IMG/VR virus record: IMGVR_UViG_3300020442_000011 | Coordinates: 48,001 to 112,000 of that record | Source: a virus | Length of the DNA stretch: 64,000 bases | Strand: one strand, 5' to 3' | Shown here: piece by piece, positions 1 to 64,000 of the stretch | Layout of the letters: each line of letters begins with the position of its first letter | Position numbering within the stretch: the stretch's first letter is position 1 | The notes under the pieces: model-generated | Told to the model about the DNA's origin: nothing | The model's input: only the letters and a program-made list of their open reading frames with translations | Databases searched by the model: none | Program-made: the position numbers and the translations under genes

Positions 1-44
1 CCATCAGTATGTCACCTATTTGTTTGCGCGCACCTAACGCGGAT
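1..44 (+). CDS. RNA polymerase beta' N-terminal half, exon 1 (partial)
   Basis: The frame beginning at base 3 reads to ...RAPNAD at 42-44 and continues, after removal of the intron at 45-434, as FDGDMLN. The junction recreates NADFDGD, the invariant magnesium-binding motif of multisubunit RNA polymerase beta' subunits. The 5' part of the gene lies outside the window. In phiKZ-like phages beta' is split into N and C halves, and the N half ends shortly after this motif, as here. Proximity to the beta C-half and beta' C-half genes suggests the non-virion enzyme (phiKZ gp55-like), but the virion homologue is not excluded. The motif is direct sequence evidence; the subunit assignment is inference. 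Confidence 0.85.
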
Positions 45-434
45 ACAGTGTACATAACACAGTTAGTGTGTTATGTGTAAGTCCCCTTTGTCAGTAATGG
101 CAATTGAAACACTTCTCTAATTGCTGGAATCCACTAAAGCTGTCTCACCACAATGTTACCTGAAAAGGTCAGTTAAAAAGCATGAAGGTTTAAAAACGAG
201 ACAGATGAGATCTACGGATCGAAATGGGTAATCAGCAGCGAAGCTCCTAAGGCGACAGCTATGGAGTGTGTCCAACGACTATCCCCGGCGGGGGAGTAGG
301 GTCCAAGTGGACTCGAAATGGGAAGGGTCCTTAGGAGTCATCTTAAGGATCGTAATATAGTCTCGACGTCTGGGGAAAGCCCAGAGCAGTGCTTAAGTGC
401 ACGGGTAGGACTAACGACCCTACTGAAGATCTCG
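45..434 (+). ncRNA. Group I intron without an open reading frame
   Basis: All core group I elements are present in order. A P-like segment AATTGCTGGAATCCAC starts near 119. Q is AATCAGCAGC at 230-239. R is GTCCAACGACTA near 270-281 and S is AATATAGTC near 354-362. R and S form P7 by pairing GACTAT with ATAGTC. The internal guide GTCC at 81-84 pairs with exon GGAT at 41-44, placing the required U.G pair at the 5' splice site; the P1 loop is a hairpin with arms ACATAACAC and GTGTTATGT. P9-type hairpins, one with a purine-rich loop, follow S. The intron ends with G at 434. It is 390 nt and carries no homing endonuclease. The core resembles subgroup IA introns of phages. Confidence 0.93.
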
Positions 435-632
435 TTCGATGGTGATATGTTGAATATGATTCTTATTCCGGATAATTATCTACGTGATGCGTTTGAGCGT
501 ATCTCACCCCATCTTTGGGTGTGGTCACTTGACAAACCACATGAAATATCCAACAACCTGACACTTCAAGGTCCTGTCATCGATACAGCGGTTAACTTCG
601 CGTCAATGACACAACCTGATATTGTCCACTAA
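435..632 (+). CDS. RNA polymerase beta' N-terminal half, exon 2
   Basis: The exon begins at TTC-GAT-GGT-GAT (FDGD) and encodes 65 residues ending ...MTQPDIVH before TAA at 630-632. Together with exon 1 it rebuilds NADFDGDMLN, where the aspartates chelate the catalytic magnesium. The frame is also open upstream into the intron (from ATG 318), but that stretch is intron core, so a start at 318 should not be annotated. The protein stops soon after the active-site motif because the remainder of beta' is a separate gene (13038-15032). The next gene starts 9 bases downstream. Confidence 0.88.
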   Translation, partial: FDGDMLNMILIPDNYLRDAFERISPHLWVWSLDKPHEISNNLTLQGPVIDTAVNFASMTQPDIVH

Positions 633-641
633 GAGGTTTCT

Positions 642-1256
642 ATGGCACGACAAGTAATGGGGGGTGCTGACCTCCTCGATGTAGCGGGTGGAGGATTTAT
701 ATCGAGGGGTGTGGAGTCTTTCCTGGACAGTGCCTCGAACATGATACGTAGTGCAATGCCACAGCAGGGGTTGGAATTCATCGACAATTGGCGTAATTCG
801 TATAAGACGCTGGATATCGATGGTGCCCTCTCCCTGATGGATAACCTGAAGCGTAAATCTGATACGTCTTGGGACACGCTGTCTATCCAGACATTGGATG
901 ACATACAGGCTACCCAAACAGCCGGTCCTGTTATGCAGCGGTGGATCATGGCTCAAGAAGAAATACGTCGTCGGTATCTGGGTAACTCGTTATCGGGTTA
1001 TGAAGAGACGTATGTCAACTATCATGGGGATGATGTGGGGGTTGACCATAAAGACTGGCGTATAGTAATGGACGGTGTTGGTCAGCTTGAGGAAGGCAAG
1101 TATAACAAACATCGTTACGGTGAGCTTTACGTGGAAGGCGATGCAGAATTGAGAGCGTCACAAAAGATGTCTATCATGGCGACTTGGGACTTCCTGAGTA
1201 AATGTCTTGAAGACGGTGATGAAGATCCTACCTGTCCATACGGTAGTCCTCTCTAA
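642..1256 (+). CDS. Conserved-type hypothetical protein, 204 aa
   Basis: The ATG is preceded by AGAGG at a good distance and follows the beta' exon by 9 bases, so it is probably co-transcribed with it. The product is soluble, begins MARQVMGGADLL, is rich in charged residues, and has an acidic C-terminus with two cysteines (residues roughly 188 and 198). No membrane segment or recognisable catalytic motif was found. A strong hairpin directly after the stop makes it the last gene of this transcription unit. Function unknown. Confidence 0.85.
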   Translation: MARQVMGGADLLDVAGGGFISRGVESFLDSASNMIRSAMPQQGLEFIDNWRNSYKTLDIDGALSLMDNLKRKSDTSWDTLSIQTLDDIQATQTAGPVMQRWIMAQEEIRRRYLGNSLSGYEETYVNYHGDDVGVDHKDWRIVMDGVGQLEEGKYNKHRYGELYVEGDAELRASQKMSIMATWDFLSKCLEDGDEDPTCPYGSPL

Positions 1257-1262
1257 CCACAT

Positions 1263-1289
1263 ATGCGACCCCAAATGGGGTCGCATTTA
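1263..1289 (+). terminator. Rho-independent-type hairpin
   Basis: Inverted repeat ATGCGACCCC / GGGGTCGCAT with a four-base loop AAAT, followed by TTATT. It ends the unit containing the beta' N-half. A T-rich stretch follows at about 1303-1320. Confidence 0.85.
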
Positions 1290-1367
1290 TTCCTACCCGT
1301 ACTTTATTTTTTTGTTAATTTACGCACTTCCTGGATGTTATGCACCATAGCTTAATTGGATAATTCC

Positions 1368-1748
1368 ATGAAAATCCCAACGTTGAACGCTTGGGTGGAT
1401 ACACCTGACGAACAGGCGGATTATTTGTTAGGCTGTTTCTACACTAGTGAGAACCTACAGTCAACACTGAGTTATGGTAACATCCAATCGTTACCTTATC
1501 TCATCCAGCGTTATGGGAAAGAACCACTTACGTTACAGACGAATGCAACTGAGCAATTAGAACAGTTGTTGTCAACGGTATTTGAGGTTAATCTTCTCGA
1601 TCTCAAAGTTACCGCTGATGAAAGCGAGCCTAATTCGCTCGCTATTCGCCTTAACTGCGTTGTTTCCATTGACGGTAAAGAAGTATCCCTAGGACACCTT
1701 CTACGCTACGTAGACGGTCGTCTCTCCAACATCCAAAAGAAACTGTAA
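1368..1748 (+). CDS. Hypothetical protein, 126 aa
   Basis: The frame is open from TTG 1356, but ATG 1368 is preferred because GGA at 1358-1360 sits 7 bases upstream. The product is a small acidic protein with a helical N-terminal half and a C-terminal part of alternating hydrophobic residues ending KKL. No domain was recognised. It begins a new unit after the 1263 hairpin and is followed 13 bases later by the next gene. Confidence 0.8.
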   Translation: MKIPTLNAWVDTPDEQADYLLGCFYTSENLQSTLSYGNIQSLPYLIQRYGKEPLTLQTNATEQLEQLLSTVFEVNLLDLKVTADESEPNSLAIRLNCVVSIDGKEVSLGHLLRYVDGRLSNIQKKL

Positions 1749-1761
1749 AAGAGACTTACGA

Positions 1762-2226
1762 ATGACCACTAAAGCAAAAGCAACCCCGTCAGCTAAACCC
1801 AAGACTACCAAGTCATTAACGGCTGATCAGAAACGTATCATCGCATTGGAAGCGCGCATCATCGCACTCGAAGATCGTCTCGATACTCAGAATAAAGAAA
1901 ATATCTCTTTGTTCGGTCAAATCCTCAGTGGTATCGGAATGACGCTGGGTCGTCAGGGTCAAGCGCTTCATGAAAAAGTCTTTCCGCCGACTTACAGTCT
2001 TTCTCTTGTAACAAAGGAGGAAGATGAGAACGAACAGACCGCAACATTGATCGTTGAGAACGACGGGTCGTTCTCGTTGCTTTCTCGAAATGCGGAAGGT
2101 AATCGTGTCCCCTTCCCTAAGCAAGAAGTTGATCTTTTCCCAGTTGCCGAGTTCATCAAGAAAAATAAACTCGTTGCTGGTAAAGTGTATTCTGTCAACA
2201 TTTTCCGAGAAGAAGGAACCAAGTAA
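1762..2226 (+). CDS. Hypothetical protein with basic tail and coiled coil, 154 aa
   Basis: The first 22 residues are Lys/Ala/Thr/Pro-rich and look disordered. Residues about 25-50 form a heptad-like coiled coil (ALEARIIALEDRLD). The rest looks like a beta-rich domain. The stop TAA overlaps the next start as TAATG at 2224-2228, so the two are translationally coupled. The basic tail plus coiled coil would suit an oligomeric nucleic-acid-binding or scaffold role, but that is a guess. Confidence 0.85.
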   Translation: MTTKAKATPSAKPKTTKSLTADQKRIIALEARIIALEDRLDTQNKENISLFGQILSGIGMTLGRQGQALHEKVFPPTYSLSLVTKEEDENEQTATLIVENDGSFSLLSRNAEGNRVPFPKQEVDLFPVAEFIKKNKLVAGKVYSVNIFREEGTK

Positions 2227-2801
2227 TGCCTGAACTCGAACCGACGGTAGGGAGTTGGCTCGAGGAGATCAATGACGAGGCTATCCGTCAGGAGCCTCGT
2301 ATCTCCGAATACCAATTCCAACGCGAAGTACTTACCCTACTCGAAAACCCGTTTGATGCTAATCACATTGATCGGTATAGTCGTTATGTAGGTGAGTTGA
2401 CAAAACCACTCAATGTCATGAGTAACGATAACCAAGGTGTTATCCTGTTTACGGTACCACCGCTTGTTTTCCCACCACGTCCAACGATTGCTGCAACCGG
2501 CGGTGTGACTGCTGAGAACTTGTTCTACCATCTTGAACGTTCCAAAGAGATCGGTGCGCGCGATATCAACGATCGGGTGACAGAATTCATGTTATCCATC
2601 ACTGGGTTCGGTAATCTCGTTAACGACGTTATCATGCCCATTCGCGAAATTCTTGCAAAATACGGTCGTAAGATGGTATCGATCCCTGGAATTGATACAC
2701 CACTACCCAACGGCGAACAAGTAAGCCCTACAGTGAGTGGTTCTACCGAAACCCCGGTTGCCAATAACCAGAGTAGTTTTACTGATGACTACGATGATTA
2801 G
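2226..2801 (+). CDS. Hypothetical protein with acidic C-terminal tip, 191 aa
   Basis: Start overlaps the preceding stop (TAATG). The folded part (about residues 1-160) has no recognised motif. The final 30 residues are Ser/Thr/Asn-rich and end SSFTDDYDD, an acidic aromatic tip like the partner-binding tails of SSB proteins. The gene overlaps the start of the SbcD-like nuclease, so it probably works with DNA metabolism genes. Role otherwise unknown. Confidence 0.85.
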   Translation: MPELEPTVGSWLEEINDEAIRQEPRISEYQFQREVLTLLENPFDANHIDRYSRYVGELTKPLNVMSNDNQGVILFTVPPLVFPPRPTIAATGGVTAENLFYHLERSKEIGARDINDRVTEFMLSITGFGNLVNDVIMPIREILAKYGRKMVSIPGIDTPLPNGEQVSPTVSGSTETPVANNQSSFTDDYDD

Positions 2802-3987
2802 TCCTGAAGTAAAAACAGACGGTCCACGGTCTAGCCTTTTTACAGAGGGTAAGATTGCGGGCCGTTTTCGTTTTGTGAGCGTGGGTGATATTCATCTTAA
2901 ACACCCACGCACTCCGACATCCCTCGTTCTTAACAATTTAACTAAGTATTGTGTTAACGATGCGGTGTTTAAAAACCTGGATATTTTTTTCATTACGGGC
3001 GATCTCTTCGACTCCTTGTTAATGAATAACGATCCACGTTTATATGAAATCCATCGATGGCTAACATATCTTCTTTACAAATGCGCTGAACACGATGTTC
3101 TTTTAAGGATCGTTGAGGGGACACCATCTCACGACCGAGAGCAATCAGTCTTCTTAACAGAACAAGCTGTTAACGCCAAGATCCCTGTTGATGTTCATTA
3201 CGCCACCACGTTGTCAATTGAATACGTGGAACGCTTTGGTATTCATATTCTTTATGTTCCAGACAAATGGCGAACAGAGACAACAGAAACATTAGGAGAA
3301 GTTAAACTCCTTTTAAAAGAAAAAGGTATCGATCAGGTTGACTTTGCTGTGATGCACGGCGCTTTCGAGTATCAACTTCCAGAAATCGTCCCTGAGCCAT
3401 CCCACGATAGTGAGGAATACCATCGCCTAGTAAAATGTTTTATTCTCATTGGACACGTTCATAAGGCATCTCAGAAGGGACGTATCTTAGCGGCGGGCAG
3501 TTTCGACCGTGACGGACATGGTAACGAAGAACCCAAAGGTTATTATGATGTCACTATATTCAGCAATGATGATTATCAGATAACATTTGTTGAGAATAAA
3601 GACGCTAAGAAATATGTAGGTGTTGATTGCGTCGGTCTTGATAGTCGTGAATCACTTATCAAGATTTCCAATCTAGTCTCTACACTGCCAAAAGGTAGTG
3701 CTGTAAAAATAAAGTGTTACGCAACAGATCCTATTTTTAAAGAATACAAGGATCTTCTTGAAGCATTCCCCTATATTGAATTTACCACCGACCGTCTTCG
3801 TGATACACGTGAAGAAGCCAAGGTCATGGAAGAACTCATGACGCTGGATTTCGATGTATTTAAAGACATCACACCTGAATCACTTCCAACGCTATTGATG
3901 GAAGAAGTCAACTCACTCACGTCGGACGAAAACCAACGTCGTCGATGTCTTGAGCTAATCGAGTCGGTGAACACATCAAACGCTTGA
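2794..3987 (+). CDS. SbcD/Mre11-like metallophosphoesterase
   Basis: A 397-residue calcineurin-type phosphoesterase. With the start at ATG 2794 the metal-binding motifs are GDIH (31-34), GDLFD (69-73), GTPSHD (109-114, in place of GNHD), MHGA (187-190) and GHVH (220-223), in family order. These ligate two metals for DNA exo/endonuclease activity in SbcD, Mre11 and T4 gp47. The usual GN of GNHD is altered to GTPSHD, but the histidine and aspartate remain. The frame is open from 2737, but the ATG inside the preceding stop region (8-base overlap) is the likely start. No SbcC/gp46 ATPase partner is present in the window. Likely role: processing phage or host DNA ends. Confidence 0.88.
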   Translation: MISPEVKTDGPRSSLFTEGKIAGRFRFVSVGDIHLKHPRTPTSLVLNNLTKYCVNDAVFKNLDIFFITGDLFDSLLMNNDPRLYEIHRWLTYLLYKCAEHDVLLRIVEGTPSHDREQSVFLTEQAVNAKIPVDVHYATTLSIEYVERFGIHILYVPDKWRTETTETLGEVKLLLKEKGIDQVDFAVMHGAFEYQLPEIVPEPSHDSEEYHRLVKCFILIGHVHKASQKGRILAAGSFDRDGHGNEEPKGYYDVTIFSNDDYQITFVENKDAKKYVGVDCVGLDSRESLIKISNLVSTLPKGSAVKIKCYATDPIFKEYKDLLEAFPYIEFTTDRLRDTREEAKVMEELMTLDFDVFKDITPESLPTLLMEEVNSLTSDENQRRRCLELIESVNTSNA

Positions 3988-3994
3988 GGTAGAC

Positions 3995-4831
3995 ATGACC
4001 GCTTACGTTCGTACATTGGGTGAGTATCCTATTTCAGTGGGTACGTCATTAGCTTTAGAAGGGTTCTTTAGAAAAGAACCTAATATTCGTCAGGAACGAA
4101 TCCGTACTGCTATCACCAAGTTGTGGGTAAACCTGGAAACAGTGGTTCGTAACGCAATTGAGGCGTATCCTTCTGATGACCTCAAGACACTGCCTTTAAA
4201 TGACGTTGTGGATTCAGTGTTTGAAGATGTGGAAGCCATTCAAACAACCATCCGCGACCAGTCGGAAGGTTCAGTAGCGTTGGTTCTGTTTTATGAAGAC
4301 CCTGAAGAACGTAAATGGTTATTCCCTCATGCCCAGTGGCGCGTCCCCACAACCGAACGTAAAAAACGTATTTCTCTTTTACATGACCTAGCAACACGTC
4401 AGGTATCGGGTATGATGCTTGAGAAGAAAATGCCGTTGAACATTATCAAACGGCGCCCACCTGTATCTCACGACCATGTAGCCATACTTACTCACCATAT
4501 CCATAATTTGTTCTGGGAACGATCCTTTGGTTATTTGGTCCTTCTAGAATCCTATACAGGTGCGTTAAAGGATGCCAACTTATGGTCAGGTAAAATGAAG
4601 GGCGTTGACGTTAGAGATCAGATGCCTTTTAATCCATTAACTCTTCAAATTTTAGGTGATGGTTCTTTATTCGCCGGTGAATCACGTGTCATTCAACGTG
4701 AGTTAAAAGTTCTTGCTAGAAACGCCAACTGGACGAAGGTTACTACAAGAGAACGCATATTGAATGACATTAGTCGTCAAGGTACGCCTGTTCTAAAAGA
4801 AGCGTACAACAAACTGATGAGTCGTCATTGA
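3995..4831 (+). CDS. Hypothetical protein, 278 aa
   Basis: Begins 7 bases after the nuclease gene, preceded by GAGG. Soluble and mixed alpha/beta, with several basic patches and a conserved-looking basic C-terminus (KLMSRH). No known motif was seen. Its position between the SbcD-like and SSB-like genes suggests a part in replication or recombination, by context only. Confidence 0.85.
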   Translation: MTAYVRTLGEYPISVGTSLALEGFFRKEPNIRQERIRTAITKLWVNLETVVRNAIEAYPSDDLKTLPLNDVVDSVFEDVEAIQTTIRDQSEGSVALVLFYEDPEERKWLFPHAQWRVPTTERKKRISLLHDLATRQVSGMMLEKKMPLNIIKRRPPVSHDHVAILTHHIHNLFWERSFGYLVLLESYTGALKDANLWSGKMKGVDVRDQMPFNPLTLQILGDGSLFAGESRVIQRELKVLARNANWTKVTTRERILNDISRQGTPVLKEAYNKLMSRH

Positions 4832-4902
4832 GATAAATTACGCTCAACAGTAATGCTGTAGAAAGCCAATGGTCTTCCAATCCGTTTTATAAGGGTCTTA
4901 TT

Positions 4903-5643
4903 ATGAGTAATTTCAACCGGCAAGGCAACAACGCTAACCGGAAACCAATTCCGCTAACCCAGTTTGATGTTTTTAGTAACTGGCTTTATGCTGATGCTCC
5001 TGTCGCCGGTGCACAGAAACCGGGCAACTTCCGTCTTAAAGTAATTGCTAACGTCCCACGCTTTATCGTTAAGACAAACGTCCCTGATGACAAGGACAAT
5101 GGACGTATCGAATTCCAGACGGATATTCCCACGTTCATGGCTGTGATTAAACTGGTTGAGGATCTAGCTGAAGGGCGCGAAGAAGGGTCGTTCACATTGG
5201 AATATAACGACCATGTCTTCGGCGCTGGTGGACAACGCAGTGAGAAGCCAGTTACTAAGGCATCCATCAAGATCGGTAAGGACAAAGAGAGCGGCCGTAT
5301 CTATATTGCCGTGCTCGGATACAATCGCCCGAAAATCCAGTTCTTCTTCGGACCGGCTAAGCGTCACGATCTTAAAGGTGGTGATGGTTCTGTTTTGGAT
5401 GCAGGCTTTGTAAGTCGTACCTATGCACGTGCCTGTGTTAAATCGTGGTCTGAGATGGCACTCAAGCTACTCAACGATAACTTCGATAAAGATGCGAAGA
5501 ACGTTGCTAAACCACCTGCACCCCCGCAAGGTCAAGGTGGTGGCAATGGCTATCAAGGCGGTGGTAACAACCAACGTCAACAAGCTGCATCCGCACCAGC
5601 GAACGTTGAGAGTTTCGACGATTTCGGTGATGACGCGTGGTAA
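4903..5643 (+). CDS. SSB-like single-strand DNA-binding protein (candidate)
   Basis: A 246-residue protein with a folded N-terminal domain of about 190 residues, then a flexible linker rich in Gly, Gln and Asn (PPQGQGGGNGYQGGG), ending in the acidic aromatic tip ESFDDFGDDAW. That architecture (core, Gly/Gln linker, acidic tip with aromatic residue) is typical of SSB proteins and their partner-recruiting tails. The core itself does not show an OB-fold signature I can identify by eye. AAGGG lies upstream of the ATG. It is followed by a strong hairpin. Confidence 0.6.
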   Translation: MSNFNRQGNNANRKPIPLTQFDVFSNWLYADAPVAGAQKPGNFRLKVIANVPRFIVKTNVPDDKDNGRIEFQTDIPTFMAVIKLVEDLAEGREEGSFTLEYNDHVFGAGGQRSEKPVTKASIKIGKDKESGRIYIAVLGYNRPKIQFFFGPAKRHDLKGGDGSVLDAGFVSRTYARACVKSWSEMALKLLNDNFDKDAKNVAKPPAPPQGQGGGNGYQGGGNNQRQQAASAPANVESFDDFGDDAW

Positions 5644-5659
5644 AAGAATAAACAACATA

Positions 5660-5690
5660 CAGTCGCTGTCCTTTGTCGGGACAGCGACTG
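5660..5690 (+). terminator. Strong hairpin abutting the next start codon
   Basis: CAGTCGCTGTCC pairs with GGGACAGCGACTG around a short loop. It lacks a real U-tract (only GTTT follows) and ends 4 bases before ATG 5695, which has no Shine-Dalgarno sequence. It may act as an RNA processing or stability element or translational control rather than a terminator. Confidence 0.6.
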
Positions 5691-5694
5691 GTTT

Positions 5695-7335
5695 ATGAGT
5701 GCTAACAAAAATAAAACCTACATCATTGACGTGTGTCCCACACCAAATGGAGTTTCACCGCAGATGCGTTTTCTCATTTCTTCTCAGTCGGGTACTGGTT
5801 TTACTGAGGTTACAACCGAACATAACGGGCGTTCTCTCACCTGGGTGGTTAAGTTTTACACTAAGGTTCAGTTGACCGATCCTTCTGAAGTGTTCATGGG
5901 GATCAACCAATACCTGGAGACATTACCTGACGAAGTTCTCGATGCAATTTTTGAAATATATGTCGAGATGAAAGAAATCCTCGAGGAAACATATGAGGGT
6001 TCTGAAATGGTTATCCCTCTCCAAACATGCATCAAGCAGCTTTATTCGATGGTGCCGATGGAGAGCATCCGGAAGTGGATTATCTTTAACTATCCGGTTT
6101 ACATCCCCGAAATTCCAGATACTTTAACAGACCGTTACATGAATCGTGATGAGACCTATATCAAAGCAGATTACTTTGATCTGGTGGTGTTCTCTTTAGC
6201 GACACGTTTCATGATCCCGGTGTGGGGTGAGTACATCACACGAGGTGGTGCTGGAAATGGTGGGGAACTTTATAAAGAATTGGATGCACTGTCGCTCGTA
6301 AGCGGCACTGAAATGATGAAGTGGCCATTGGATAATGGTACACCTGGATCTCTACCTGCTCGCGATAAACTCATGCGTTATATCGAGATCAAAGCAGAAC
6401 GTAACACAACGTCCCTGGCGGATCTCTTTGGTGGGATGAGTTGTTTTGATATTCCAGCACGGCTATTGGCGACTGTAATCTTGCGTCGTTTAACGATAGT
6501 TCCTTTAACGCCCCAAGGGTCTGATGGGGAAGGAAAGAACATCGTTGCTAACCTTCACCACTATGTCGACCAACGTTTACGTCCCAATGATAAACGTGCG
6601 GGTTCTGTTAACCCTAAGATGAAAGACAGTGAAGGTGCTGATCCTGATGATAAAACATCAGTGGCTGAACAATATAAAATTCGCCAGAAGGTCTCTGATG
6701 GTGATATCATGGCGTTTCAAGTAGAAGCGCAAAGACAGCTTCTACTAGCAACCAAAGTAGATCCCTCTTTCGATCCAGTAATCTTGGATAAAGTCAATGA
6801 ATATCGACACGAATTTGACAATATCCACCTAAGCAATCATCAGCTGACACTGGCCCAGTGGGCCTTGGCAAAAGCATATCCACCCCGTGCATTTGAAGAT
6901 GTGGATATGAAAGCTATCAATAACCTGGTGGCAACTGCTCAGGCGTTATACTGGCATTGGGGACTATATGACATTGCCATCCTGATGACGGTGGAGAAGG
7001 TTCGATTCTCAGATGAGGATAGTCCAGGCTTATCACCTCTTGCAAAACCAACTTCAAGATTTAAAAATGAAATCCTTGAAGACTTCATGCAAGCATTCCC
7101 CCACTTCTTCCCGCAGTCGGGTAAGGATGCTAAGGATGTAAAAGGTAACGTTGCTTTCATCGGCGTATCTACCGTCCTGCAGGAAATGTTCGAAGCTAGC
7201 TGGTATTATCGGGGTAACCCTGAACTTTATGCGTTATCTTCGCAGAACCCAGATAGCCGTACGATCATCGTACAAACAACAATAAGACAGACGCTACATG
7301 CAGCTGTCATGAAAATCGTCTCATTGAACCAGTAA
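5695..7335 (+). CDS. Candidate fifth subunit of non-virion RNA polymerase (phiKZ gp68-like)
   Basis: A 546-residue, largely helical protein with no catalytic motif visible. In phiKZ the non-virion RNA polymerase has a fifth subunit, gp68, encoded three genes before the beta C-half. The present gene has about the right length (phiKZ gp68 is near 520 residues) and exactly that position: it is followed by two genes, then the beta C-half (10926) and beta' C-half (13038). The assignment rests on synteny and size, not on a sequence match I can verify. The start lacks a Shine-Dalgarno sequence and lies against a hairpin (5660-5690). Confidence 0.5.
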   Translation: MSANKNKTYIIDVCPTPNGVSPQMRFLISSQSGTGFTEVTTEHNGRSLTWVVKFYTKVQLTDPSEVFMGINQYLETLPDEVLDAIFEIYVEMKEILEETYEGSEMVIPLQTCIKQLYSMVPMESIRKWIIFNYPVYIPEIPDTLTDRYMNRDETYIKADYFDLVVFSLATRFMIPVWGEYITRGGAGNGGELYKELDALSLVSGTEMMKWPLDNGTPGSLPARDKLMRYIEIKAERNTTSLADLFGGMSCFDIPARLLATVILRRLTIVPLTPQGSDGEGKNIVANLHHYVDQRLRPNDKRAGSVNPKMKDSEGADPDDKTSVAEQYKIRQKVSDGDIMAFQVEAQRQLLLATKVDPSFDPVILDKVNEYRHEFDNIHLSNHQLTLAQWALAKAYPPRAFEDVDMKAINNLVATAQALYWHWGLYDIAILMTVEKVRFSDEDSPGLSPLAKPTSRFKNEILEDFMQAFPHFFPQSGKDAKDVKGNVAFIGVSTVLQEMFEASWYYRGNPELYALSSQNPDSRTIIVQTTIRQTLHAAVMKIVSLNQ

Positions 7336-7349
7336 TTCGGAGTATTGAC

Positions 7350-8990
7350 ATGGGTATGTTAGGACAACAGCAGCAGCCTGAAATTGAAATCGTTGAGTTT
7401 GTACTCATCGAAATGGGTACGTATCAGAATCAATATTATCGTCCATTTGAAATCAACGCTGACTACAACAACATCAACGCACTGGGTGAGGCTACCAATG
7501 GTGGTCAGGTGCTTGATATCACTAATGTCGAGCAGGTTGCTTCAAACATCATCTCACCTCAATCAAAGACTAACGGCATGAGCCAAATCCCCAATGGTTG
7601 GGCAACACGCCGGTTCTCATTTGTTATGCGGGTTATCGAGAAACCACGTTTCAGTCAGACCTCAACAGTTGAACGCATTTTCTATGGTTATACAGATGTG
7701 GCCGATCTGTCATTCGGTAAGAATGACCTTGACCCCAACATGCGTCTCTACTTCAACAGTGAGATGACAATTAACACCGACGTTCGTCCGGGGCCACAGG
7801 GTGTCATGATCCCCATGTCTCGGGTAATGAGCTCTACTCAGATCGTCTCCCCGATGGATATGGCGGGCGGTAATGCCGGTCTGTTTGGCGATTCTATTTA
7901 CCTCATTCGCCCGGAAGATGTCTTCCTCCATAACCACGATGTGTCCCAGTCGCAGATCCTACAACAAACAGGTGTGTTGGATGGCTCTGTAGAGCGGTTC
8001 TATGACACACGTGGAATGTCGACAAAAGGAGGACATTACAAACTAAACCGTCGCCAAGATAACTCCCCCTCACGTTACCTTCAGCGTTTCCTCTCTGGAT
8101 ATGACCACGGTATCCGTGAGTCTCGGGAATCTTACGATGGTGGTATTGTTGGTGACTCAATTCTGACGAGCGCGGCACAGAAAGTTAAGAACCCCGAGCT
8201 TCACCAGTTGGACTTCTTCGAAATCCTAAAAATGGACTGTGGGTATCTGGAACAAGGCTTTGTTCGTTATGGGGATCTCTGTAACGTTTTCCCAACGTTG
8301 AACAACGTCGCTGAGTTCACCATCAATGATGGGCGTTCTGTTCGTCGTCTATCTGAAGCAACTGATAGTGCTTATTGGAATGGTGGTAATTACACCTCCA
8401 TTGCGGTGTCCATGTTGGCACAGGTGGTCCCCAGTGTCATGATGGAGAACTTTATCCGTCAGATCAATTTCACGGTGACGTCTGGTAACGGGTATGGTGA
8501 ATACTTCATCGATGTGGATAAGAACTCTCTGCGGATGATGTCATCTAACTTACCTGATCAGGTTGTCCAAAGAAGCATCAGTGAATTCAAGCGTCGCATT
8601 TCCCTTGACGTTCTGAACTATGTCACCCGCTACAATCAGCTCTTCTGTCAGATCGGTATGGTGACTAACCTACAGTCTGAGAGTGTTATCGATATTGCAT
8701 TGGATAGCCACAATGTCGAGCGGTATGTTGCACCGACATTCAGTGATGGTCTCTTTACACCTGTGGCAACGAACGAAGTGGATCGTCGTAATCTCATGTG
8801 TGAATCACTTGGTTACTTGGTACGTGAAACATTCGATCATTCAGTCCAACAACCTACAATGGATTACGCGCCACAACAGAGCTTCTCGAATCCGACGCTT
8901 ACGCGAGACCATGTTGCTAACCCCTATGGGCAACAGCAACCGCAATCCAGTGGCTCCGCCTTCGCGGGTCTTCCAGACGACATCATTTAA
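7350..8990 (+). CDS. Hypothetical protein with -DDII tail, 546 aa
   Basis: Begins 14 bases after the previous gene with GGAG upstream. It starts MGMLGQQQQPE and ends with a Gln/Pro/Ser-rich stretch finishing SAFAGLPDDII. Between them lies a folded domain of about 490 residues without recognised motifs. It occupies the place of phiKZ gp69 between gp68 and the polymerase subunits. The next protein also ends in -DII after a disordered tail, suggesting a shared C-terminal interaction peptide. Function unknown. Confidence 0.85.
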   Translation: MGMLGQQQQPEIEIVEFVLIEMGTYQNQYYRPFEINADYNNINALGEATNGGQVLDITNVEQVASNIISPQSKTNGMSQIPNGWATRRFSFVMRVIEKPRFSQTSTVERIFYGYTDVADLSFGKNDLDPNMRLYFNSEMTINTDVRPGPQGVMIPMSRVMSSTQIVSPMDMAGGNAGLFGDSIYLIRPEDVFLHNHDVSQSQILQQTGVLDGSVERFYDTRGMSTKGGHYKLNRRQDNSPSRYLQRFLSGYDHGIRESRESYDGGIVGDSILTSAAQKVKNPELHQLDFFEILKMDCGYLEQGFVRYGDLCNVFPTLNNVAEFTINDGRSVRRLSEATDSAYWNGGNYTSIAVSMLAQVVPSVMMENFIRQINFTVTSGNGYGEYFIDVDKNSLRMMSSNLPDQVVQRSISEFKRRISLDVLNYVTRYNQLFCQIGMVTNLQSESVIDIALDSHNVERYVAPTFSDGLFTPVATNEVDRRNLMCESLGYLVRETFDHSVQQPTMDYAPQQSFSNPTLTRDHVANPYGQQQPQSSGSAFAGLPDDII

Positions 8991-8997
8991 GTGATAG

Positions 8998-9023
8998 GAG
9001 GGACACCTTTTAGGGTGTCCCTC
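8998..9023 (+). terminator. Intergenic hairpin
   Basis: GAGGGACACC / GGGTGTCCCTC with loop TTTTA. It lies between two co-directional genes. The U-tract is poor, so it may be a weak terminator or a processing or stability site. Confidence 0.65.
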
Positions 9024-9037
9024 TACTTGGAGTTTAC

Positions 9038-10441
9038 ATGAAAAACCAGCAAAAAGAAGTTATCGAGTTTTACAAGGATGTATTAGGTACGCTCAGGGTC
9101 ACGACGGATAAAGATGGTCGTGCCCATGTAGTGAATCCAGATGGCAGTCAGAACCCAGCTGTGCTTGATGACAAACCGTTGTATCTTCCTTTGGAGCGCA
9201 CGCTCGAAGGCGACATGATGGAGACAGTCCAACATTTCCATCCACTGTGCGAAGCACTCCCACGTAAGACCCCATCTCCTGTTATCACTTATATGACACG
9301 CCTTGCTCGTATGAACATTGGTGTGTACCTTAAAGTGATCCTTGAGCGGTTGATGGAGGTGGCAGCTGACCCAACACTGCATGATGAGTTACCCCCAGAA
9401 ACTACGGACTACTTCAAGAAACTTCAACATGTTGATGAGAAAGTTTACAAGAAACTTGTAAAACTCATCAATGCGGCGATCAAGAAGAATTCGTTGGTGA
9501 CTGTTTACTGTAAGCCTGGCGGTAAGTATCAGGGGGAAACAGTCACACGACTTTGTACTATTCGTTTCCCGATTATCGGGATGATCGAAGCAAACGACAC
9601 GAAGATACTGAAGTTCAGTTTCTCTTCTGAGCGGGAACGTAAGACAATCCTCGCGTTGTTCAACTACGTTCTTCCAGGTGGTTATGATCACGAAACATAC
9701 AGTGCGCCTAGTGAGTCTAAGGTGGCACCTTTCTTTGATTCGTTCATGTTGGCGTACGAGAAGGTAGTCCTCCAACTCAACGCTATCATCGACCGTCATG
9801 GTAAGTCCATGGAGTTCGGATTAGATCCGTTCCCCACAAAAGTATTCAAGAAGCTCGATCGTCTTCCTGAGTATTACAATAATTCACGTATCCCGACCTT
9901 GCCTGGTAATGAAGGCGGTAAGCGTGAAATGGAAGAGATCAAGAAGACGAACCATGCCAAGACACAGGCGCCCAATCCAAACCAAGCGCAGAGTGCACCA
10001 CCTTGGAACGATTCAGCTCCAACATCGCCTCAACAACCCCAGCAAGCTGCACCACCCGCTAACACGAGTGGTAATATCTCGATGGACGAATATCGCCGTC
10101 GGATGAGCGGGCAACAGCCTCAGCCGAACAATTGGCAACAGCCTCAGCAGCCCCAACCACACTGGCAGGCCCCGGCATATCCTCAACAGATGCCTTACCA
10201 GCAACCTCAACAGCCTCAGCAACCTCATAACCCGTTTAGTGTATTGATGCCTGGACATCACCCACAACAAATGGGTTATCCGCAATACCAGCAGCCACAA
10301 ACGCCTTTTGAAGCAGCAATGAATAATCAAATGGGTGGTTATCCCCAACAAGGGGCTGGTTATCAACCTCAGCAACCGGGTGCAGGGTATCAACAACCCC
10401 ATCCACAGAATGGTTATAACGGTGGTGGCGACATCATCTAA
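9038..10441 (+). CDS. Hypothetical protein with long Pro/Gln-rich tail, 467 aa
   Basis: Residues about 1-290 form a folded domain with many lysines and no recognised catalytic motif. From about residue 310 to the end the protein is a low-complexity Gln/Pro/Tyr/Gly tail (repeats such as PQQPQQ and YQQP) ending NGGGDII. Such tails often mediate multivalent binding or phase separation. It sits directly before the polymerase subunit block and ends at a bidirectional terminator. The phiKZ positional equivalent would be gp70. Start chosen at ATG 9038, preceded by GGAG. Confidence 0.85.
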   Translation: MKNQQKEVIEFYKDVLGTLRVTTDKDGRAHVVNPDGSQNPAVLDDKPLYLPLERTLEGDMMETVQHFHPLCEALPRKTPSPVITYMTRLARMNIGVYLKVILERLMEVAADPTLHDELPPETTDYFKKLQHVDEKVYKKLVKLINAAIKKNSLVTVYCKPGGKYQGETVTRLCTIRFPIIGMIEANDTKILKFSFSSERERKTILALFNYVLPGGYDHETYSAPSESKVAPFFDSFMLAYEKVVLQLNAIIDRHGKSMEFGLDPFPTKVFKKLDRLPEYYNNSRIPTLPGNEGGKREMEEIKKTNHAKTQAPNPNQAQSAPPWNDSAPTSPQQPQQAAPPANTSGNISMDEYRRRMSGQQPQPNNWQQPQQPQPHWQAPAYPQQMPYQQPQQPQQPHNPFSVLMPGHHPQQMGYPQYQQPQTPFEAAMNNQMGGYPQQGAGYQPQQPGAGYQQPHPQNGYNGGGDII

Positions 10442-10450
10442 AACGACATA

Positions 10451-10477
10451 AGTAGATACCCAGCAAGGGTATCTACT
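10451..10477. terminator. Bidirectional terminator between convergent genes
   Basis: AGTAGATACCC / GGGTATCTACT with a short loop, a T-rich stretch on the right and A-rich bases on the left. It separates the forward gene ending 10441 from the reverse gene ending 10488. Confidence 0.8.
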
Positions 10478-10487
10478 TTATGTTCCT

Positions 10488-10853
10488 TTAACTTCTTTTT
10501 GTCAGGTATTGTTTCTTAATCTGTTCTACCAGTAATTCGGGAGGTATCATTAACGATACTTGGTGAATACCCGAATATTCGTCGTGGAGTTCTTTACCGA
10601 AGTGTGAAGGACTATCGTAGTGATTAAGACGCATGATCAACCAGTGTTGACTTACAGGGTGTCCCAGCTTATGTAATAATCCATAGAGATCCCCTTCAAA
10701 CCGATAAAGGTCATCTGCCGACACTGCGGTTACCTGGGTGTCTGGACTCTGTCTGAGTAAAGGGAGATGTTGTTCTAATGTGACCCGGAAAAGAGGATCA
10801 AAAAAGACATTACTGCCTGGTCGCCGTATCGTTGTTTGAACGGTGAGTGCCAT
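10488..10853 (-). CDS. Hypothetical protein, 121 aa
   Basis: A single reverse-strand gene inserted between forward genes. The frame opens to 10907, but the ATG at 10853 (reading MALTVQTT) has GAGG about 10 bases upstream on its strand and is preferred. Soluble; ends KKQYLTKRS. No known domain. It splits the block that runs from the gp68-like candidate to the beta C-half, and it lies divergent from the polymerase gene at 10926, so the 72-base gap should hold promoters for both. Confidence 0.75.
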   Translation of the reverse strand: MALTVQTTIRRPGSNVFFDPLFRVTLEQHLPLLRQSPDTQVTAVSADDLYRFEGDLYGLLHKLGHPVSQHWLIMRLNHYDSPSHFGKELHDEYSGIHQVSLMIPPELLVEQIKKQYLTKRS

Positions 10854-10925
10854 GTTAAAACCTCGAGTTATTAAATCTATATCATCAACAGGTAAGAACC
10901 AAAACACATTAAGGAGTAGGGAAAG

Positions 10926-13034
10926 ATGGGTATCAACAAATCGCGCGAGTTACGCCCTGAACTCCTAGGGATCAACGTACTCGATCCATATTTCTCAACA
11001 TCCACTGCTGCCCGTAAAGCCATGATGGCTACCCATTTAGGTCAGGCACCAGTAGTAGAGGGATCAGAACCTAGAAAAATCTTCTCAGGGGCTGAGTTCC
11101 ACGCAGCTGAAGACGTGTTTGATATTCGGTTCCCGTGTCATGCGTCCATTATCGCAGTTGTTCGTAAATACCAGTCGGGTGGTATGGGTTACGGCGCAAT
11201 TCCAGAGAACCCAGTTACAACGATCATCTACAAAGATTATTACAGTAAAAACATCCGTGTCGGTGTTATCCATGTACCGAAGTATTTGAGTTTCCACCAG
11301 GATTTCGGTTATCCTCTGAAACTCAACCGAGAGGTTTGGGATCGGCTTGCACCCAAACAATTATTCGAAAAAGATACGGTGATCGCCACATCGCCCGCAG
11401 TTAAAGAAGATGGCTCTTATGGTCTAGGTGTTAATGCACCGACGATCTTCTTAACTGATCCAGGTACCATCGAAGATGGCATCGTCATGTCTGAATCGAT
11501 GTGTAAGAAAATGAGTCCTCGTGGTTATGGAACACTTGTCGGTAGTTGGGGCAAGAAAACATTCCCTCTAAACCTACATGGTGATTCTACCCATTACAAG
11601 CCCTTCCCTGACATTGGTGATATCATCCCGGCAGACGGTTTAGTGATGGCGTTTCGTGACATCGATCAGCGTCTGGGTGTGGCTGACATGACACCGCGTG
11701 CGACACGCACGGTGGATCACTCATATGACAAGCCTCTATGGGGGCGTCCTGGCGCAAGGGTGGTTGATGTTAAGGTTTATCATGACGATCGGCTAAACCC
11801 ATCTTTTACCCCGGTAGGTATGGATACGCACGCACGTAAGTATTATGACGGTCTTGCAACCTACTACCGTACGATTATGAAAATCTACCTCGACTTACAA
11901 AGAAGTTGGGGTAAGCATAAGCTGGAACTCACACCTGAGTTCGGTAGTCTCCTAGTAGAGGCCCAGACTCACTTACCTGTATCTCCCAGCGAGCGTAAGC
12001 TCACACGCATGAACCGTCTAGAGACTTTAGATGAATGGCGTGTCGAGATAACCTACGAATGGGTAATGCCTTTCAACGAAGGCTACAAACTGACGGACCT
12101 CTTTGGGGGCAAAGGAGTTAATTGTAAAACTCGTCCCGACCACGAAATGCCAAAAGACAAAAATGGTAATCGTGCAGATATTGTCATTTACGGTATTTCT
12201 ACAATCAACCGTACTAACCTAGGTCGTTGGTTTGAACAGTTTACCAACGCAGCGTTCCGTGATCTTGTTCAACGCATGCGGCGTGAGTGTGGCCTCGATC
12301 ACTTACGTACACCTACGTCTATTGAAGCGCAACGTGCCGTCAGTAACAAAGAATGGGTATCCATGGCGTTTAATCGCTTGCTCAAATTCTATTACATGAC
12401 AGTGCCGCTAATGGCCAAATCGATGGAGGAACATCCAAGTCCAGCTTGTCACCTTAAACACATCTTGATTGAAGGTGGTTTTCTCCATCACATGGCAGAT
12501 AACCCAATCAGCGAGATGGACCAGGTGAGAAACATCATGAAGAGTGAGTTCAAACCTCATTATGATAAAATCACCTTTTACAACAATTTTGGTGAGGAAG
12601 TCGAATCGGAACTCCCTGCACTGATCGGTGATATCTATTTCATCGCCCTCGAAAAGAATGGCGAGGATTATTCAGCAGCTGCTTCAGTTAAAGTTCAGCA
12701 CTTTGGTGTTCCTGCCAAACTAAGTCAGAACGACCGCAACACAACACCCGCACGTCAAACGTCAGTGCGGGGTATCGGTGAATCAGAAAGCCGTTCTCTA
12801 TGTTCCACCATTGGTCCAGAACCTACTATCGAAATCATGGACCAATCCAATAACCCCGAAGCACACCGTTTCGGTATCATGAATATCTTAACCCACCCAA
12901 CGCCTACTAACATCGAAAGACTTGTTGATCGTAACAAAGTTCCTTTCGGTGGTTCTCGACCAGTAAACCTGTTTAAACATATCCTTGCCTCGCGCGGTCT
13001 AAGATTTTTCTATAAACCGAATCAGGAAGATTGA
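10926..13034 (+). CDS. RNA polymerase beta subunit, C-terminal half (non-virion enzyme)
   Basis: A 702-residue homologue of the C-terminal part of bacterial beta. TIEDGIVMSES at about 181-191 corresponds to the FEDS region of beta. KLTDLFGGKG at 388-397, followed by KTRPDHEMPKDKNG, corresponds to the GRHGNKGV...DMPYDENG active-site region. The C-terminal part (TSVRGIGESESRSL) matches the terminal beta motif that contacts beta'. In phiKZ this is gp71-73. It has AGGAG upstream and is followed 3 bases later by the beta' C-half, as in phiKZ gp71-73/gp74. The phiKZ gene is known to carry an intron; this copy is uninterrupted. Confidence 0.92.
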   Translation: MGINKSRELRPELLGINVLDPYFSTSTAARKAMMATHLGQAPVVEGSEPRKIFSGAEFHAAEDVFDIRFPCHASIIAVVRKYQSGGMGYGAIPENPVTTIIYKDYYSKNIRVGVIHVPKYLSFHQDFGYPLKLNREVWDRLAPKQLFEKDTVIATSPAVKEDGSYGLGVNAPTIFLTDPGTIEDGIVMSESMCKKMSPRGYGTLVGSWGKKTFPLNLHGDSTHYKPFPDIGDIIPADGLVMAFRDIDQRLGVADMTPRATRTVDHSYDKPLWGRPGARVVDVKVYHDDRLNPSFTPVGMDTHARKYYDGLATYYRTIMKIYLDLQRSWGKHKLELTPEFGSLLVEAQTHLPVSPSERKLTRMNRLETLDEWRVEITYEWVMPFNEGYKLTDLFGGKGVNCKTRPDHEMPKDKNGNRADIVIYGISTINRTNLGRWFEQFTNAAFRDLVQRMRRECGLDHLRTPTSIEAQRAVSNKEWVSMAFNRLLKFYYMTVPLMAKSMEEHPSPACHLKHILIEGGFLHHMADNPISEMDQVRNIMKSEFKPHYDKITFYNNFGEEVESELPALIGDIYFIALEKNGEDYSAAASVKVQHFGVPAKLSQNDRNTTPARQTSVRGIGESESRSLCSTIGPEPTIEIMDQSNNPEAHRFGIMNILTHPTPTNIERLVDRNKVPFGGSRPVNLFKHILASRGLRFFYKPNQED

Positions 13035-13037
13035 TCG

Positions 13038-15032
13038 ATGATGTCACGTTACACCATGCGAGACTTGATCCACTTGTCTCCACAACAACTCTACCGCGAG
13101 TTACCCAAGGAAAAAGAAATCACCGTTGAGTTTGACGACGGTGAATTAATCACTCACACCAACATAACCATACTCAGCACATACATGTGCTTCCCACTCA
13201 CAAAGTTCCCCGATGTTCCTATTCTAAAAGAATATCATCTTGGGAATAACGTCCCGACAGGCGGGCTCATCAATAAGCGCCTGAATAGTGTTTTATGGGG
13301 TATCCATAAACATTCGGGGGAACAAGTCGACCCTGAATATCTCAGTAAGTTGGCGATTGTTTCAGTCAATAAACTATTCAATGACATCACGACATATGGC
13401 GCACCCAGTTTCTCGTCGATGTCGATGTTCGACCTTTATGAAATAATGGAACTTCCTGAGTTACAGGAAGCGCTCAGTGGGGTGGAACCCACTGAATTTT
13501 CGATCAACAAGAAAGTTTATCCTGTTGTTCAGAAAATCCTTAAAGACCCGGCAATCCTGCCGCATAACGCTATCATGAAATCGTCCCTGGCGGGCACATC
13601 TAAGAATGGTCAACTTTTACAAGTGTTTGGCCCCTTAGGTTTCCGTACAGATATCAACAAAGAGCTCTTCCGCTATCCAATAGTTAACCCGCTTGCTGAG
13701 GGCGTCGGAGATTATGAAGGTGCTCTAAAGGAATCGCGTACCGGTACAATCGCACTCCTTAACAATAAGGATCTGTTGCGTAAGACTGAATATTTCAATC
13801 GACAAACGCAATTGATTGCACAATACGTGATGAATCTACATCACTTTACTGATTGTGGTACTGACATCCGTCTTCCTTATCTGGTAACGGAAGATAACCT
13901 CGAGACGCTCAAGGGTAAATATTACCGTGTTGAACAAAATGGTGAAGACACATGGTTGAAGGGCGATGAAAAACATCTTATCAATCAAGTGATCTTCATC
14001 CGTTCTGTGTTGGGGTGTAAACATTCCGACCCGCAAGGTGTTTGCGGTATGTGTTATGGACGAATGCAGTTCTCCATTCCTTATCGCACTAACATCGGTA
14101 ATGTCAGTGCCGTAGTGGTGGGTGACAAAATAACATCGAGCGTATTGTCAACAAAACACCATGTGGCATCCTCACAGGTAGAACACTTTCATCTTGGTCC
14201 GCGTGAACTCGAGTTTATGCGGTATGGGGAACAAGAAGAAACGTTGTACCTCAGCTACAAAGTAGCTAAAGCGGATCGGGTGTATATGACGGTGTATGCT
14301 GACCAGGTACCTAACTTGGCCAACATTCTGATGGTACCGTCGTTAGATGAATTCCCAACCACATCGGTATCACAGCTCACCCAAGCTGCGTTTCAATACG
14401 AAAACAAGGAGGGCTTCCTTGTGGGTGACGTTGTTCAGACATCCCTGTACAACCGTCATGCGAGTTTCTCTAAGGAACTCTTGGCTCATATTCGAGAATA
14501 CAAATGGGAGATTGATGATGATGGTAATGTTCGCGTTGACCTCACTAATTTCGCACGTGATCGACCGCTACTTACGCTACCGTTTAAGAACGTCGACATG
14601 TATGATGTGATGGTAAAGATAAAATCTTTCCTTCACTCCGGCTCTGACGGTCAGAACAAAAAGTTAGCAGGGTATTCTAAGAATAAACGGGGTGAACAGA
14701 ACTTCCTGAAAAATTATGATAATCCTGTTGATGCACTCACTGTGTTCGCCAACATGCTAAATGAGAAGCTTTATGTGAACTTAGTTCACGTGGAAATTCT
14801 ATTATATGCAATGATGGTGCGTAAACGCGGTGAAGACTATCGTTTACCTAAACCAGGTGTTACTGGGCAATTTGACAAATATAACATCATCATGGCAAAG
14901 CGGTCTCTATCAGCCGCTATGGCATTCGAGAAGCAAGATAAGATCCTTTCTTCCGCAGATGTTCTGAGTCTATCGCCTCGTATCGACCATCCCTATGATA
15001 TTGTCGTCATGGGAGGTGACTACGCTAATTAG
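13038..15032 (+). CDS. RNA polymerase beta' subunit, C-terminal half (non-virion enzyme)
   Basis: A 664-residue homologue of C-terminal beta'. The four cysteines of the second zinc site are present: C273 (TDCGTD), C327, C336 and C339 (CKHSDPQGVCGMCYG). The segment from about 185 to 260 (NGQLLQVFGPLG, then EGVGDYEGALKESRTGT) aligns with the bridge-helix and trigger-loop region. phiKZ gp74 is the positional equivalent. GGAAG lies upstream of ATG 13038. Together with the beta' N-half, beta halves and gp68-like candidate it would form the non-virion polymerase that transcribes middle and late genes. Confidence 0.92.
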   Translation: MMSRYTMRDLIHLSPQQLYRELPKEKEITVEFDDGELITHTNITILSTYMCFPLTKFPDVPILKEYHLGNNVPTGGLINKRLNSVLWGIHKHSGEQVDPEYLSKLAIVSVNKLFNDITTYGAPSFSSMSMFDLYEIMELPELQEALSGVEPTEFSINKKVYPVVQKILKDPAILPHNAIMKSSLAGTSKNGQLLQVFGPLGFRTDINKELFRYPIVNPLAEGVGDYEGALKESRTGTIALLNNKDLLRKTEYFNRQTQLIAQYVMNLHHFTDCGTDIRLPYLVTEDNLETLKGKYYRVEQNGEDTWLKGDEKHLINQVIFIRSVLGCKHSDPQGVCGMCYGRMQFSIPYRTNIGNVSAVVVGDKITSSVLSTKHHVASSQVEHFHLGPRELEFMRYGEQEETLYLSYKVAKADRVYMTVYADQVPNLANILMVPSLDEFPTTSVSQLTQAAFQYENKEGFLVGDVVQTSLYNRHASFSKELLAHIREYKWEIDDDGNVRVDLTNFARDRPLLTLPFKNVDMYDVMVKIKSFLHSGSDGQNKKLAGYSKNKRGEQNFLKNYDNPVDALTVFANMLNEKLYVNLVHVEILLYAMMVRKRGEDYRLPKPGVTGQFDKYNIIMAKRSLSAAMAFEKQDKILSSADVLSLSPRIDHPYDIVVMGGDYAN

Positions 15033-15042
15033 GGAAACGGAG

Positions 15043-15064
15043 TGCGGGGGATACGTCCCCCGCA
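15043..15064 (+). terminator. GC-rich hairpin between polymerase and helicase genes
   Basis: TGCGGGGGA / TCCCCCGCA with loop TACG. No strong U-tract follows, so partial termination or mRNA processing is possible. Confidence 0.6.
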
Positions 15065-15073
15065 GTATTAACC

Positions 15074-16612
15074 ATGAACAATTTAAAGTTGGATGTTTAC
15101 TCACACGGGGTACGCCTACATGGCTACACCCGTAACCTCTTTGGTGAGATCGTTCATTTTTTGAGTCGTTTGGAACTAAAAGAGGATAAACGACTACCTC
15201 GTCACCAAGGTGGTGGTATGGTGACCGTGGTGAGAAAGAAGTTTTTTGGTATTTTGAATTCTAAGCGTGAGATATACATCCATCGACATCACCTAGAAGC
15301 ACTATTGACGTTTCTAAAGGGATGTGGTTTAACCGAACAAAATTTTATCATTGAATACATTGACCCACCTAAGGGTCAGCGTATAGAAGGTGTGGAAATA
15401 TTTGATCACTTTGTTGAGAGGGACTATCAAGGTATCCTGATACCCGAACTTGCTGAAGATGTACAACGATCACGTAAAGTGGATTTGGCCACGGGTTTGG
15501 GTAAAACGTTCTGTTCATTAAAAGCGTGTCTTCTTAGAGGTGAACGTTTCTCTGTAATGCTTGCCCCTAAATATTTCGGTCTATGGATCGGAGCATTAAA
15601 TGATACGTTCAAGACCTTTAAAGATGTACCAGGACAATACATCACTGTGTCTGGTGGTAATGAATTGCGTATGGTGATGCAGCAAGCACTGGACGGAACA
15701 CTCGAAGCAAAAGCCATTATCATTTCAAACACAACGTACCGTAACTATATCGAAGCCTATGAGCAATTCGGTGAGAATATCGTTGACCATGGTTATCTGG
15801 TTCCACCTCAGCGATTCCATGAGCTTCTGGGTATAGGTACGCAGATCAACGATGAATTTCATGAGGATTTAGGTTTAACCTTCAGGATAGACTGTTTTAC
15901 GAATATCAAGAAACAGCTCTATTTGTCCGCTACGCCGTTTAATGGTGATCGGTATGTCACAGATATGGTGGATGTCATGTTGCCTCCTGAGACGTACTGT
16001 ACAATCCCTGAGCCCCCTAAATACATCAACGTATTGGAACTTCTCTACCAAGACGATGTAGAAGCGCGTGATTACTTAACTCCCCAAAAGAATAGTTATA
16101 ATCATGCACGATACGAAAAGATGATGTTAAAGAAAAAACGCCGCCTCAACACGTATTTCAGCAAAGTTGCTAAGGTGGTTGATAAAGCATTTGTTAGTGA
16201 TTTTGAACCTGGTCAGAAGATGCTCATTCTGTGCGCGACAGTCGACTTCATTCAAGCATTGACAAAATATCTCAAGGTCCAATTCCCGAACGTCAAAATA
16301 GGACACTACGTTAGTGGTGTTTCTTACGACACGGTGAAAGCTCAGGACATCACCGTATCAACGATCAAGTCGGCTGGAACAGGGGTCGATATACGTAACC
16401 TTCGTGAAACCCTACTTTTACAGGCGGTAGGGTCGGATAAGGATAACATCCAAATCTTAGGACGTACACGTCCGTTAAAAGACTTCCCTGATGTCACACC
16501 GCGCCTTATCTACTTCACGTGTATTGACATCAGACAACACCGTAAATACGCTCAGAAGAAGAAAGAAACCTTCGCTGGTCGTATATTACATTCTCGCACG
16601 ATGCGCTTATAA
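15074..16612 (+). CDS. SF2 DNA/RNA helicase (UvsW-like)
   Basis: A 512-residue helicase. Motif I is TGLGKT (140-145), motif II DEFH (260-263), motif III SATPF (285-289), motif V region TGVDI (436-440) and motif VI QILGRTR (460-466). This is the order of superfamily 2 enzymes such as T4 UvsW. N-terminal residues 1-115 are family specific. It follows the polymerase subunits, matching the helicase after gp74 in phiKZ. Probable role: unwinding R-loops or branched DNA during replication and recombination. Confidence 0.9.
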   Translation: MNNLKLDVYSHGVRLHGYTRNLFGEIVHFLSRLELKEDKRLPRHQGGGMVTVVRKKFFGILNSKREIYIHRHHLEALLTFLKGCGLTEQNFIIEYIDPPKGQRIEGVEIFDHFVERDYQGILIPELAEDVQRSRKVDLATGLGKTFCSLKACLLRGERFSVMLAPKYFGLWIGALNDTFKTFKDVPGQYITVSGGNELRMVMQQALDGTLEAKAIIISNTTYRNYIEAYEQFGENIVDHGYLVPPQRFHELLGIGTQINDEFHEDLGLTFRIDCFTNIKKQLYLSATPFNGDRYVTDMVDVMLPPETYCTIPEPPKYINVLELLYQDDVEARDYLTPQKNSYNHARYEKMMLKKKRRLNTYFSKVAKVVDKAFVSDFEPGQKMLILCATVDFIQALTKYLKVQFPNVKIGHYVSGVSYDTVKAQDITVSTIKSAGTGVDIRNLRETLLLQAVGSDKDNIQILGRTRPLKDFPDVTPRLIYFTCIDIRQHRKYAQKKKETFAGRILHSRTMRL

Positions 16613-16629
16613 ACTGTTGGAGTTTCATC

Positions 16630-17076
16630 ATGGCTTTAAAGGTAGATCCCAGTAAAATGGAAAAGATTGTAGCATTGTTTTATGGTGCGCAATCAACTCG
16701 CGACAAAGTACCTGCAGGCGGCGCGCTTGATAAATTAACAATGGTGACGGCCACCCACGGTCGTTTGATGTTAGCGACAGAGGAGTTTCCCGTTGACTTC
16801 ATCATTCAGTCGTATGATCTTAAACCCAAAGAGGTATGTGATCAACGCAATGGTGAATTCATCCGTGAATTGGTGGATCACTTGGGTGCATCACATCTAT
16901 ACTCCGCTCTCACTGATGCCATGAAGAAGGATGGTTTCGTCATTGAGATTGTGGGTGACAAAGTCATTGCTAACCCTCTCAAGCAATCGTTTGGTGAAAC
17001 GGACGAGCAAGAACCGGCGCGTCCAGTAAGTAAAACATATTACGTGGAACATCACCCTGACGACGTGGTTGAATAA
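16630..17076 (+). CDS. Hypothetical protein, 148 aa
   Basis: Begins 17 bases after the helicase gene, preceded by GGAG. Soluble, with a helical centre and an acidic C-terminus (HHPDDVVE). No motif recognised. Last gene of the unit before a convergent terminator. Confidence 0.85.
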   Translation: MALKVDPSKMEKIVALFYGAQSTRDKVPAGGALDKLTMVTATHGRLMLATEEFPVDFIIQSYDLKPKEVCDQRNGEFIRELVDHLGASHLYSALTDAMKKDGFVIEIVGDKVIANPLKQSFGETDEQEPARPVSKTYYVEHHPDDVVE

Positions 17077-17086
17077 CGACATAAAA

Positions 17087-17112
17087 AGACCCTTCCCACA
17101 TGGGAAGGGTCT
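17087..17112. terminator. Bidirectional terminator between convergent units
   Basis: AGACCCTTCCC / GGGAAGGGTCT with a short loop, preceded by A-rich bases and followed by a long T-run from 17127. It serves the forward unit ending 17076 and the reverse unit ending 17133. Confidence 0.85.
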
Positions 17113-17132
17113 ATGTCCGACTAACCTTTTTT

Positions 17133-17669
17133 TTATTTTTTTGGCTTTGTTTGGTAGTGCTGGGCCTCGGCTTGAAGTTGACCTTCTAGTGATGACGTTG
17201 TCTTTTCGTATTGTCGGATATGAGCTTTAGCCATCTGGCAAAGCATCTCCGCATCATGGTACTCCATATCGAAGAAACCGTGAATGTCTAACCCAAAGTG
17301 TTCCTTTATCTTTAGATGATAGAACTTACGAAAATAGTCGAGCTTCAGGCTACCTTCATAGATGTCTTCCTTAGGATGATAGGCTACAAGCGCCAACGGG
17401 CGTTTCTGAGCCTTTTCAAGATCCGAGTGAGGAAAGATACCATATTGGTTCTGATAAGCCGTCTTGGTTAGTCTTTCGGCGGTTATAGAGGTCACAGCAG
17501 GAAGTGTCTTAGCTAGATTGATTAATTCGTTAACACCGCCCTTCGGTATGTACCCAAACGACAACATTGTGACGTGGCCGTTTGGATCACTACTGTCTAT
17601 AGAAAGACGTGTATACCTTGGGTCAGTGTTAACGTCGTTTAATCCCTGAGCTTCCGGCTGTGCAGCGTA
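17133..17669 (-). CDS. C-terminal extension read in the -1 frame after 17639-19525
   Basis: The frame is open from a stop just upstream of the T8 run down to 17133 and encodes about 178 residues beginning YAAQPEAQGLNDV. The first ATG is only at 17567, yet the 34 codons before it have normal phage-like composition (for example DVNTDPRYTRLSIDSSDP), and no ATG, GTG or TTG with a Shine-Dalgarno sequence exists there. The segment therefore looks like a continuation of the upstream gene through a -1 shift at T TTT TTT, giving a 797-residue fusion. The C-terminus is helical and Gln/Lys-rich. If no shift occurs, an internal product from 17567 (144 aa) is the alternative. Confidence 0.65.
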   Translation of the reverse strand, partial: YAAQPEAQGLNDVNTDPRYTRLSIDSSDPNGHVTMLSFGYIPKGGVNELINLAKTLPAVTSITAERLTKTAYQNQYGIFPHSDLEKAQKRPLALVAYHPKEDIYEGSLKLDYFRKFYHLKIKEHFGLDIHGFFDMEYHDAEMLCQMAKAHIRQYEKTTSSLEGQLQAEAQHYQTKPKK

Positions 17670-19525
17670 AAAAAAACCTTCATCATGTCAAGCGCAACAA
17701 GATGAGGGAAACGACTGTTAAACTTCTTCGCCACAGGTGTGTCACAGGAAGGACAATTAAACGAAGGAACTGCAATAATACCAAGCATGCAATCGTCAAT
17801 GAACTTCCCTACGTGTTCGAAGAATGTTTCAACGTTTTCGCTATCGGAGAACGTTGTCGAGAGTACCGATTCGATAAGTTCCCGATCACTACTCAATTCG
17901 ATCGGTTCGCTACTGTCTTCACTCTGCTCGTAAACCGCACTTACCCAGTGTGCGTATTGCTGCGCTGAAGTAGCTAACGCAAGTTCTTCGATGTAACGTG
18001 CACGAGACGAACCATGGGGTGGTTCGTTGTAGGCTTTGTTGGTCATCTCTTTAAGACTGTCGATCCAAGCATAACCTGCCAGCTCGTATTCATAGACACT
18101 GGGTACGCGGAGTTTTAGACCGATACCATCATCGAACCATACTGTGCGTTCAATACCACGCCGGTGTTCACTGCGATAAGTCTCCAGTTCTTCATTCGTG
18201 GATGGGCGGTCCCAATTACGTTGAGCCAACATGCGACGCTGCTTCTCAGATAGAGACGACATGTCATACCAAATGAGGTTATTGAGGTTCAACGTCTCTT
18301 TAACTTCATGCTGACACTTTTCAGGGTCTGCCACACAGGCATGTGTATACGGGAAACCACGTGGGTAAACAGTACACGCAACACCCCAGAAGAAAAGGTC
18401 TTGATCAACAAGCGCTACTTTCTCTTTGATGTCGGTCGGTGTGTTCCACTCACAGGTTGCCCCTGTTAAGAACTTGATACACCAATCAAACACCGTGGTT
18501 TTCAGTGTTTGGGACATATTAGAGAACGCAAGTCCTTTCGTCATACTACCGACAGAAAGTTTGAGTTGACCCAACTCATACTGGAGTTCTACCCAGTCAG
18601 CCAGTTTCGGCGGACGGAAACGCACCCAGAAACCTGAGAAAGGAAGCATGACATCGAACGGGACACCGCCGCCGCGCTTACGTTCGATATACATCGCGAT
18701 CTCATCTTTTGAATGAGAGCCCGGTAACATACGTTGAATCGGCGAACCAGTTCGTACAGTCTTACCTTCGTGTTGGTATTGTTGACGCCATTCGGCACCC
18801 TCACGACCAAGACTGCGTTGCCCATCGCCTGTCAATGCAGCGTGTTCATGACTATCGGCGATAGTACGTAGCCAAGGCGACCCATCATCTTTACCGACAG
18901 GTCGGCGTTGTTTCTTACGAATGTCTTGAATCCGCTTTTCATCGCGAGTGAGACGTTCGATGATACCTTGAGCAGCATCGAGGATCGCTTCGAGGTTCTG
19001 GTACGCCTCGCGTTCGATGGCGACCGGCGAGTCTTCCTCATCACCTTCTTTGAATGGGCGAGTGGTGGGGCGCTGCTCATGGAAGTCCATCGGTTTATTA
19101 ACCGGCAGCTCGGGAAAATCGATATCGGTCTTTTTAGCGAAAACAGTGATGTCAACAGGGGTTGCATTACCGTCATTGTCGAAACGACTTACTTGATCAA
19201 CATCACCGCCTTGATAGATATATTCGACAACTTTCGAAAAATCGTTATCGTCGAACAGTTTCTTACCCTCTTTATCAAGCACACGCCACGTGGCGTTCTC
19301 TTTTGCTTCCGTCATGAAAACAACGGCTTCGCCACGTTCCATCTCCCAGACAGTGTCATCTGGTAGAGTGACAACCACTAAGCCGACTTCAGCCGTTTCG
19401 TTCACTTTCTGTAGAATATCATCCAGTTCAGAAACAGAACTGGCTTCTTCAATGCTAATCTGACGACGTTCGTAGTCGTCCACTTCGAAGAGTTCAAAGT
19501 AGACAATATTCTGATCTTGCATCAT
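17639..19525 (-). CDS. Tail- or virion-assembly-type protein with zinc-like motif, 628 aa (frameshift donor)
   Basis: The N-terminal 200 residues are acidic and partly disordered. The middle contains two Cys-rich stretches (CVADPEKC). The C-terminus has CPSCDTPVAKKF followed by a helical segment, a layout reminiscent of phage baseplate or tail assembly factors. It overlaps the preceding gene by 4 bases (ATGA-type). The end is unusual: an 8-base T run lies 9 codons before the stop and permits a -1 shift into a long open frame. Frameshifts of this kind are typical of tail assembly chaperones; the assignment here is by analogy only. Confidence 0.75.
   Translation of the reverse strand: MMQDQNIVYFELFEVDDYERRQISIEEASSVSELDDILQKVNETAEVGLVVVTLPDDTVWEMERGEAVVFMTEAKENATWRVLDKEGKKLFDDNDFSKVVEYIYQGGDVDQVSRFDNDGNATPVDITVFAKKTDIDFPELPVNKPMDFHEQRPTTRPFKEGDEEDSPVAIEREAYQNLEAILDAAQGIIERLTRDEKRIQDIRKKQRRPVGKDDGSPWLRTIADSHEHAALTGDGQRSLGREGAEWRQQYQHEGKTVRTGSPIQRMLPGSHSKDEIAMYIERKRGGGVPFDVMLPFSGFWVRFRPPKLADWVELQYELGQLKLSVGSMTKGLAFSNMSQTLKTTVFDWCIKFLTGATCEWNTPTDIKEKVALVDQDLFFWGVACTVYPRGFPYTHACVADPEKCQHEVKETLNLNNLIWYDMSSLSEKQRRMLAQRNWDRPSTNEELETYRSEHRRGIERTVWFDDGIGLKLRVPSVYEYELAGYAWIDSLKEMTNKAYNEPPHGSSRARYIEELALATSAQQYAHWVSAVYEQSEDSSEPIELSSDRELIESVLSTTFSDSENVETFFEHVGKFIDDCMLGIIAVPSFNCPSCDTPVAKKFNSRFPHLVALDMMKVFFTLHSRKLRD
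17669..17676 (-). promoter_or_regulatory. Candidate programmed -1 frameshift site
   Basis: On the reverse strand the zero-frame reads AAG GTT TTT TTT ACG, containing the canonical slippery heptamer T TTT TTT. A -1 slip changes the next codon from ACG to TAC and opens a 178-codon frame; without a slip, translation ends 9 codons later. Alternatively the run is truly nine T and was undercalled, which would make one continuous gene. Confidence 0.6.
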
Positions 19526-20010
19526 TTCTTATTCTCCTCGAAGGTTTTGATTTCCATGAGTTCAGGAGCGTTTTCCTGAACTTCTTTAAATAGCTCGATA
19601 TGAAGGGAATTAATCTCTTTATCGTACTTTTCCATCATTTTGCTGTAACGCTCACTGATGCTGTACATTACAGGGTAATCCTTCGGAGCGGCACCGCCTT
19701 TCTTCCCTTTATGTAAGCTGTAGATATCCAGCAAGTCTTTTTGGAACTGACGGATACCGCCGATAAACTGACTGAGTTTGAGTTTGAACTCATCTGGGTT
19801 ATCTAATTTGCTGGAAATCTCATCCATGTTACTCAGAACAGGTAGCGTAAAGAAACTTGTCATGTAGCACTGCTGAAGAAGCTGTGAGAAAATAGTCTCA
19901 AGAACAACATAGCCTTCATCACCTTCGAGAATTTCCTTGGCAAGGATTTTATGTGTTTCCATCAGTTCATCGAAAGTGGGTGCTTGAACTTGTTCGTTAG
20001 CGGCGGTCAT
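19522..20010 (-). CDS. Hypothetical helical protein, 162 aa
   Basis: First gene of a reverse-strand pair; its stop overlaps the start of the 628-residue gene by 4 bases. Mostly alpha-helical, with a Lys/Gly stretch (KGKKGGAAPKD) near residue 110. Translational coupling implies a shared job with its neighbour, possibly tail or head assembly. GGAAAACC precedes the ATG. The divergent gap of about 110 bases to the gene at 20122 should hold promoters for both directions. Confidence 0.85.
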   Translation of the reverse strand: MTAANEQVQAPTFDELMETHKILAKEILEGDEGYVVLETIFSQLLQQCYMTSFFTLPVLSNMDEISSKLDNPDEFKLKLSQFIGGIRQFQKDLLDIYSLHKGKKGGAAPKDYPVMYSISERYSKMMEKYDKEINSLHIELFKEVQENAPELMEIKTFEENKK

Positions 20011-20121
20011 TATGGTTTTCCTTAGTGAATTGAGTTATACGACATAACGTGAGTATAATTAGTTTTTTATAACTACGACAGGTAATGATGTGTAATCTTA
20101 CTTCTTTGGGTGGGCTCCATT

Positions 20122-20976
20122 ATGTTAGATGAACTAAAACAATGTTTGCTTTTGTATACAACAGAAGAAGCAACGGAAACATTGCTTGATGCTTACCGTA
20201 TTCTGGAAACCATCGGGCTAACTGACCAAGACACGGAACTCCTTAACATCATGGGACTCGATAGCGAGGCTTCAGATAGTTATCTTCTTGTGGGTCGAAT
20301 CGAAGCGTGCTTAACGATCGCTGTTGGTGATCAGCTATCACAGTATGGTGTGACCCTGATTGATGGTACACCACTTAATGTCATGACAGAAATCCTACAA
20401 GCCGTAGGGACATTCGAGCGTTATCATATCCCTGAAGCTGTTCGAGATATCTTCTTGACAGACGAATTCGACAACGAAGAGAAGTTCGCCGAGTTCGTTT
20501 CATTGTTTAGTGCTCTCGAACCCATAGATGTCACGCATCATCTTGAGAACATCAAACCAGATACGCTCAAACGCATCAAGACGATCGCTGACGATGAACT
20601 GGCAAACATACCGAAGCCTGAGCTGCCTCTCCAAGAACTCAGAGAACGTGGACGTTTTATTAACCATATCGAGCGTAAGTCTCCCGAGCAACATTTAATG
20701 GTTGTTCGTAAACTGTCGGATTATGGTTTTCCGATGGACGTGGATGTCGATCTTGTCCTTGATGACTTGACAGACGCGCTTGATGCCATCCCTGATGACA
20801 CAGAACAGCTTGTTTATGAACTGCTAGCTGTGTCCGCCTACATCGATAGTGATTATCAAACGTTCTTCAGTGAATTCGTTGAAGATTACGCACACACCGA
20901 TGTGCTGGCGAATCGTTTAAAACGGTTAGCTAATACGTTCTTAACCGAACATGGGTATTCACATGTTAAAGCGTGA
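20122..20976 (+). CDS. Hypothetical acidic protein, 284 aa
   Basis: The frame is open from GTG 20110, but ATG 20122 is the likelier start. The product is strongly acidic and helical, with no recognised motif or membrane segment. Its 3' end overlaps the start of the following polymerase subunit by 26 bases (or 14 if that gene starts at 20963), so the two are probably coupled. Function unknown. Confidence 0.8.
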   Translation: MLDELKQCLLLYTTEEATETLLDAYRILETIGLTDQDTELLNIMGLDSEASDSYLLVGRIEACLTIAVGDQLSQYGVTLIDGTPLNVMTEILQAVGTFERYHIPEAVRDIFLTDEFDNEEKFAEFVSLFSALEPIDVTHHLENIKPDTLKRIKTIADDELANIPKPELPLQELRERGRFINHIERKSPEQHLMVVRKLSDYGFPMDVDVDLVLDDLTDALDAIPDDTEQLVYELLAVSAYIDSDYQTFFSEFVEDYAHTDVLANRLKRLANTFLTEHGYSHVKA

Positions 20977-22294
20977 TTTTTTTATTCGTGCAATTAATGC
21001 TAAAATGGATTTCAAACGCGATTGGGTAATGAGCGTGTTTGGTATTCTCGATGAAAAAGAAGACGATTGGAAAACTAACCCTTACCCCTATCGACCGATC
21101 CGTACAGGTAAGGGTTATGGTTTCTTAAATCCAGTAGAAGATGGTTTCGAAATAGAAGAAATCGTTGACAGTCTTTATGAACCCCTAACACCCCTCGCTC
21201 GATGGTTAGAACGTTTTGAATTAGAGCCGGGTGAATTACCCAATCATCAGGGTGATAAATCAATCACCACCACATACGGTAATATCCTTACCAACCATTT
21301 GATGTTTTGTATTCCCTTTGGTAACGAAGTTCCTTTCATTAAAGGGGAGATGAATATCAACGCGATTGCTAACACGATATTTGAGAAGGTGGTAGATGAC
21401 CCTGAGGACGATGATGGTTCGCCTTCCCCAGAAGGGGTTATTTATAACCGAGAGTTCAGACTCTTCGGTGAACACGCCGAGTCACTGGTGTCGTATAATT
21501 CAATATCAGTGACGTCCGTTACACCTAAATCGTTAGTGGGTCACCCCGATGCCCGTAAACGTCGTGAGGCACTTAAGGAAAAATACAAGGATCGTTTGAC
21601 TGATCCGGTTGTTATTTCCAAAATAGGTGCTGAACTTGAAAAGCTTGATCGCGAATGGTTAAAGGGTGATCCCGCTGATAAGTTCTACCAGACGAATGAA
21701 GGTAAATATTACGGGAAGGTACGAAAGCGTCTCTTCTACATGTTCGGTGGGGAAGCGCCGTTCTCTGATGGTACGGTCATGCAGTTCATTGAACGCTCCC
21801 TAGAAGAGGGTATCCTACCTGAAGACCTACCTGCCATTATCAATTCTCTTCGTCATGGTACACATAGCCGTGGTTCCCAGACTCAGCTAGGCGGTGAGGC
21901 CACTAAAACGATCTATCGTATGGTTGGTACGTCACGCATCGCAGAGGATGATTGTGGTAGTAATCTAGGGGTCTACTTTAAGGTTTCTTCATGGAATCAT
22001 TATTTATTTACCGGATTCTATGAGGTGACTGCCAAAGGAAGTAAGCTTCTTACGGCAGAAGAAGTAAGTCAACGTGAAGGCGAGTGGATACAATTACGTG
22101 TTCCGACTACTTGTAAGACGGAAGGACGCAACCTGTGTGGTCGTTGTGTAGGCGTCGCGCTTGCCGAACTACCGGACGGTATTGCTGCCACGAGTGCTCA
22201 AACTTCCGGTGTTTTCTTGACATCGTTCTTGAAAGCATTCCACGGTAAAGAGCTTAAGACCAAAACGCTTGATATTAATCATTGGTTACGATAG
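20951..22294 (+). CDS. RNA polymerase beta' C-terminal half, second paralogue (probably virion enzyme)
   Basis: A 447-residue beta' homologue distinct from the one at 13038. It keeps the trigger-loop-like region (SLRHGTHSRGSQTQLGGEA, about 299-317), the EDDCGSNLGV signature with C335, and the zinc cysteines C388, C396 and C399 (CKTEGRNLCGRC), followed by a helix like that leading to the beta' C-terminus. phiKZ has gp80 as beta' C-half of its virion RNA polymerase at the equivalent place, a few genes after the non-virion subunits. That enzyme is injected with the DNA and reads early promoters. The start may be ATG 20951 or 20963; neither has a clear Shine-Dalgarno sequence. Confidence 0.85.
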   Translation: MGIHMLKRDFFIRAINAKMDFKRDWVMSVFGILDEKEDDWKTNPYPYRPIRTGKGYGFLNPVEDGFEIEEIVDSLYEPLTPLARWLERFELEPGELPNHQGDKSITTTYGNILTNHLMFCIPFGNEVPFIKGEMNINAIANTIFEKVVDDPEDDDGSPSPEGVIYNREFRLFGEHAESLVSYNSISVTSVTPKSLVGHPDARKRREALKEKYKDRLTDPVVISKIGAELEKLDREWLKGDPADKFYQTNEGKYYGKVRKRLFYMFGGEAPFSDGTVMQFIERSLEEGILPEDLPAIINSLRHGTHSRGSQTQLGGEATKTIYRMVGTSRIAEDDCGSNLGVYFKVSSWNHYLFTGFYEVTAKGSKLLTAEEVSQREGEWIQLRVPTTCKTEGRNLCGRCVGVALAELPDGIAATSAQTSGVFLTSFLKAFHGKELKTKTLDINHWLR

Positions 22295-22303
22295 GAGTTA
22301 CAC

Positions 22304-23422
22304 ATGTCCAGCAAGAAATCAAACCAGCAAAACCAAAACAAGAATGACAATCAAGTCGAAGAATCTTCAGTTGAGGATAAGAACACTCAGGTGGAAGAAA
22401 CCCAAGAAGCCCAGGAACCTAAAATGGAAGACACGTTCCGTGAAAAGAACGACTTCGCTAAGAACTGGGATGACAAGGCAATCAATACTTGGGTATCTGT
22501 CATGGGTTCAGATAAAGCCTTTGTTGAAGATACCGACGTGCTTGTCTTTGACCCTTATCGGGAAAGTCGTCATCCTGAGGAATGGGAAACAAAAGAAATC
22601 GAAGCGTTCCTGAAAGGTAAACTGAAGAACGTTAAAGATAGCCGTCGGGGGGCGTTGATCGCCGAACTCAAGAAGCGCATCTCGATCGATCGCGCCTGGT
22701 CTGAGCAGGACATTCTCCAGTACTACCGCACAGGCGAAGAACCCAAGAAAACCAAATCGGGTGTTTGGTTGCGCGACATTACTCGTGATAATCGTAACGT
22801 AAGTTCCTGGACAGATGCGGAACTTACCGCTTGGGCGAATGAAGAGATCCACACCAACATTAACAGTCAACGTCTCATTAATGAGATCAACCAACGTTTT
22901 GACTTGACAATCCCAACAAACACCACTGACCGGCAGCGAATCAAACAAGCAATCCAGAATGATCAGAAACGTATTGCCGATAACGAACAAGCCAAAAAGA
23001 AAGGAGAGCTAACCGAAATGAACAGTGCCCACATCGAGTCCGTACTTAATCGCTACATCGAAGCTGTTAAGCCTGGTCGTGAAATCGACACGCAAACAGC
23101 CACGATAGCACAGAATCGACTCGAGTCGCTTTTTGCTTACGTTGTTAAGCTTGAAGGTCGTGCGATGGTCGATGGCCTGGATATGATCAAGAAAGCCTTC
23201 GTTGAACATCGCAACGGTGTTTTCGGACCCAGTGCGGCACAACGTTTCACGCATCTGGTGAAGGGTGATAAAGAACGTCACCTGGCAATGATTGAATCGT
23301 TCATGATTGTGTCCAGCCCTAATAAACATCAACGCAAGATGACAGATTTCAAAGCGATGTTCCGAAACTTCCCGCAAGACCAAATGGAGCGTCTTGCTGA
23401 TTACTTCGCGAATTACGCTTAA
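22304..23422 (+). CDS. Protein with four W-x3-E/D-I/L repeats, 372 aa
   Basis: The first 45 residues are Gln/Asn/Glu/Lys-rich and disordered. Four short related helical repeats follow: WDDKAINTWV, WETKEIEAFLKG, WSEQDILQYYRTG and WTDAELTAWANEE. A helical C-terminal domain of about 150 residues follows, ending ADYFANYA. The repeats resemble small helix-turn-helix or SAP-like units, but no exact family was recognised. It starts with GGAG 9 bases after the beta' paralogue and ends at a strong terminator. Confidence 0.85.
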   Translation: MSSKKSNQQNQNKNDNQVEESSVEDKNTQVEETQEAQEPKMEDTFREKNDFAKNWDDKAINTWVSVMGSDKAFVEDTDVLVFDPYRESRHPEEWETKEIEAFLKGKLKNVKDSRRGALIAELKKRISIDRAWSEQDILQYYRTGEEPKKTKSGVWLRDITRDNRNVSSWTDAELTAWANEEIHTNINSQRLINEINQRFDLTIPTNTTDRQRIKQAIQNDQKRIADNEQAKKKGELTEMNSAHIESVLNRYIEAVKPGREIDTQTATIAQNRLESLFAYVVKLEGRAMVDGLDMIKKAFVEHRNGVFGPSAAQRFTHLVKGDKERHLAMIESFMIVSSPNKHQRKMTDFKAMFRNFPQDQMERLADYFANYA

Positions 23423-23467
23423 TCTTATAGTCACGTTCCTTAATGACGTCACTATACGATACTTCCA

Positions 23468-23494
23468 CCCCTCCCATTTGGGAGGGGTCTTTTT
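23468..23494 (+). terminator. Rho-independent terminator
   Basis: CCCCTCCC / GGGAGGGG with loop ATTT followed by TCTTTTT. It ends the forward unit 20122-23422. Confidence 0.9.
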
Positions 23495-23510
23495 CGTGTT
23501 GGGACATAAA

Positions 23511-23535
23511 AAGTGCTCCCCAATGGGGAGCACTT
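23511..23535 (-). terminator. Terminator for the reverse unit
   Basis: AAGTGCTCCCC / GGGGAGCACTT around AAT, with A-rich flanks on both sides, which read as a T-tract on the reverse strand. It ends the reverse unit finishing at 23541. Confidence 0.85.
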
Positions 23536-23540
23536 AAAAA

Positions 23541-24836
23541 TCAACGTGAGTTGATAATGTTGTCACGCACTTCATTGACCATTCGAGTAATACGCTCAAG
23601 CTTACCTTCATCTTTCAGTTCATCTTTAGTAACTCGGATGATTTGATTGATGTAGTGGTTTTCGTAGTTAATGTAAAGACCGATAATTTGAAGCTTGGTA
23701 TCGTTGATTTCTTTACAAGCGCTGATTACCTGACTTATCTTGGCAATTGAGCCGTTTAAGTCGTTAAGTGTGTCGGTTAATGTGGCGATCTTCTCTTTCC
23801 GTTCAAAACGTTTCATTGTCTTTAGGCGGCGTTGAAGTTCCCGGCACTCTTTAACGATGTCCTCAAAAGGCGTCACGGTAGACGTTTCTTTTCGAATTGG
23901 TTCATTAAAGATTTTATTGCTAATATCCATCCGACCTAAGGTGTTTTTACCTTGACCGTTTAACGTCTGGGAAGGATCAATAAAATCTAAAATGTCATTG
24001 GCGAGGATGTTTACTGTTAGTGAAATGTTATTGGCACTACGAATAGGTCCGGTGGGGGACTCAAAGTCGGTTTTAATTTTATCTACCGTACCCTTGAGTT
24101 CCTTAACAGTTTTAATGAATTCGCCGACTTTCTTTTCGATCGCTGCGGTGGCTGGGCGGGAACCAAAAGCAGACAACGTCGCAATGGTACGTTTCAAGTT
24201 CTCATGTTCGATGAGCTTTTCCGCGTAACCTTGCATTTCCGCTGCGATAGGTCCTTGTTTGCCAACCAGTAACTCGGCTTTGACACGAACTTCTCGGGCG
24301 CGTTCCCAGGCATTGTAACCTCGTTGGAGTTTACGTTCATACTTAGGTTCACCCCAAATATTACTTACTGCCCAATCCACCACACGACCAAGGAATGCAA
24401 TCAGTTTAGCAATCCACTCCTTTACGGTCTGCACCATGGTTTTAAGGAAGCTCTCTTGTGCAACTGACAAGCACGTACTGCTTCTTTCATCGGTGAACAG
24501 ACCTGACATGTAACTCTCATTGGAAACAGTCGTCAGGTCGACACCCATCTCTTGAAGTTTTGTCTGGATAACACCCAGCGTACGAAAGTCTTCTTTGCAG
24601 ATACCTTCAACACTTACCGTGTGGTCGAGAGCGATCAACTGGTTTGTGAGCGTGGTGAACGTATCAATCTCCGATGACGCCTCTTCAAGGGAGACAGACT
24701 TACCTGCTAGTACTTCTTGGTGCTGCTCCCAATATAATGGTTCGTCAATGAATGTACTTTCATTACTCACTGAAGGTGTGTCTTTTACGATGGGTTCACC
24801 ATCAAGTCCATATTGGACTTCATCATTATCAAACAT
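23541..24836 (-). CDS. Inner-body-type (internal head) protein, 431 aa
   Basis: Start placed at ATG 24836 (MFDNDEVQYG), since the longer frame overlaps the upstream gene. Residues 1-135 form an acidic leader with SVSNES and AQESF motifs. The remainder is helical (WIAKLIAFLGRVVDWAV, then long amphipathic helices). This leader-plus-helical-core design and the x-x-E-S-F processing-like motif match the three paralogues at 36705-40838. In phiKZ such proteins (gp93-95, gp162-163) form the proteinaceous inner body around which DNA winds, and they lose their leader to the gp175-type protease. The assignment is by architecture. Confidence 0.7.
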   Translation of the reverse strand: MFDNDEVQYGLDGEPIVKDTPSVSNESTFIDEPLYWEQHQEVLAGKSVSLEEASSEIDTFTTLTNQLIALDHTVSVEGICKEDFRTLGVIQTKLQEMGVDLTTVSNESYMSGLFTDERSSTCLSVAQESFLKTMVQTVKEWIAKLIAFLGRVVDWAVSNIWGEPKYERKLQRGYNAWERAREVRVKAELLVGKQGPIAAEMQGYAEKLIEHENLKRTIATLSAFGSRPATAAIEKKVGEFIKTVKELKGTVDKIKTDFESPTGPIRSANNISLTVNILANDILDFIDPSQTLNGQGKNTLGRMDISNKIFNEPIRKETSTVTPFEDIVKECRELQRRLKTMKRFERKEKIATLTDTLNDLNGSIAKISQVISACKEINDTKLQIIGLYINYENHYINQIIRVTKDELKDEGKLERITRMVNEVRDNIINSR

Positions 24837-25137
24837 GGTTTCTATTCCGGTATTCAAACAAACGTTGTCGTAAAAGATAACGCTCTGCTGATGCAATGTC
24901 GAGAAGCACCTTTTCAAACGCAATGGATTTCCCTTTTTCGAAATCAAAACGTCGCTTCTCAGCACAGATGGCGTCACCCACGAATTCGTGACCGTTTATC
25001 GTCCTCACGCAACACACTGTCACTCGAGTACCTGGAAAGTGATGGTAGTATGTATCTTTAATCAACGAGATTAAATAGTCACGTGTTAGACGTGGTGAAA
25101 TCAGAGCGTGTCGGACCGGGGAGGAATCATCGCTCAT
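24829..25137 (-). CDS. N4 gp49/Sf6 gp66 family protein, 102 aa
   Basis: The segment from VTVCCVRTINGHEFVG through AICAEKRRFDFEKGK to the ending AERYLLRQRL follows the pattern of the phage N4 Gp49/Sf6 gene 66 family, small proteins of unknown function in many phages that end in a helix with YLLRxRL. The stop overlaps the ATG of the next gene by 8 bases and the start overlaps the previous stop by 4, so three genes are coupled. Recognition is from memory of the family pattern. Confidence 0.75.
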   Translation of the reverse strand: MSDDSSPVRHALISPRLTRDYLISLIKDTYYHHFPGTRVTVCCVRTINGHEFVGDAICAEKRRFDFEKGKSIAFEKVLLDIASAERYLLRQRLFEYRNRNHV

Positions 25138-25565
25138 TGCTCCTCCACATTGGAGCGAAACGCGTTCGCTACCTCACTAACAGCTGTTTTGATGCGTTCG
25201 TCTTTTACGATCAAAGACACCATGTTGTTATTCTCTTTATTAAAGAGTTCGGCTTGTTTAGTGGACTGCATGACGAATGCGCAAATGGTCTCGTCACAGC
25301 AGTCCGTCGCTACTTCATAGCGCGCTGTGTAGATAGACTTAAAGAGATCAACAGCCAGATTGATATCGAACAGAATATACTCGTTGATATCCTGGAGAAT
25401 ATCTTTAAAACGTTCTACTTCAGTTTCCAGTGTTTCTTTAAAATCAACCTGTGGGTTGATAACAGTTGCGTAGGCTGCAGCCCGTGCTACAACGAAAGCG
25501 CGAAGGCGACGTTCATTAACGTCCATGCTGGGGATGTTTTTCAGTACTGTGGCAATGGCGTTCAT
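25134..25565 (-). CDS. Hypothetical helical protein, 143 aa
   Basis: Helical, acidic, soluble protein ending RSNVEEQ. AAGGA lies upstream of the ATG. The 4-base ATGA overlap with the N4 gp49-like gene indicates coupling. No motif recognised. Confidence 0.85.
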   Translation of the reverse strand: MNAIATVLKNIPSMDVNERRLRAFVVARAAAYATVINPQVDFKETLETEVERFKDILQDINEYILFDINLAVDLFKSIYTARYEVATDCCDETICAFVMQSTKQAELFNKENNNMVSLIVKDERIKTAVSEVANAFRSNVEEQ

Positions 25566-25584
25566 TTCTCTATCCTTTCTTGGG

Positions 25585-26820
25585 TTAGCGTAAATATTGC
25601 TGTAACTTTGAATGTGTTACGAACAGATCATTATTGAGAAAAGTCTCAAGTTGTCGTTCAAGACGCAAGTGTTGTTGATTTCTACGTCGCTTGGGACTCA
25701 AGAACATACCTACTATTTCCACCGTGATAGGTATTTCATAGAGGGGTTTCATTAATTTATCGAAAGCTTCGATATCGTCAAGTAATTGTTTCTTGCGTTT
25801 CGGGTCTTTAACATGCGTTAACTGGGCGATTGTATCGCGTCGCATCTTTCTTGCTCGCTCAACTGGGTTATCATAAGAAGAATTGATATCCGAATGTTTC
25901 ATGAATTGACACGACACCCAACTAATCGTTGCGATGTTTATTCCAGGTAACAAAAGAGTAGGGATAACTGCGACCGATCTCAACCACTCGATACGGCGAC
26001 TCTTTTGTGTGCCTGATATTCTAGTGACTGCTCTTGCTAATGGTAATCCAAACCCAAGACGACTAGCGAACCAATCAGCCAGTTGTTCATCGCGTTTTAA
26101 GGAGTTGGCGTCTGATACCGAACTAATCCATCCGCGACCTGTATCGGTGTATAATCCGACGATTGCCTTTCTAACCGTGGTAACAGAAGGGTCTTTTTTT
26201 ATTTCTTGGGCGGTTTCTTTATCGACGTTATCTGTCAGTTGTTTGAGTGTCATTCCTTTTACAGAATACGTATCGGCTCGTGTTCCCAACATTACCTCAA
26301 CACCTTCCTGAAGGTAATAGGACATCCAGACATAATCACCAATCGTAGCAAACGCCCAAAAGAGATGACCAACTTCATGGAGGATCATAGCGGTGAATTC
26401 ATCATCATCCCAAAAGTTCATCGCGCTATCGCCAATGATTAAATAGGCGGGTATCTCAGTGAAGGTTCCTTCCACCTGCACTTTGGTGAGATCAACCGAA
26501 CCTTTAACGTATTTTAAGATGGCTGGGTCTTTTTGGAAGAGAGGAGTCCTAACGACAGGGTTCTTATTGGTGGAGTTGTGATTACCTGCAATATTGACCG
26601 TCCCCGCTGAAAAATTAAAACTATCCTGACGTAGACCAACAGACACCTTTATTTTAGTATTCCGTCGGATTATTTCCTGAATATCAGCAAGGAAATCTCT
26701 TGTTGATAATGTGTTGTTATCCTTATCAACATATGCTTTTTTAACACGGCTATAAACTTCAGTCGCTAGTTTTGATTTATGGTTGACGTTGATCTGCTCA
26801 ACAGACACCGTATTGTTCAT
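25585..26820 (-). CDS. Zincin-type metalloprotease-like protein, 411 aa
   Basis: Contains HEVGH at about 148-152, the HExxH zinc-binding catalytic motif, preceded by hydrophobic residues (FTAMIL). Downstream, RDEQLADWFASRLG at about 241-254 could supply the third glutamate ligand, as in gluzincin-type enzymes. A hydrophobic stretch near 280-300 (VIPTLLLPGINIATI) may be a membrane segment. The start at ATG 26820 is chosen because AGGTG lies 6 bases upstream; the frame runs on to 26940 but would overlap the divergent polymerase gene. Possible roles are virion maturation, lysis or a host-directed protease. Family not assigned. Confidence 0.75.
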   Translation of the reverse strand: MNNTVSVEQINVNHKSKLATEVYSRVKKAYVDKDNNTLSTRDFLADIQEIIRRNTKIKVSVGLRQDSFNFSAGTVNIAGNHNSTNKNPVVRTPLFQKDPAILKYVKGSVDLTKVQVEGTFTEIPAYLIIGDSAMNFWDDDEFTAMILHEVGHLFWAFATIGDYVWMSYYLQEGVEVMLGTRADTYSVKGMTLKQLTDNVDKETAQEIKKDPSVTTVRKAIVGLYTDTGRGWISSVSDANSLKRDEQLADWFASRLGFGLPLARAVTRISGTQKSRRIEWLRSVAVIPTLLLPGINIATISWVSCQFMKHSDINSSYDNPVERARKMRRDTIAQLTHVKDPKRKKQLLDDIEAFDKLMKPLYEIPITVEIVGMFLSPKRRRNQQHLRLERQLETFLNNDLFVTHSKLQQYLR

Positions 26821-26902
26821 GTGGCACCTAGACGGGTAAGGGTAGTCATAGGATAGGTGGAATTTACCTGAAGCCTTTATGTTGTAGGAAGAGGAGTTAC
26901 AC

Positions 26903-28702
26903 ATGACCGACAAACCTAAACTCGTTGGTATCGAAGCCAAACATATTACTTATGTCCCCGATCAGAACGGGGGTAATCATGATGCTTTGTTCATTAAAGA
27001 AGTTGGACATTTCAGTGATGGTAGTAAACGACCGCGTTTAAAACGGATTGATGATTATAAACGCCCCTACTACGTCACTATGCCAGGTAAGCAAGTTCAC
27101 AAGGATAAACGCGATTATGAACTTGCTTCCAACCTCCGTAAGTTTTCATCGACACAAGTTGAACTAGCACGTAACATAGCTCGTTCTCTCAATGATTGGT
27201 CTGGTGGTCCTAATCCACGACTAAGACAGCTTTCTAGAAGTCCATACTTGTATGGATCGGATGTTACACCCCCTACCTTAGTTAAAGCAGAATACCGCGA
27301 GAAATGGCCGGGTTTGTTTAGCTTTAACAAAGTGGCAGCTGGTGATACCGAGACTAACGTTTTTAGTGATGATCAAGAGATCATCCTTATGTCTGTCACC
27401 TATAAAAGTAAAGCGGCTCTTTTCTACTTAAAGAGTTTCGTGGATGGCGAAGAAAACGTTATTGAGCGCACGCATGAATTAGCCAAGCGTGAAATTGGCG
27501 ATGTTCTCAAGGAACGAAACATAGACCTTGAGGTCATGATCTGTGATACGCCAGGTACCATCGTCAAAGAAGCGTTATCACGACTCCATGCATGGAAACC
27601 CGATTTCTTCACTTTCTGGAACATGGACTTCGATATCACAAAAATGATGGAGGCTATGGAACGTGAAGGAATTGATCCGGCAGATTTATTCTCCGATCCT
27701 TCCGTACCGCCAAATTTCCGTTATTTTGAGTATAAGAAAGGTAACACGCAAAAAGTGACGGCCTCAGGCAAGACGATGTCTATTGCTATCGAGGATCGTT
27801 GGAACTGGGTGACGCACCCAGCGATGTGGCAAATGGTCGACAGTATGCCAATCTACCGCATCCTTCGTGTGGCTGATGGTAAAGATTCGTCCTATGCGTT
27901 GGATTATATTCTTGATAAAGAGGGCCTCGCTAAGAAGCTTAAGATCGTTGACCTTAAGAATGCCAGTGGATTACGCTGGCACGAAATCATGCAAGAGAAA
28001 TACAAAATCGAATACGGGGTGTACAACTTATTCGATAGTATCGCTCTTGAACTCTTAGACGAAAAGACGAATGATCTTGGATCAAACATCAGTCTTCATT
28101 CTAAGAACTCAGATTACAAGAATTTCAACTCTCAACCAAAACGTCTATGCGACGATATGCATTTCTGGCATTTACGCCAAGAGATTCCAGAGGTCATTGG
28201 TTCTTCTTCAGATCAGGCGGAAGATGAACTCGATAAGTTTGTTATCGGACATTCGGATTGGGTAGTTACATTACCGTCTTACATGGCATCACCCACCGGT
28301 ATCAAGTGCGTTAAGGATTACCCTGACTATTCTACCATGATCTTCGTCCACGTATCTGACTTAGACGTGGTATCGACGTATCCCAATGTTTCTCAGCTGC
28401 TCAATATTTCACGTAAAACGTGTGTATTTGAATTCTCACGGATGAAGGGAATAAGCGAACACCACCGTCGTGAAGTAGGGGTCAATCTAACGGGTGGACG
28501 TGTTAATGCTGTTGAGATAGGTCAGAAGATTTTAGGTATGCCAGAAATGGATGAACTAGTCAGTGAATTCTGCCAGGAAAACGGAATAGCAGCACCACTA
28601 GTGGATAGTCGTTACATTGTAGCTGCACCCCTCGAAATGAAACACCCCGAAGAAGAGTCAGTACCTGATCAAACGATGTTGGATGACGTCGTTACCCATT
28701 AG
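26903..28702 (+). CDS. Family B DNA polymerase, exonuclease domain and motif A only
   Basis: A 599-residue protein. The three 3'-5' exonuclease motifs are present: Exo I DTE (148-150), Exo II FWNMDFD (238-244) and Exo III YNLFD (374-378). Polymerase motif A follows as DVVSTYP (488-494), with D488 a metal ligand. Motif B (KxxxNxxYG) and motif C (DTD) were not found here or in the following frames. Either the palm continues on a separate gene outside the window or this protein is truncated. GGAAGAGGAG precedes ATG. After the TAG at 28700-28702 the same frame continues for 126 codons as a different conserved domain. Confidence 0.85.
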   Translation: MTDKPKLVGIEAKHITYVPDQNGGNHDALFIKEVGHFSDGSKRPRLKRIDDYKRPYYVTMPGKQVHKDKRDYELASNLRKFSSTQVELARNIARSLNDWSGGPNPRLRQLSRSPYLYGSDVTPPTLVKAEYREKWPGLFSFNKVAAGDTETNVFSDDQEIILMSVTYKSKAALFYLKSFVDGEENVIERTHELAKREIGDVLKERNIDLEVMICDTPGTIVKEALSRLHAWKPDFFTFWNMDFDITKMMEAMEREGIDPADLFSDPSVPPNFRYFEYKKGNTQKVTASGKTMSIAIEDRWNWVTHPAMWQMVDSMPIYRILRVADGKDSSYALDYILDKEGLAKKLKIVDLKNASGLRWHEIMQEKYKIEYGVYNLFDSIALELLDEKTNDLGSNISLHSKNSDYKNFNSQPKRLCDDMHFWHLRQEIPEVIGSSSDQAEDELDKFVIGHSDWVVTLPSYMASPTGIKCVKDYPDYSTMIFVHVSDLDVVSTYPNVSQLLNISRKTCVFEFSRMKGISEHHRREVGVNLTGGRVNAVEIGQKILGMPEMDELVSEFCQENGIAAPLVDSRYIVAAPLEMKHPEEESVPDQTMLDDVVTH

Positions 28703-29083
28703 CTGAAGTATCGTGAAGGAAAAGGTGGGTACGAGGTATCTACTAAAGGTGATCGTCGTTTCTCAGCCCTTGTAGCCCGTCTATCGGACGGGTATACCAT
28801 CGAAGAGCACTACCAGCTTCGTGTAAAGGGATACGGTACTTTAGGTATTGACCATTGGAAGAAGGGAAAAGGTAAACCGCCACGAATACGGTTTGATAAA
28901 GATGATCTTTACCGCGCTTATTTTGGATTATGGGAGCAATGGGCGCTCGAAAATCCAACACTCATTGAGGAGTTAAAACGCCATGCTGACCACCACAACA
29001 AAACCCTCAGCGACTGTTTCAGTCATGGACGCCCTGTCAATCAAGCAAGAGCATTATCTGAAATACTCGAACGTGGTATTTAA
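28703..29083 (+). pseudogene. Conserved phage domain lacking a normal start, in frame after polymerase TAG
   Basis: This 126-codon frame starts LKYREGKGGYEVSTKGD and continues RRFSALVARLSDG, TIEEHYQLRVKGYG and PVNQARALSEIL. I recognise this as a small protein that recurs in unrelated phages and normally begins with M just before KYxEGxGG; its function is not known to me. Here the position of the expected Met is CTG directly after the polymerase TAG, and no ATG, GTG or TTG exists in frame. Options are CTG initiation, TAG readthrough producing a fusion, or a gene inactivated by loss of its start after transfer. Composition and gap structure favour a recent insertion. Confidence 0.65.
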
Positions 29084-29348
29084 AGCACCACGTTCTGCCG
29101 GTAAATCTACATCTTCAGATTTACCTTTGTATTTAAATGCAGAATTCTTTAAGAAAAACACTCACTGGTTAATGCTAGAAGTTAATAATGAATTAAAGGA
29201 AGTTGAGCGTTCTGAAAATAGTTGCTTTATTAATCTCCGAATTCTATCGAGCATGAGAGTGTTGTTCTGGTTGGCATGCCTCATAGATAGGAACTGCTAC
29301 CTCAATCATAAAATCCAGTACGTTTCTTTTGGAGGTGGGGTAAAATGA
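28983..29348 (+). CDS. Small unknown open frame, start uncertain
   Basis: Open from ATG 28983, but the first 100 bases overlap the KYREGKGG frame, so the real start is probably internal (for example ATG 29025) or the gene is a remnant. It ends GGGVK with TGA at 29346-29348, overlapping the next ATG as ATGA, which argues for a coupled gene pair. No motif recognised; the central part is helical and charged. Confidence 0.4.
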   Translation: MLTTTTKPSATVSVMDALSIKQEHYLKYSNVVFKAPRSAGKSTSSDLPLYLNAEFFKKNTHWLMLEVNNELKEVERSENSCFINLRILSSMRVLFWLACLIDRNCYLNHKIQYVSFGGGVK

Positions 29349-29779
29349 AAGCATTGCAGTTTTATTTCGGTGACGGCAAAAATGATAACCCAGAAAGAGT
29401 GTCTACGGAGTGTTTTCCTTTGTCGATCGAGAGGGAGAATTATGTAAGATCCTTAACGGATTACTGGCTTTGGGGATTAACTATTGGCCCTGGTAAACGT
29501 TCCGAGTTATGTGGATACCCACGACAAGTTGAAGAACTAAGCAATGCTATTTTAACATCAACGACCCACAGACATTGGCGAAGTTTAGTTTTGGATATAC
29601 ACACGCCATACAGCCCATTGCTAACAGCTCTGATGTCAATAACCGCAAGTAGTTTATCAGTACTCACTGTATTGATACACGAAACATCAAGACTTCCGTT
29701 AACTCTTTTTCACCGACTCGAAATGAAAAATCGTTTATGGTATAATTATCTCCACAACGACCTGGAAAAAATTGATTAA
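29345..29779 (+). CDS. Hypothetical protein, 144 aa
   Basis: GGAGGTGGGG just before ATG is the strongest Shine-Dalgarno in this neighbourhood. The product begins MKALQFYFGDGKN, is helical with aromatic residues, and contains a serine/threonine-rich hydrophobic stretch (about residues 90-115) and a basic C-terminal helix. No family recognised. Base composition is more AT-rich than the surrounding genes, consistent with acquisition together with the 28703-29348 frames. Confidence 0.6.
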   Translation: MKALQFYFGDGKNDNPERVSTECFPLSIERENYVRSLTDYWLWGLTIGPGKRSELCGYPRQVEELSNAILTSTTHRHWRSLVLDIHTPYSPLLTALMSITASSLSVLTVLIHETSRLPLTLFHRLEMKNRLWYNYLHNDLEKID

Positions 29780-29881
29780 CCTCGCTTCTTACATAAGTGA
29801 TTTAAGCATGCAAACGATTATTATCGGTCTATCAATAGGATGAAAGTTTTTCGACTTGGACCGGATCAAATAAATGACATA

Positions 29882-29907
29882 ATTGCCTCCCCTAATGGGG
29901 AGGCAAT
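29882..29907 (-). terminator. Terminator at convergent gene ends
   Basis: ATTGCCTCCCC / GGGGAGGCAAT with loop TAAT. It ends the reverse unit 29918-33883 and may also stop transcripts from the forward genes ending 29779. The 138 bases between 29780 and 29917 contain nothing else recognised. Confidence 0.8.
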
Positions 29908-29917
29908 ATGCCGTGTT

Positions 29918-32809
29918 TTAGTTGTGGCGCAAAAACAAAATATCCAGATCGTCTTGAATGGTAATGTCCATATTAGGTAACGCTACGGCGCGCTTACCCA
30001 ACGTCAATCGAGACGATTGGTCTGTAACGCTAACGATCGTTGCATTGTTACCTGCAAGTCCTGTCATCTTAACAGCCGCCACATCGTTTCCAGCTTCCTC
30101 CCTAAGGCGTTTTGTGATAGAAGATGTATCTACCGTCTCTTCTTCCAACATCTCGCTTATAACACGGTGCGTCATCGTTGTGAGGGCACTACGAAGCTGC
30201 GTGTTAGAGTAAGAAGAGGGAGTCAGGTAATATTCAACACCAATAGACTGATTTAAGGGTAATGATTGACGTTCGTCTTGATTTACCTCTACCGTTGTAT
30301 CGCCGAACGTAATGGTGGGGTGTAAGTACAGTTCCGTCCGTTCCCGAAGGTTCTGTTGGAATACAGTAATGTCATCGATCAATAAATCACGAATGAAACG
30401 CCCAAGCTGTTCGCGATAATCAACCACTCGTTGGTCATCAGCGAACATATAAAGTCCATCGACCAAGAACAATGTGTACTCACGTTTTATCTTGCGTGTT
30501 TCTACCAAGATGGGATTTCCATTAACATCCAGTACCGGGTCTCCTTTTAAGTGCTCATAAACAGGGTTACCATTAGAATCTAATACAGGCTCTCCTCGTT
30601 CATGGATGATCCGGTAATCAATATTACCTTCCTCATCAATGTCGATAATGGGTGATCCGTCTTGGTCGCGTTCAATGATGGTGGATTCGTACACCTTCGG
30701 AACGTTATCTGTGTAGCGTTGGTAGTTCTGTTCTGAAGGAACTGTTCGTGAACGACGCCATAGATTGCTCAGAGAAGAACCGAACGTGATATTCAATCGT
30801 TCTCGACTGATTACCATCGCATCGACGTTTTCCGGTAACAGATGGGTACTCACCAACAGGTCAAGTTCACCGGGATCGTAGAATCGCATATCTTGATTCA
30901 ACGCGATGAACGTGATATCGAACATCCCATTGAGAGGTGTGAAGAACACACGTTGGTTGTCGTCGAACATACTGAAGTTTAACGTGCGGATGTTGTCTTC
31001 ACTATCGACATCAAAGTTTGTTTCGATACGGAACTCAACAACACGCTCCCCGTCGTCGTTTTGCACGACGGTTCCATTAACACTAGCGTAGGTTCTTTCA
31101 TTCTGTGGAATGTAACCCAACTGAACAATAATGTTTTCAGAGTCGATCTCTTTAATTCGTTCTCCGCTGCCTGTACTGATTAGTAGGCGGTAACCATAAT
31201 CTGTAGCTTCTATCTGATAGCCGTTAATACCGATTTGCATTTCTGTGGTCGGGTTAGCATCCACAAAAATTTGACTATCCACAGACGGCTGTGTTAGGAG
31301 ATAAGGGCGTACATCAAATTGATTACGGGTACCGTCAAGAACATAATGGAAAGGTGAATACATCAGGCGTGATTGATTCAAGCGTGTGATGCGTGCTTCC
31401 ACCGACAATGACATTAGTTCATTGTACGCGTTATCTGACAAGCGAACTACTTTTCCATCACTGTACTCATACAGAGAAGATGGTAAAATAGTGATGCGTT
31501 CTCCATTGTCAACGATGTTCGATGAACTACCTAGTTCAGAAAGAGTGTTCTGTAAAACACCCATGAACACGCCCGCCGCACTATTAAGCTGCGGAATGGA
31601 AGACGTCGGTAATGAGCGAATAGCAATGAATTGGCGATCAGTAGTGTTATCCACTAAGTTAACAAGACGGTAGCCACGACGAGATAAAGAAGCATCCAAC
31701 TGAGAATAGGTGATGGGGTCTTCATCAGTGGCTAGCGTATTATAAATCACCTGGTTCCTTAATTGATCAAACGTTAGAGCAGGTGTGCCACCAGTGACCC
31801 GTTTACGACTAATCGATTGAAGCTCATTGAACGTACGTAGAGGTGCAGTATACCGCTGTTCATCGTCGATGGAATTAAACACCGTTTCAAAGTTCGTCGG
31901 GTCAAAACTCGAGAGGTCGACATCAATTTCCCCTTTTGTGGTGTAAATATCAACACGTACTTCCCCAGATACCATTCCCTGTGTGAAATAGACAGGGGGT
32001 ATCTCCACATGAAGTTGATGATCCTGAACAGTTAGAACAGCAGTCAGCGTCCGGTGGTCGTAAACCTGGTCGCTATGTGTGGTAACCAACTCTTGCCAGT
32101 TTCCATTACGATTTAAGAAAACACGAGCAAAGAAGAAATTATCATCGAACGAATATTTAGCATTAAATCCAGCTGCCGCATTAATGGTAAAATTCTTCGT
32201 TGTTAATTTCATTTGAAGAACTGGAATCTCCATCATGATGTATTGACGTTGATTACCTGTAACAATATCCCATTTCACCATATTCGACGTCAGCGTTGTA
32301 ATAGGTGACGGAGAATCATTATTATACGTTATCTGTAAACCACCATGTGGCATCAGTTCGATATAAATAGGATACTGCATCGTAAAGGTGTACGTCCCCA
32401 CAGTAACCGATGTTAAGCGTGGAATGACCAAACGCTTAATGCGTGTTCCTGGAACCTCAACAACTTTACTCAATACCTCGTCTTTAGACATGATAATTTG
32501 GATCGACGTTGATGCTGGTTGACTAAAACGTCCCAGATAATCGCGATCGCTCATGTGACGGTAAAGGTCACCCTCAGACTTAGCCATGCGAGCATAAACC
32601 TTCTGAAGGATTGCTTGGTTTTCATCCAAACCAACACATGTTAATAGCGTGCTGTTTTCCAATGCCCAGGGAAAAGGTGCGGATGCTGTGGGTACATCGT
32701 ACTGACCATCGCGCTTCTGTAATTGTTGTTCGAGTTCGTTATAAACAACATCGAGCATCAATGCGGGATTATTCAATACGTCTCGCAGTCGGTTGATATA
32801 GGTACTCAT
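29918..32809 (-). CDS. Large virion structural protein (baseplate/tail-like), 963 aa
   Basis: The largest gene in the window. Predicted to be mostly beta-structured, with an N-terminal helical region, long beta-sandwich-like stretches and a C-terminal part ending in a hydrophobic-acidic segment (DDLDILFLRHN). A short internal duplication is visible: GEPVLDSNGNPV followed 15 residues on by GDPVLDVNGNPI. It forms a two-gene reverse unit with the 354-residue protein, 10 bases apart. Size, beta content and context fit phiKZ-group tail or baseplate proteins; no specific family recognised. Confidence 0.75.
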   Translation of the reverse strand: MSTYINRLRDVLNNPALMLDVVYNELEQQLQKRDGQYDVPTASAPFPWALENSTLLTCVGLDENQAILQKVYARMAKSEGDLYRHMSDRDYLGRFSQPASTSIQIIMSKDEVLSKVVEVPGTRIKRLVIPRLTSVTVGTYTFTMQYPIYIELMPHGGLQITYNNDSPSPITTLTSNMVKWDIVTGNQRQYIMMEIPVLQMKLTTKNFTINAAAGFNAKYSFDDNFFFARVFLNRNGNWQELVTTHSDQVYDHRTLTAVLTVQDHQLHVEIPPVYFTQGMVSGEVRVDIYTTKGEIDVDLSSFDPTNFETVFNSIDDEQRYTAPLRTFNELQSISRKRVTGGTPALTFDQLRNQVIYNTLATDEDPITYSQLDASLSRRGYRLVNLVDNTTDRQFIAIRSLPTSSIPQLNSAAGVFMGVLQNTLSELGSSSNIVDNGERITILPSSLYEYSDGKVVRLSDNAYNELMSLSVEARITRLNQSRLMYSPFHYVLDGTRNQFDVRPYLLTQPSVDSQIFVDANPTTEMQIGINGYQIEATDYGYRLLISTGSGERIKEIDSENIIVQLGYIPQNERTYASVNGTVVQNDDGERVVEFRIETNFDVDSEDNIRTLNFSMFDDNQRVFFTPLNGMFDITFIALNQDMRFYDPGELDLLVSTHLLPENVDAMVISRERLNITFGSSLSNLWRRSRTVPSEQNYQRYTDNVPKVYESTIIERDQDGSPIIDIDEEGNIDYRIIHERGEPVLDSNGNPVYEHLKGDPVLDVNGNPILVETRKIKREYTLFLVDGLYMFADDQRVVDYREQLGRFIRDLLIDDITVFQQNLRERTELYLHPTITFGDTTVEVNQDERQSLPLNQSIGVEYYLTPSSYSNTQLRSALTTMTHRVISEMLEEETVDTSSITKRLREEAGNDVAAVKMTGLAGNNATIVSVTDQSSRLTLGKRAVALPNMDITIQDDLDILFLRHN

Positions 32810-32818
32810 GGATCTTCC

Positions 32819-33883
32819 TTATTGATTCAAATTAAATACGTCACGATAAAGGTCTTTGCTTACCCACCATTCCAGTTCCAATGTTAACGGATTGATGCGG
32901 GGATAAGTGCGGTGTTCAAAGAAAGGTTTCTCGTTATCGCGAAGCTTATAATAAACGTTTGTTCTAAAACCATCTTCCATATTTCGATTAAACGTGGTGA
33001 CGGTTTTATTGAATTCATGTACTAAGATATTGTCGTAGTACGTAAATCCTAACGAACGGAAGTTAATGGATATCTGATCGTTAGCGGTGGTAAAGGGTGA
33101 TTGGGACCCATCACCTTCGAAATTAAAGATGTTACCGATAGGCGAAGTAATTGGCCATGAAACACCCGTGGCACCCATACGTGTCACATATTTTCGAGTA
33201 CTATCCATAACCAGACGATAGATGCGTGTTTGGTAATCGATCTCATTCGCTGTAATGACCTCGGGGTGCGGCCATAACTTACCCTCATAAACAAGACCTT
33301 GATACCAGCCCCAAATGAGCATCATGAATGATATAGGGTCTCCCTCAAGGTTACGGAAGTTAGCGGTGAGGTCATATGAACCGTAGTTGTATGGAATGTC
33401 GTCTGTATAGCCATATACCTCACGATACAAACCGGGAGATTGCATGTTTGTATTCAAGGTAAAATCTTGAAAACCCGATAGGCTAATGAGGTTATTGGAC
33501 AGTAAAGGAATGAACGCATTAAGTTGATCTACACCCGTCACGCTAACTCGTTCATTTTTTTCTAGCCAGGGATCAAATGTTACACGCATCATTCGTGCAA
33601 GTGAATTTGTCCGCTCATTAACCATATTACTCATCACACGGTCAACAATTAGGTTATTGTATGACATATTCATCAACGGACGAGTAAAGAATGTATAGCC
33701 GTGGTTTTCGGTATTTAATGCAATACCGGCATTCCGGCCAGACATGTTAAGACCGTAAAAGGAGTTACTGATCGTCTGGTCGACGTCGGATCGACCCACA
33801 CGACGATATATCTCTGAAAGACTCCTTTGGTACGCTTGACGATTCTCGTCAATGATAATTTCAGGTCGGATGTTACCAGTCAT
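32819..33883 (-). CDS. Virion structural protein, 354 aa
   Basis: The frame opens at 33904 (MRNGVTPM), but GGAG lies 8 bases before the eighth codon, so ATG 33883 (MTGNIRPEII) is chosen. The product is Asn-, Tyr- and Arg-rich, typical of tail or baseplate proteins, and ends RDVFNLNQ. It is coupled to the 963-residue protein and divergent from 33922 across 38 bases. Function inferred only from context. Confidence 0.75.
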   Translation of the reverse strand: MTGNIRPEIIIDENRQAYQRSLSEIYRRVGRSDVDQTISNSFYGLNMSGRNAGIALNTENHGYTFFTRPLMNMSYNNLIVDRVMSNMVNERTNSLARMMRVTFDPWLEKNERVSVTGVDQLNAFIPLLSNNLISLSGFQDFTLNTNMQSPGLYREVYGYTDDIPYNYGSYDLTANFRNLEGDPISFMMLIWGWYQGLVYEGKLWPHPEVITANEIDYQTRIYRLVMDSTRKYVTRMGATGVSWPITSPIGNIFNFEGDGSQSPFTTANDQISINFRSLGFTYYDNILVHEFNKTVTTFNRNMEDGFRTNVYYKLRDNEKPFFEHRTYPRINPLTLELEWWVSKDLYRDVFNLNQ

Positions 33884-33921
33884 CGGGGTGACTCCATTTC
33901 TCATTAAGAAGGTGCAAAAAG

Positions 33922-35145
33922 ATGATCGATCCTATTTCTATTCCAGCAGCCCTTGCTGTCGCTAAGGGTCTAGGGGCAGCAGCTGGACGTAAGGCCATTA
34001 TTGACGGTGGTTCTGATTTTGCTCTGCGTACAGCAGGGGGTCTTCTCACCAAAGCAACTCGAATGCTACAAGAAGGCCAGTCTATTCGTTCGTTGGCTGA
34101 TTACAGTCGTCCCGCCCGTGTTGAGCCTCTCGTTATTGTGGAAGAAAGTCTTCAGGATATCCCAGCGATGGCAGATGTCATGAAGAGTGTCTCTTCTATC
34201 TTCATTGGTTACTACCTTCAAGCCGCTGTGTTCACGGGTACTAAAATCGGCAGTATTGATCCACTGAAGGTTTTTGACCGATTAAACCCAGACCGTTCAC
34301 GTACGTTGGTTCAACGTGGTGGTGAAGTCGTCTTTTCTAAAGAGTCTTATGACGAAGGGCTACCTTCGTTCGAACAATACAGTCAGCCAGAACCTACCGG
34401 TAATCTGATTGTCTCTATCGAAAAAGCAAAAGATAAAGACGACGTCAAACCTGATGGTGTTGCTGGACACCACGCCAGTGTTGACAGCGCAGAAAAGATT
34501 TTTGAAGCCAACAGCCTCGTGGTGGGTAAACTGATCCAAGTGGAACTTCAAGAAGGTGAACATAAGGGTAAATTCCCTATTATGGTCCGCCTTGCCCCCG
34601 CCGCAGTTAAGACGGGTGTTATCACTCATATCTTTACGGCCGCATCAAAAGGTACTTCGATCAAAGAGCAATACCACATGTGGCGCGCCGGTCAGATTTC
34701 ATTCTGGCGTGATTTGGTATTCCAGACCAACCTTATTGACCAACACCGCAAGGCATTGGTTAATGACACGTCGAATATTTACCAGACGATCACTGACCGT
34801 CGTCGTGAGAATACCATGTCAGCCGCGTCTACCAAACAACCAAGCATGGCCGACGCGTCTAATATTCTGGTTGTCTCAAAAGATACGGCCCGTGAGATCG
34901 GTCGTCAGTTATACGGTAAGGTTGAAAACCTTAACACACGCCGTAAATTGTTCGACAGTACCTACCTTCTTTTATTCGTCGTGGTCGATGAACTTCACGA
35001 GCGTGTGACCATTTACCATCGTGGTTACGATAAACCTACCACCGCAAGCTTCAACGACATTAAGTCGTCTGAGAAAGGTAAGGGTCCAGACTTTACCGAA
35101 ATCCTTAAGGCGTACGTGGCGGGTGCTACCCCCAACATGATTTGA
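33922..35145 (+). CDS. Structural-type protein, 407 aa
   Basis: N-terminus is hydrophobic and Ala/Gly-rich (PAALAVAKGLGAAAG), then soluble and mixed. A linker with EYxxPEPTGN-like and Lys/Asp stretches lies near 155-190. Begins a long forward block of virion-type genes. AAGG lies upstream. No domain recognised. Confidence 0.8.
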   Translation: MIDPISIPAALAVAKGLGAAAGRKAIIDGGSDFALRTAGGLLTKATRMLQEGQSIRSLADYSRPARVEPLVIVEESLQDIPAMADVMKSVSSIFIGYYLQAAVFTGTKIGSIDPLKVFDRLNPDRSRTLVQRGGEVVFSKESYDEGLPSFEQYSQPEPTGNLIVSIEKAKDKDDVKPDGVAGHHASVDSAEKIFEANSLVVGKLIQVELQEGEHKGKFPIMVRLAPAAVKTGVITHIFTAASKGTSIKEQYHMWRAGQISFWRDLVFQTNLIDQHRKALVNDTSNIYQTITDRRRENTMSAASTKQPSMADASNILVVSKDTAREIGRQLYGKVENLNTRRKLFDSTYLLLFVVVDELHERVTIYHRGYDKPTTASFNDIKSSEKGKGPDFTEILKAYVAGATPNMI

Positions 35146-35160
35146 TCCAGGGAGATATCA

Positions 35161-36072
35161 ATGGAAATCCAGAAATACGTAAAATCACTTATCCCTGCGA
35201 TTGAGCGTAAGGAAGTGGTTAACGCGATCACCTCGCTAAAAGAAGAATTAAATACGACGGTTATCCCTATCTGCGATGACATCAACGAAAGCTTTAAAGA
35301 TCATACATTCAAAGGAAAGATGGAGAAGAAGCTTTCACGTGATCTTCGTCAAGTCGCTACCTTTACAGCACCATCTGCTGTGTTCGTTGTCAACGACGTG
35401 GTTAAAGGTCTCCCGGCTCTCCTGAATGTCATGGAACAGCACGCAAAACGTCTATTCTCTTTTCAGTTCTCGACGTTTAACATTTCGTTTGACCGTGCCA
35501 ATTTCTTGCAGTTGTTGGATGCTATTACTTTCTACATCCATTATCATCGTCGGTTCATGTTGGAGCTGGTGCAAGAAGAAAACATTGCCATGGGTAAAGG
35601 CAAACCAGTAAAATGGTCAAAAGGTTTCAAGCTTTTTGTAGAACAAGGCTTTAAAAGCTACCTTGAACTTACTCGCGCATTCTTCGTGACGCCAACTGAA
35701 TTCGAAACCCGTCTGAAAACAGTGAGTAACGCTGAAATCTCAGAAGATACATTTGAGATGGCACGTAAGACACTGGGGGTATTGAAAACAGATCCCTTCC
35801 AACTGGAACGTGGGTTTGTTGCGACGACCTACCGTCCTATCAACCCTCTGTTCAGCTTAGGTAAACGCCGTGCTGAACTTCAGGTGAAACGCTACCGTTT
35901 AGGAAAGGAAGAACTTGCAGGTTTGCAGTTACGCCTTCAGGAATATCGGGAATTACGTGATGGAAGTAACGCCGATCCTAAACTCCAGAAGTTGATCGAG
36001 TATACGGAATCACGTGTTGAAAACCTCAACTATGAGTTGGTCCAATTCGAAGAAGAAAATCGACTCGACTAA
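35161..36072 (+). CDS. Structural-type helical protein, 303 aa
   Basis: Follows by 15 bases with GGGAG upstream. Long helices with many Lys, Glu and Arg residues, and a coiled-coil-like C-terminus (about 250-303) with leucine/charged pattern. Probably a partner of the preceding protein. No family recognised. Confidence 0.85.
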   Translation: MEIQKYVKSLIPAIERKEVVNAITSLKEELNTTVIPICDDINESFKDHTFKGKMEKKLSRDLRQVATFTAPSAVFVVNDVVKGLPALLNVMEQHAKRLFSFQFSTFNISFDRANFLQLLDAITFYIHYHRRFMLELVQEENIAMGKGKPVKWSKGFKLFVEQGFKSYLELTRAFFVTPTEFETRLKTVSNAEISEDTFEMARKTLGVLKTDPFQLERGFVATTYRPINPLFSLGKRRAELQVKRYRLGKEELAGLQLRLQEYRELRDGSNADPKLQKLIEYTESRVENLNYELVQFEEENRLD

Positions 36073-36089
36073 TTAATGGAGACATCAAC

Positions 36090-36632
36090 ATGATGTTGAA
36101 TATCCTTGGTGGGTCGGTGGATAAGTATTCAGGTGGGATGAGTAAAACTGATTTTTCATCCAAAACCATCCCCGGTGACCCCGAAGTATCTCAGCTCTGG
36201 TCTGAGTATGTTAACCCGAATATCCCGACGTACGATTGGGTGTTTCGTAAACGTGTGTTGTCGGTAGCTATGCGATTGTTCCAAGACCATGACTGGTTTC
36301 GCGACCAAGAGCGTAATGCCAACCTTCATGGTTACAACTACGGCTTCGTAGTCGACACGATGCGTTTTATTGCGACAGGTAAGCGTAAGATGTCACTGTC
36401 TATCTGGAGTGAACTCGTTACACACGAACACACCCAGAAGAAAGATGTTAGCAAACGACACGAGATCATTGATCTTCTCAAAGCGCATTCGTTATTCTTG
36501 GCAACTCCGCCAGTTGGTATGCTTCAGAAATGGTGTTCTCATCCGGAAGGAATTGATGATCTTCTATGGTCGCTCAATATCCTCTTTGGTGATTTGAGCA
36601 TCTCCCATAACACAGTAAGCGAAGTTCGATAG
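36090..36632 (+). CDS. Hypothetical protein, 180 aa
   Basis: GGAG precedes the ATG and the gap is 17 bases. Soluble, aromatic-rich (WVFRKR, HDWFRDQE). No motif recognised. Ends the subunit before a 72-base gap leading to the inner-body genes. Confidence 0.85.
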   Translation: MMLNILGGSVDKYSGGMSKTDFSSKTIPGDPEVSQLWSEYVNPNIPTYDWVFRKRVLSVAMRLFQDHDWFRDQERNANLHGYNYGFVVDTMRFIATGKRKMSLSIWSELVTHEHTQKKDVSKRHEIIDLLKAHSLFLATPPVGMLQKWCSHPEGIDDLLWSLNILFGDLSISHNTVSEVR

Positions 36633-36704
36633 TAACTAATGATTATGTAGCTACTACTTACTTAATTGTCTGTAATACTTCCATTTTGCAAAAAGGAAAT
36701 AACG

Positions 36705-38066
36705 ATGTCTTTAATCCATTCGTTCGTTAGTCAGAACACCGCACTTGTATCCAGTGTTGGCCTTGAAGAATTCACTGACGGTGAAAAGAAACTGGATGTT
36801 TATGTTTCTTCTGAACCCAGTGTCGACGAAGTTGTTGGCGAAGTAGCCAAATGTCACCTGGAACAGACCGAAATTGCACGCGATGGCGAGCATGTTCGTG
36901 AAGGTATCGCCGCCATGGAACAGTACGCGGCGCTCCTGGATCGCGGTATTGAAAACGGTGGTCTACCCACCGAAGCCATCCTCGGTATGTCAGTAGGTAT
37001 TGAAGGTTACCAACGTCTCTTGGAAGGCGAGAACGCTGAACCTATTATTCCATCTCTTGAAGCCTTCGGTGGTAGCGGCTCCAAGCTTGAAGGTGCCAAG
37101 GACCTCGCTAAGAAAATCTGGGAATGGTTGAAGAAGGCGTGGGACGTCTCCGGACGTATCCTGAAACAGCTGATCAACAAGTTCAAAGACATGACAGTGC
37201 GTTCTCAAGTCGCCATCCGTAAAATGGCAACTCGTGCAGGTGAACTGAGTGCAAAAGCGTCTAGCCTTGCTGCTTCAGGTGCCACCTTGTCAGACGACAA
37301 GAAAACCCTGAAAGTGAATAATGCCAGTAAGCTGATGGTAGCCAACACTTTCAAAGGGTCCGATTTCGATCTGACTACCGATATCGTCAAAGCACTCTGT
37401 GTCCAGATTCCTGTTAATTTGACTGACTTCGTTATTAACGTCACCAAGGCGGTTAACGGCTATAAGCCGGGTGATGACTCACTACCGGATGTGGACTTCG
37501 GTAACGCGTTCTCTAAAGCGTTCAGCGAGAACGTTAAAGGCGACTCGCGTTTTAACGACAAGAAAGTTATCGTTAAACGTACGTTCGTATTCCCTGGTAA
37601 CCAGGCAGCCTATGTTACATATCCGAATGCGGCAGAAGGTGATAAGATGTTGAGTGGTCAGAAACTCAATATCTTGAATGTTCCGGGTTCTAAAACAGAA
37701 AACGGTAGTGAACAGGAAATCACAGTCCGTACTCCGGGCGAACTGAAGACTGACGCTGAACGTATCGGTAAGATCCTGAAGATCGCATTGCGTAACGCTA
37801 CAGTGCTTGATGTTCTGGCTAATCGTTACAAAGACCTGGATGAAGCTGGTGCGAAAATCAAAACCAATTTGAAAGATAAAGAATTGGATGAAGGCGATCG
37901 CGCTAACCTGAAAGAACTCCAAGGTCTGGTAGATGCAGCCACTGCCATGAACAGCGGTGTAAGTGGTGGTATGTCTTACGTACTGAACCTGATCAACGCA
38001 CAGCTGTCGTTGGTTGAGAAACAGCTGGCGCAGTACGGTGCAAAAGAAGAGAAAGAAGATAAGTAA
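36705..38066 (+). CDS. Inner-body (internal head) protein, 453 aa
   Basis: Start at ATG 36705 with AAAGGAAA upstream (the frame opens earlier at 36666). Acidic leader of about 120 residues containing VGLEEF and PSLEAFGG, then a helical, Lys-rich body (DLAKKIWEWLKKAWDV). The SLE-A-F site fits the S/A/G-x-E cleavage rule of the phiKZ maturation protease, so the mature protein may start near residue 121. Codons are biased to those of high expression. First of three adjacent paralogues and closed by its own terminator. Confidence 0.8.
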   Translation: MSLIHSFVSQNTALVSSVGLEEFTDGEKKLDVYVSSEPSVDEVVGEVAKCHLEQTEIARDGEHVREGIAAMEQYAALLDRGIENGGLPTEAILGMSVGIEGYQRLLEGENAEPIIPSLEAFGGSGSKLEGAKDLAKKIWEWLKKAWDVSGRILKQLINKFKDMTVRSQVAIRKMATRAGELSAKASSLAASGATLSDDKKTLKVNNASKLMVANTFKGSDFDLTTDIVKALCVQIPVNLTDFVINVTKAVNGYKPGDDSLPDVDFGNAFSKAFSENVKGDSRFNDKKVIVKRTFVFPGNQAAYVTYPNAAEGDKMLSGQKLNILNVPGSKTENGSEQEITVRTPGELKTDAERIGKILKIALRNATVLDVLANRYKDLDEAGAKIKTNLKDKELDEGDRANLKELQGLVDAATAMNSGVSGGMSYVLNLINAQLSLVEKQLAQYGAKEEKEDK

Positions 38067-38079
38067 TCTTCTAACCACT

Positions 38080-38105
38080 AAAGGAGTCCTCCGGGACTCC
38101 TTTTT
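38080..38105 (+). terminator. Rho-independent terminator
   Basis: AAAGGAGTCC / GGGACTCCTTT with loop TCC, followed by a T-run. It separates the first inner-body gene from the second. Confidence 0.9.
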
Positions 38106-38121
38106 ATTAAGTGAGGTCGTT

Positions 38122-39303
38122 ATGGCAATGCTCGATAAGTACGGCGACGACACACGTTTGGAGATGACCACCCCACCGTTGTCGTTGGACGATGAAATAA
38201 AACTTTCTAAAGAGTCGTATAGTCGCATCATTGAGGATATCAAAATCCATCTTGAGATGACCGAGACTCAGGCGAAAGTTGCGTTTGAACAAATGAACGA
38301 TGGTGTTGACCCATCACTTGAGTCGTTTCCTAAACTCCCGATGTTTGATGAAGACCTTATCCCTACGATCGGGAATGAGGATTTCAAACAACGTATGATG
38401 GATATCCTTGATGCGTTTATTACCTGGATCAAACGTATTGGTAAATGGCTCAACGACGTCCTGGATGCTCAATCCATCAAGTTGTTTTGGTTGCGAGAAC
38501 AAGTCAAGCAACTTAAGTTCGATCTTCTGCAAAAACCACAGAAGATCACGAAGGATTTTGTGTTCAAAGGCGATGTAGCGTACATCAGTATTCGTTACGA
38601 ACCGGTGAAATCAATTAGTGATATCACAGCAGGTCTGTCATCACTTAAAGACCACTTGACTGTTTATTACGATTACGTTAAAACAGTCTCTGCAAATATT
38701 AATACCCTATTGGCATCTGTAACAGGGAATAGTCATTATTCAAGTGACCTTACCCAGCTTCTTGAAGATATGTCCCCGCTAAAGTTAAAAAGCAAGTTGG
38801 CATTCACCGAAGCAAAAGATGTCAACTATGCTAGTGAGTCTAAGCAGTTATTGGGTAATTTACGTATCTTGATTCATCAACCAAAGAATGTTTCGAGATT
38901 GTCCGATATTAATGCTATAGGCATCTCGTTGTCACGAGCACGTACTTCGTCAGGCACGGTACCTAACTCCGTTACATTTAAACGCTCAGATCGTCAGACG
39001 GTTAGTCGTTGCATTGCCCAAATGGAAAATGTCATCGATACGTTGTTGAGTGCGTTCAAAGGTGACACGCGTAAGAAGTATGATATGGCTATCAAGGATT
39101 TAAATTCCGAGATACAGAAGCTTAAATCCGACATCCGCAGGACTGGTGAGTTCGAAGGTGGGGAATTAAGTCAGAAACTTGCGGTGTTACGTACTGTCGT
39201 CGAATGGGTTACTAAACCGTATCAATCTCTTGCAACGAACAGTATCCGTATTACACGTACTGCCTACTTTGTTTGTCGACAAAACCAAAGTGCGTCAAAT
39301 TAA
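38122..39303 (+). CDS. Inner-body (internal head) protein, 393 aa
   Basis: ATG 38122 has GAGG upstream. A leader of about 65 residues ends at DPSLESFPKLP, a processing-like SLE-S-F site. Then a helical region with FITWIKRIGKWLNDVL, matching the WxxK helix after the leader in the other paralogues (WEWLKKAWDV; WIAKLIAFLG), followed by a long helical body. Codons are less optimised than in the flanking paralogues, suggesting lower copy number. Confidence 0.75.
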   Translation: MAMLDKYGDDTRLEMTTPPLSLDDEIKLSKESYSRIIEDIKIHLEMTETQAKVAFEQMNDGVDPSLESFPKLPMFDEDLIPTIGNEDFKQRMMDILDAFITWIKRIGKWLNDVLDAQSIKLFWLREQVKQLKFDLLQKPQKITKDFVFKGDVAYISIRYEPVKSISDITAGLSSLKDHLTVYYDYVKTVSANINTLLASVTGNSHYSSDLTQLLEDMSPLKLKSKLAFTEAKDVNYASESKQLLGNLRILIHQPKNVSRLSDINAIGISLSRARTSSGTVPNSVTFKRSDRQTVSRCIAQMENVIDTLLSAFKGDTRKKYDMAIKDLNSEIQKLKSDIRRTGEFEGGELSQKLAVLRTVVEWVTKPYQSLATNSIRITRTAYFVCRQNQSASN

Positions 39304-39332
39304 CGCACATTCTTCTTAAGGAAATAAAACTC

Positions 39333-40838
39333 ATGAGTCTTCTCCAAGAATACCTCTCTAAGAACGCAAAACACGTTACTGGCCTTGAAGTCAGCTCTGA
39401 AGATTACATCGCCCCTGAAGACGTTGAGGTGCCGGAAGTTGCCGATGTAGATGATGCTGAACTCTACGAAGCTGAAGACCAGCTCGAAGAAGCGGAGCAG
39501 GAGCGTCTTGAACGCGAGTATCACGAGAAAGAGGTGGTTAGTACGATCCAAGAAGCCGAAGCAATCCACACTTCTATCGAGAACTATATGGAAGTGCTTG
39601 GCCTGGGTATTGAGTCAGGTGAGTTCTCTCCTCAGTTTGCTGCGATTGCCGGTACTGACCTGAAACGCTTCAACCAAATCCTGGGTGGTACTGAAGACGC
39701 GGTACCTGCTTTCGAAAGCTACGACCATGACTCGCTTGAGCAGTTCTATACGGAATCTCTGGAAGGGTTCAAGGAAGTGGCTGGTAAACTCGTAGAAACC
39801 GTTAAGTCTGTTTCTAAAGGTGCTGTCGATTACGTAGGTATGATCGGTACCAACGAAAAAGCAGCTTCTGCTATCAATACCAAAGCCGATGCACTTCTGG
39901 GTAAGCTGTCCAGTTCTGAAATCAGTGATGGTGAAATCGCACTGAAGAACCTGGGTCGTGTTTTCTCTGTTGAAGGTAAAGTGCCCCAGAATCTGATCCA
40001 AGCTGTTAATGCTGATCAGAAAGGTTTCCAAACACTAGCGTCGAATCACTTCAAGAACAGCGTAAGCTATTACGAGGACGCTGTCAAAGCTGGTAGTGAT
40101 GCGCTGAAGAAACCTGGTGAGGCTGGCGCTGTCATCGAAGCATTTGCCAAAAAACCAACTCCGAATGAACAGATTGCCAAATCGGTCAAGCTGTTGGGTT
40201 GTGAGGTAAGCACATTTGATTCAGGGGCTGATCTTCCCAAAAACACTAACCGTGCAGTTGCCGACGCTTTATCCGAGCGTCTTGGTGAACAGGTTATCAT
40301 GTTCGATGCTTACAAAAAAGCTGATGGGTCTGTGAAATTGGATAAGACCCAGGTGACCGCGCTGCTCAAAGCAGCTAAGGGTTACGCTGCAATCATGGCG
40401 ACGCTTAACAAAGAAGCGAAGAAAGAACTGGAGCGGCAAGTCAAGATTGATAAAGAGCTCCAGAAAGCGCTCAGTAACAACGCTCCCAGCAAAACCGGTT
40501 CCGTTACCGGTGCTTCCTTAGCTGGCGGTCTTGGTGGAGCTTGGGGTGGTGGACTTACATTTGGTCCAGTCGGTGCTGTAGTCGGAGGTGTTGGTGGTGC
40601 CACAGCAATGGGAAAAGCTGTGGCAGCCAGGAATGCGTCGATAAATAAAAATGCAGGAACTGACATGGAGCAAGCCATTCGTGAGATGGGGGCAGTTATC
40701 AAGAATGCTTCTGGTATTCCTCTCGCACATTTCAAAGAGATGGGTAAAGTCATCGAATTCCATGCAAAGTCTTGTATGGAACTGGCAGAACGTGCCATGA
40801 CCGCCAAGAAGAAAGAAGCCGAAACATCTGGCGAATGA
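39333..40838 (+). CDS. Inner-body (internal head) protein, 501 aa
   Basis: ATG 39333 follows AAGGAAAT. The leader (about 1-130) is extremely acidic (EDQLEEAEQERLERE), with VPAFESYDHDSLEQF providing A-F-E-S and S-L-E processing-like sites. The mature part is helical, with a Gly/Ala-rich segment near 400-430 (GLGGAWGGGLTFGPVGAVVGG) like a membrane-active or hinge segment. Followed by a strong terminator. Part of the phiKZ-type inner-body cluster. Confidence 0.8.
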   Translation: MSLLQEYLSKNAKHVTGLEVSSEDYIAPEDVEVPEVADVDDAELYEAEDQLEEAEQERLEREYHEKEVVSTIQEAEAIHTSIENYMEVLGLGIESGEFSPQFAAIAGTDLKRFNQILGGTEDAVPAFESYDHDSLEQFYTESLEGFKEVAGKLVETVKSVSKGAVDYVGMIGTNEKAASAINTKADALLGKLSSSEISDGEIALKNLGRVFSVEGKVPQNLIQAVNADQKGFQTLASNHFKNSVSYYEDAVKAGSDALKKPGEAGAVIEAFAKKPTPNEQIAKSVKLLGCEVSTFDSGADLPKNTNRAVADALSERLGEQVIMFDAYKKADGSVKLDKTQVTALLKAAKGYAAIMATLNKEAKKELERQVKIDKELQKALSNNAPSKTGSVTGASLAGGLGGAWGGGLTFGPVGAVVGGVGGATAMGKAVAARNASINKNAGTDMEQAIREMGAVIKNASGIPLAHFKEMGKVIEFHAKSCMELAERAMTAKKKEAETSGE

Positions 40839-40858
40839 TCGTTAGTTGTTAGCATCAT

Positions 40859-40886
40859 AAGAGCACCCCGTTAGGGGTGCTCTTTT
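40859..40886 (+). terminator. Rho-independent terminator
   Basis: AAGAGCACCCC / GGGGTGCTCTT around GTTA, followed by TT. It ends the inner-body cluster. Confidence 0.9.
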
Positions 40887-40946
40887 ATGTCTTAGTTGTA
40901 CGGATGTGACGGATTTTATGAACCGTTTTAACACGAGAGGCTTTCC

Positions 40947-42728
40947 ATGCCACAGGCACTCATAGCACTACCGGATGTTTACGATTCTGTTATCCGTCGT
41001 ATCGCCGTTGATAGTGTTTCACAATTAGCACGTGTCATGCGTTTACCGCCTGACACCCAAATCATGTTACCAGGTAATGCCCAGACTGTTCCCATGAATA
41101 ACGGGTCATTTGGGGAATGTGGTGATCCCGGACTTAATTACCCGACTGATGGGCGTTTGGTAATTTCATTCACAGAAGAGTTAGATGATAGTCAAACACT
41201 ATCTCAACATGCGGGGACTGCTGAAAACTTACCGCTATTTGAAGACGTTGTTCGCTCTACGGTTATTTTCCCCGTGTATCGTTCAGTAACAATGAACCTG
41301 AATCTCCAGTACATTGCCCCTAACCAGAATATTGCTCAGCGTTGGTTAGATGAAATGCGAACACGTGTGGTTCAATTACGCGCAGAACTTTACCAGACGC
41401 TTGAATACCACTATGCTATACCTAACCCCATCCTGATGTTGCTTCATGAAGTGTGGAGTAAAATAGAAGCGTCTGACCACCCTTCTAATCTATCCTTCTC
41501 TGAATATCTTGATGAATATCTATCAAGACCAACAACCGTGATCGATACATTAGCAGATACGGCACCTACACGCGCTGTGATTGAGAAACAATACGAGGTG
41601 TTAGGGTGGTTCGATTTTACGAGTACTCCTGAACAACCAGAGAAGGACGGGGCTAATGCAGGGAATTACATTTGCAATATAAACTATCGTTTTTCTTACG
41701 ACCGACCCATGCAGATGTTAGTACGTTGGCCCCTTGTGGTACATAACCAAATTATCGATTCAACGTATCATCCGACAGAACCTTACCAAACGTTCCGTCA
41801 AGTCGATCGCCGAGTATCTTTTTTCAAAGGATCACTTGAAAGTTTTTTGGAAAGCATTAAGTATAACAACATCCCCTACGTCATCGAACCCGAGATCGAT
41901 GATTGGATGCCATCTGAGATGAACCGTAGAGCGATGATCTTTTTTACAGGGCTCTTGGTAATCGATAAAACAGATCCTACCCATCTTGTCGATCTGAGTC
42001 ATCTAGGGAAACACACCTTCACCCCATACATCCTCGAATATTTCTTTCAACAGCAACACACGTTATTTGGTGATAGAACATCCCCGTTCGTGTTCATGCT
42101 ATTCGAAAATGGGCAGCAACGTACTGACATTACGTTCTCTTTTAAACCGAACAGTTTAGAGTTGGTTGTTGATAAACCTCTAGACATGACGAAGATGTAT
42201 CATTTACAGATCGGTATTCTTCGTGACTGGACGGCACTCACCACAGAAACCCGCCAATGTCTCCGTCGTTATCCAGTGGTGACTTATTCCTTATTCCGTG
42301 TTCTCAACATTGTTTTAGGTGAGAAAGAGTTTAAGGACTTAATGTTGCTGGGGACACCACATAAGCGGATCGCTATATCTAATTGTCCAGGTCAAGGTTC
42401 TTTAATAGGGCCGCCCGACAAAGGAGGTACATGGCCGTGGCCCTGGTTAGATCCAGAATGGGGTAATTACCCCTGGCCGGGTTATGATCCAAGGTTCGAT
42501 AAGTACAACTGGCCAGGTGGTTCATTAGACCATCCAGTAATTGATTTACCTACATGGCCAGGTGCCGATGGAGAGCATGGGGATAATAGTGGTGTCATCC
42601 GCAATGATGATATCGAAGACGCTATCGACCATACGGACGGCTATGCGGGTAAGGATGTGATCTACTCCATCACCACATTACACACTGTCATGTTTGCACA
42701 AGTTTTTGTTTATGGGGGATATAAGTAA
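40947..42728 (+). CDS. Virion structural protein with Trp-Pro-rich repeats, 593 aa
   Basis: GAGAGG lies upstream. The folded part (about 1-485) is beta-rich and resembles tail or baseplate proteins. Residues about 493-540 form a striking low-complexity region with repeated WPWP, PWPGYDPRFDKYNWPGG and TWPGADG units, rich in Trp, Pro, Gly and Asp. The stop overlaps the next start (TAATG). Probably a tail or virion surface protein; the repeat could be an extended linker or binding segment. Confidence 0.75.
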   Translation: MPQALIALPDVYDSVIRRIAVDSVSQLARVMRLPPDTQIMLPGNAQTVPMNNGSFGECGDPGLNYPTDGRLVISFTEELDDSQTLSQHAGTAENLPLFEDVVRSTVIFPVYRSVTMNLNLQYIAPNQNIAQRWLDEMRTRVVQLRAELYQTLEYHYAIPNPILMLLHEVWSKIEASDHPSNLSFSEYLDEYLSRPTTVIDTLADTAPTRAVIEKQYEVLGWFDFTSTPEQPEKDGANAGNYICNINYRFSYDRPMQMLVRWPLVVHNQIIDSTYHPTEPYQTFRQVDRRVSFFKGSLESFLESIKYNNIPYVIEPEIDDWMPSEMNRRAMIFFTGLLVIDKTDPTHLVDLSHLGKHTFTPYILEYFFQQQHTLFGDRTSPFVFMLFENGQQRTDITFSFKPNSLELVVDKPLDMTKMYHLQIGILRDWTALTTETRQCLRRYPVVTYSLFRVLNIVLGEKEFKDLMLLGTPHKRIAISNCPGQGSLIGPPDKGGTWPWPWLDPEWGNYPWPGYDPRFDKYNWPGGSLDHPVIDLPTWPGADGEHGDNSGVIRNDDIEDAIDHTDGYAGKDVIYSITTLHTVMFAQVFVYGGYK

Positions 42729-44140
42729 TGGCATTATTTGGTGAAAGTAACAGTCGTTTACCTGATGAGGAACCAACACCACCTGTCAAGGTAAAACACA
42801 CAATAGAGCCCAGTGTTTATCAGGGTATCACTATCGACACGGAATATGTCCCACGGTCGTCCCTGCTTCAATGGATCGCGGGTTCTCTCTACACAGTTGA
42901 TTACTACTCTCAATATCTTGGGCAGCATGATGAGCCGAGTCCTTTGAGTACTGAAAAATCACCCGTCTATCAACAATACCGTGTCATCAAAGGAATGGAG
43001 TTGAAATTAACATCTCCACTATCCCCTTCTTTTGATCCAGAAACACGTGTTCCGACAATTACTGCGTCTGGCATTACCTATCCTTTCTTAGTACCTCAGC
43101 AGGGTGATATGATGGTGGGTGATATCGGCGATGGTCGTGTGGGTCTATTCGCTGTGTCGTCTGCCACACGGACCACCATTCGTCAAGATAGCACGTATGC
43201 GATTGAACTGATCATGGTGGATGAACTTAATAAAACTCACATTGATGATCTTAAAAAGAAAACAATTGAGACTTTTAAGTTTTCCCGTGAATCGCTCATA
43301 TCGGGCTGTGGGCCATTTGTAAATGAAAACCAGTACGAACGTCGCCAAGATTATCTATCGTTGCGTACAGAGCTTATTTCGCGCTATTTAGCGGACTTCT
43401 ATAGTCGCCAACACACAACGCTTCTTGTCCCAGACCAACTCCTCACGACGTATGACCATTTTGTAACTAAAATCGTACGGCAGCTGGTGAGTCCTGACGA
43501 CAATCCGTTGATGCGTAAGGTGCGTGAATTACCGGTAGCAGTTGAGCAAATAATGACAAGGCCAACACTCTGGGACGCCATCTTGAAGCATGAGCCTAGT
43601 CACCTTATTCAGATGATCCAACGTTGTCATCTAGTCAGCACGATGCTGTTTACGAATCGCCCGATCCTTCAGTCGCTTAATTACACGGGCATCAAGCGTG
43701 TTGTTTTTCCGATGGAAGCAGCTAGTAATGTTGATGCTCAATACAGTGGTAAATCAGAGCGTCAATTATCGGGAATGACATATGAGTCAGGTAAACCGAG
43801 ATATCGTCCTGAAGGGCCTTTCCAGAGTCAGGAAGAGCGTGATCTACCTTGGTTTAAACCCAAAGATTTGGAAAGTAGTATCTTAGCTGAACATCTTCCC
43901 GCGATACATCCAGTTACCAAAGATGATCACTACGTATTAAGTCGTGCGTTCTATGAGGAAGGATTCGAGCAGGATAGATCCTGTCTTGAAGTTGTCGCTA
44001 GGCAGATAATGAATGCGCAGCCCATTTCCATCCCTCACCTTGAAAACGTTCTGGTCGATATTTGGGAGTGGGACAATCTTGAACGTTATTACTATTACCC
44101 GATTGTTTGGATGGCTCTTGTATTGGCCGGTAGGTATTGA
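42728..44140 (+). CDS. Virion structural protein, 470 aa
   Basis: Start coupled to the preceding stop. Mixed alpha/beta, aromatic-rich C-terminus (LERYYYYPIVWMALVLAGRY). Residues about 30-150 look beta-structured with PFLVPQQGDMM. The position in a tight four-gene block with the neighbours suggests a baseplate or tail sub-complex. No family recognised. Confidence 0.75.
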   Translation: MALFGESNSRLPDEEPTPPVKVKHTIEPSVYQGITIDTEYVPRSSLLQWIAGSLYTVDYYSQYLGQHDEPSPLSTEKSPVYQQYRVIKGMELKLTSPLSPSFDPETRVPTITASGITYPFLVPQQGDMMVGDIGDGRVGLFAVSSATRTTIRQDSTYAIELIMVDELNKTHIDDLKKKTIETFKFSRESLISGCGPFVNENQYERRQDYLSLRTELISRYLADFYSRQHTTLLVPDQLLTTYDHFVTKIVRQLVSPDDNPLMRKVRELPVAVEQIMTRPTLWDAILKHEPSHLIQMIQRCHLVSTMLFTNRPILQSLNYTGIKRVVFPMEAASNVDAQYSGKSERQLSGMTYESGKPRYRPEGPFQSQEERDLPWFKPKDLESSILAEHLPAIHPVTKDDHYVLSRAFYEEGFEQDRSCLEVVARQIMNAQPISIPHLENVLVDIWEWDNLERYYYYPIVWMALVLAGRY

Positions 44141-44142
44141 TC

Positions 44143-44754
44143 ATGACAGATGAATTAAAACCACGTTATCCTAAAAAGAACACCGCCGCTTGGCGGTTGT
44201 TCCATTACACATACCCAGTCTGGTATCCTCAGTTGTTTAAGTACGATAAGTCGTATATTGAGAAACGGGGTATTGCGATAACAGGTGATGCTGAGTTAGA
44301 CCGTCTTCGTTTGGATGAGGACGGTCTTTTCAACCAAACACCTGCGGGTATGGCTTTGTTAATGGAAGATGGCTGTCCTATCTTTGCTGAATCTTTCTTC
44401 AGTTACGAGGACATTCCTTATGTCTACCATGATATCCAAGAACACCTGATGGATTGGGAAAGGAGAATCAACCGGGGTATCCACATCAACGAGATACCGG
44501 ATCTTTATGATTTCCGCATCTTGGAAAACCTAGCGTTAGAACTTCACGACTACGCGATGTATCTATCACCCCAGAATCAAAGTTCTGGGGTGGGTATTGT
44601 AGACCGCCTCAATCGTCTAAATAGTGTCCGCAGTTCTATCCACCGAACAATGCCTCTTTCAGCGAGAACAAACGAAGTCGTTGAGATAAGACCGTACGTG
44701 TCAATCGCCGACCGTATTGAGAAATCGGCCCTTGGAGGTAATGTATGGCGGTAG
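44143..44754 (+). CDS. Hypothetical virion-type protein, 203 aa
   Basis: The frame opens at TTG 44137, but ATG 44143 follows AGGT and is chosen. It overlaps the next gene by 10 bases. Aromatic-rich N-terminus (WRLFHYTYPVWYPQLF), then acidic. Likely part of the same structural unit; function unknown. Confidence 0.8.
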   Translation: MTDELKPRYPKKNTAAWRLFHYTYPVWYPQLFKYDKSYIEKRGIAITGDAELDRLRLDEDGLFNQTPAGMALLMEDGCPIFAESFFSYEDIPYVYHDIQEHLMDWERRINRGIHINEIPDLYDFRILENLALELHDYAMYLSPQNQSSGVGIVDRLNRLNSVRSSIHRTMPLSARTNEVVEIRPYVSIADRIEKSALGGNVWR

Positions 44755-46088
44755 ATATTACCAACATCATGTTGGAAGTCCAACAGGTTGCTACTCAGGG
44801 ACCTATACGGAACTCCTTTCGTTTTGACGTTTTCATCAAAGTGGAAGACCGTTGGATCAAACCTCTGCGTACAGATGTTATCACCCACCAACGTGATTAC
44901 GTCAAAGGTTACTCCCCGCTCATCTACCTGGATGTTTTCTTAGGTCGTGGGGACTATGCTTACTTAATCGAACCAAACAAAGACAAGCTAATCGTGGATG
45001 TCATTCGTCATCCTGTAGCGGATATTGGTGGGGGCGATGTTGATGAGGTAGTCACCGTTAAACGCTATCGGGCTCTCTTATTAACAAAAGACGATCCGGG
45101 TCTTGGTGATGCCCGACCACATGCATCCAACATCGATGATCTTAACCAAGAGATCATGGACGTACAATTCCAGTTGATTGAGGAAAACATTTATCAGTTA
45201 ATGATGGTAACCGTAGGACGTACCTACAGGAAAAACATTCCTATGGATGTCCTTCGCGCGTTATTGACCGATGCATCGACTAACATTGATGTCACGGATG
45301 AAGAAGCGATTACTGGGGTAGATGTAGTTGACGGCTATAACCCGAAAGTTAGGGATGCTATCATTGTCCCTCATGGAACACCTCTTGTGGATGTAGTCAC
45401 CCATTTACAAGAAAACGAAGGGGGTCTTTACAGCACTGGGGTAGGGTGTTTTCTCCAGCACAATAAGTGGTACGTTTACCCCCTATTTGATTTAAACCGT
45501 ATCGAAAGAGAAACACGTACACTTACGGTGATACGAGTACCCCCTAACAGGTTCGCAGCATCGGAACGAACATGGCGTATCTCAGCTAATCAAATCGTGG
45601 TCATTGCGAATAATGAAGTAAAGACACGAGATCTGGGTATCATCGATCAAATGTCATCAGGTAATGCGGTAAGGGTAACCAATGCCGATAACCTACTTTC
45701 ATTTACTGAGACTCAAAACAATCGTTCTTCGTTCAACCGTCGTGAAAACATGTTGGAGTTTCAGACTCATGAACTCCAAGGGGATGGACTCACGAATGCA
45801 CGTTGGGGTAGTGAACGAGCTACAGGTAATCCATTCAAAGTCTTTAGTCGCCTCGCTTCCCAAGGCGGTCAGTTTGTAGAGGTGACTTGGCTACATGCTA
45901 ACACGGATTATCTGTATCCGGGCATGCCTGTTCGTTTCTATGTAGCGAGTAACGATCAACTCCAAGAATATCACGGAACATTGCTCGGTGCTAATGATCG
46001 ATATGTCCCAGGTAAGCCAGGGCCTATTCAAGACTATTATGTCAATGAGGCACGCTTGTTGTTGTTCGTTAACCGAATACAACAATAA
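44745..46088 (+). CDS. Virion structural protein (tail/baseplate-type), 447 aa
   Basis: ATG 44745 has GGAGG upstream. Predominantly beta-structured. The order of segments (N-terminal beta domain, helical insert with DLNQEIMDVQF, then C-terminal beta regions including LYPGMPVRFYV) is reminiscent of phage tail hub-like proteins, but no motif is diagnostic. Last gene of the structural block; an early promoter starts 9 bases later. Confidence 0.7.
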   Translation: MAVDITNIMLEVQQVATQGPIRNSFRFDVFIKVEDRWIKPLRTDVITHQRDYVKGYSPLIYLDVFLGRGDYAYLIEPNKDKLIVDVIRHPVADIGGGDVDEVVTVKRYRALLLTKDDPGLGDARPHASNIDDLNQEIMDVQFQLIEENIYQLMMVTVGRTYRKNIPMDVLRALLTDASTNIDVTDEEAITGVDVVDGYNPKVRDAIIVPHGTPLVDVVTHLQENEGGLYSTGVGCFLQHNKWYVYPLFDLNRIERETRTLTVIRVPPNRFAASERTWRISANQIVVIANNEVKTRDLGIIDQMSSGNAVRVTNADNLLSFTETQNNRSSFNRRENMLEFQTHELQGDGLTNARWGSERATGNPFKVFSRLASQGGQFVEVTWLHANTDYLYPGMPVRFYVASNDQLQEYHGTLLGANDRYVPGKPGPIQDYYVNEARLLLFVNRIQQ

Positions 46089-46097
46089 ATTAAACCT

Positions 46098-46105
46098 ATA
46101 TTACA
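46098..46105 (+). promoter_or_regulatory. Early promoter (TATATTAC) with leader hairpin
   Basis: TATATTAC is identical to the published phiKZ early promoter core. Immediately downstream lies a two-part stem-loop: AGTGA (46109-46113) pairs with TCACT (46138-46142), and GGGAATG (46118-46124) pairs with CATTCCC (46131-46137). It drives the accessory genes from 46158. Confidence 0.75.
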
Positions 46106-46157
46106 GCAGTGAATAAGGGAATGTGAATGCATTCCCTCACTTGCGTATGGAGTGAAC

Positions 46158-46556
46158 ATGCATAACTTGATTATCCTTGGAGGTGACTCATGGTTCCATT
46201 ATGTTTTGCAAACTGAGTTAGACGAGAAAGATCCGGACTCGGCAGGTATCATTGGAGAAGCACTTAGTTCTTATCTCGAGAATGTGGTGAAACAATACCC
46301 ACATTACGATGATACGGAACTTATCATTCGATCACTTGAGATGATTGGTTTTGGAATGTCTAATCAAGGTTATTCCGAAGACCTAGTAGCAACAACCGCT
46401 TGGTGGTTCAGAGAAATCAAATCCGAAGTCCTCTCTATCCTGTTGGAAATAAAACAGCGTGTCGGTAATTTCATTATCGAGCCTGTTATTACCTGGGTGC
46501 CTGAAGGACCTACGATTTATGCCATTACCTGCAAGACCCAACCCAACCAATACTAA
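46158..46556 (+). CDS. Hypothetical early protein, 132 aa
   Basis: Start ATG 46158 (GGAG 5 bases upstream) rather than GTG 46152. Lies 50 bases after an early promoter. Soluble, acidic; begins MHNLIILGGDSWF. No family recognised. As an immediate-early gene it may act on host functions. Confidence 0.8.
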   Translation: MHNLIILGGDSWFHYVLQTELDEKDPDSAGIIGEALSSYLENVVKQYPHYDDTELIIRSLEMIGFGMSNQGYSEDLVATTAWWFREIKSEVLSILLEIKQRVGNFIIEPVITWVPEGPTIYAITCKTQPNQY

Positions 46557-46570
46557 AAAGGAAAACAGTC

Positions 46571-47029
46571 ATGTTGACTACACTACTATTTATTGTCCTC
46601 ATCGCAGCCGCTGTCGTGGGTATCAATTTCATGTTTGAGAAACTCAAACAAAAAGCAGCTGAGGCGAAGCAACGTTACGGGGATATCAATCAAGCCATGC
46701 ACGTGCGGCCCGTGGTAACACCCAAACCTAAAGCTGAAGAGATAGATGTAAAAATCAACGCTTTGTTTAAGTACACCATGAACGAAGCGTGGGTGGAGAA
46801 AGGAACTGTGTTTTATGTCAACAACCCTATCATCACAAAGATGTTAGAGGACATTGATAAGATCGAACCACTTGAATATAACCTACCTCAAAAAGGGGTA
46901 GGTGTTTATGCTGTCATTCCCGAAGATGATCGTATTAGTGATGAGGTATATCAGAAGCTCGAATCGGCAGGTTTCGAGCGATACGTCATTATTTCAGGTC
47001 GTGCGATTGGTTATAGGCAAAAAAGCTAA
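46571..47029 (+). CDS. Membrane-anchored early protein, 152 aa
   Basis: N-terminal membrane segment (LTTLLFIVLIAAAVVGINFM, residues 2-21) followed by a basic/charged helix and a cytosolic or periplasmic soluble domain of about 100 residues. GGAAAAC upstream. Shares the early transcription unit with 46158. Function unknown. Confidence 0.8.
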   Translation: MLTTLLFIVLIAAAVVGINFMFEKLKQKAAEAKQRYGDINQAMHVRPVVTPKPKAEEIDVKINALFKYTMNEAWVEKGTVFYVNNPIITKMLEDIDKIEPLEYNLPQKGVGVYAVIPEDDRISDEVYQKLESAGFERYVIISGRAIGYRQKS

Positions 47030-47049
47030 AAGCCAATAAATTTGACATC

Positions 47050-47057
47050 TATATAAC
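47050..47057 (+). promoter_or_regulatory. Early promoter variant (TATATAAC) with leader hairpin
   Basis: TTTGACATCTATATAACAG resembles the 48722 site over almost its whole length. The predicted leader begins with ACAGTGGCG (47056-47064) pairing with CGTCACTGT (47091-47099), enclosing ACCAG / CTGGT. It drives the tandem paralogues from 47126. Confidence 0.7.
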
Positions 47058-47125
47058 AGTGGCGAATAAACCAGGATAATGAATTCTGGTCGTCACTGTA
47101 TCAACTCTAAAAAGGAAGAACTACC

Positions 47126-47599
47126 ATGAAAACTATCAACTTCACCAACACCACCAAAGCCGCCACCCTTTACGGTATTATGTTTAACGAATTACGGCAA
47201 TCGGGTCATGAGAGTGGCTTCCTCTCAATCACTGAACCGTACATGGTAAAACACGGAGATCTCGAATACACTGTCAGCCCTATATCAACTAAAGACACCA
47301 CTGATATGGACGGTGTAGAACTAATGTACGTCCATGTCCAGGTCCACCGTATTAATGAGTCTGTCAGCGGTGATAAGATGGTCGTTAACAGTGAGACGTC
47401 GATATGTCATGACATGATGGCGGCCATCTGCATGTTGTCGGGTGTTAACGTTGTTATGGTTAACAACGAGGCACTATGGCAGTGTACGTATAGCACCAAA
47501 TCCATGGTGCGTACCCTGGCTAAGTATATCGGTTATGTCGCCGCTGCCGCTTTGGTGGCAGGTCTCATCTACTACGGATACACGAAAATCCGGGGGTAG
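47126..47599 (+). CDS. Tail-anchored early membrane protein, 157 aa (paralogue 1)
   Basis: Soluble domain followed by a C-terminal membrane segment (YVAAAALVAGLIYYGYT, about residues 136-152) and a short basic end, a tail-anchor topology. AAAGGAAG upstream. Shares EPYM...YTVSP, DMMAAICMLSG and VNNEALW with the next protein (EPYH...YTIIP, DVLAALTLLTG, VNGELW), so the two are tandem paralogues. Function unknown. Confidence 0.8.
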   Translation: MKTINFTNTTKAATLYGIMFNELRQSGHESGFLSITEPYMVKHGDLEYTVSPISTKDTTDMDGVELMYVHVQVHRINESVSGDKMVVNSETSICHDMMAAICMLSGVNVVMVNNEALWQCTYSTKSMVRTLAKYIGYVAAAALVAGLIYYGYTKIRG

Positions 47600-47602
47600 C
47601 TA

Positions 47603-48034
47603 ATGCGTTATTTTAAGTTTACCCATGATGCTCATGAGCTTAACAGTAGCATCCTATTTTCGTTGATGATCCAGGGTCAGCCAAATGGCCTTAACGATCT
47701 CAATGAACCATATCACCTCCAGCTGAACAATACGGTGTACACCATCATCCCGATGGATAATCCGATGTCTAAACGACATTCCTTCACGCAGTTCGGTCCC
47801 TATGTTGATGCCCACTATCATGATGGTAGTTTGATCGATCAAGAGGACATCAATAACGATGTCCTGGCCGCATTAACATTGCTGACAGGGAGGTGCAACT
47901 GGGTGGTGAATGGTGAGTTATGGAAACTACGCAGTCGCCGAGATGAATTCTTCAATGTGATGAGCGAAGTGAATACCGTGTTGACTTTCATTTCAGCTGT
48001 ACTTCTCATTACGTATCTCAAAACACGTAAATAA
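47603..48034 (+). CDS. Tail-anchored early membrane protein, 143 aa (paralogue 2)
   Basis: Starts 3 bases after paralogue 1. Same design: soluble domain, then C-terminal membrane segment (VLTFISAVLLITYL) and a short basic tail KTRK. Sequence identity with paralogue 1 is limited to several blocks, so the duplication is old or the pair diverged fast. It ends at a hairpin. Confidence 0.8.
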   Translation: MRYFKFTHDAHELNSSILFSLMIQGQPNGLNDLNEPYHLQLNNTVYTIIPMDNPMSKRHSFTQFGPYVDAHYHDGSLIDQEDINNDVLAALTLLTGRCNWVVNGELWKLRSRRDEFFNVMSEVNTVLTFISAVLLITYLKTRK

Positions 48035-48038
48035 AAAA

Positions 48039-48059
48039 GAGGGCGGAAAACCCGCCCTC
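48039..48059 (+). terminator. Hairpin between early genes
   Basis: GAGGGCGG / CCGCCCTC around AAAAC, flanked by A-rich DNA on both sides. A T-tract is absent on the forward strand, so it may be an mRNA stabiliser or a partial terminator. Confidence 0.55.
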
Positions 48060-48077
48060 AAATAAAAAGGAATAAAT

Positions 48078-48707
48078 ATGACACTTATTGTTGTGGACCC
48101 GTATTCGGTATCAGCCGATGTTTGGGCGGAAGTGGAGCGGGACGGTGAGATCGTAGGTAGCATGAAAGGTTTTCGTAAAATCTTTCATGCTTGCATCATC
48201 AACGACACTACGCGTGTCAAATTCAGTCCTAAGAACTGCATTGCCTTCACAGGGGATGCGGAAGCGTTCTATGAGTGGATGCAAGAAATAACTACGCCAA
48301 GTCCTACCATATTCCTTAGTGACGTGCTCAAGGAAGCCGTGAAAGCACGGGGTGGATTTAAAGTCATTGTCCCTTGTGATGAAGGGGCTGTGGTCATCAC
48401 TTGTCGTGGGACCCAAGTCGTCGTCAGTAATATCCCTTTTACTGAACGTCGACCCGTATTGGTGTTTGGCGGTACATGGCGAACGCCTAACAACAGCACG
48501 AGCATATCGTGGTTTGAACCTTTCCTCCAGGCACATGAAGCAGGCATGTTGAACTCAACCGATGTTGAACGATTCCATTTCGATGAAGGTCGAATTGTCA
48601 AGGATAGGATTCTCGTTGGTAAAGAGTCCGAACGTTTCATGAAACGCCGCCGTCGTCCTTGGGGTTCTGCTGGTTTCATCGGCAGGCGACTCAAAAAGCT
48701 GAAATAA
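48078..48707 (+). CDS. Proteasome/HslV-like (Ntn hydrolase) protein, 209 aa (candidate)
   Basis: The N-terminus M-T-L-I-V-V places a threonine at position 2, which would become residue 1 after Met removal, as in HslV. The order of segments follows HslV: a first beta pair (TLIVVDP), then GFRKIF where HslV has a KVRR motif, IAFTGDAEAFYEWM where HslV has AGFAGGTADAFTLF, and GAVVITCRGTQVVVSN where HslV has a similar strand pair. The C-terminus is strongly basic (KRRRRPWG...RRLKKLK). AAAAAGGAA lies upstream. Catalytic lysine not identified with certainty. Domain call is by eye. Confidence 0.45.
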   Translation: MTLIVVDPYSVSADVWAEVERDGEIVGSMKGFRKIFHACIINDTTRVKFSPKNCIAFTGDAEAFYEWMQEITTPSPTIFLSDVLKEAVKARGGFKVIVPCDEGAVVITCRGTQVVVSNIPFTERRPVLVFGGTWRTPNNSTSISWFEPFLQAHEAGMLNSTDVERFHFDEGRIVKDRILVGKESERFMKRRRRPWGSAGFIGRRLKKLK

Positions 48708-48721
48708 AAAAGTTTGACGTC

Positions 48722-48729
48722 TATATTAC
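48722..48729 (+). promoter_or_regulatory. Early promoter (TATATTAC)
   Basis: TTTGACGTCTATATTACAG contains an exact phiKZ-type early core and matches the 47050 site upstream as well. A small leader stem, TGCATT (48735-48740) with AATGTA (48754-48759), follows. It drives 48789. Confidence 0.78.
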
Positions 48730-48788
48730 AGACGTGCATTAACCCACCAAAGCAATGTAATACTCAACTTTAAAAAGGAAGATTTATC

Positions 48789-49016
48789 ATGACTAAAGCA
48801 AACAACACTACAGCTAACGTAATGGACCTGAACGCCGCTATCAAGGTAGAAAACGCTAAGGGTTTCTTTACCCGCCACAAACGCAAAATCAAGTATACCG
48901 CTATCGGAGTCGGTGTTGTGGCCGCCGCTGGCGTAGGTTACTATTACCTCAAAAAGCACAACCTGGATAAAGCAGCAGCGGTAGCCGCTGCGGATGTTGC
49001 GCAAACTACTACCTAA
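48789..49016 (+). CDS. Small early membrane protein, 75 aa
   Basis: Soluble basic N-terminal part (KGFFTRHKRKIKY) then a membrane segment (TAIGVGVVAAAGVGYYYL, about residues 37-54) and an Ala-rich tail. AAAGGAAG upstream. Immediate-early gene directly after a TATATTAC promoter. Function unknown; short membrane proteins of this kind often act on the host envelope. Confidence 0.8.
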   Translation: MTKANNTTANVMDLNAAIKVENAKGFFTRHKRKIKYTAIGVGVVAAAGVGYYYLKKHNLDKAAAVAAADVAQTTT

Positions 49017-49074
49017 CACAATCGTGTGTTAAAGTAGACGAAATTCATTTTATCGACATGAGACGTCGATCTTT

Positions 49075-49101
49075 GAGAGTCCTTCGGGGCTCTCTTTTTT
49101 T
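49075..49101 (+). terminator. Rho-independent terminator
   Basis: GAGAGTCC / GGGCTCTC around the stable loop TTCG, followed by seven T. It ends the short 48789 unit. Confidence 0.92.
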
Positions 49102-49135
49102 GTCTAAAACTCTCTTGTAGTAAGGCGGAAACTCA

Positions 49136-49420
49136 ATGGTAATTGTTGATGAACTCATTGATGAGATAAAATCTCAACCGTTTAGAATCAATCAAGGTGG
49201 TTTTGCTATTCCGGTGAGTAACCGAGCCGAACGGTTATTGGGTATGTTAAGAGATGAGTTATCTCGCTTCACATATCCTGATGGGCGCTTGTCTCAAGAA
49301 CGACTACAGCATTTAAAACAAGCAGGCTATACCCACCAACTCTACAAAGATGAAGAATTTTGTGTTATCGGACACATCATCGACTTACCTATCGGTAAAG
49401 TCGCTTTCTATGCGGGGTAA
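49136..49420 (+). CDS. Hypothetical protein, 94 aa
   Basis: AAGGCGG upstream. Soluble, charged; begins MVIVDELIDEI. It starts the macrodomain unit, with 5 bases to the next gene. No motif recognised; no TATATTAC promoter lies directly upstream, so it may use another promoter in 49021-49135. Confidence 0.8.
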   Translation: MVIVDELIDEIKSQPFRINQGGFAIPVSNRAERLLGMLRDELSRFTYPDGRLSQERLQHLKQAGYTHQLYKDEEFCVIGHIIDLPIGKVAFYAG

Positions 49421-49425
49421 TTACA

Positions 49426-49878
49426 ATGTTGTTTATTGAAAAAGGCAACATGTTTGACAAAGCACATGAGTGTTTTGTTTGTCCAGTAAATACCGTAGGT
49501 ACCATGGGCAACGGTCTCGCAAAATACTTTGCCATGCGTTACCCGGATGTGGAGGAAGCCTATAAGAAACTCTGTAATCAACGTATCCTGAAAGTGGGTC
49601 ATCCTAAATTGGTTGTCTCAAACACAGGGCAGAAAATTATCCTTTTTCCAACAAAGCAGGACTGGCGTAATCCGTCAGAGCTGAGCTTTATTGAAGAAGG
49701 ACTTAAGACATTCATCGACGAAAGTTCATTTGGGGAATTTCGTACGGTAGACGAAATAGCGCTTCCTGCGCTAGGTTGTGGTAAAGGGCAGTTGGTATTC
49801 GAAGAAGGTGTCGAAGAACTCTTCATTCAATACCTCGACCCATGGTTTGGTCACGCCACTGTCTATTTAGATAACTAA
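49426..49878 (+). CDS. Macrodomain protein, DarG/ADP-ribose type, 150 aa
   Basis: Contains the macrodomain signature: CPVNTVGTMGNGLAKYFAMRYP at about 18-39 (substrate-loop Asn and GxxGNGLA) and ALPALGCGKGQLVFE near 110-124 (the second ligand-binding loop). This spacing resembles the DarG group, which removes ADP-ribose from DNA bases and counters DarT toxins. In a phage accessory block such a protein could defeat a host DarTG defence or regulate NAD-derived signals. It lies between 49136 and the large 49899 gene. Confidence 0.85.
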   Translation: MLFIEKGNMFDKAHECFVCPVNTVGTMGNGLAKYFAMRYPDVEEAYKKLCNQRILKVGHPKLVVSNTGQKIILFPTKQDWRNPSELSFIEEGLKTFIDESSFGEFRTVDEIALPALGCGKGQLVFEEGVEELFIQYLDPWFGHATVYLDN

Positions 49879-49898
49879 TACTAAAAGGAAAAACGATC

Positions 49899-52127
49899 AT
49901 GTCAAAAGCAATCGACGAACTAAAAGATTACGTTTCCAGCCTGGGATTTGTGAAAGAAAAGCACGGCGAACGCCGTGTGTCCGTCATGGTGGATAGCAAT
50001 AAAAACATCTCTGCACGTCTCAAAGAGTTGTATTATAAGTGTATGGTTGAGCGGACATTGAGAGAACCTGAAACTGGAATCGCATTGATTCCCCATGGCA
50101 TCGAAACACCCAGTCATGTGGTGAATATTTGGCATTATACCGCTTTACCTAATCGACGTTTAAACACGATGTTTACAGGCAGTCAAATGCAATGTCTAGG
50201 GATTGATCGTGCCAAAACAATCGAAGCTGAATTACACCGCTACACAAAAGACCGTACTGATTTTAATATGATCGAGGTATTGGGACTTTACTGTCTTAAC
50301 AACCTCGACCGTGTTGAAAAAACAGTTATTGAAGATGGAGGGATTTACAAAGGTCTTGAGCGGCGGAATATTGGCGATCTCAAACGACGTTTTAATGAAA
50401 CGATCACGATGTGTCTCGATAGCGAAAAACTGAGAGAGAAAATCGTTTCTCAGGGATGTACCTTGAGCAGACTTGGTACTATCGATATCACTGATTGTTT
50501 AATCATGGATACCTTAACTCGTTCCGGGTTCGATGCAATTAAACTCCGTGTTGAGCTGTCCTTCGGTGATGGTTGTTTCCAACTAACGTCACCGGGTGCT
50601 ATTGCTTATATTGACTCCAGCATCATTGTCAAAGAAACTATCTATAAGTTAGTTGCACCCACCATCCAAGATAAAAAGAAAACAGATAAGCCTGTTTCAA
50701 AAGTAACAGTACGGACCAAGAAACAATATCCAGTCATGGAGTTGTTTAACTTACTGTCAACAGGTGCGTCTTACACGGAGTTGTTAAAAGGTCGTTACAT
50801 CAATGGACTCACTGGTGTCCCTATGATGTTCAGTGTTTCAGATAAAATCAAACAGCTCATCAACAAAGACGCTAAGAAAACCATTATTTTCGACGATGAA
50901 GTGATGAGCCACATCGTCTTGATCTTCACTGGATTAGTTGGAACAAGGCATAACTACCCAGTGACAGTAACCATGACGAAATTTGAAGGGGTTGATTTAA
51001 TCAAGATCGCACCTGACGATCATACATTAGAAACACTTTACTTCCCTGTTTCAGAACAGCCCGTTACTAGCTTCGACAAAGAAGGTGCGGTGCGTGAGTT
51101 CTTATCAGGAAATCGTTCGGTACCGACACTCTTCTCAATTTATGTGTTTTTACTGTTTCCGTATGACCATGACATCAATGGGAAATTGCTGAAAATACCT
51201 GAGTTCGAGAAAATTGTTAAAGAGTCGAATATTAGTGGAGTCCAAAAGTCCGTTCACCCAATAACAGATCTCATTGAACAAGCACGTCTTAACATTAACA
51301 CCAATCGCTTCTTTCGTGAGTTTGTACTGGAACACCGTATTACGATTTATGACCGTGATGGGGGTGGTTACATTATCCAAAAAGGCAATGAGCAGGTTGT
51401 GATTAAACACACATATAAGGAGTCTGATATACAACCCACGAACTCTGAAGAAACCCATGTAGCACAGGAGAAAGACAGAACTAGTAAAGAAACAGATAGG
51501 GACACAACCGTTTCTTCGTTCATGAAGTGGCGAAGTAATCTAGAAGAGAATAATCGTCGACAAAAAATAGCTGAGGAGTTGAAAGCTGAGAAAGAACGCC
51601 CCATGGTGCAAAATTCCCAGTGGTGTTCACTACCGATGCAACTTCTCGAAGAAAAACAAGCCAGGGGATCTTCTTTTGGTGGTGGGCCATGCGATTTCTC
51701 AGTGAGCGTGGAACACAGCGAAACTTTCAGGAAACTAAAACCCTTGGTTTGTGACCGGGATTTTAAAGGAGATGAAATTAACCAGTTACCAGAAACTACC
51801 GTTGAGAAAATTGTGGAAACTAACACCCAAAAAGCAGACTTGCAAAAGCGGGCAAAAGCTATCGCTGGTTTGTTCGTTCGCCATCACGAGCATGGTTTTG
51901 AGGGTTTTGGCATTCTTCGCCATATCCTTAAAGACATATCGGCTAAGCCAGGTTTTGAGTTTGCCCTACAGGATGTTGGTATCCACATCGAATGTACAGA
52001 CGACATTCCACCCCAAGTATTCGCTTACTGTTTTGTGAATGAAGAAGGGGGAGAAGAAGATGTTGCTGTCAAGATTGATTTCGATCTACAAAAAGACATA
52101 GTTGATCTCTATGTCGATGAGGAGTAA
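49899..52127 (+). CDS. Large unknown protein, 742 aa
   Basis: AAAAGGAAAA precedes ATG. Residues 1-270 are mixed; 270-510 form a second domain. Residues about 515-600 are Lys/Glu/Thr/Ser-rich and probably disordered or coiled. The last 130 residues form another domain rich in acidic residues (ending VDLYVDEE). No motif recognised. Lies 20 bases downstream of the macrodomain gene and 2 bases before a small membrane-protein gene, so the three are co-transcribed. Confidence 0.85.
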   Translation: MSKAIDELKDYVSSLGFVKEKHGERRVSVMVDSNKNISARLKELYYKCMVERTLREPETGIALIPHGIETPSHVVNIWHYTALPNRRLNTMFTGSQMQCLGIDRAKTIEAELHRYTKDRTDFNMIEVLGLYCLNNLDRVEKTVIEDGGIYKGLERRNIGDLKRRFNETITMCLDSEKLREKIVSQGCTLSRLGTIDITDCLIMDTLTRSGFDAIKLRVELSFGDGCFQLTSPGAIAYIDSSIIVKETIYKLVAPTIQDKKKTDKPVSKVTVRTKKQYPVMELFNLLSTGASYTELLKGRYINGLTGVPMMFSVSDKIKQLINKDAKKTIIFDDEVMSHIVLIFTGLVGTRHNYPVTVTMTKFEGVDLIKIAPDDHTLETLYFPVSEQPVTSFDKEGAVREFLSGNRSVPTLFSIYVFLLFPYDHDINGKLLKIPEFEKIVKESNISGVQKSVHPITDLIEQARLNINTNRFFREFVLEHRITIYDRDGGGYIIQKGNEQVVIKHTYKESDIQPTNSEETHVAQEKDRTSKETDRDTTVSSFMKWRSNLEENNRRQKIAEELKAEKERPMVQNSQWCSLPMQLLEEKQARGSSFGGGPCDFSVSVEHSETFRKLKPLVCDRDFKGDEINQLPETTVEKIVETNTQKADLQKRAKAIAGLFVRHHEHGFEGFGILRHILKDISAKPGFEFALQDVGIHIECTDDIPPQVFAYCFVNEEGGEEDVAVKIDFDLQKDIVDLYVDEE

Positions 52128-52129
52128 TT

Positions 52130-52432
52130 ATGCTTGTTGTAAAACGGACGTCTCGTATCGGACAATCTTCCCTTGAACGCAAGGCGTATAACCGCGAACT
52201 CTCGTTAGGGGTGGTGGTTCTTGCAGTGGCTGTGGTTGTATCGGCACTGGCTACCAAAGAACCCAGTATCGAGGACATTACGACCTCGTTCTTGAAGACT
52301 GTACCTGAAGAGCAACGTGGCGCGTACTTGCGTGCTATGAACCGCATTAGTATCAATGACCCGAGTATTGTAACCCAACCTGGGCGTTGGAGTTCTGAAC
52401 TCCAACGTTTAGCAAAGCGTTATGCATTATGA
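52130..52432 (+). CDS. Small membrane protein, 100 aa
   Basis: Begins 2 bases after the previous stop, with GAGGAG upstream. Basic N-terminal 25 residues, a single membrane segment (LSLGVVVLAVAVVVSALA, about 25-42), then a soluble C-terminal part (ITTSFLKTVPEEQRGAYL) that would face outward. Ends the early accessory unit before a terminator. Function unknown. Confidence 0.85.
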   Translation: MLVVKRTSRIGQSSLERKAYNRELSLGVVVLAVAVVVSALATKEPSIEDITTSFLKTVPEEQRGAYLRAMNRISINDPSIVTQPGRWSSELQRLAKRYAL

Positions 52433-52496
52433 TATGTTGACTGGGATGTAGTCACTGCCATGGCATAATTTAGAGTTACAGTTCGAAGGTCAACAG

Positions 52497-52520
52497 ACCC
52501 CTCCTTCGGGAGGGGTTTTT
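52497..52520 (+). terminator. Rho-independent terminator
   Basis: ACCCCTCC / GGAGGGGT with loop TTCG followed by six T. It ends the macrodomain unit. Confidence 0.92.
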
Positions 52521-52557
52521 TACCGTCTTTACCTATAAACTTTTTGGAGTCAACAAA

Positions 52558-53373
52558 ATGGTTACAATTAATCAATCTAGTGATCTGTTCTACCCCAACA
52601 CCCTCACTGATGGTAAGTCAGTGAAAATAGAACTTTTTCACCCCGACTATAAAGACGAAACGGACGTGATGGTTTATAACGCGACCATTAATGTAAGTGA
52701 GAATTCATCTGGTCGCCTTCACCAATTCAAGGCGTTTGTCGAAATGTTAATATCGGATTCGGATGATGATGGACTGTCTAGTCTTTATTCCAGTAACAAC
52801 CACGTTATCTATTCAAAGGACATCATTACGAAAAATATAGGTAAAATCGTCAATCAACGTCTTTTTGAGTTATTCCATAAAAAGGAATCTGATGATAAAG
52901 ACAATCCACACTACACTAGCGTGACTCTTGACTTATATTCCGTTGATGTCGAATTCATTAACTTTAACCAAAGAACCACCGATGGTTTTTATCTAGATGA
53001 ACCGACAGAAGAAAGCATCAAAAGAGGGGATTACGATTTTGATGTATTTTTCAGTTTTCGTGATGGTGGAAGGGAAGCTACCTTAACACGTCTAGAAGTA
53101 AGACGTCTTCCTCATCTACCTCCGAAGAATCGAAGTATTTATCATATCCCACAACCAGCAAGCCCGGAAAACAATTTACCGGCTATTCGCGAACTGTTGT
53201 TTGATAAACTTTCCGAATATATGGGTGCTTTAAATGACCCTCGCTGTTATTTACAGATAAAGGCAAATGGGCATTTCCATATGGACGACCGTATTGGTAA
53301 CTACGGTTTTACCAATGCCAGAATCGAGTTTGACGCCAATACCAACGAAACGGTATTTTTAGTTGAACGTTAA
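52558..53373 (+). CDS. Hypothetical protein, 271 aa
   Basis: GGAG upstream. Mixed alpha/beta; contains SDSDDDGLSS-like acidic stretches and a C-terminal beta-rich region ending TVFLVER. No family recognised. Codons are less optimised than in structural genes. Single gene between two terminators. Confidence 0.85.
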   Translation: MVTINQSSDLFYPNTLTDGKSVKIELFHPDYKDETDVMVYNATINVSENSSGRLHQFKAFVEMLISDSDDDGLSSLYSSNNHVIYSKDIITKNIGKIVNQRLFELFHKKESDDKDNPHYTSVTLDLYSVDVEFINFNQRTTDGFYLDEPTEESIKRGDYDFDVFFSFRDGGREATLTRLEVRRLPHLPPKNRSIYHIPQPASPENNLPAIRELLFDKLSEYMGALNDPRCYLQIKANGHFHMDDRIGNYGFTNARIEFDANTNETVFLVER

Positions 53374-53388
53374 TTAAACACGGTATAA

Positions 53389-53415
53389 AAGACCTTCCCC
53401 ATCGGGGAAGGTCTT
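53389..53415. terminator. Bidirectional terminator
   Basis: AAGACCTTCCCC / GGGGAAGGTCTT with loop ATC and flanking A and T runs. It serves the forward gene ending 53373 and the reverse unit ending 53441. Confidence 0.88.
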
Positions 53416-53440
53416 AAGTTGTTCTCCTTTCTTTTTTTTT

Positions 53441-53791
53441 TTATCTTTCGATGTAGATAAGTTCACGACCTACAGGCGCGTACATTTCCCAACGTTTATT
53501 TTCAGTACATGTTTTCGATGGGTTGATCTCTAGGATGCATCCCTGCAAGTGCTTACCGATATAATACAGTGCCTTGACACGATCAGTGCGGGTCTCTGTG
53601 CCGTGTTCAGCACCATAGCACATTTCGAGTTCTTTAACGAAACGTTCGAATAAATCATCGACGTCTCCCCGAGCATAAATGGAATACGTACAGGTTTCCA
53701 TAACGTAATCTTGATTGAAACGTTTATGGAACGACATCATGTGTTCCAGTACGTCTTTGACCAGAGAATCGCGGCTTTCTGACAGGTTCAT
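53441..53791 (-). CDS. Hypothetical protein, 116 aa
   Basis: Third gene of the reverse helicase unit; its start overlaps the preceding stop by 4 bases. Soluble, helical, with four cysteines and a C-terminal RELIYIER. No motif recognised. Confidence 0.85.
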   Translation of the reverse strand: MNLSESRDSLVKDVLEHMMSFHKRFNQDYVMETCTYSIYARGDVDDLFERFVKELEMCYGAEHGTETRTDRVKALYYIGKHLQGCILEINPSKTCTENKRWEMYAPVGRELIYIER

Positions 53792-54072
53792 GTGTTTTCC
53801 TCCGGACGGATAGTGTCCGTGTCATAGGTTTCAATAGAAAAGGTGTCTTTAAGCCCCGTGAAGGTACCACAGGGATGTTTAAAGATCATCTTAGGGTTTT
53901 CCCCAGGCACAAGCCCCGGAGCCGCATGTTTAAACGATTGGGCGATCTCCCAATTAGCCAACACACGGCGCTCACAGTATGGGTCACCTACATTGTGAAG
54001 TTGGTTAGGAAATGGTAATTTTTTAGGTTGGCACATGCATGGAATTACTTTGTCCATAGCTTCTTCATTCAT
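53788..54072 (-). CDS. Cys-containing hypothetical protein, 94 aa
   Basis: Start at ATG 54072 overlaps the helicase stop as TAATG; the frame runs further upstream but inside the helicase gene. Cysteines in CMCQPKK, YCERR and HPCG could bind a metal. No family recognised. Coupling to the replicative helicase suggests a replication accessory role. Confidence 0.75.
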   Translation of the reverse strand: MNEEAMDKVIPCMCQPKKLPFPNQLHNVGDPYCERRVLANWEIAQSFKHAAPGLVPGENPKMIFKHPCGTFTGLKDTFSIETYDTDTIRPEENT

Positions 54073-55607
54073 TATTCTACCCACCAAGGATTCTCTTCTT
54101 CTGTACCAATCGCACCGCCCCCAGGTACAGCACATGTGATTTCGTAGTCTTTATCTATATCCCATGGGATCGTACCGATTTGTTTAAACGGTAGGACGAG
54201 ATATTGATCACGCTCAGGTGTAACTGTATTACGATGTTTACCGCGACCGACCGTTAGGAACGATTCGCCGTTTACAACCACCTTGTGGATCATGACTTCA
54301 AGATCAGGCTCTTGTCCTAGACGCTTACAGCCATCGTAGTAGCCTTTGTTAGCAATCGACTTAACAAATTCATCTACGTTCTCACGTGTTAACTGTAACG
54401 CTTCGCTAGAGAGCTGATGAGGGGTGATACAGGTAATGCCACGCGGTGACGTGTAGTTACGAATACGGCGGAACAACAGACGAATATCGTCACCTGCAAT
54501 CTTAGCATCAATACCAGCTTTACTTAACATATTGAGATAATCAATTAGAAGAGCAACAATCTCATAACCTTCAGCGATGAGGTTGTCGAGGATACCAACG
54601 AACCCAGATGCAGTAAACTCTGTTGGGTCAAAACGGAACATCTTGACTTCAAAGCCAGTACGACGAAGTCGTTCCATGACAAAGTCAGAAGCTTCATTGA
54701 TGTCGATCTGACTATCAATAACAGGCTCACCTGTTTCGTTCTCTTTGATGTATTTATAAATCCACAGAAGGTTATCAGGGATTTCATTCTCAAAGGTGAA
54801 GAAGGCAATCAGAGGTGTTTTGGTTTTGTCTCTAAGAATAGGTTCGTTAAACAACAATAGATGAACAAACAACGACAACATGAAACCGGATTTAAAGTTG
54901 TGTTGTAGACCACCAATCAATGCAAACTCACCGCGCTTTAATGCGCCCACTGGACCGAGCATTCGGTTGAAACCCTTCCAACCAGTTTTCAGAGCCCCTT
55001 CTGTCGACATAGTCGTCTTAACGTCAACAAAATATTTAGCGATGTTCTCGGCATCCGAAAAATCCATTGACCCCATCATAGAAGGGTGTGCTAGTTGACT
55101 GCGGATGGAGAGGTAGGGTTCTAACTTTTCTGCCAGATCGCGAACCTCATCAAGTGGGTCTACTACTTCTTTCTTAAACATTAGACGGTGAGAGATATCC
55201 TTAACAATCTCGCGGATCTTTTCGTCGTTCAGGTATTTGAACAACGTATTGCGCATGTTTTGGATAATCTTAACAACGTCTTTAATGCTTTCGTAGTGTT
55301 CAAGTAATGGCGTCATCACTGCTTCAAACAGCCATGCTTGTTCTTTACAAGCAACCTGAACAGCCTGAAGGATTTCTTGGTCAGTCGGGAAATTACCACT
55401 ATCACGAGAATTAAGCCAAATAACACATTGACGTAATTCTAAAAATGTTTGGCGGCCATGGTCATGGTCGATGGTGGACTCTGGGATAGGCAGTGTGGCC
55501 AACACTTCATTTACCAGCTCTTTAGAAGAAGACGTGTTAACACCATCGCGGTGTTCGAGTGCCAATAAAGTAATGCAGTTAACTAATAAATGTTTCGGAC
55601 TGAACAT
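54072..55607 (-). CDS. DnaB-like replicative helicase
   Basis: A 511-residue RecA-fold helicase. Walker A GGLQHNFKSG (232-241), catalytic glutamate region FTFEN (270-274), Walker B VALLIDYLNM (351-360, D356) and a sensor-type TPHQLS near 393 follow the DnaB order. Residues 1-170 are a helical N-terminal domain like the DnaB collar. The gene lies on the reverse strand as first of three coupled genes; the gap 55608-55745 to the divergent gene should contain its promoter. It would load and unwind at phage replication forks. No separate loader or primase was recognised in the window. Confidence 0.9.
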   Translation of the reverse strand: MFSPKHLLVNCITLLALEHRDGVNTSSSKELVNEVLATLPIPESTIDHDHGRQTFLELRQCVIWLNSRDSGNFPTDQEILQAVQVACKEQAWLFEAVMTPLLEHYESIKDVVKIIQNMRNTLFKYLNDEKIREIVKDISHRLMFKKEVVDPLDEVRDLAEKLEPYLSIRSQLAHPSMMGSMDFSDAENIAKYFVDVKTTMSTEGALKTGWKGFNRMLGPVGALKRGEFALIGGLQHNFKSGFMLSLFVHLLLFNEPILRDKTKTPLIAFFTFENEIPDNLLWIYKYIKENETGEPVIDSQIDINEASDFVMERLRRTGFEVKMFRFDPTEFTASGFVGILDNLIAEGYEIVALLIDYLNMLSKAGIDAKIAGDDIRLLFRRIRNYTSPRGITCITPHQLSSEALQLTRENVDEFVKSIANKGYYDGCKRLGQEPDLEVMIHKVVVNGESFLTVGRGKHRNTVTPERDQYLVLPFKQIGTIPWDIDKDYEITCAVPGGGAIGTEEENPWWVE

Positions 55608-55745
55608 TGGTGAGCCTGCTGTTAGTCATGTGGTTGTCTTCCATACGTATGATAGCCAGCGGCGGTAATCTTTGTCGACCGTGTAATCACTATCCATGTT
55701 ATAGTACTATCTTTTTCCACAACGTCGCTTAACGGGACACCACTC

Positions 55746-56291
55746 ATGCTTTCCATTGTTGTCGTGACACAAGATGTTATTGAACATTTAAACAGCGAAC
55801 AACGTCCCTTATCAGTGCTTTTCAGTACTAACGATATAGTTAAATATCTTTCTGCACGAGATGTAGCAGAATGCCGCTTGGCCTTCGATCACTTTAACTT
55901 GTCGTTTGATAAAGAGCTTGAGCTTGATATTAAAAGTATTGCTGCCTATGCTCTTGCGGAAAATGACACAGATATATATGGACAAAATGATCGTTTTCGC
56001 GATCGCGTCGCTACCTGCTACGAAAACTTGCGGTTGAAAGAGCGCATCGAACTCGACGGTGTGAAGGATCGTTGTGATACTTACACACTTTACCCCGTGA
56101 ACGATAAGCAGTGGGTCATAGGCGCACAGAGGTGTGTCTGCGAGGTAAATGATCCACGCCCTCACGCGGTTAATGTGAATCATGTACTGTTTGATTCTAT
56201 GATGAAACAAATGTTACATCGGTTTTCATTAGAAAAAATAAGTAGTACCAATCTCTTCGAGTATTACTTAACCTCATTAAAACACGCATGA
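55746..56291 (+). CDS. Hypothetical protein, 181 aa
   Basis: GGGA lies upstream of ATG. Soluble, acidic, with Cys residues near the C-terminal third (RCDTYTLYP, RCVCEVN). It is divergent from the helicase unit and precedes the capsid gene by 54 bases. No family recognised. Confidence 0.8.
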   Translation: MLSIVVVTQDVIEHLNSEQRPLSVLFSTNDIVKYLSARDVAECRLAFDHFNLSFDKELELDIKSIAAYALAENDTDIYGQNDRFRDRVATCYENLRLKERIELDGVKDRCDTYTLYPVNDKQWVIGAQRCVCEVNDPRPHAVNVNHVLFDSMMKQMLHRFSLEKISSTNLFEYYLTSLKHA

Positions 56292-56345
56292 TAATATGCA
56301 ATTATCTGCATACTCCAGTATTCCCTTAGCTAAGGAAGTAACACA

Positions 56346-58604
56346 ATGAGCCAAAGTCTAAAACAAGCCTTCATCAAAAAGCCTGGTGTTGGCGCACAAG
56401 CCTTCGATATCAATGCTACCACGCGGATGTTCGATCAAGCACAACACCTGAGCGTTCCCAGTGGTCTGGGTCTTGAAGATTTCTCTTCAAGTAACGAAGC
56501 TCAAGCACAGTGTCAAGAAATGTACGAAAGCATGCGTACTTTCTTCGCTGAGTCTAACACCGGTTTCGAAAACTTCGGTGACACTCACCGTGCAGAAGAA
56601 CATGCACGTATTACCGAAAACGCTATTCTGGCCGCTACTTACGCCAACATCTCCAGCGCTGACGAACTGGCTTACCGTAAGAAGTGTCTGAGCATGACCA
56701 CCGTGCCGGACTCCAACGACAAGCACGTGATCACTGTAGCACCTCAGCTGGACGGTCCTTTCGGTAGCATCCCGATGACCACCGTCGCTACTGAGAACTA
56801 CAACGAAAAGTCTCAGCGTGACTTCCGTGTTGTATCTGCCATGTACAACCTGTCTGCTTCTCGCCAAGATCCGTTCGGTGAAGCTGCGTACAAGACTGTG
56901 GTTGTTAATCCGACCGAAGGTGGTGTCGTTCAGAACCTGACCTACGTTGCGGTTATGCAAGACGTGTTCCACGAAACCACCGGCGCTTTGCTGGATAACG
57001 GTGAAGTGAACATGGTTGAAGCCTTCCGTAACCCGTCTATCCTGGAAGACAAAACCAATCGTCTTTACCCGGTAGTAGCAGCGGACGATCGCAACAAGCA
57101 GCACTTCAGCACCATCGTGTCCCCGCGTGATGTTGTAGATGATCACAACGTTACTCTGAAGACTGCTCCGCTGAAAGTCAACTCAGGTAAATTCAACCTG
57201 ATTGGTATTTCCAACTTTGCTCTGCTCCACCAAGCAAACCGTTTGGATACCACCGACACCATCGACCCGGCGCTTCGTCTGAAGACAGTTAACATCAAAG
57301 TGGGTGATGGTCAGGTTGTAAGCTTCATGGTAGAACGTCTGCCGACTGCTGTGTTCACTCCGAAGCTGACTGACGATACCCGTAAAGCGGTTCTGAACTT
57401 CGACAGCGAAGACCTGATCCTGAGTGTTAACTCTCGTACTCATGACGGTACGTCGAACGCAGCTCTGACACAAATTGCAGACGCTAACCTTCAGATCCAC
57501 CTGTCAGTGCAAGTGAACTCCACCATCTGGACGTCCAAAGGTGACACCACTATCACTGCACAACCTGCCATGGTTAACCGTGTTGTTGAAGCTGACACCG
57601 GTAACACCATCGCTCTGTCTGATTCCAGCGTTCAGGCTATCATCAGTGCACTGGGTACTCTGGAAGTCGACTCTGTTGAGTTCGATTCTCGTTTCACCAA
57701 CACCAACCGTCGTAAGCGTGGTCAGCTGGTTCAGTCTCGTACTTACCAGTTCCGTTACCCGATTCCGATGCTGTCTCCGATCACCTGTCTGTCCTCTACT
57801 ATGGACGAAGGCGGTCCCGGTGCTGTTGTACAAGCACTAACAGTAGCGGTTAACGTACGTAACAGCGCTAACGCCGTTACTCGTTTGCTGAACTACCTGG
57901 CACAGCTGCGTGACGTTACCGATAACGGTACTGCGCTCGTGAAGCCTTCCTTCAACCGTGTTGAAGGTGCTCTGAGCATCATGATGCGTCCGACCTATCG
58001 TTACCAGAAACTGGATCTGCGCGACACTGTCGACAGCATCCGTGGTAAAGATCGCTTCGAAGACATCTGCTCTACCATCCTGAACGTTGCTCGCTCCATG
58101 CTGTATCCTGCTTACCGGGATTCCAACATCGAAGCAGCTTTCCGTTCTGTAACTGGTAACGCTGATGAGAAACCGAAGTTCGTCATCCTGACCGATCTTG
58201 AAATCGGTAACTACCTGATGACCAAAGGCGATCCACGTGCGCTGGGCGCTGAATTCGAATTCGACGTTGTTACTACTAACAACCAAGACTTCGATGGTAA
58301 GCTGGTTATCATCCCGACCCGTAAGAACGGTAAAGAAGAAGACATCCTTAACTGGGGTCAATTCTACTACGTACCGACCATCATCGCTGATCTCCCGATC
58401 GCGCGTAATGGTCAGATCTCTCGTGAGATCGCGGCGGTTCCGTTCAACCTGCACGTCAACAACATTCCGTTCGCTATCGAAATCGATGTCGTCGGTCTGA
58501 AAGATGTCATGTCGACCTCTCAGTTCGTTTCCAAGCTGGGTCAAACTTCTGAAGAAGAAGCCCCCGCTGAAGAGCCGACCACTGAGCCGGAACCGACTCC
58601 TTAA
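56346..58604 (+). CDS. Major capsid protein
   Basis: A 752-residue protein close in length to phiKZ gp120 (about 750). Codon use is the most optimised in the window (CTG, AAC, GGT and CGT dominate), as expected for the most abundant virion protein. The N-terminal 160 residues are acidic, with GLEDFSS and TGFENF sites resembling S/A/G-x-E processing motifs, consistent with prohead protease removal of a propeptide. The C-terminus is acidic Pro/Glu/Thr-rich (EEEAPAEEPTTEPEP). AAGGAAGT upstream; a strong terminator follows. HK97-fold cannot be read by eye; the call rests on size, codon use and synteny. Confidence 0.85.
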   Translation: MSQSLKQAFIKKPGVGAQAFDINATTRMFDQAQHLSVPSGLGLEDFSSSNEAQAQCQEMYESMRTFFAESNTGFENFGDTHRAEEHARITENAILAATYANISSADELAYRKKCLSMTTVPDSNDKHVITVAPQLDGPFGSIPMTTVATENYNEKSQRDFRVVSAMYNLSASRQDPFGEAAYKTVVVNPTEGGVVQNLTYVAVMQDVFHETTGALLDNGEVNMVEAFRNPSILEDKTNRLYPVVAADDRNKQHFSTIVSPRDVVDDHNVTLKTAPLKVNSGKFNLIGISNFALLHQANRLDTTDTIDPALRLKTVNIKVGDGQVVSFMVERLPTAVFTPKLTDDTRKAVLNFDSEDLILSVNSRTHDGTSNAALTQIADANLQIHLSVQVNSTIWTSKGDTTITAQPAMVNRVVEADTGNTIALSDSSVQAIISALGTLEVDSVEFDSRFTNTNRRKRGQLVQSRTYQFRYPIPMLSPITCLSSTMDEGGPGAVVQALTVAVNVRNSANAVTRLLNYLAQLRDVTDNGTALVKPSFNRVEGALSIMMRPTYRYQKLDLRDTVDSIRGKDRFEDICSTILNVARSMLYPAYRDSNIEAAFRSVTGNADEKPKFVILTDLEIGNYLMTKGDPRALGAEFEFDVVTTNNQDFDGKLVIIPTRKNGKEEDILNWGQFYYVPTIIADLPIARNGQISREIAAVPFNLHVNNIPFAIEIDVVGLKDVMSTSQFVSKLGQTSEEEAPAEEPTTEPEPTP

Positions 58605-58639
58605 TCGTCATAGATGGTTAAGTAGTGACGTAAGCAAAG

Positions 58640-58666
58640 TAAGCCACCCCCATTGGGGGTGGCTTA
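58640..58666 (+). terminator. Rho-independent-type hairpin after the capsid gene
   Basis: AAGCCACCCCC / GGGGGTGGCTT around ATT. Weak T-tract downstream, but the stem is very stable. Confidence 0.85.
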
Positions 58667-58737
58667 TGCCGTTATTGTGTTTTTATACTGACTACGCTAA
58701 TTAAATAGGGGAATAAATAATACGTCAGGACACAATA

Positions 58738-58905
58738 ATGTGTGAAGAAAAAGAAAGGGATTATAACCGTTATACTCAAGATGATAAAAGTCATTTTATT
58801 ATTGATGACTTGGACATCGTCATGTGGCTTCTTCAGGTAGGGTGTTATTTAGGTATATTTTTTATTTTGCTTTATGTCGTCTTTTTGGTTATCGCTGTAC
58901 GGTAA
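58738..58905 (+). CDS. Small membrane protein, 55 aa
   Basis: ATG 58738 with AGGA upstream, stop TAA at 58903-58905. The first 29 residues are charged (MCEEKERDYNRYTQDDKSHF), followed by one hydrophobic segment of about 25 residues (LGIFFILLYVVFLVIAV) and a final Arg. Lies between the capsid terminator and an early promoter. AT-rich composition. Function unknown. Confidence 0.65.
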   Translation: MCEEKERDYNRYTQDDKSHFIIDDLDIVMWLLQVGCYLGIFFILLYVVFLVIAVR

Positions 58906-58918
58906 ACTATTTCACATC

Positions 58919-58926
58919 TATATTAT
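58919..58926 (+). promoter_or_regulatory. Early promoter (TATATTAT) with perfect leader hairpin
   Basis: CACATCTATATTAT resembles the other early sites (last base differs from TATATTAC). It is immediately followed by a perfect 11-bp inverted repeat: ATCCTCATGAG (58925-58935) with CTCATGAGGAT (58942-58952). The 3' arm contains the Shine-Dalgarno AGGAT used by 58960. Confidence 0.7.
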
Positions 58927-58959
58927 CCTCATGAGTAACCCCTCATGAGGATATGGACT

Positions 58960-59937
58960 ATGAGCCTTTGTGCTACTTGTATCTGGATCTTGGATTCAGA
59001 ACTGTTATCACCATGTGACGATGACGAATATTTTGACGATAACGGCGACTATGTCCGTGAACAGTCAATTACCGTAAACAGTAATGAAGAACTCGATTAC
59101 TTGAGTACTTACTGGTTGTTTACACCTGATCAACTCGGTCGTCTGAAACAACAGGCGACAAAACGACGCACCATTGTCGATAAACTTCAAGTGCTATACG
59201 GCAATGAAGAAAGCGACATAGTTGGGATTACCGATGGTAATTTGTACGGGTATGTCATCGAGGAAGACGAACATGCGGAGGACAACTCCGAAGAATCGTC
59301 TAAAACGCCCGGAGAGGACATCAGAGACTCGTTGACAAAGATGGGTAAGCAAACACCCGTCCATATAGAGAAGCAGCCTGAGAAGGAAACTGAGGACGTT
59401 CGTCCTAAGGTGGTACGGCTCGGTAGCTTTCGCTGTCACGATAGTGACGTATTTAGGCAAAAGCTCCTCACTCACCAGATCCATGTTGTTTCCGAAGACC
59501 AGGCTATGGAGGACCCCACCCATCAAAAATTTACCCAGCGGGCAGGGTTCGTCATCTGTGAGTTCTCCTGCCCGCAAATCTACACTTACCTCGGAAACCA
59601 TCTATTCGAAGGACGGAACGTCCTCTATCCGTGTTATGCGGAGAAATGGCCGTATCGTCAGTCGAACAGGGTATCTCAACGAAATATCGATCGAAGAGAA
59701 GATCAGGAAAAACCAGAAACTGCGGGAGTCGCAATCATGCCAAAAGACAAAGCAAAATTCCCCAAGACGAAAACGGTCATAATTGGGGGAGTTCCCAGAG
59801 AAATCCCAGTCATTGTACCTAAGCTTCTTTCAATAGAAGTTGATGGACAGGAAATCTACAGTGACAAGGAGTATAAGCGTGGGACGTCAAACCAATCATC
59901 GCCTACCAACGATCATAAGCAGGCCCCACAAAAGTAG
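58960..59937 (+). CDS. Hypothetical protein, 325 aa
   Basis: Start at ATG 58960 (MSLCATCIW), with AGGAT 7 bases upstream inside the leader hairpin; an ATG at 58945 also exists. The N-terminal part is acidic with CATC and a DDDEYFDDNGDY stretch. Residues about 105-150 are charged and likely disordered, and the C-terminal 100 residues are basic. No family recognised. Overlaps the next gene by 59 bases. Confidence 0.75.
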   Translation: MSLCATCIWILDSELLSPCDDDEYFDDNGDYVREQSITVNSNEELDYLSTYWLFTPDQLGRLKQQATKRRTIVDKLQVLYGNEESDIVGITDGNLYGYVIEEDEHAEDNSEESSKTPGEDIRDSLTKMGKQTPVHIEKQPEKETEDVRPKVVRLGSFRCHDSDVFRQKLLTHQIHVVSEDQAMEDPTHQKFTQRAGFVICEFSCPQIYTYLGNHLFEGRNVLYPCYAEKWPYRQSNRVSQRNIDRREDQEKPETAGVAIMPKDKAKFPKTKTVIIGGVPREIPVIVPKLLSIEVDGQEIYSDKEYKRGTSNQSSPTNDHKQAPQK

Positions 59938-61108
59938 TGGGTTCCGCCAACCTGATCGTGAGGTCCCAACCTCAATAACGTGGACTATACGCAATACCAT
60001 GCGTCGTCGTGTTTTCTGGCGCAATGCTTTAGGTATCACTAACATTGAGGATACTGGGGTCGCATCGACCGCTAACGAAGGTATCTTCGTTACGATTGAA
60101 TATTATTTCTGTCGTAAATCAAGAACCGATGCTAGAGAGCTGTTACGAGACATCGACGATCGTGATTATAAAGATCTACGTAAAGATGTCTATGAACAGC
60201 TTGAAAGGATAGAAGCGGCAAGGATGCCGATGACTGACGACCGACGGTTTACTTATACGGTAGGTATTACCGCTCGTGAGCTTGAGCATGCGGGTGGTTG
60301 TCTCTATTTACAAGACATCGATTTGGTAATCGGTTGGGAAGAAAACATCAACGATATCGAACACCCGTATAGTACCATCGGTCAATTCATTCGTCTTAAC
60401 CAATCAATGAGTTCCGATAAAGGAGTTCAACAACGTCTTCTAGTTGTCGATAACAGCGGTGAAGATAAATATTATTACATCAATACTGGTCAAAGAGTAC
60501 TGATGTGTAAAACCATACGTGACCCTTCTCTTCAAGAAGGTTTTTATATCACTTACCAAGATGATCAAAGCGGTAGAGCTGAGACCATCCTTTACAGTCG
60601 AGAAGAAGCCCACAAAGAATTGGGCATATACGCATCCCGTCATGAAGCAGAGACGATGGGAAGTCCCGAAGATCGCAATAAACAAGCGCTAAGGGATCTC
60701 GAACATCAACTAGCTATCGAGAAACAAAACACACTGCGTCTTAAATCTGACATCGAAACAAAGAAGATGCAGGATGACGAAATGAAACGTGAAATGGAAA
60801 GGGAGGAAGCGCGACGCGAACAGGTCCGACAAAACGAAAAGCTACAAATCGATCACGATCGAACAATGGCCCAATTGAAAATGGAACAATTGGAAAATGA
60901 AATTACCCAATTAAGAAGTCAACGCGAGAAAGAAAACGATTATATTTCTCGCGAAAACGAGCGCGAAAGGAAAGAGCGTGAAGCTGAACGAAAAGAAAAA
61001 CAAGATGCTTTTAAGGCGTTTGTAGATGTAGGGAAGTCAATCTTAAGCGTCGTCGGTATCGTATTGAGTTTATTAACTCTCTATCAGAAACATGTCGTTA
61101 AGGGATAG
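59879..61108 (+). CDS. Coiled-coil membrane-anchored protein, 409 aa
   Basis: GTG 59879 with AAGGAG 7 bases upstream is a better start than ATG 59840, which lacks one. The first 45 residues are basic and Arg/Pro/Ser-rich. Residues about 45-270 are mixed. From about 280 to 370 there is a long charged coiled coil (LEHQLAIEKQ, MEREEARREQ, ENERERKERE), then a C-terminal hydrophobic helix (ILSVVGIVLSLLTLY) ending VVKG. A stalk-like membrane protein; function unknown. Confidence 0.8.
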   Translation: MGRQTNHRLPTIISRPHKSSGFRQPDREVPTSITWTIRNTMRRRVFWRNALGITNIEDTGVASTANEGIFVTIEYYFCRKSRTDARELLRDIDDRDYKDLRKDVYEQLERIEAARMPMTDDRRFTYTVGITARELEHAGGCLYLQDIDLVIGWEENINDIEHPYSTIGQFIRLNQSMSSDKGVQQRLLVVDNSGEDKYYYINTGQRVLMCKTIRDPSLQEGFYITYQDDQSGRAETILYSREEAHKELGIYASRHEAETMGSPEDRNKQALRDLEHQLAIEKQNTLRLKSDIETKKMQDDEMKREMEREEARREQVRQNEKLQIDHDRTMAQLKMEQLENEITQLRSQREKENDYISRENERERKEREAERKEKQDAFKAFVDVGKSILSVVGIVLSLLTLYQKHVVKG

Positions 61109-61112
61109 CTCC

Positions 61113-62753
61113 ATGGACCCGTATGTAATCCGCAAGGCAAAGGAAAGCACACCTGCGTTTAATAAGGTGATAACAAACGGACTTGCGGTAGAGCACATGA
61201 TGGGACGGTCAGAAGATAGTGAATATAACAACACTATCACGTACATCAATCAGCTGTTTAAGATTAACCAGAGTTTATTTCCGCCAGGTTTTGAATTTGC
61301 AGGTGTGGGTCGGTGCTCGCCCATAGAACACTTCGAGAAAATTACACGCGAATACAATAGTCGCCGTAAAGCGAATATTGCTAAATACGATACCTATCTA
61401 GTATCGTTGAACTTTACGTATCACGGGGAAAGTGTACGTCCGGCTCACGTGCTACTACCCTATGTCACCGATGGTGGTTTATGTCACCTTAACGGCGCTT
61501 TGTACAATATCGCCCCTGTGTTGACTGACGTCGGGTATTCGGTTATTCAGGGAAGTATCTTCATTCCGTTTAAACGTACACGGTTGACGTTCCATAGCCT
61601 CGATTATCATTTCCTTGCGGATGAACACCGGGAAATTGGGTTGGTCATTTGGTCCATGATTCACCTGAAGATGAAAGAGGTGGGTAATCGAGATGTCAAT
61701 AAGCGACGTCTCATCAAAAGCAGTCTTGCGCATTATTTCTTTGCTCAATTCGGTGTGTTTGAGACATTCAAACGTTGGGGTGGATGTGATCTTGAAATAG
61801 GGTATAGTCGTGACTTTCCTTTAGAGACCTATCCTAAGGAAGACTTTATCCGTTTCGAATCCATCATGTACAAAGGAAAACACCCGGCAGGTGAATTGTG
61901 CCTGGTTATCCCTCGTGATGAAGACAGCGACTTCATACGTCTACTCGTCTCAGGTTTCTTCTATGTCATGGATACGTTCCCAGATCGGTTTGTCGAGAAG
62001 GAACATGTCAGCGGAAAGACACTTTGGCAGAACCTATTAGGACGTCTTATTTACGGAGACTTCCGATTCTTAGGTAAAGTCAAACAGGATGTAGAAGATC
62101 ACCTTGAATCATTCTCCAAGCAGTTGGATGAAATGACCAAGAACGAACTGAAAGAGCGTGGGATAGATGTTGTTGACAGTTGGGAACTTCTTTATCGAAT
62201 CATGACAGACCTTCATCACCATTTTTATTCCCGAAATGGTGAGGAGTGTAGTATGTATGGTAAACGACTTACCGTGCTCCGTTATGTCATGGAACAACTG
62301 AACTATGCGATCTCGTCGTTTGCGTTCCAGTTCCAATCGCTAAAGAAGAAAAAAGAAGAAGAGAACGGCTGGACAGTAGAGGACTTAGAGAAACAGATCC
62401 GTAGTTTCTTTAAACTCAACACAGCCATCGACTCACTAAGTAAAGACCATGGTGAGGTGAACACCGTGTCTTATCCTGGTGACAATAAGTTCTTCCGGAT
62501 CACGTCGATGCTAATTCCCCAAGACAAAGCACGGCAAACAAAAGGATACCAGAAAGGTATCTTCGGTGATCCAACGCGTCTCATTGATGCATCGATCGGT
62601 GAAGTCGGTCAGTTTAACAACCATCCGAAGAACATGCCTGATGGTCGTGGACGTGTCAACCAATATCTGCGTATTGGTAATGACGGCATGGTCTTGCGTA
62701 ATCCGGAATTGGTTGAGTTGATTGATCGAACCAATCGTAATCTACGTCGATAA
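61113..62753 (+). CDS. RNA polymerase beta subunit, N-terminal half (non-virion enzyme; candidate)
   Basis: A 546-residue protein near the length of phiKZ gp123, which follows the capsid gene in phiKZ at the same distance. The C-terminal region (IGEVGQFNNHPKNMPDGRG, about 495-513) resembles the fork-loop/Rpb2 domain 3 end of beta before the split, and the middle has beta-type DLEIGYS and FIRFES segments. Start at ATG 61113, with AAGGGA upstream. Together with betaC, beta'C, beta'N and the gp68-like protein this would complete the non-virion polymerase. The match is by position, length and general pattern. Confidence 0.6.
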   Translation: MDPYVIRKAKESTPAFNKVITNGLAVEHMMGRSEDSEYNNTITYINQLFKINQSLFPPGFEFAGVGRCSPIEHFEKITREYNSRRKANIAKYDTYLVSLNFTYHGESVRPAHVLLPYVTDGGLCHLNGALYNIAPVLTDVGYSVIQGSIFIPFKRTRLTFHSLDYHFLADEHREIGLVIWSMIHLKMKEVGNRDVNKRRLIKSSLAHYFFAQFGVFETFKRWGGCDLEIGYSRDFPLETYPKEDFIRFESIMYKGKHPAGELCLVIPRDEDSDFIRLLVSGFFYVMDTFPDRFVEKEHVSGKTLWQNLLGRLIYGDFRFLGKVKQDVEDHLESFSKQLDEMTKNELKERGIDVVDSWELLYRIMTDLHHHFYSRNGEECSMYGKRLTVLRYVMEQLNYAISSFAFQFQSLKKKKEEENGWTVEDLEKQIRSFFKLNTAIDSLSKDHGEVNTVSYPGDNKFFRITSMLIPQDKARQTKGYQKGIFGDPTRLIDASIGEVGQFNNHPKNMPDGRGRVNQYLRIGNDGMVLRNPELVELIDRTNRNLRR

Positions 62754-62773
62754 ATAGTTAAGGAGCGATAGTA

Positions 62774-64000
62774 ATGCTTAGTTATAACGGTACATTGGAC
62801 CACACGCGTTGGGACTCTAATACTCTACTACCTCAATTGGACCCACGTTACAATAACGTTGTTCCCAACATCGTATTTCACCCGCAGTTTAGCCAAGAAG
62901 TAGTTGCTATGGTGGCGGGTCAAATGCGCGTTCGTGCTGAGAGAGGGTTGAATAAATCGCCCCTACATAATGCGCTGTACAATCTTCTCTCTATGAACGG
63001 GTTCAATAACCAAGATTTTGCCAATGCGGTTTATTACGCGACCAACTTGGCAGCGTACATCATGTTCGATGGTCGCAGGGATCGCAATTATAGTTTTGAG
63101 CGAGCTTTGTCAATCGTCCTCAAAGGCTATATGGGGATGGTGATTGATAGCAACCCACATCTGTATCAGATAACGGACGCTAACATCACCGGTAATGTTC
63201 AGCAGAATTACCAAACATTCAAAGACGCACTCCGGGATGTTAATAACTACATGGCTGCCATCAACAATCAGCCACAGCAGGGGTATCAACAACCCCAGCA
63301 ACCGATGCATAACAGCGCATACAGTCAAGCCCAACAGCCCCGACAGGTTCAACAGCCAACACCTGTACGGAGCGCCCAGTTAAATGGTCCTCGCGTTGTA
63401 ACACCAGGTGCGGGTGGGTATAGTGACAACAATACGGTTGCCTACGCGCATTCTGCGGCTGATCAGCTGGCTCAACAAAGTAGTCAACAAATAAAAGAAT
63501 GGGGTACATCAAACCCCTCTAACATTGACGTGGAGAAGGTGAAAGCCATGGAAACCATCCCGGAACGTACTGATATCCCTAAGCATATTGATGAGGTGGT
63601 GTTCGACCCGCAGCATTATATGCCGGATCACTTCAACCTTAATCTAAAACGTCCTTATGACGTTATTCATATTCCGGGTGGTAGTCGCTTGGAGTTGGCC
63701 CATAAGAGTCGACTACGAATCACCAAAGACAATACCATCCTTTATGATTCCTGCGTCGATCCGACTGTTTTCTGCCACTATTTCCTTATTTGGGCAGATG
63801 GTACGATACAAGATTACTTTGCTCCCTGGGAAGAAGGTATGGAATATATAAAGCATGAGTTGGATGCAATGTTGCGTGGTGTCAACATCAAACCAAAAGG
63901 TGAAATGTTGACCAGCAGTCGCGTTGTGATCAACGGACATAAAGAAGCAATGACAGTCAGCCAAGTTAAGACAGAGTACGGTGACGACATTACTGAAAAT
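62774..64000 (+). CDS. Hypothetical protein with Gln/Pro-rich linker, partial (at least 409 aa)
   Basis: ATG 62774 with AAGGAG upstream; the frame is still open at the window end. Residues 1-155 are folded. Residues about 165-215 form a Gln/Pro/Tyr-rich linker (PQQGYQQPQQP) like the tail of the protein at 9038. A second folded region follows from about 260 (HIPGGSRLELA). It lies 20 bases after the candidate beta N-half. Function unknown. Confidence 0.85.
   Translation, partial: MLSYNGTLDHTRWDSNTLLPQLDPRYNNVVPNIVFHPQFSQEVVAMVAGQMRVRAERGLNKSPLHNALYNLLSMNGFNNQDFANAVYYATNLAAYIMFDGRRDRNYSFERALSIVLKGYMGMVIDSNPHLYQITDANITGNVQQNYQTFKDALRDVNNYMAAINNQPQQGYQQPQQPMHNSAYSQAQQPRQVQQPTPVRSAQLNGPRVVTPGAGGYSDNNTVAYAHSAADQLAQQSSQQIKEWGTSNPSNIDVEKVKAMETIPERTDIPKHIDEVVFDPQHYMPDHFNLNLKRPYDVIHIPGGSRLELAHKSRLRITKDNTILYDSCVDPTVFCHYFLIWADGTIQDYFAPWEEGMEYIKHELDAMLRGVNIKPKGEMLTSSRVVINGHKEAMTVSQVKTEYGDDITEN

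Follow-up and report, generated by a model that had tools for sequence, protein, structure and literature searches.

The closest described counterpart of the locus analyzed here is phiKZ gene 55/56/56.1, which encodes the N-terminal half of the beta' subunit of the non-virion RNA polymerase (nvRNAP), the part that bears the catalytic DxDGD motif (PMC8287921). In phiKZ, this motif is interrupted by a 1372-nt insert that Rfam recognizes as a group I intron (75.6 bits) and that carries an HNH ORF (gp56), and the mature subunit is contiguous (PDB 7OGP). The annotated gp55 (420 aa, 47.9 kDa) reads into the insert and lacks the DFDGD motif, whereas joining across the intron gives a protein of 488 aa and 55.7 kDa, with DFDGD at 417. 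In the polymerase purified from phiKZ-infected cells, gp55 is listed at 56 kDa (PMC4666361), a value that may be partly a predicted mass, and structures of the enzyme put 417-DFDGD-421 in this subunit (PMC8287921; PMC7618050). Thus, the mass and structure of the native subunit fit the joined 488-aa form rather than the unspliced ORF, which supports splicing in phiKZ. A literature search returned no paper that names an intron at the gp55 site, although subscription journals were thinly covered, so that such absence is unproven; the 7OGP entry treats the chain as a fusion. The second pertinent system is the 1352-nt intron in the gene of the virion polymerase (vRNAP) beta subunit of PhiPA3 (gp211/gp210/gp209), which accommodates the HNH endonuclease gp210 in its P1 loop; this endonuclease nicks phiKZ gp178 (PMC11620839).

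The window analyzed here is a stretch of 64,000 nt, positions 48,001 to 112,000 of the 112-kb metagenomic fragment IMGVR_UViG_3300020442_000011, and it opens in the same gene as the phiKZ insert, with the same catalytic motif interrupted. The interruption, window positions 45-434 on the + strand, is an ORF-less group I intron of 390 nt. Considering the sequence, the fold, the reading frame and the comparison with relatives together, we regard it as very likely that this element is self-splicing, is devoid of an endonuclease gene and lies between the codons for NAD and those for FDGD in the nvRNAP beta' N-half gene. The covariance model RF00028 (Intron_gpI) matches positions 46-386 of the + strand over its full length (50.7 bits, E 6.3e-10), barely over the gathering score of 50, and this is the sole match to reach threshold in an Rfam search of the window and of the 112-kb record. 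All relatives examined score higher (54-103 bits), but the core helices of the window intron are all intact. A sequence-only reading of this DNA had already described a 390-nt group I intron with P, Q, R and S elements, a P1 with a U.G pair and a terminal G; all of these were found and the length is exact, whereas the coordinates then given, 42-437, enclose the intron with one extra codon on each side. The 5' exon stops at PNAD with GAT at 42-44, the 3' exon opens with FDGD (TTC GAT GGT GAT, 435-446), U44 at the end of the 5' exon pairs with G81 and the last base of the intron is G434. As that reading had also stated, there is no endonuclease ORF inside the intron: stops occur in all three frames and the longest internal ORF has about 35 codons. 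An amino-acid insertion or an intein is ruled out by these stops together with the lack of any insert in uninterrupted homologues.

When the exons are joined in frame (...APNAD plus FDGD...), the product has 491 aa and aligns over 483 residues with chain A of PDB 7OGP (E 6e-146), which was deposited as PHIKZ055 plus PHIKZ056.1; it is also collinear with the uninterrupted homologues from L025 (55%) and L060 (53%). By these comparisons the host gene is assigned to the nvRNAP beta' N-half, phiKZ gp55 family, with DxDGD, so that the proposed split of a beta' gene within its catalytic motif stands. The 5' exon could be followed into the upstream stretch of the record, where it spans G000:46767 to 48044 (window position 44) and ends in APNAD. 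A gene for a homologue of chimallin, the nuclear shell protein (L008:4678-6678; E 7e-78; 33% identity to phiKZ gp54), directly adjoins the interrupted beta' gene upstream, the same arrangement as in phiKZ, and the phage is therefore a nucleus-forming jumbo phage. Farther along the window, the ORF at 2737-3987 has, by reading alone, the look of a metallophosphoesterase or SbcD-type nuclease. Table 1 gives the coordinates of the exons and of the intron helices.

Table 1. Exons, intron and predicted helices of the interrupted beta' N-half gene, in window coordinates
Feature	Position	Strand	Basis or details
End of 5' exon	1-44	+	Codons ISMSPICLRAPNAD; upstream start at G000:46767; exon of 426 codons
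P1	41-84	+	Exon GGAU (41-44) with internal guide GUCC (81-84); U44.G81 at splice site; extended by hairpin 49-60/68-79
Group I intron, 390 nt	45-434	+	RF00028, exon alignment, U44.G81, terminal G434
P2 hairpin (88-92/99-103)	88-103	+	Folding
P3 (112-117/320-325), enclosing P4-P6 and P7.1/P7.2	112-325	+	100% paired in 11 introns; double changes at 5 of 6 pairs
P4 (122-127/232-237), with P5 (131-133/225-227) and P5a (140-146/198-204) inside	122-237	+	P4 100% paired
Small hairpin GAUC-UACG-GAUC, between P5a and P5	209-220	+	Alignment, fold
P6 (238-239/270-271), P6a (243-247/263-267)	238-271	+	Fold, alignment
P7 (277-281/358-362), guanosine-site helix, pseudoknotted with P3; P7.1 (283-286/291-294), P7.2 (299-304/309-314)	277-362	+	
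P8 (328-335/342-349)	328-349	+	Fold, alignment
P9 (369-374/380-385), P9.1 (389-392/399-402), P9.2 (405-409/419-423)	369-423	+	Fold, alignment
Terminal intron guanosine (omega G)	434	+	Sequence
3' exon FDGDMLNM..., 65 codons and stop, end of beta' N-half	435-632	+	Reading frame, exon alignment

Multiple properties of the RNA support this assignment. None of 100 dinucleotide shuffles folds as well as the intron RNA (z -4.0), and when positions 36-110 (75 nt) are folded alone, P1 emerges unprompted, stacked on its hairpin, which occupies the place of the HNH ORF in relatives. The catalytic core from P3 to P8, with the P7 pseudoknot, has every pair present. In an alignment of 11 related introns (this one and ten relatives), P3, P4, P6 and P7 are paired in 11 of 11, with compensatory changes in P7 of L056; over the whole structure, double changes occur at 38 pairs (shuffles, 26.3) and 81% of the paired cells are complementary (shuffles, 72%), values that none of 500 shuffles reaches in either case, and shifting the partner by one base lowers pairing to 45-47%. 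P5a is paired in the window intron and fares poorly in the covariation count across relatives, which we attribute to misalignment of a variable region. None of the ten aligned relatives has the 18-nt stretch in which the small UACG-loop hairpin sits. Subgroup IA is defined by the presence of P7.1 and P7.2 between the 5' strand of P7 and the 3' strand of P3, and the two hairpins (283-294 and 299-314) lie there, which places the intron in IA, be it IA2 or another IA class. Exon pairing in P1 is limited to four pairs and that in P10 to two; the 5' splice site gains independent support from the distance between the guide G and the P element, which is 38 nt here and matches the 37-38 nt common to the introns of PhiPA3, 2050HW, Totoro, L056, L062, AVP1, L053 and L037.

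The sequence-only reading had taken these codons to be without a known intron and had cited phiKZ gp71-73 for introns in polymerase genes of the phiKZ group. However, gp71-73 correspond to a beta-like subunit rather than beta' (PMC8287921), and the site is not new: the same phosphodiester is occupied in six relatives, and the insert in phiKZ gene 55, with a core about 60% identical to that of the window intron, lies two codons upstream. The intron is thus real but is a further case of a known kind, with similar inserts at the same or neighboring codons of relatives. In a survey of cultured phages and 38 IMG/VR homologues, the latter collected by an alignment-based search (a plain single-protein search of IMG/VR matched nothing), the NADFDGD motif is uninterrupted in 29 of the 38 and interrupted in 9. 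Across relatives, the loop is broken at six codon boundaries: PN/AD (phiKZ, KTN4, T2P, Bobae), NG/DFDGD (Salmonella phages 1252 and JN03), NAD/FDGD (the window, L037, L053, L056, L059, L062 and Aeromonas phage AVP1), NADFD/GD (Vibrio Yong MS32), NADFDG/D (L037, L053, L057, L058, L051, Kodama, Miami) and NADFDGD/Q (PS119XW, OMKO1, fnug, PA7); a site further upstream, N/PTLQR, is used in KTN4, OMKO1, fnug, Bobae and L037. The 3' intron ends were placed in all cases except L051 and Miami. All insertions are in phase 0, and the codon before each ends in T, in keeping with a need for U as the last base of the exon.

AVP1, L056, L059, L062, L053 and L037 have an intron at exactly NAD/FDGD, or NAD/YDGD, in the same gene; three of these exceed 1 kb, namely L056 (ORF of 343 codons), AVP1 (ORF of 337 codons) and L059 (about 1.2 kb). 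The intron of Pseudomonas phage PS119XW is likewise ORF-less (362 nt) and resides in the same gene, but sits after NADFDGD and before QLN. Unlike the window, L053 and L037 possess a second intron 9 nt downstream, so that two tandem group I introns surround a 9-nt FDG exon (L053:5267-6011 and L037:6974-7696). The guide of the second intron can pair with 6 nt (L053) or 8 nt (L037) of this micro-exon. Genes of Bastillevirinae phages are reported to contain small exons between two group I introns and to display exon skipping (PMC11878797); by this precedent, the 9-nt exons are the extreme of a known arrangement. Among Salmonella phages, the beta' gene of SPN3US (L067) is uninterrupted, unlike those of 1252 (L022) and JN03 (L023), and the deposited beta' protein of 1252 reads into the intron. 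The vRNAP beta gene of L016, an IMG/VR contig, contains two group I introns with endonuclease-like ORFs overlapping or adjoining (6269-7288 and 3739-5019, - strand).

With respect to origin, identity to the window intron over the stretch that begins with P3 and includes the 3' end is highest for three vRNAP beta introns, those of PhiPA3, 2050HW and Totoro (69-70%), and amounts to 50-60% for the five aligned same-site introns. PhiPA3 is the nearest (70%): the last ten intron bases, GAAGATCTCG, are identical, its 5' exon also ends in GAU, the guide spacing is the same, and a scan of IMG/VR with a DNA pattern from the 3' domain returned the PhiPA3 copy only; a second DNA-pattern scan for the same intron elsewhere found nothing. 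We therefore put forward, tentatively and at somewhat short of even odds, that the intron moved ectopically into the beta' codons from the vRNAP beta gene, within the lineage of the PhiPA3 gp210 intron, rather than by same-site homing. Topology tests, conducted on the core plus the 3' domain because the core-only tree was poorly supported, reject a single clade of all same-site introns (AU p 0.0025), which implies that the NAD/FDGD site was filled more than once, and do not reject a clade of the window intron with the beta introns (p 0.57). However, the nodes of the tree are weakly supported, pairings of the window intron singly with the same-site intron of L056 or L037 are not rejected either (p 0.14 and 0.35), leaving the sister group ambiguous, and the tests give no direction of movement; the vRNAP beta lineage is accordingly the best, though not the sole, candidate relative. 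Homing from an allelic intron of another chimallivirus, with the help of an HNH endonuclease whose gene lies elsewhere or has since disappeared, is a serious and only slightly less favored possibility: six other phages share this insertion site, with introns longer than 1 kb in three of the six, and related introns hold an HNH ORF, gp210 in the case of PhiPA3, where the window intron has a bare hairpin, but the same-site introns are not one lineage, differ from the window intron by 40-50%, and no endonuclease was found in 112 kb. Specifically, the record yielded none of five Pfam families (HNH, HNH_3, NUMOD4, GIY-YIG and LAGLIDADG_3), no tblastn match to ten intron-endonuclease proteins of relatives and no vRNAP beta gene with an intron of its own. 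Genomes of related phages span 230-320 kb, so the record is probably less than half of the genome and a trans-acting enzyme could lie outside it.

A different reading altogether, that the insert is degenerate and does not splice, with two polypeptides made, the second from an ATG at 318 that shares the frame of the 3' exon, would fit the marginal RF00028 score and the frame that is open from 318 into that exon. We consider it highly improbable, given that the core helices are intact, with compensatory changes, that such a division would part the catalytic DFDGD from its barrel strand and that in the phiKZ homologue one chain spans the split point. The mature phiKZ subunit is consistent with splicing at the neighboring site, not at the site occupied in the window; for the window phage, we infer the splicing chemistry from the intron family and from this subunit. 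Under the favored reading, that of a spliced group I intron, the intron RNA would fold within the mRNA, an external guanosine would attack after U44, held by the U44.G81 pair of P1, the freed 5' exon would attack after G434, and the joined exons would encode NADFDGD; before splicing, no active polymerase subunit could form. Most likely, the intron is part of a lineage whose members move from one RNA polymerase gene to another in nucleus-forming phages, and the HNH endonuclease ORF of the P1 loop would have been lost from it, or never present.

The placement of the intron in conserved codons makes the idea of a safe haven, an argument usual for such introns (PMC12908238), a reasonable one, but the earlier contention that viable deletions or variants are unlikely goes too far in view of the uninterrupted majority in IMG/VR. 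One catalytic loop with six neighboring interrupted positions and more than one intron lineage is more informative than a single intron. We hypothesize, again at somewhat short of even odds, that the NADFDGD loop is a hot spot in which introns have settled repeatedly, by independent events at six boundaries, that lineages enter it from elsewhere, including vRNAP beta, and that the target is the catalytic residues and not a single homing site; if so, the two introns around a 9-nt exon would be an extreme form of this process. The loop provides a natural test of whether group I introns reach active-site codons by homing to a single site, or whether they insert ectopically time and again and are then subject to selection. 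Furthermore, in many jumbo phages, among them phiKZ, the gene call for beta' stops short at the catalytic motif. The polymerase responsible for middle and late transcription in such phages would rely on RNA splicing.

Follow-up and report, generated by a model that had tools for sequence, protein, structure and literature searches.

Phage lambda has a short tail assembly chaperone (TAC), gpG, of about 140 aa, and a longer form, gpGT, and the lambda slip site differs from TTT TTY. A −1 frameshift of tail chaperone genes is, according to PMC5009743, widely conserved in long-tailed phages with the exception of T4, whose gp26 and gp51 are named as hub assembly chaperones in PMC3004832. The two T4 genes are separate and lie on opposite strands, unlike the frameshifted pair proposed here, and gp51 resembles gp26 with an additional C-terminal part (BLASTP E 3e-6 between the two), a likeness to the long form proposed here; both match PHROG 150, which is named 'baseplate hub'. 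A T4-like TAC-N/TAC-NC pair is reportedly the subject of work by Vladimirov, Gautam and Davidson from 2022. Pseudomonas phage Adele and the Andersonviridae, which are not giant phages, have a TAC gene that resembles the present one. An invariant poly-T motif, GTTTTT, is found near the end of TAC-N in Adele (Vandenendeviridae) and in the Andersonviridae, and in Adele and its relatives the −1 frame is open in all alleles and the extension mostly appears in annotations as a hypothetical gene of its own (PMC12846349, which cites the work of Vladimirov and others on T4-like TACs). Set beside the present gene by description only, the Adele TAC gene shares with it a poly-T −1 site, an open −1 frame and a separately annotated extension, and its TAC region lies directly upstream of the tape measure gene, unlike the SPN3US member of the family treated here. 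The tape measure of SPN3US is gp239 (PMC5694885) and the SPN3US gene is gp39, so the pair lies away from the tape measure, which sets it apart from the usual TAC arrangement.

The locus analysed here was found in a window of 64,000 nucleotides, positions 48,001 to 112,000 of IMG/VR virus record IMGVR_UViG_3300020442_000011, a record of 112,000 bases. It carries a gene of the phiKZ gp77 family, and we put at about 80% the probability that phiKZ gp77-like genes give rise to a short and a long tail assembly chaperone by −1 programmed frameshifting. The frameshifting as such is strongly supported by comparison of gene sequences, and the chaperone role of the two forms is one that we infer. Frameshifted TAC genes are of a well-known kind; in phiKZ-like jumbo phages they seem to be unrecorded, and the open-access literature yielded no description of such a shift in gp77 of phiKZ or in related genes, subscription papers lying mostly outside that search. 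The short form seems unusually large, ranging over 476-720 aa among the 26 genes, out of 28, whose start is set (KpGz_1 and PhiEaH1, whose starts are not set, are omitted from this range), and that of lambda is far smaller.

Reading frames and slip site in the window

The frame-0 gene occupies positions 17639..19525 of the minus strand and encodes 628 aa, the short form and proposed TAC-N. Its minus-strand end reads ...ATG ATG AAG GTT TTT TTT ACG CTG CAC AGC CGG AAG CTC AGG GAT TAA, in which the slippery heptamer T TTT TTT (17669..17675, minus) lies inside an eight-T run at 17669-17676, seen as eight A on the plus strand. When read in the −1 frame from the last TTT the sequence continues FYAAQPEAQ..., an extension of 179 codons including the slip codon (F plus 178) and a stop at 17135-17133, thus covering 17133..17672 of the minus strand; this is the proposed TAC-C domain. 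The first-pass annotation had proposed, from the letters and reading frames of the window, that a 628-codon frame stops nine codons past the eight-T run, that the −1 frame is open for 178 codons beyond it with no start codon in its first 34, and that a 797-residue fusion results. Reading the minus strand from 19525 to 17639 and on to the second stop bears this out in full, with a fusion of 619 + 178 residues and the first ATG, GTG or TTG 35 codons past the slip codon.

Conservation among relatives

An in-phase slip site followed by a −1 extension was present in the window and in all 27 named phages examined (28/28). The slip codons of these sequences are TTT TTT or TTT TTC, the exceptions being SNUABM_54 with TTT TTG and pVa-21 with CTT TTT, and the −1 frame runs for 113-168 codons past the frame-0 stop except in RVTF4, where it runs for 48. 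Alignment A3 picked up 63 loci in IMG/VR, one of which (L093) ends at a contig edge before the stop and was left out; site and extension were found in 62/62 of the loci with a complete gene end, with 114-164 codons past the stop. Part of the IMG/VR loci are duplicates of named phages, and the 90 sequences (28 + 62) were therefore reduced by shared 12-mers to 72 non-redundant ones, 18 near-duplicates being dropped. SPN3US (gp39/gp40) and the distant pTD1, which were checked apart and stand outside the 72, also have both site and −1 extension (2/2). A single fused frame occurred in none of the 27 named phages, SPN3US, pTD1 and the 62 IMG/VR loci.

The −1 frame past the frame-0 stop has a median length of 150 codons in the 72 non-redundant sequences and is at least 113 codons long in 89/90, and only 0.5% of shuffles of the same stretches (n=3,600) stayed open for 100 codons, so that the long open −1 frame exceeds chance. 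Conservation of the T run and the downstream frame was the check that the first-pass annotation had asked for, and slip codons and −1 frame were indeed kept in 27/27, 2/2 and 62/62 relatives, with the frame shortened in RVTF4. This comparison of sequences shows selection acting across the phiKZ-like jumbo phages on the slip codons and their phase, and on the −1 frame together with the protein it encodes.

RVTF4 (L011, PQ015378.1) has kept the slip site, and its extension ends after 59 codons, the sole short extension among the 90. Relative to D6 its frame is broken early by a small indel, which may be a sequencing error or a real mutation.

The same data bear on the suggestion of the first-pass annotation that a homopolymer sequencing error has split one unbroken gene. 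Eight consecutive T are the kind of run in which such an error is suspected; the identical layout, however, recurs in all 90 tabulated sequences, GenBank genomes and runs of only five T included. Since independently sequenced relatives, some with no more than five T, keep the arrangement, the error reading is refuted and its probability is next to negligible.

Codon choice at the slip site

The first slip codon was TTT in 70 and CTT in 2 of the 72 non-redundant sequences, and the second was TTT in 43, TTC in 28 and TTG in one. In the genes of the family TTT accounts for 385/1,283 phenylalanine codons (30%), and among 42 other Phe-Phe pairs there was no TTT TTT and a single TTT TTC. In-phase TTT TT[TCG] was seen elsewhere in these genes twice in 37,638 other codons, and other runs of at least six T once in 112,554 nt. 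The log10 probability of −43.8 calculated for the slip codons assumes independence among sequences that are related, and makes the evidence look stronger than it is. Both slip-site phenylalanines are invariant or nearly so in protein alignments; a Phe-Phe constraint on the protein was rejected as the full account of the site, given TTT as first codon in 70/72 against a background of 30%.

The base preceding the slip codons is T in 52 of the 72 cases, A in 10, G in 9 and C in 1. The strict heptamer T TTT TT[TCG] is thus found in 52/72, A or G followed by TTT TTY in 18/72 and, as scripted, CTT TTT in 2/72. Re-pairing in tandem would be imperfect in 20/72, because the base before both slip codons is not T. 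The script picked the slip site nearest to the stop, and in one of the two CTT cases (L064) the CTT reflects this choice, since a regular T TTT TTC stands three codons earlier. About 70 natural sites that keep TTT TTY with a varying preceding base should be useful for defining the P-site re-pairing needs of −1 shifts.

The length of the T run is five in 6, six in 21, seven in 26, eight in 17 and nine in 2 of the 72 cases, and this variation bears on the choice between a shift by the ribosome and transcriptional slippage, in which phage or host RNA polymerase would add or drop a U at the run. Transcriptional slippage could draw on the eight T of the window, on the 8-9 T present in 19/72 sequences and on the two large RNA polymerase subunit genes that the window itself carries. 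It would need length and not phase, whereas run length is unconserved and phase is kept, with TTT first in 70/72. Because the run varies from 5 to 9 T with constant codon phase, ribosomal slippage is favoured, and we infer that the shift is ribosomal; slippage of the polymerase is improbable, with an outside chance at most.

Nested folds and a Shine-Dalgarno scan gave no sign of the stimulators that are common, though not obligatory, in ribosomal frameshifting. Nested RNA folds in the 60 nt past the site had a mean z of −0.51 relative to shuffles, and three control positions gave values of −0.46 to −0.61. A Shine-Dalgarno-like stimulator was seen in 3/72 against 3.4% in the control, hence without excess. 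In the window itself, folding at the site is poorer than in shuffled versions of it (z +1.75), and an Rfam scan of window positions 16500-20500 gave no match.

Origin of the extension and its annotation

The downstream part might instead be a gene with its own start, or be reached by reinitiation near the frame-0 stop. Two coding sequences are shown in 25/27 of the named-phage records, a start codon lies within 30 nt of the frame-0 stop in 24/72 sequences, and in 7/72 the −1 frame has a start codon 13-86 codons before the slip site; these 24 and 7 cases, taken singly, could therefore use another route. The next start codon after the slip is 9 to 149 codons on in the 72 cases, and in 15/72 the open stretch ahead of the slip is free of starts and at least 50 codons pass beyond it before one is met. 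Against separate genes, ATG, GTG and TTG are absent for 86 codons past the slip in phiKZ and for 102 in L073, although the protein can be aligned right from the slip codon, where −1-frame homology begins with F, followed mostly by Y, R or H. A separate gene does not explain the extension, because phiKZ lacks a start for these 86 codons, and it leaves the TTT codons unexplained. Independent genes and reinitiation were rejected as general explanations and are very improbable. The first-pass annotation had allowed for relatives that encode the two parts as normal separate genes; the records do list two, and in many of the relatives homology begins before any start. Comparison of the sequences thus shows that the extension cannot, as a rule, come from a start of its own.

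None of the 27 named-phage records has a joined coding sequence (0/27); besides the 25 with two, that of PhiEaH1 has the downstream coding sequence only and that of KpGz_1 is without annotation. In phiKZ the frame-0 part corresponds to PHIKZ077 and the extension to PHIKZ076.4, which as annotated starts 86 codons into the extension. These records repeat an annotation error in giving the extension a gene entry of its own, which in most cases is cut back to an internal start, and the correction is that a domain of about 150-180 residues belongs to a frameshift extension and not to a separate gene. The domain is split over at least phrog_12109, 7580, 13274, 34704, 19747 and 24181, probably because it was annotated from differing internal start codons.

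The window's frame-0 protein matched PHROG 4585 (E 7e-116) and its extension PHROG 12109 (E 1.1e-32), both families without assigned function. With tblastn, 210 phage records matched the frame-0 protein and 74 matched the extension, with identity below 60% throughout; those among the matches listed are large phages of 197-323 kb, and they include phiKZ, PhiPA3, 201phi2-1, Noxifer, Psa21 and phages of Erwinia, Salmonella, Serratia, Vibrio and others. A scan of viral contigs with the window protein alone as query found no relative. Pfam matched neither the frame-0 protein nor the extension of the window, and 26 family members gave scattered weak matches only (best E 0.047). A stretch of about 90 residues at the N-terminus, residues 1-92 of the frame-0 protein (window 19525-19250), is missing in the ten close relatives in alignment A3, and a very faint likeness to a GYF domain was seen for residues 75-129 (Z about 2).

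Predicted structures and the T4 hub chaperones

AlphaFold2 predicted the extension with a mean pLDDT of 92 and a pTM of 0.73, mostly as helices with a long C-terminal helix at 138-175, and the extension is accordingly a confidently predicted helical domain. The frame-0 protein was predicted with a mean pLDDT of 81.7 and a pTM of 0.75, its N-terminus poorly.

A Foldseek search of BFVD with the frame-0 model was assessed from the best 50 of 107 matches, many of which are unnamed and all given without query ranges. Proteins of related phages rank first and smaller proteins follow, among them, from Acidovorax phage ACP17, a 'Baseplate hub assembly chaperone' (E 7e-5) and two entries named 'Baseplate hub assembly protein, bacteriophage T4-like' (E 5.6e-4 and 8.2e-4), each with probability 1.00. 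The target TM is 0.44-0.57 for the proteins named as T4-like hub assembly chaperone or protein. 'Baseplate hub subunit' of Bacillus phage SP-15 (E 1.5e-3) and 'Baseplate protein' entries were also matched with probability 1.00, the name 'Tail assembly chaperone' appeared only at E >1 among these best 50 of 107, and T4 gp26 and gp51 themselves are absent from the named rows among them. Part of the frame-0 protein therefore matches, in predicted fold, the baseplate-hub assembly chaperones of the T4 type, and the analogy with tail assembly chaperones that the first-pass annotation had drawn gains support from this model.

Sequence methods leave the fold link to T4 gp26 and gp51 unconfirmed, and the similarity is not significant. 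The hhalign probability against gp26 and gp51 was at most 20%, with E about 0.001 for a single comparison; in HMMER the two T4 proteins scored no better than shuffled sequences; and PHROG 150 was matched by 1/26 family members, the window protein, at E 0.046. When compared by eye, T4 gp26 has CxxC and then FF near its C-terminus as has the frame-0 protein, the end of gp26 reading CPEC...KEFFELL and the frame-0 protein CPSC...KVFFTL just before its end. The CPSC of the window (C591-x-x-C594; 17744..17755, minus) lies shortly 5′ of the slip site, and with C591 and C594 kept in at least 90% of alignment rows it is a probable zinc site.

The named BFVD matches of the extension at E <0.01 come from Psa21, Phabio, RP12, MadMel, Eowyn and Goslar, all large phages, and the other listed rows are unnamed. 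No known chaperone was among the matches listed for the extension by hhalign, Foldseek, a second aligner and BFVD, and Foldseek found nothing in the PDB at E <5. Against the PDB the second aligner reached a best Z of 4.8 with the extension and of 4.6 with the frame-0 model, which is uninformative. Of two BFVD proteins of Myoviridae sp. ctLnO19, A0A8S5P0M5 and A0A8S5NZW6, one matches the frame-0 model at E 7e-28 and the other gives a weak match to the extension model (E 0.19), and ctLnO19 may therefore have the same frameshift.

Proposed role of the short and long forms

The architecture of the gene would fit a short form and a long form with a C-terminal domain. Most ribosomes would end at the frame-0 stop and yield the short form. 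Others, on reaching TTT TTY nine codons ahead of that stop (T TTT TTT in the window), would move back by one base and produce a long form that gains a helical domain of about 150-180 residues. Most likely the two would constitute a TAC-N and TAC-NC pair akin to the hub chaperones gp26/gp51 of T4. If lambda gpG/gpGT is a guide, short molecules in large numbers and a few long ones may bind and coat the tape-measure protein, the extension may recruit tail-tube or hub subunits, and both forms would then leave the finished tail.

The frameshift could be real and its products structural components of the baseplate or hub in place of chaperones. 'Baseplate protein' is the name of several BFVD matches and 'Baseplate hub subunit' that of one, PHROG 150 bears the name 'baseplate hub', KPN8 labels the gene 'putative baseplate protein', and genetic studies placing gp26 in the hub are cited in PMC3004832. 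A minor long form from a late −1 shift is, on the other hand, the arrangement of the lambda tail chaperone (PMC5009743), and the record of 201phi2-1 has 'identified using mass spectrometry' on the neighbours gp138 and gp139 and not on gp137, gp136 and gp135. The latter is a weak hint that these three proteins are absent from virions, which fits a chaperone loosely. A structural role is on balance unlikely, though to be reckoned with, and a pair of chaperones is preferred.

It is somewhat more probable than not that the TACs of phiKZ-like jumbo phages, of which the open-access literature searched gave no description, are an oversized version of the T4-type hub chaperone, with a −1-shifted long form that is made without an evident nested hairpin or Shine-Dalgarno stimulator, tolerates imperfect P-site re-pairing (N TTT TTY) and in SPN3US is encoded far from the tape measure. 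If this is true, a short and long pair that is two genes in T4 would be made by frameshifting across the whole phiKZ-like group. The gene supplies a candidate tail assembly chaperone for these jumbo phages, a group that includes the widely studied nucleus-forming phages, and ties tail assembly in giant phages to that of T4 by a predicted fold.

Neighbouring genes

The ATG of the frame-0 gene overlaps the stop of the upstream gene at 19522..20010 (minus; PHROG 14050, E 2e-18), which takes the place of phiKZ gp78, and a small gene is found 5′ of gp77 in phiKZ, PhiPA3 and 201phi2-1. The upstream gene and the frame-0 gene probably share one transcript. Past the end of the extension and between convergent genes, at 17087..17112 of the minus strand, a palindromic hairpin of 11 pairs with a loop of 4 is followed by TTTTATG; it resembles an intrinsic terminator by consensus match only and is the likely terminator of the minus-strand genes.

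Elsewhere in the window, two large adjacent genes on the plus strand (10926-13034 and 13038-15032) belong to PHROG families of the RNA polymerase beta-subunit, and these genes at 10926-15032 resemble the multi-subunit RNA polymerase that phiKZ-like phages have of their own. An open reading frame on the minus strand at 25585-26940 contains an HEVGH motif and is zinc metalloprotease-like.

What the first reader, a model, noticed from the sequence alone, without database searches (positions are those of the whole stretch)
28700..29083. Family B polymerase frame continues after TAG into an unrelated conserved phage domain without a start
A domain beginning KYREGKGGYEVSTKGD starts immediately after the TAG, in frame, where its usual Met is CTG. 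It could be read through as a fusion, start at CTG, or be dead. Some large phages recode TAG, though no suppressor tRNA or wider TAG recoding is visible here.
Basis: partly seen in the sequence, partly recalled or inferred. Interest (0 to 1): 0.7.

Follow-up and report, generated by a model that had tools for sequence, protein, structure and literature searches.

The report
Polymerase fused to NADAR by recoding
In this giant phage and its phiKZ-like relatives, half of the DNA polymerase appears to be extended by ribosomes that slip frame or read through a stop codon, adding an enzyme domain of a type that removes ADP-ribose from DNA, possibly so that the polymerase can cope with a bacterial defence at the replication fork.

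Summary
The TAG at 28700 ends a complete N-terminal (exonuclease) half of a split family B polymerase, and an intact 126-codon domain follows in frame, with CTG as first codon and no ATG, GTG or TTG.

The domain follows the same gene in phiKZ, PhiPA3, 201phi2-1, Noxifer, Phabio and many metagenomic jumbo phages. There too it often lacks a start codon. In 19 of 19 distinct loci where it lies in the -1 frame, the polymerase carries A_AAA_AAG, C_CCA_AAG or G_GGA_AAG, heptamers reported as highly shift-prone in E. coli; together they occur once in 53,288 other codons. In the window and one relative the join is in frame across TAG-CTN. In another phage group the domain joins the other polymerase half, through A_AAA_AAG_TAA or as a plain gene fusion.

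The domain is a divergent NADAR, the family that hydrolyses guanine-ADP-ribose and opposes DarT1 toxins (predicted fold; invariant E/K/D; bacterial homologues above Pfam's NADAR-DarT1 cut-off).

I conclude that conserved translational recoding tethers some polymerase to a NADAR. For the window itself, TAG readthrough is inferred, not shown; initiation at CTG is the main rival.

The parts
26903..28702 (+). N-terminal (exonuclease) half of split divergent family B DNA polymerase, ATG to TAG, 599 aa
   Evidence: phrog_3011 E 8e-216 over 5-570/576; model resembles RB69 gp43, Foldseek E 7e-12; relatives include phiKZ PHIKZ082
27344..27352 (+). Exo I-like motif (D-T-E)
   Evidence: sequence; motif recognised from knowledge of PolB
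27617..27634 (+). Exo II-like motif (W-N-M-D-F-D)
   Evidence: sequence
28022..28036 (+). Exo III-like motif (Y-N-L-F-D)
   Evidence: sequence
28364..28387 (+). palm motif A-like D-V-V-S-T-Y-P-N; motifs B and C are in the separate C-half gene outside the window
   Evidence: sequence; C-half at record 39840-42035
28589..28699 (+). low-confidence, probably flexible linker of the fusion
   Evidence: AlphaFold2 fusion model pLDDT under 50 at residues 565-608 and 611-615
28700..28702 (+). TAG stop of the polymerase half, proposed readthrough codon
   Evidence: no start codon follows; L020 has the same arrangement GAT TAG CTA
28703..28705 (+). CTG directly after TAG: Leu of the fusion, or (rival) a start codon; no Shine-Dalgarno-like sequence in the 20 nt upstream
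28703..29080 (+). divergent NADAR domain (phrog_9995), 126 codons; TAA stop at 29081-29083
   Evidence: phrog_9995 E 6e-39; AF2 pLDDT 96; 8bau NADAR Z 7.5; homologues over the PF22397 cut-off
28802..28804 (+). Glu34, candidate catalytic E (E88 of E. coli C7 NADAR)
   Evidence: invariant in alignment A9; assignment by motif and fold, inferred
28826..28828 (+). Lys42, candidate catalytic K (K95 of E. coli C7 NADAR)
   Evidence: invariant in A9; inferred
29012..29014 (+). Asp104 at the end of the last strand, candidate catalytic D (D171; DarT1-type NADAR)
   Evidence: invariant in A9; strand 101-104 in the model; inferred

Best explanation
A fraction of the ribosomes that translate the exonuclease half of the split family B polymerase continue past its end into a NADAR domain, giving two products: polymerase half alone, and polymerase half with a C-terminal NADAR on a flexible linker. 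Across phiKZ-like phages the join is made by -1 programmed frameshifting at A_AAA_AAG, C_CCA_AAG or G_GGA_AAG, by a -2 (or +1) shift near GAA_AAG_AAG in one clade, and in this window and L020 by readthrough of TAG in TAG-CTN. Shown from sequence: missing starts, conserved heptamers, conserved domain, NADAR homology. Inferred: that the products are made, that this window uses readthrough, and the function. The function I think most likely is that the tethered NADAR removes ADP-ribose from guanines of template DNA at the fork, a replisome-borne counter to DarT1-type defence.
For: (1) All 19 distinct -1-frame loci carry X_XXA_AAG (X = A, C or G) in the polymerase frame inside the overlap. In 53,288 other codons of these loci AAAAAAG and CCCAAAG occur 0 times and GGGAAAG once. 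L058 changes CCC to GGG and keeps the rule. These three heptamers are listed as highly shift-prone in E. coli (PMC5009743). (2) Of 29 linked domains 4 have an ATG within 30 codons and 15 have no ATG, GTG or TTG at all; unlinked copies near an ORF start have ATG in 46 of 53. (3) The residue aligned with the window's CTG is I, M, T, V or L in linked copies, as expected of an internal residue. (4) dN/dS is 0.04-0.17 in five linked pairs, including two pairs without any start codon (phiKZ variants 0.05, L022/L091 0.17). (5) In L056 and L072 the domain follows the polymerase C-half through A_AAA_AAG_TAA without a start codon; in L089 both are one ORF. (6) No X_XXA_AAG is seen in the last ten codons of 46 related polymerase genes that lack the domain. 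(7) The window lies among A_AAA_AAG relatives in the tree, and L020 has TAG CTA with no possible start. (8) NADAR identity: 8bau Z 7.5 over 112 of 126 residues, next best 2.3; PF22397 at or above cut-off for homologues L159-L162 and L164; L160 also carries a Macro domain.
Against: No proteomic or ribosome-profiling evidence was found. The readthrough group has only two distinct members, and they are not sisters in the tree. TAG-CT also follows ordinary genes in this record. Downstream hairpins are conserved in one clade but show only one covarying pair. PhiPA3 and L110 have an ATG overlapping the polymerase stop (TAATG), which would allow separate initiation there. Foldseek alone found no NADAR, and profile-profile comparison with four YbiA-type NADARs was weak. 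The E-to-K spacing is 8 here against 7 in characterised NADARs.
Confidence: 0.72

Rival explanations
1. The domain is a separate protein whose translation starts at the non-AUG codon just after the stop (CTG here), by reinitiation of ribosomes that have just ended the polymerase.
For: CTG directly follows TAG; PhiPA3 and L110 have ATG overlapping TAA, PS119XW has GTG overlapping TGA, and several others have GTG or TTG nearby. Stop-start coupling is common in phages (general knowledge).
Against: Fifteen of 29 linked copies have no ATG, GTG or TTG, and none has a Shine-Dalgarno-like sequence at a start. Position-equivalent codons are ATA, ACA, GTA, GTT, ACG; L020 has CTA. It does not explain the heptamers in 19 of 19 -1 loci or their reappearance with the C-half gene.
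Confidence: 0.18
2. The domain in this window is a decaying remnant left when a mutation put it behind a stop codon.
For: The window's nearest relatives (L112, L019, L023) use -1 frameshift sites and the window has lost that heptamer; it sits on a long branch.
Against: The 126-codon frame has no stop or frameshift, keeps the invariant positions of the family, and the same TAG-CTN arrangement exists in L020. Pairs of polymerase-linked relatives show strong purifying selection.
Confidence: 0.06
3. TAG is read as an amino acid throughout this phage (reassigned code or suppressor tRNA).
For: One in-frame TAG with a conserved continuation.
Against: Twenty of 93 ORFs end in TAG and no tRNA gene was found in 112 kb. 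The record is incomplete, so a tRNA elsewhere is not excluded.
Confidence: 0.02

Closest known systems
dnaX (tau/gamma) programmed -1 frameshifting of bacterial DNA polymerase III
   Same: A replisome subunit made in two C-terminal forms; the same A_AAA_AAG heptamer
   Different: In E. coli dnaX frameshifting gives the short product; here it adds an enzyme domain, and to a phage family B polymerase half
Phage tail chaperone G/GT frameshifting
   Same: One fusion conserved across phages although -1, -2 or +1 shifts are used in different phages (PMC5009743)
   Different: Tail assembly there, DNA replication here; no stop-codon readthrough variant is mentioned in the passages read
NADAR / DarT1-associated NADAR antitoxin (PF22397, PF08719)
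   Same: Predicted fold (8bau Z 7.5), invariant E/K/D, sequence link through bacterial homologues over the Pfam cut-off
   Different: Short (about 120 aa), divergent, E-K spacing one longer, joined to a polymerase rather than standing alone or with DarT1
phiKZ PHIKZ082 and PHIKZ082.1
   Same: Orthologous gene pair in the same order
   Different: PHIKZ082.1 is annotated as only the last 38 codons; the junction in phiKZ is C_CCA_AAG_TAA with the domain in -1, here TAG in frame

Membership tests
NADAR superfamily | YbiA/NADAR fold | tested here: met
   AF2 pLDDT 96; VIA-align 8bau Z 7.5, 112 residues, rmsd 3.0, next 2.3. Z under 8 is moderate; Foldseek alone gave none
NADAR superfamily | Sequence-profile relationship | tested here: met
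   The window protein itself does not hit PF22397 or PF08719, but family members L159, L160, L161, L162, L164 score 27.2-42.5 against cut-off 27; L160 hits phrog_9995 at 1.9e-22
NADAR superfamily | Catalytic E and K in one helix and D/E/H on the last strand | tested here: inconclusive
   E34, K42 and D104 are invariant in 53 sequences and in or next to the expected elements, but E-K spacing is 8 rather than 7 and no superposition of side chains was possible
NADAR superfamily | Hydrolysis of guanine-ADP-ribose | not testable with these tools
   needs biochemistry
-1 programmed ribosomal frameshifting (relatives) | Slippery heptamer in zero frame inside the overlap, conserved | tested here: met
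   19/19 loci; background 1 in 53,288 codons for the three heptamers
-1 programmed ribosomal frameshifting (relatives) | Stimulator (downstream structure or upstream Shine-Dalgarno) | tested here: inconclusive
   Hairpins with low z-scores in several loci, little covariation
-1 programmed ribosomal frameshifting (relatives) | Fusion product detected | not testable with these tools
   no report found in the papers searched
-1 programmed ribosomal frameshifting (window) | Slippery heptamer and a -1 downstream frame | tested here: not met
   The window domain is in frame 0 and no heptamer is present
Stop-codon readthrough (window) | In-frame conserved extension without its own start | tested here: met
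   parallel case L020
Stop-codon readthrough (window) | Leaky stop context | tested here: inconclusive
   TAG-C in both cases, but TAG-CT also ends ordinary genes
Stop-codon readthrough (window) | Extended product detected | not testable with these tools
   needs proteomics
TAG-recoded phage genome | Suppressor tRNA and TAG avoided as a stop | tested here: not met
   20/93 ORFs end in TAG, no tRNA in 112 kb
Split divergent family B polymerase of phiKZ-like phages | N-half (phrog_3011) and separate C-half (PF20286) in one genome | tested here: met

The most novel reading that the evidence does not exclude
A replicative DNA polymerase that carries, on a recoding-controlled minority of its molecules, an enzyme that removes ADP-ribose from template guanines, so that the fork can pass DNA modified by a DarT1-type bacterial defence. 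The fusion is kept while the recoding mechanism (-1 shift at three kinds of heptamer, -2 or +1 shift, stop-codon readthrough) and even the polymerase half to which it is attached have changed.
Probability: 0.35. Interest if true: 0.92.

Novelty: new variant of a known kind. Interest (0 to 1): 0.8.

Why it matters
It would add a DNA polymerase of widely studied phages (phiKZ, PhiPA3, 201phi2-1) to the short list of replication proteins made in two forms by recoding, with a gene that annotators have missed or cut short because it has no start codon. It links the replisome directly to reversal of DNA ADP-ribosylation, a defence chemistry, and is testable in a laboratory phage. It also offers a natural series of related junctions in which one fusion is kept by different recoding routes.

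Tried and rejected
Conserved translational coupling with a non-AUG start was my first reading and was given up when relatives with ACA, ATA, GTA and GTT at that place and the heptamers appeared. A single-protein scan of viral contigs found nothing. DNA similarity to phages gave no match. Pfam gave no usable hit for the window domain or the N-half. Foldseek against the PDB gave no fold for the domain; profile-profile comparison with four YbiA-type NADARs was weak. Covariation downstream of the junctions is too low to prove a structural stimulator. A further scan for in-frame (TAG) relatives found only the L020 contigs again. Paper searches for frameshifting in phiKZ polymerase or ribosome profiling of phiKZ gave nothing on point. 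+1 slippage was judged unlikely in the GAA_AAG_AAG clade because no zero-frame tRNA re-pairs well one base downstream, apart from CCC to CCG in L069; this is inference.

Full report
WHAT IS THERE. The TAG at 28700-28702 ends ORF 26903-28702, and the same frame continues as CTG AAG TAT ... to TAA at 29081-29083. The upstream ORF matches phrog_3011 'DNA polymerase' over almost the whole profile (E 8e-216), so it ends about where its family ends. It is the N-terminal half of a split enzyme: it has three exonuclease-like motifs and a palm motif A, its model resembles RB69 gp43, and the C-half lies elsewhere in the same 112-kb virus record (record 39840-42035; PF20286 'Divergent Family B DNA polymerase', E 7e-266). 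Iyer and colleagues describe group 1 jumbo phage polymerases as lacking a fused exonuclease, with such a protein encoded elsewhere (PMC7824862). The downstream stretch matches phrog_9995, of unknown function (E 6e-39).

RELATIVES. tblastn in phage records found the domain in 98 records, 69 of them Pseudomonas phages. In phiKZ, PhiPA3, 201phi2-1, Noxifer, Psa21, Phabio, PS119XW, RVTF4, D6 and Viktualia it lies directly after the orthologous polymerase gene. In phiKZ only the last 38 codons are annotated (PHIKZ082.1); in other records the gene is cut into pieces or missing. IMG/VR gave many more copies.

THE FRAMES. Relative to the polymerase the domain is in frame 0 in the window and L020/L021 (identical sequences), in -1 in 19 distinct loci, and in +1 (equivalent to -2) in nine. 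All 19 -1 loci hold a zero-frame X_XXA_AAG heptamer in the overlap: C_CCA_AAG in twelve (two of them close phiKZ variants), A_AAA_AAG in six, G_GGA_AAG in one. In the 13 C/G cases the polymerase stop codon follows the heptamer directly or after one codon, and in eleven of them the overlap of the two frames is only 2-6 codons. In 53,288 codons of other ORFs of these loci, AAAAAAG and CCCAAAG occur 0 times, GGGAAAG once and TTTAAAG 8 times. [quoted passage not shown] coli (PMC5009743). All nine +1/-2 loci share GAA_AAG_AAG; a -2 slip of tRNA-Lys from AAG to AAA would give the right frame, but this is inference. Phage tail chaperones set the precedent of one fusion reached by -1, -2 or +1 shifts in different phages, with -2 in Mu (same review).

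NO START CODON. Of 29 distinct linked domains, 15 have no ATG, GTG or TTG in the domain frame within 30 codons of the core, 4 have ATG, and none has a Shine-Dalgarno-like sequence at a candidate start. Of 53 unlinked copies near an ORF start, 46 have ATG and 52 have ATG, GTG or TTG (Fisher p 6e-11, but relatives are not independent). The residue at the place of the window's CTG is I, M, T, V or L in relatives, which fits an internal residue. Five pairs of linked domains have dN/dS of 0.04 to 0.17, including two pairs without any start codon (phiKZ variants 0.05, L022/L091 0.17), so the frame is under selection as protein.

A SECOND, INDEPENDENT CASE. In L056 and L072 the same domain follows the C-half of the polymerase (722 aa; PF20286 E 7e-192 for L056) as GAA AAA AAG TAA with the domain in -1 and no start codon. 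In L089 the domain and the C-half form one ORF from an ATG. So the same domain meets the polymerase in several genetic ways.

CONTROL. Of 63 related N-half loci whose 3' end could be read, 46 have no domain after the gene, and no X_XXA_AAG is seen in their last ten codons; two AT-rich ones have A_AAA_AAA.

THE WINDOW ITSELF. The window has no heptamer and needs no shift; it needs TAG to be read. L020 (60% identical polymerase) has GAT TAG CTA ACC TTT, where no initiation codon exists, so readthrough is the only simple way to make that domain. In the polymerase tree the window lies within the A_AAA_AAG group with L020, L112, L019 and L023, but window and L020 are not sisters, so the in-frame state may have arisen twice, or been lost in between. 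TAG is an ordinary stop in this phage (20 of 93 ORFs) and no tRNA gene was found. TAG-CT is not special in this record. Readthrough in this genome is therefore an inference from homology.

WHAT THE DOMAIN IS. From the motif I suspected NADAR before the fold search returned (note). The AlphaFold2 model of the domain has pLDDT 96. Foldseek found no good match, but VIA-align 2 on Foldseek's candidates gave 8bau, Phytophthora NADAR with ADP-ribose, at Z 7.5 over 112 of 126 residues, the next at 2.3. The sequence link is independent: bacterial homologues L159, L160, L161, L162 and L164 exceed the cut-off of PF22397 NADAR-DarT1, and L160 also carries a Macro domain and matches phrog_9995 at 1.9e-22. 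NADAR catalysis uses E88, K95 and D171 in E. coli C7 (PMC11543638), and the last-strand residue is D in the DarT1-type family (PMC11125620). In our family E34, K42 and D104 are invariant over 53 sequences, with D104 ending the last strand. The E-K spacing is 8 rather than 7, so the residue assignment is provisional.

HOW IT MAY WORK. Some ribosomes add the NADAR to the exonuclease half. In the fusion model the exonuclease region and the NADAR are confident (mostly over 80 and about 90-97) and are joined by low-confidence sequence, with pLDDT under 50 over most of residues 397-615; the last part of this fits a flexible tether. NADARs tested in that study, a phage one included, hydrolyse guanosine-ADP-ribose (PMC11125620). 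DarT1 modifies guanine in single-stranded DNA (PMC11543638). A NADAR carried by the polymerase would meet such bases at the fork. This last step is a hypothesis. Linkage of the domain to either polymerase half supports action at the replisome, but nothing here measures activity.

NOVELTY. Recoding of replication proteins, variable frameshifts with one fused outcome, and phage NADARs are all known. I found no report of this fusion or of frameshifting in a phiKZ-type polymerase (the library lacks most subscription papers). I rate it a new variant of a known kind.

Noticed in passing
L056:803-3345, L072:809-3351: PolB C-half followed by the NADAR domain through GAA AAA AAG TAA with the domain in the -1 frame and no start codon
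   Followed up: yes
L089:2986-5560: NADAR domain at the N-terminus of one ORF with the PolB C-half (natural gene fusion)
   Followed up: partly
L020:2200-2660; L006 (PhiPA3) 3866-4133; L017 (HPP-Temi) 2030-3630: PolB N-half interrupted at motif A by an intron-like insertion in L020 and PhiPA3; in HPP-Temi an HNH endonuclease gene lies between two polymerase pieces
   Followed up: no
L033, L037, L038, L051, L053, L055, L057, L073, L078, L080, L095: The same domain lies inside giant ORFs of about 1900-2100 aa or more in other phage contigs; these proteins were not identified
   Followed up: no
L160:2980-3891: Bacillus sp. M6-12 protein with a NADAR-DarT1-like domain fused to a Macro domain
   Followed up: partly
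L002:4235-4351 (phiKZ PHIKZ_p28 / PHIKZ082.1): phiKZ annotation covers only the last 38 codons of the domain; other phage records split or omit it
   Followed up: partly
window 28983-29348 and 29345-29779: Two ORFs directly downstream with no confident family match; the first starts inside the domain's 3' end in another frame and may be spurious
   Followed up: no
L005, L009, L013, L069, L075, L077, L079, L085: Strong conserved hairpin about 25-90 nt downstream of GAA_AAG_AAG, with little covariation to prove it
   Followed up: partly
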